A stretch of 7,917 bases of DNA. It comes from a bacterium. Its GTDB lineage: Bacteria > CSSED10-310 > JAJRTK01. The stretch is from the NCBI GenBank assembly GCA_024278345.1, contig JAJRTK010000032.1, forward strand, positions 1 through 7,917, read 5' to 3'. This document shows, in pieces, positions 1 to 7,917 of this stretch. Position 1 is the stretch's first letter. Each line of letters starts with the position of its first letter. The notes beneath the pieces are model-generated. The model was not told the DNA's origin and searched no databases. It saw only the letters and a list, made by a program, of their open reading frames with translations. The position numbers and the translations under genes were made by a program.

Positions 1-141
1 GCCCCAGGGCTTCCAGCCCTGGAACCCGGCGGAGGCTCTGCCTCCGGACCTCCGCTGGGAGCGCCGCTCCCAGACCCACGCCAGGGAGCCAGCTCCCTGG
101 ACCCACATCTTTGTGCGCTGCGTGCTTTTTTCGGGTGGCCG
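1..141 (+). repeat. Tandem-hairpin element, copy 1 (left end cut by window)
   Basis: Four perfect stem-loops follow one another: 4-22 (7-bp stem, loop TTCCA), 30-46 (7-bp stem, loop TCT), 55-73 (8-bp stem CTGGGAGC/GCTCCCAG, loop GCC) and 81-100 (9-bp stem CCAGGGAGC/GCTCCCTGG). A spacer with a weak GCGC/GTGC stem and a T6 tract (126-131) follows, then GGGTGGCCG at 133-141. A second copy at 3412-3552 matches about nine bases in ten with two one-base indels. Hairpin 3 differs between the copies at two base pairs, and both changes keep the pairing. The element abuts a gene remnant that starts at about 142. Chains of GC-rich hairpins of this general look occur in several bacterial groups, but I cannot assign a named family. 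Its role as RNA, recombination site or selfish repeat is unknown. Confidence 0.85.
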
Positions 142-520
142 TTACCATGACCGAGGCCAATACATTTTCAAGCACGCCCTGACGAGGGATGTCGCCGACT
201 GGGGGATCCTCGTGGCGCACCGCAGAAAACTTCATCGTGCCGTAGCGGGAACCCTTGAAAAAATGGCGGAGGGAGACAAGGATAGCTTCCTGGCGATGCG
301 AGGCCACCACTGGGAGCAGGCAGGAGAATCGGAGAAGGCAAAACCCTGTTACTTGGCCGGCGCCCGAAACGCCGTCCTGCGCTATACCCACGACGAAGCG
401 GAACGGCTTTTCCACGCCTATCTGGCACTGGTGGAAAAGATGAAGCTCGCGGTGACTTCGCAAATTCATCTTTTATTTCAATTACTTCCAGCATTACGGA
501 ACGAGTTGACAGGGAGCTAG
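142..520 (+). pseudogene. Remnant of a large predicted-ATPase (cyclase/kinase-associated) protein
   Basis: The frame encodes YIFKHALTRDVA, then R.KLHRAVAGTLEKM, then HHWEQAGE with A..CYLAGA. This matches the pattern F.HAL.Q.VAY..LL...R..LH..VA..LE and HH...AG...A..Y...A found just after the AAA ATPase core in large bacterial regulators that carry a cyclase or kinase domain in front. No ATPase core, cyclase or kinase domain is present. The usual VAY.SLL is degraded to VADWGIL. Recognisable similarity stops near 440, and the last 80 bases are noticeably more AT-rich, ending in a stop at 518-520. The frame stays open leftward through the hairpin element to the window edge, so the element may sit inside the former gene. 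The first possible start (GTG at 113) lies within the element. I read this as a decayed fragment; a functional short protein is unlikely. Family recognition is from memory of motifs. Confidence 0.6.
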
Positions 521-584
521 CTAGGACCCGTTGCAATGAAAAGCAACGAGTTCCCCACCCACGTGGTTGGCCGGTAGGCCTCGC

Positions 585-760
585 TTATGCTCGACGTCTC
601 GCTCCGCTCGGCACCGCGCCTTTTTCTCTGTTTCTCTCGTTTCGTCCCGCGTTACGTGGATACCCCGCTCCGACTCTTATCCTTGTCTGCGCCAGACCGG
701 CCACGCCCTGGAATTCCGGTGGTGCTCTACCCCCAGGCATTGGCAATTGCTTTTTTCTCA
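585..760 (+). pseudogene. Possible SUMF/formylglycine-generating-enzyme-like 3' remnant (plus strand)
   Basis: Members of the SUMF (FGE-sulfatase) family end with an LRSA.R segment followed some 20-30 residues later by GFRVVL. One frame here gives SLRSAPR (599-619) and later VVLYPQ (719-736). A neighbouring frame gives ALEFR (705-719). ALEFR and VVLYPQ would join if one G were restored (CGG-TGG here against CGGGTGG in the opposing copy). The distance from LRSA to VVLY is longer than usual, and no RGGSW motif is visible upstream. The identification rests on short motifs only and could be chance. If right, this is a decayed C-terminal fragment and not a working gene. Confidence 0.25.
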
Positions 761-859
761 GTAGGAGCTGTTTCTCGCCATTGCCGCGCACCTCAGTTGG
801 TTTTCACGCCTGTGAGCGACCTACCGTTGGTCTCTGAGCTGAGGCCTGACTACTTTCAG

Positions 860-972
860 CCATGGAAGCGGGCAGGGCCACAGTGAAGCGGCCCTGGCGT
901 GAATGCCCTCACCATAGAGCACCACCCGAAACCCAGGCCCGACTCGTTGAGCCCGGCATAGAAGAATCCACG
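860..972 (-). pseudogene. Possible SUMF-like 3' remnant (minus strand), abutting gene A
   Basis: Read on the minus strand just past the gene A stop, one frame gives FFYAGLNESGLGF and the next gives PGFRVVLYGEG. A single missing C at the TTTCGGG junction would join them as LGFRVVLY, the typical end of SUMF-domain proteins. The DNA GGTGGTGCTCTA (926-915, minus) and GGCATT a few bases on (907-902) recur in the facing plus-strand copy at 718-729 and 736-741. The rest of the gene would have lain where gene A's 3' end now is, which suggests a rearrangement junction near 975. This is a weak motif-based call. Confidence 0.25.
915..926 (-). repeat. Inverted partner of GGTGGTGCTCTA at 718-729
   Basis: The 12-base word GGTGGTGCTCTA occurs exactly at 718-729 on the plus strand and at 926-915 on the minus strand. 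In both cases GGCATT follows after 6-7 bases. This ties the two sides of the gene-free stretch together as related sequences facing each other. Confidence 0.7.
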
Positions 973-974
973 CT

Positions 975-3347
975 CTAAGGCTTTCCGGCCAGGCGCCGAA
1001 GCCGGCGGTCGATCTCCTGGCGACAGGGCTGTGAATTGCACAGATCCCGAGTGCGGCGGTAGGCATCGAGGCAGTCTTCCAGCCGATCCGGCATCTTCTC
1101 CAGCAGCTCGGCAAGGTGGATCAGGGCCTGGAAGTCACGCGGCTGAAGAGCCACGACCTTGCGCAGGGAACGTTCCGCCCCGGCCCCTTCCCCATCCCGG
1201 ATCTGAAGGAGCGCCAGGTTGTAGAGAAGGCTCGGGTTGTGTGGCAATCGGCCTAAGAGCTCCAGGTAAAGACTTTTCGCCTCCGAAAACCGGCCCAGGC
1301 GGTGAAGAGCCAGGGCCAGTTCCAGGCGGTAGGTAAGAACCGACGGATCGAGATCCACCGCCTTGCGGTAAAGCCTGGCCACGGTCTCGTCGTCCCCCTT
1401 CTTTGCCGCGATTCTGGCCAGAGCTGCCAAAAATGGCGGGTGCCGGGGAGTGGCGGCCAGATAGAAACGGTAGATGGACCCGGCTTCATCCAGGCGCCCG
1501 AGCCCCTCGTAAGCACGGGCCAACTCCAGGCGCACGGTGGTACTCTCCAAAAACCCGGGGTCCTTGACCTTTCCAAGCCTTTCGAGCTCCACCGCGGCCT
1601 CCGGATACCGCTCTTCGGCCAAATAGACTCTGGCCAGGCGCAGGCGAGCCGAAGGAGATCCGGGCCTGAGCTCCAGCCCGCGAAAGGCCGCGGCTTCCGC
1701 TTCCTCCAGGCGCTTTTCCCGAAGAAACCCTTCCGTCAACAAGGTCCATCCCTGTTCGTTCCCTGGATCGAGGAGAAGTCCGGCCTCGGCCAGAGAAACT
1801 TCCGTGGCCCAGTCCAGGTTGCGCCGATAGGTGGCCACACCCCAAACCAGACAAACCCCGAGAACGCCCCCAAGAAACAGCCTTCGCCAGGTTTTATGTC
1901 TCCGGGCAACCCAAGCCCGGCTCCACCAGAGCAATGGCAGGGCAACAAAAGAAATCCCCACCATTCCCAGGTAACAACGCCGCTCCGCCGAAACTACGCG
2001 CAAGGGGAAAATGCTGGACGACGGCGCCACGGCCACCGCGAACCAAAAAAGCCCCATAGCCGGCAACGAAGAGCGATACACAACCGCAAGTGCCAGGGCC
2101 AACAGAACTCCCAGAATCGCCAGCGGACCCCAAAAGCCGAGCTCGGACGGGCTGACCACCACCCGATAGGGCCGAAAAAAAGAAAGATCCATAGGCCAAA
2201 CGATGGACTTCAGGTAACCCAAAACAACGCCGGGCTGCGTCAACAGATACTCAAATTGCCCCAATGGCGGCGGCGATGGATTGGCCGTGGCCGGCGCCAC
2301 GCTCCAGCTCAACAGCCTTTGAAACAGGAAAAAGAAGATGGAAAGCGTGATCAGGAAACCATGCGCCCTCAGCCGCCGACGAAGACCCTTGAACCCAGCA
2401 CTCTCATCCCGGGTCCGACGCGGCATCTGAACTATCGCCTCCTCGGGCGGCGGGCATTCGTGGAAGCCTTCCTCAGACCGCCTCGCGACGATCCGGGACG
2501 CGAGCTCCGGGCTCGACGCTCCCTCACCAGCCCAGCTCAAAAAGAAGTCCATGACCAGCAGGTTGGCCGCCAGTGTCATCCCGATCTCCTTGGACCCCGC
2601 GGCCAAAAGCTCAGACACCGCCATTCCCAAGAAAAGAGCGCCGCGATGCCGACGCTTGTCTCCTCGGGTTTCCGGATGGGACGCCCCCAATGCACGCCAC
2701 CGCAAGAAAAGAACCGCCCCCGCCAGATAAAAGAAGGTGGCCAACAAATTCGACCGGGCGTTGATATAGTTGACTGCCTCCGTTTGAATGGGATGGATGG
2801 CGAACAAAAGAGCGCCAAACAAAGGCAACCCCCATTCCGGCGTCCAAGGTTTCCCCGGCGTGCCGGTCACAGCCCCCCATCCCGTGGAAGAAGCGGACGC
2901 CCCAGCCATGCTCTTTCCGGTGGACTGCCCCCTCCCCGCGGCGTCACCATCGGGGCGACCAACGGCCCTCAACAAACCGACGAGCACCAGAAAGAGCAGC
3001 GCGGCATTGGCGGCATGAAGCAAGTTGTTCACGAAATGGTAGGACCAAACTTGTATGCCGCTGACGGCGTAATTGAAGGCAAACGTCGCCAACAACACCG
3101 GCCGGTAGGTGCCCGGCGCACGGCCACCCGAAAAAGTCCTTGGGTCCGTGAAAAACCGACCGAGATTCGCCGGTGATCGAATGGCCGGATTCTGAACAAT
3201 GTGATGGAAATCGTCGAAGTGAAAGGCGCCACCATAGTTGTTGGAATAAACTAAAAGCGCTGCCAGGGGAGCGATCCAAAGCATCCGGCTCCCGCGACGA
3301 AAGAAGCGATGACAACCAGGTTTCCGCCTCAAAAATCCCCACCACAT
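975..3347 (-). CDS. Gene A: TMTC/PMT-like polytopic membrane protein with C-terminal TPRs (790 aa)
   Basis: This is a probable GT-C type glycosyltransferase or related membrane protein. A first membrane segment (about residues 23-36) precedes YSNNYGGAFHFDDFHHIVQNP, whose F44-D45-D46 is the acidic pair expected in the first extracytoplasmic loop of GT-C enzymes. HPIQTEAVNYI (185-195), SKE (252-254), the WPM segment (384-386) typical of DUF1736, and SSSIFPL...AERRCYL (443-460) follow, with roughly eleven membrane segments in all. Residues from about 530 to 770 form degenerate TPRs, and the tail holds a C770/C775 pair. Two long hydrophilic inserts stand out: a Gly/Ser/Thr-rich one (about 129-171) and a charged one (about 274-327). 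The ATG at 3347 was chosen because AAGGAG lies six bases upstream; ATG at 3380 lacks a good site. The frame is open farther up, to 3887, but runs antisense through the hairpin element and into gene B. The core motifs differ from genes B and C, so this is a more distant paralogue. Substrate unknown. Confidence 0.9.
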   Translation of the reverse strand: MWWGFLRRKPGCHRFFRRGSRMLWIAPLAALLVYSNNYGGAFHFDDFHHIVQNPAIRSPANLGRFFTDPRTFSGGRAPGTYRPVLLATFAFNYAVSGIQVWSYHFVNNLLHAANAALLFLVLVGLLRAVGRPDGDAAGRGQSTGKSMAGASASSTGWGAVTGTPGKPWTPEWGLPLFGALLFAIHPIQTEAVNYINARSNLLATFFYLAGAVLFLRWRALGASHPETRGDKRRHRGALFLGMAVSELLAAGSKEIGMTLAANLLVMDFFLSWAGEGASSPELASRIVARRSEEGFHECPPPEEAIVQMPRRTRDESAGFKGLRRRLRAHGFLITLSIFFFLFQRLLSWSVAPATANPSPPPLGQFEYLLTQPGVVLGYLKSIVWPMDLSFFRPYRVVVSPSELGFWGPLAILGVLLALALAVVYRSSLPAMGLFWFAVAVAPSSSIFPLRVVSAERRCYLGMVGISFVALPLLWWSRAWVARRHKTWRRLFLGGVLGVCLVWGVATYRRNLDWATEVSLAEAGLLLDPGNEQGWTLLTEGFLREKRLEEAEAAAFRGLELRPGSPSARLRLARVYLAEERYPEAAVELERLGKVKDPGFLESTTVRLELARAYEGLGRLDEAGSIYRFYLAATPRHPPFLAALARIAAKKGDDETVARLYRKAVDLDPSVLTYRLELALALHRLGRFSEAKSLYLELLGRLPHNPSLLYNLALLQIRDGEGAGAERSLRKVVALQPRDFQALIHLAELLEKMPDRLEDCLDAYRRTRDLCNSQPCRQEIDRRLRRLAGKP

Positions 3348-3353
3348 CGCCCA

Positions 3354-3359
3354 CTCCTT
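3354..3359 (-). promoter_or_regulatory. Ribosome binding site deciding the gene A start
   Basis: AAGGAG on the minus strand, six bases before the ATG at 3347-3345. It favours this start over the ATG at 3380, which has no comparable sequence in front. Confidence 0.75.
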
Positions 3360-3384
3360 GGAAAAATTGGCCTTGGTCATCGTT

Positions 3385-3553
3385 CCGGCCACCCAGTGAA
3401 TTTCGGGCCCAGCCCCAGGGCTTCCAGCCCTGGAACCCGGCGGAGGCTCCGCCTCCAAACCTCCGCCAGGAGCGCTGCTCCTGGACCTCGCCAGGGAGCG
3501 CGCTCCCTGGGCCCACATCTTTGTGCGCTGCGCGCTTTTTTGGGGGTGGCCGG
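3385..3553 (+). repeat. Tandem-hairpin element, copy 2, with terminal inverted repeats
   Basis: The segment starts with CCGGCCACCC (3385-3394) and ends with its exact reverse complement GGGTGGCCGG (3544-3553). Positions 3412-3552 match copy 1 at 1-141. Stems lie at 3415-3433, 3441-3457, 3466-3484 and 3491-3510; the last is the perfect palindrome CCAGGGAGCGCGCTCCCTGG. Stem 3 is CCAGGAGC/GCTCCTGG against CTGGGAGC/GCTCCCAG in copy 1: two positions change on each arm and pairing is kept. A GCGC/GCGC mini-stem and T6 (3536-3541) follow on the plus strand. Orientation is the same as copy 1 and opposite to genes A and B. The left terminal repeat cannot be checked in copy 1 because the window begins there. 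Confidence 0.85.
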
Positions 3554-3554
3554 T

Positions 3555-3585
3555 GCCGACCGCAGGGAGAGTCGGCTTCGCCGAC
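3555..3585. other. Competing GTCGGC/GCCGAC stem-loops downstream of gene B
   Basis: GTCGGC at 3571-3576 can pair with GCCGAC at 3580-3585 (loop TTC) or with GCCGAC at 3555-3560 (10-base loop). The two pairings exclude each other. There is no T tract on the minus strand, so this is not a standard terminator. It may be only a local GC-rich palindrome. Confidence 0.4.
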
Positions 3586-3714
3586 CACCGATGATCACCT
3601 CCGAAAAATTCGGCCACGGGCCGCCGCCGGCACGGCTCGCGCCCCGGACAGGATCCGATACCTGCGCCAGCAACAGACCGGTCGATGCCCGTGCGGCTGG
3701 CGCCATCCCGTATA

Positions 3715-5907
3715 TCACTTGGAAGAGTCGGCCTCCAGCGCCGCGGACCGGATCTTCCGTGCCTCTTGAAGATGCCGGGCAGCTTTCTCCGCCTCCCCCT
3801 TCCGCGTGTAAATGAGATACAAGTTGTAATGGGCCTCAAAATTGTCCGGCTCCAACAGAATCCCCTGCCGGTACTGCTCGATGGCATCCTCCAGGCGCCC
3901 CTGCATGAAGTAGGCGGTCCCCAGGTTGTTCCGCACCTGGAAATTGCCGGGATCCAGCCGCACGGCCGCTTCGAGATGCTCCAGAGCCCGATCTAGCTGG
4001 CCCCGGGGACCATAGAGTGTTCCCAAAGCCAGATGGGCCGACGCGTTGTCGGGCTCCAGCCTCAAGACCGCCTCATATTCCATCGTTGCCCGGTCCACCT
4101 CTCCCCGAGCGGCATGGAGCTCCCCCAGCAGCAACCGGGCTGGCGCGAAATCTCCGTTGAGGCGCACGGATTCCTTCAAGTCCTCCAACGCCTCGCCCAC
4201 GGCGCCTAGCTCGCGCCGGCAAACGGCCAAATTATAAAGAGCCCCCGCATGCGCCGGCCCCGCTTCCACGGCCAGGCGATACTGACCGCAAGCCTCCTTC
4301 CAGAACCCCTTCTTCTGAAGACTGTTCCCCAAGGTGATCCGAGCCTCTACCGAGTCGGGCGCCCGACGAAGCGACCACCCTAGCAACGCCTCGGCCTCCG
4401 TCGTCATCCCTTTTTCGCCAAAAGCCCTGGCCAACCCGATCCGCGCCGACTCATGACCGGGATCCAAAGACAAAGCCACCTTGAACTCTCGGATCGCCTC
4501 GTCCAATCGGCCCTGGTCCAGGTAGGCGTTGGCCAGATTATTGTGGGGCCTGGGCTTCCCGGGCGACTTCCTGGCGGCGTCGGCCCAGAGCGTCACGGGA
4601 GTCCGCCAGACCGCGTTCCGCCCATAAGCCACCGCACCAAGAACAAGCACCGCCAGGCCAAGGAATCCCACCACCAGGCGAAACCGAAACCTGTTGCGCT
4701 CCCTACCGCCACCTTCCGCCCAGGCGAACAGTCCAACGCAGAAAGCAACAAAAAACCCCACGGATGGCAGGTAGACCCGATGCTCGAACATGACGTTGGG
4801 GATGGGGATGATGCTCGATTCGACGGAAATCGTCAAAAAAAACCAGAGAATCCCAAACCCGACCACCCGAAGCTCTGGCCTCTCCTTCCCGGCTCTCTTC
4901 AGAGAAACCACCCCCGCAGTCGCCAACGCCACCAAAAGCGCTCCACACAACAAGACATCCACTACAAATGGTGAAGCACGCAACGCCACATCGTGATCGA
5001 TATTCTGCCCCATGGGAACGATGAGCATGGCCAGATATTTCACCAGCACCACAAGCTGCGTCCAGAAGTAGGTGCTTCTGGAATGAATCCCTTCATCCAA
5101 CAAAACGGTGGCCACGCCCTTCCCCTTCATGGAAAGAGGAATGATTGCGACCACCATAAAAAAGGGAAGCAACCCAGCCAAAAGATTCCGCTTTGGAGTG
5201 CGAAAAAAAGAGAGCTCGAAAAGCAAGAGCGCCATGGGCAACGTGAAGGCGTTCTCCTTGGTCTTCACCGCCGCCAGGGAAAAGAGAAGCGCCAAGGCAT
5301 ACCACCCCCACTTCCTCCTGCCCCGCCCAAGGCGAAAAGCCCCGTAGCAAAGGATCGCCGCCAAATAGAAGGCCGCCACCAGCGAAGCATACCGCTGAAC
5401 AATGTAGGTCACGGCCTGCGTTTGGAGCGGATGAACGGCAAACAGAAGCGCCGCGAAAAACGCCATATCCCGCGTACGCTGACGATTTCCCACACCGGCT
5501 AGCAGAGGCGTCCGGAAAAGGAGCAAGACCAAACCGTACACCATCGCCGCGTTCCAGCCATGGATCGCCACGTTCACCAAGTGGTAGCCAAAAACCTCCA
5601 GCCCATGAACCTCATAGTCAAGAGCAAACGTCAGGGCACCCACATACCGGTTTTTCAGAATCCCGAAAATCCAAGGGGAAAGATCCCGCCTCGCCAAACC
5701 GAAGTCCCCAAAATAGCCCAGATCCTTGATGGCCGGATTCTCGACGATATTGCCGATATCATCGAACTGGAAAGCCGCCTGAAAACTGTTGGAATAAACT
5801 CCCGCCACAAAAAGCCAAATCAAGAGAACCCGCGGACGACTTCCACCCAAAAGCCTCCACGGCATGCCCCGAAGAGCCCCGCCAACCGAATCGCCAAGCC
5901 CGCTCAA
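3715..5907 (-). CDS. Gene B: TMTC/PMT-like membrane protein with eight C-terminal TPRs (730 aa)
   Basis: This is the cleanest member of the trio. A membrane segment at about 27-40 leads to YSNSFQAAFQFDDIGNIVENP with the acidic pair D49-D50, followed by HPLQTQAVTYIVQR (159-172), TKEN (216-219), the VPMGQNIDHD segment (297-306, DUF1736-like), ESSIIP (363-368) and MFEHRVYLPSVG (373-384). YGRN...W.TPVTLW (428-441) marks the end of the membrane part, where TMTC-type proteins enter their TPR domain. Eight TPRs of 34 residues run almost without breaks from about 454 to 723 (units begin near 454, 486, 520, 554, 588, 622, 656 and 690). By family logic the core would use a lipid-linked sugar at the outer face of the inner membrane and the TPRs would lie outside the cytoplasm; donor and acceptor cannot be inferred. 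The start is TTG at 5907, with AGGAGG nine bases upstream; ATG at 5865 is the in-frame alternative with a weaker site. Confidence 0.9.
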   Translation of the reverse strand: MSGLGDSVGGALRGMPWRLLGGSRPRVLLIWLFVAGVYSNSFQAAFQFDDIGNIVENPAIKDLGYFGDFGLARRDLSPWIFGILKNRYVGALTFALDYEVHGLEVFGYHLVNVAIHGWNAAMVYGLVLLLFRTPLLAGVGNRQRTRDMAFFAALLFAVHPLQTQAVTYIVQRYASLVAAFYLAAILCYGAFRLGRGRRKWGWYALALLFSLAAVKTKENAFTLPMALLLFELSFFRTPKRNLLAGLLPFFMVVAIIPLSMKGKGVATVLLDEGIHSRSTYFWTQLVVLVKYLAMLIVPMGQNIDHDVALRASPFVVDVLLCGALLVALATAGVVSLKRAGKERPELRVVGFGILWFFLTISVESSIIPIPNVMFEHRVYLPSVGFFVAFCVGLFAWAEGGGRERNRFRFRLVVGFLGLAVLVLGAVAYGRNAVWRTPVTLWADAARKSPGKPRPHNNLANAYLDQGRLDEAIREFKVALSLDPGHESARIGLARAFGEKGMTTEAEALLGWSLRRAPDSVEARITLGNSLQKKGFWKEACGQYRLAVEAGPAHAGALYNLAVCRRELGAVGEALEDLKESVRLNGDFAPARLLLGELHAARGEVDRATMEYEAVLRLEPDNASAHLALGTLYGPRGQLDRALEHLEAAVRLDPGNFQVRNNLGTAYFMQGRLEDAIEQYRQGILLEPDNFEAHYNLYLIYTRKGEAEKAARHLQEARKIRSAALEADSSK

Positions 5908-5916
5908 ATCCCATCG

Positions 5917-5922
5917 CCTCCT
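5917..5922 (-). promoter_or_regulatory. Strong ribosome binding site supporting a TTG start for gene B
   Basis: AGGAGG on the minus strand lies nine bases from TTG at 5907-5905. An ATG at 5914-5912 is only two bases away from it and in another frame that stops within about 50 codons, so it is not the start. Confidence 0.7.
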
Positions 5923-5970
5923 CTGTCAACGCCGCACCACTCTGCCCCTATCCAACGCCTCTGACTCCAG

Positions 5971-6105
5971 ATTTTCCTGGCCGGGAAACGCTCTGAGAGC
6001 ATCATTTCCTCACGAACCCCTTTTCCTTCTTATGGTTGGGTTCCGCTCCCGGCGGCGGCAGTCCGTCCGCCGCCACTCGCCATTCTCACCGCCCATGCCA
6101 TCCAT
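5971..6105 (+). repeat. Dispersed palindromic repeat, intergenic copy
   Basis: The stretch opens with TTTCC-N6-GGAAA (5973-5988). About 30 bases later it has TTTTCCTTCTTATGG followed by TTGGGTTCCGCTCCCG (6036-6051), and continues with patchy similarity to about 6100. The same order occurs on the minus strand at 7848-7732: GTTTCC-N6-GGAAAC, a T-rich TTTTTCCTTCC, the 17-base word GTTGGGTTCCGCTCCCG (7795-7779), then a similar TCCGT...CGCC...TCGCC...TGCC tail. The two copies are therefore inverted relative to each other, about 1.7 kb apart. Confidence 0.6.
6051..6074. other. GC-rich stem-loop within the C-B gap
   Basis: GGCGGCGG (6051-6058) pairs with CCGCCGCC (6067-6074) around an 8-base loop. 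It lies about 165 bases past the gene C stop and has no T tract on either strand, so it is a poor candidate for an intrinsic terminator. It is part of the dispersed repeat's tail, and the gene C copy of the repeat does not keep this stem. Confidence 0.5.
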
Positions 6106-6239
6106 TGGCCCAAAGTCGGAGCACAACCGGATTCTTCTTGGCGAGCCGACCCGCAAGACAAGGTATCGAGAATATCGCTTTCTTTTTCCTGGGTTACGAT
6201 CCCACGGCCACAGCGGCAACCAGTCCTACGCCTCCGGCG

Positions 6240-7917
6240 CTAGCCACCCGGAGCGCCGCCTTCCCCGGCGGCAAGCCCACTCCAACATTTCCCGCCGGGA
6301 CTTTCATAGTTCTCCCGCAAGTGCTCCCGAACATCCCGGGGCCCGTCCCCTTCCGTCTGAAGACGAAGATAGACCATCCACTGGGCTCGGGCGGCGCGGC
6401 AATCCCCCGTCTGTTCCAAAGTCCAGGCCAGGTTCCAGCGGTAAACCGGTCTCCAAGGAGCCAGTTCCCGAGCCCGGGAAAAAAGCTCCAAGGCCCCGGC
6501 CTTCTCCCCCTTCTTCAGGAGAAGCTCTCCCAGGTGATTGTAGAGCGACGGCCGCTCCGGAGCCGCAGCCATGGCCCAACGAAGCATTCTCTCCGCCCGG
6601 TCCAGATCCCCTTCGTCCATCAAGGTCACCGCCCGAAACTCCAGGGCCACAGGCTCCCAAGGGTCTAGGGCCAAGGCCCGGTCCAGCGCGCCGAGCGCTT
6701 CCTCCCGCCTACCTGCCACAAGGCGGTAATAGCCGATGTTGGCCCAAACTCGGGCCGAATCGGGCGCCTCTTTCAAGGCATGCTCCAAGAGGGTCAAGGG
6801 GGATTTCCAGACGGGAAGGAGCTTTAGCGTCACCGTCACCAAAGCCGCCCAGCTTGCCAAAAATAGGACTAATGCGACGCCCCTCCATCTCGCCAAACAC
6901 CGCCAGAGCCCTAGAAACCCTAAAGCCGCCAACCCGGCAAGACCCACGGAAGGGAAGTACATTCGATGCTCGAACACCATTTCCAACGGTGCCACGGAGC
7001 TCTCCACCGACAATCCAATGGGAAGCCAAAGCAAAAAGAAACCGGCAATCCGCCAGCGACGCCTGAGCCCCAGGATAAGCCCCCAAAAACACCACCCCAT
7101 CAATCCCATGAGAGCAAAAAGGGTCGAGGACGGCTGGAGCAGGGACCGGGAAATGGAAAAATCGTGCTCCAAAGCAAAGCGCTCAGGCATGGGCCAGAGA
7201 ATCTGAGACAGATAGAACGTCAGAACCCTTGGCTGGGTCAAAAGACGCTCCGCTAGCGTAAACTTCCTTGCCGAATAGCCTGGATAAACCAGTTGAGACA
7301 GCGGGCCGACGCCGCTCCAAAGGTCAAGGAGCACCAATGCAGCCAATAGTCCGCACAAAAGAAAAACTACCCGATCCAGACGATGCTCGAACCATCTCCC
7401 GACCCCATGACGGACGACCCAGTATTCCGCCAGAACCAACAATAAAGGAAGGATCCACGTGTTTTCCTTGCAGATGGCCGCCAGGACCAAGGTCACGCCG
7501 CTCAAGAAAAGCCAGCCCAGCCCCCCTTTGGAACAGGTGCGGCCCTTCAAGTAGGACAGCAGGCAAAAAAGCCCAAAGAAAGCGCCCAACGAGGCCATCC
7601 GCTGGACCACATAGGTGACGCCTTGCACCTGGATGGGGTGGACGGCCCAGAGGGCCGCTCCCGCAAAGGATGCCCAATAAACCGCATCGTTATCTTGACT
7701 GGAGCACGGGAGTAAACCGGAACCAGGAACCGGCACGGGGGCAGGGGAGGGCGAACGGCGCGCAACGGATGTGAGCGACGGGAGCGGAACCCAACAAGAA
7801 AGGAAGGAAAAAGCAGGCTTCCTCGATTCAGTTTCCGGGGCGGGAAACGACCTGGCAGCATGAAAAGCGGTCTTCCTCTCTTCAGTTTCCGGGGCGGGAA
7901 ACGGTCTAGCGGCAGGA
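6240..7917 (-). CDS. Gene C: TMTC/PMT-like membrane protein with TPRs, 5' end outside window
   Basis: Residue numbers count from the GTG at 7736. HPIQVQGVTYVVQR (33-46), CKEN (89-92), ILWPMPERFALEHD (179-192, DUF1736-like), VESSVAP (244-250) and VFEHRMYFPSVG (254-265) match gene B closely and in the same order. Three to four TPR-like units follow (about 327-460), fewer than in gene B, then a Gly-rich tail. The first membrane helix and the FDD acidic loop seen in genes A and B are absent after the GTG, while the frame upstream has no stop for 60 codons to the window edge. I therefore treat the gene as 5'-partial and the GTG as internal. The upstream frame encodes two 18-residue repeats and a Pro/Ser-rich linker at the place where genes A and B have a loop before the HPxQ helix. 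Expected role as for gene B; the TAG stop is at 6240-6242. Confidence 0.85.
   Translation of the reverse strand, partial: PAARPFPAPETEERKTAFHAARSFPAPETESRKPAFSFLSCWVPLPSLTSVARRSPSPAPVPVPGSGLLPCSSQDNDAVYWASFAGAALWAVHPIQVQGVTYVVQRMASLGAFFGLFCLLSYLKGRTCSKGGLGWLFLSGVTLVLAAICKENTWILPLLLVLAEYWVVRHGVGRWFEHRLDRVVFLLCGLLAALVLLDLWSGVGPLSQLVYPGYSARKFTLAERLLTQPRVLTFYLSQILWPMPERFALEHDFSISRSLLQPSSTLFALMGLMGWCFWGLILGLRRRWRIAGFFLLWLPIGLSVESSVAPLEMVFEHRMYFPSVGLAGLAALGFLGLWRCLARWRGVALVLFLASWAALVTVTLKLLPVWKSPLTLLEHALKEAPDSARVWANIGYYRLVAGRREEALGALDRALALDPWEPVALEFRAVTLMDEGDLDRAERMLRWAMAAAPERPSLYNHLGELLLKKGEKAGALELFSRARELAPWRPVYRWNLAWTLEQTGDCRAARAQWMVYLRLQTEGDGPRDVREHLRENYESPGGKCWSGLAAGEGGAPGG
7806..7913 (-). repeat. 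Two 54-bp tandem units encoding 18-residue repeats in gene C
   Basis: Unit 1 (7913-7860, minus) encodes AARPFPAPETEERKTAFH and unit 2 (7859-7806) encodes AARSFPAPETESRKPAFS. The period of 54 is a multiple of three, and the gene C frame is kept through both. Each unit contains the palindrome GTTTCC-GGGGCG-GGAAAC (plus strand 7831-7848 and 7885-7902). More units may lie beyond the window edge. The DNA is related to the intergenic repeat at 5971-6105, so it may be a mobile or expanding palindromic element tolerated inside the protein. Confidence 0.75.

Follow-up and report, generated by a model that had tools for sequence, protein, structure and literature searches.

We found that the two four-hairpin arrays in the window (the whole stretch of 7,917 nucleotides analysed here) are the interiors of MITE-like elements, about 200-235 bp long, with terminal inverted repeats (TIRs) and 8-bp target-site duplications. 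The arrays represent different subfamilies of an abundant MITE, and the change that separates them in stem 3 is real and conserves structure. The reading that we consider probable is that the four hairpins form the interior of a high-copy MITE, that folding is preserved in the lineages that give rise to new copies, and that the arrays serve as landing sites for introns.

Two copies of the array differ by compensated changes in stem 3

All hairpins are given on the plus strand. In copy 1, hairpin 3 (positions 55-73) has the type A stem CTGGGAGC/GCTCCCAG, assigned from the sequence and from a survey of intermediates (below). In copy 2, hairpin 3 (3466-3484) has the type B stem CCAGGAGC/GCTCCTGG, assigned from the sequence and from an alignment of 43 copies. 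Two pairs are altered on both arms. The initial annotation had reported these letters and the matched two-arm changes, and re-reading the sequence confirmed them. It was also correct that hairpin 1 is the same in both copies, that hairpin 4 varies only at the two bases of its loop, and that a T6 tract lies 3' of each array (126-131 and 3536-3541).

In copy 2, hairpin 1 (3415-3433) has an 8-pair stem and hairpin 2 (3442-3456) a 6-pair stem; these are helices 1 and 2 of the alignment. Hairpin 4 of copy 2 (3491-3510) is the counterpart of the group II intron target in other copies; in copy 1 it lies at 81-100 (CCAGGGAGCCAGCTCCCTGG). A weak fifth hairpin followed by the T6 tract (3523-3541) is terminator-like. 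The right end of copy 2 has an extra 3' hairpin (GTCGGCTTCGCCGAC, 3571-3585), and similar extensions occur in other copies.

Copies 1 and 2 differ at 15 aligned positions, 12 of which are substitutions in the hairpin core. Only four of these 12 fall in stems, and those four make up the two compensated pairs. When 12 substitutions were placed at random, two or more compensated pairs arose in 1.3% of trials. For each strand, folding was better than for dinucleotide shuffles (z of -3.0 to -4.2). In the minimum-energy fold of copy 2, parts of hairpin 3 pair with parts of hairpin 4 because the arms of the two hairpins are alike. An Rfam scan of the window gave no match.

The arrays lie inside MITE-like elements

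Copy 2 is a complete type B element of 234 bp (3369-3602, plus strand) with the ends GGCCTTGGTCATCGTT...ACCGATGATCACCTCC, a degenerate TIR. Its 5' TIR (3369-3394, plus strand; GGCCTTGGTCATCGTTCCGGCCACCC) is common to many copies. The element is flanked by identical target-site duplications, GAAAAATT, at 3361-3368 and 3603-3610. Copy 1 (1-158, plus strand) is a type A element whose 5' end is truncated by the start of the contig; its 3' TIR (133-158) ends in ...GGGTGGCCGTTACCATGACCGAGGCC. TIRs of the element begin GGCCTYGGTCATSGT..., those of type A are GGCCTCGGTCATGGTACCGGCCAC ... GGGTGGCCGGTACCATGACCGAGGCC, and types B and C carry variants. In an alignment of 47 copies with their flanks, similarity ran past the hairpins to the TIRs, and sequences beyond the TIRs were unrelated. 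Exact 8-bp duplications (8/8) were found at 12 family 1 elements of 194-266 bp, including copy 2.

The element is a small non-autonomous transposon present at well over a hundred places in the genome. We searched the source genome, a draft of 6.06 Mb in 550 contigs that is 88% complete. The TIR core (up to one mismatch) was found at 334 ends, compared to one in a reversed-pattern control, and hairpin 4 (up to two mismatches) in 255 copies, compared to none in the control. A similarity search of this genome returned scores for 40 of 450 candidate matches. Many contigs end within the element, as expected because assembly breaks at a repeat.

There is also a second family of elements. Its TIR is GGGTATCCACGYAAGGCGGGACA, its duplications are likewise 8 bp, and its array and tail are related to those of the first. 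TIRs bound a short non-coding element, and in both families the duplications have a constant length of 8 bp, as in MITEs. The initial proposal that the array does not derive from leftover coding sequence is supported. The perfect 8-bp duplications speak against the accompanying suggestion that it spreads as a copied folded strand. We also considered a derivative of an IS200/IS605-type single-strand transposon; such elements make no target duplication, and the 8-bp duplications contradict this origin.

Movement would instead depend on a transposase that acts in trans on the TIRs, moves double-stranded DNA and leaves the 8-bp duplications. In the 1.13 Mb of sequence that was read, we found no autonomous element with matching TIRs; no TIR pairs 0.6-4 kb apart had a convincing duplication, and searches of the whole draft genome for DDE_1, ISL3, IS1595 and IS256 (Pfam) gave no matching carrier. 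One ISL3 match was rejected as the autonomous partner since its ends differ and a copy of the element interrupts the gene. Separately, we noted that this ISL3-type transposase gene (L163; C5:9-767) contains a family 1 insert through which the reading frame stays open.

The window carries three tandem genes on the minus strand (975-3380, 3715-5907 and 6240-7736). Their C-terminal parts are TPR, and their N-terminal parts are hydrophobic by eye. Copy 2 sits between the first two of these genes. An ATG within its TIR (ATGACCAAGGCC) shares the frame of 975-3380, and the element may have supplied the start of that reading frame. A pair of 54-bp direct repeats at 7809-7916 contains TTTCCGGGGCGGGAAACG and is related to 5973-6002.

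Stem changes are compensated between subfamilies but mostly not within single copies

We found that pairing in the stems is largely conserved among copies. When the 43 distinct copies were aligned by sequence alone, bases were paired in 98.0% of stem cells. Two-sided changes occurred at four pairs, three in stem 3 and one in stem 1. The number of two-sided cells (19) was above that in all 500 shuffles (mean 3.1). This count is inflated by relatedness because subfamilies are set apart by these very changes: type B by stem 3 pairs 2 and 3, and type C by stem 1; one further pair is changed in L041. The two-sided cells thus mostly reflect inheritance within subfamilies, and only a handful of events.

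Changes private to single copies gave a different result. Among type A copies, 14 private stem changes broke a pair, three made a wobble and none was compensated. The rate of private changes in type A was 0.9% in stems compared to 1.9% in spacers (p 0.02), with 8 of the 17 stem changes from one decayed copy (L128). Pairing is therefore conserved along active lineages and not in each copy; individual insertions decay without repair of pairing. The initial annotation had proposed selection on a folded strand, and had held that mostly uncompensated stem substitutions across many copies would refute it. Such substitutions are what single copies show, in the private changes of type A, and the changes at the level of subfamilies are compensated. 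The proposal stands in part: two-arm changes keep the stems in stem 3, in stem 1 and also in the first hairpin of the second family; private changes are mostly uncompensated.

A survey with a hairpin 3 pattern (88 matches, one apparently spurious) indicated how the stem 3 change could have come about. The two key pairs were found as T-A/G-C and C-G/A-T, and also as the intermediates T.G/G-C, T.G/G.T, C-G/G.T and C-G/A.C. Since wobble and one-arm intermediates exist, single-arm steps occur, and the two-arm change need not have been one event. Recombination with a breakpoint in the loop may account for some of these intermediates.

The intermediates bear on a second way to obtain matched changes. 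Arms could be corrected against each other by template switching at quasi-palindromes during replication, which would make both changes in one event with no selection. The perfect GC-rich palindromes with tiny loops would suit such a process, as would the matched changes in L041 and subfamily C, for which no intermediate was seen. However, stem 3 does have one-arm intermediates, and the private changes of young copies stay uncorrected. We consider arm-to-arm correction quite improbable. In the reading that we favour, the lineages that make new copies keep pairing: the stem changes that define subfamilies are compensated, at least in stem 3 by way of one-arm intermediates.

Two further comparisons did not discriminate. 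We looked for a polarity of G-U over A-C as a sign of one functional strand and found none apparent; A-C mismatches and G-U pairs have about the same frequency, which favours neither strand. An alternative long stem (28-34/48-54) that would replace hairpin 2 has no two-sided changes, and neither does hairpin 2, so covariation does not choose between them.

Hairpins are exchanged between elements

We found that hairpin types reassort between copies, so modules are exchanged. All four combinations of hairpin 1 and hairpin 3 types occur (L014, L038 and the window copies), which requires exchange or repeated change. In six copies (L111, L132, L136, L139, L142 and L102), hairpin 3 or 4 is swapped for a longer hairpin in the same place, and L121 has no hairpin 4. 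In the window, a relic resembling a long hairpin-4 module (AGGACCCGTTGCAATGAAAAGCAACGAGTTCCCCACCCAC) lies at 509-571 on the plus strand; the same module is in L140 and L133 and, nearly, in L104.

These findings raise the question of whether type B hairpin 3 arrived in copy 2 as a unit by recombination, rather than by compensation in this lineage. The four combinations and the replacement of whole hairpins (all of the copies named above except L102) favour such an arrival, and we regard it as a serious possibility, at a little under even chances. Because wobble and one-arm states are present, a stepwise origin somewhere is nonetheless likely; exchange explains the spread of the type B stem but not its origin. 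Exchange of whole hairpins between elements would also be a part of the mechanism that we favour.

The array is oriented without regard to neighbouring genes

The interior of the element, modular GC-rich hairpins joined by short linkers and closed by a weak final hairpin with a T tract, might act as a mobile intrinsic terminator of host genes. In that case, transcripts of the plus strand would stop at the final hairpin with its T tract, and the stems would be kept by selection for termination. The weak hairpin and T6 in both window copies, and the T-rich tails in both families, are consistent with this, as is the targeting of the array by introns (below), since class C introns target terminators. 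There is also precedent, in that MITEs and SPRITEs have been suggested to act as terminators (PMC10969869).

We found no bias in the orientation of the element. With genes called by codon usage, 46 neighbour sides of family 1 were co-oriented and 40 anti (p 0.59); for family 2 the numbers were 22 and 30, and arrays in other phyla had no consistent orientation bias relative to genes. Copy 2 in the window is antisense to both of its neighbours. A GC-rich stem does directly precede the T tract, as in a terminator, but this last stem is weak, with no more than about 5 pairs, several copies have lost or altered the T tract, and the elements show no preference for lying downstream of genes in the direction of those genes. 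The lack of orientation bias leaves a role as a host-gene terminator unsupported, and we think such a role somewhat unlikely. A possible function is a putative block on transcription through the element itself. The array would be kept because it folds, either as single-stranded DNA or in a transcript of the plus strand; the most plausible benefit is that it blocks read-through transcription of the element.

Group II introns insert next to hairpins of the array

Introns lie at a defined position in the array. In L114 and L160, an intron starts directly after CTCCCTGGAC of hairpin 4. The 3' ends of introns join CCACATCTTTGTGCGC at many places, with about 22 strong matches to a query spanning the junction of intron end and array tail. 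Flanks and element types differ between these junctions (type A, type B and second-family tails), indicating separate intron insertions. In copy 2, the corresponding insertion point is between 3512 and 3513, and the intron is absent. In L022 (minus-strand offset 14240), the hairpin that precedes an intron-like start is one of the second family and not hairpin 4.

Group II domain V (RF00029) was above the gathering cut-off at two of the junctions, in L111 and L155. The group II reverse transcriptase TIGR04416 was above cut-off in C336, and below cut-off in C38, within an intron that adjoins an array. Class C introns are known to use the stem-loops of terminators or attC as insertion sites (PMC4424553, PMC8919778), and the introns here share with them insertion right after a stem-loop, a group II domain V and a reverse transcriptase. 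Judged by target and domain V, they are probably class C-like. Based on the position of the insertions, we suggest that the hairpins are landing sites for this intron, which would recognise the hairpin fold. The known targets of class C introns are gene terminators or attC; in contrast, the target here is a hairpin of a high-copy transposon. A literature search for MITEs as class C intron targets gave no match, an absence that is not proof of novelty.

Hairpin 4 has exact matches in distant phyla

The whole element was absent from 59 other genomes searched, seven of them from the same phylum. Hairpin 4 with its linkers was absent from these seven, and the pattern CTCCCTGGNCCCACATC... had no match in GTDB contigs. 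The 23 fixed bases of hairpin 4 (CGCCAGGGAGCNNGCTCCCTGGACC) have exact matches in Synergistaceae, a rumen Ruminococcus MAG, Magnetococcales, Acetobacteraceae and Rubritepida. These matches usually adjoin another hairpin with similar linkers; the records are all MAGs, in which contamination is possible, and their neighbouring sequences differ from one another. The sharing of hairpin 4 across phyla may reflect either transfer or convergence.

In the rumen Ruminococcus MAG, loci L171-L217 have three-hairpin arrays followed by ACCCACGCGCTTACGCGC, a layout like that of array and tail here; hairpins at these loci are also swapped for longer modules. The hairpin arrays of distant phyla might be a portable folded single-strand module that unrelated MITE families acquire, in which hairpins are swapped and to which group II introns home wherever the module lands; we consider this unlikely.

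Discussion

Each component of these elements is of a known kind; what is unusual is the common modular hairpin array with repeated intron landing. Like prokaryotic MITEs such as QMITE2 of Coxiella burnetii, for which target duplications are 7-9 bp (PMC10969869), the element is short, non-coding and high copy, with TIRs of about 25 bp, stable folding and, here, 8-bp duplications. It differs from them in being GC-rich and not AT-rich, and in having a modular hairpin array common to two TIR families. SPRITE, BOX and RUP of Streptococcus pneumoniae (PMC10969869) are likewise repeats that have terminator-like parts and insert into each other, but the host and arrangement are different, and the terminator-like array here is within TIR-bounded elements. 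REP/BIME palindromes are also extragenic, high copy and mosaic; most REPs are 20-40 bp and belong to two superfamilies tagged GTAG or CGTC (PMC3733652). In contrast, the elements here are bounded by TIRs with 8-bp duplications.

The copies are a natural experiment on what keeps the hairpins of mobile elements, whether termination, single-strand recognition or mutation bias. Our findings link MITEs to the spread of group II introns via a common folded target, and they point to a hairpin module, without an Rfam match in the window, that spans bacterial phyla.
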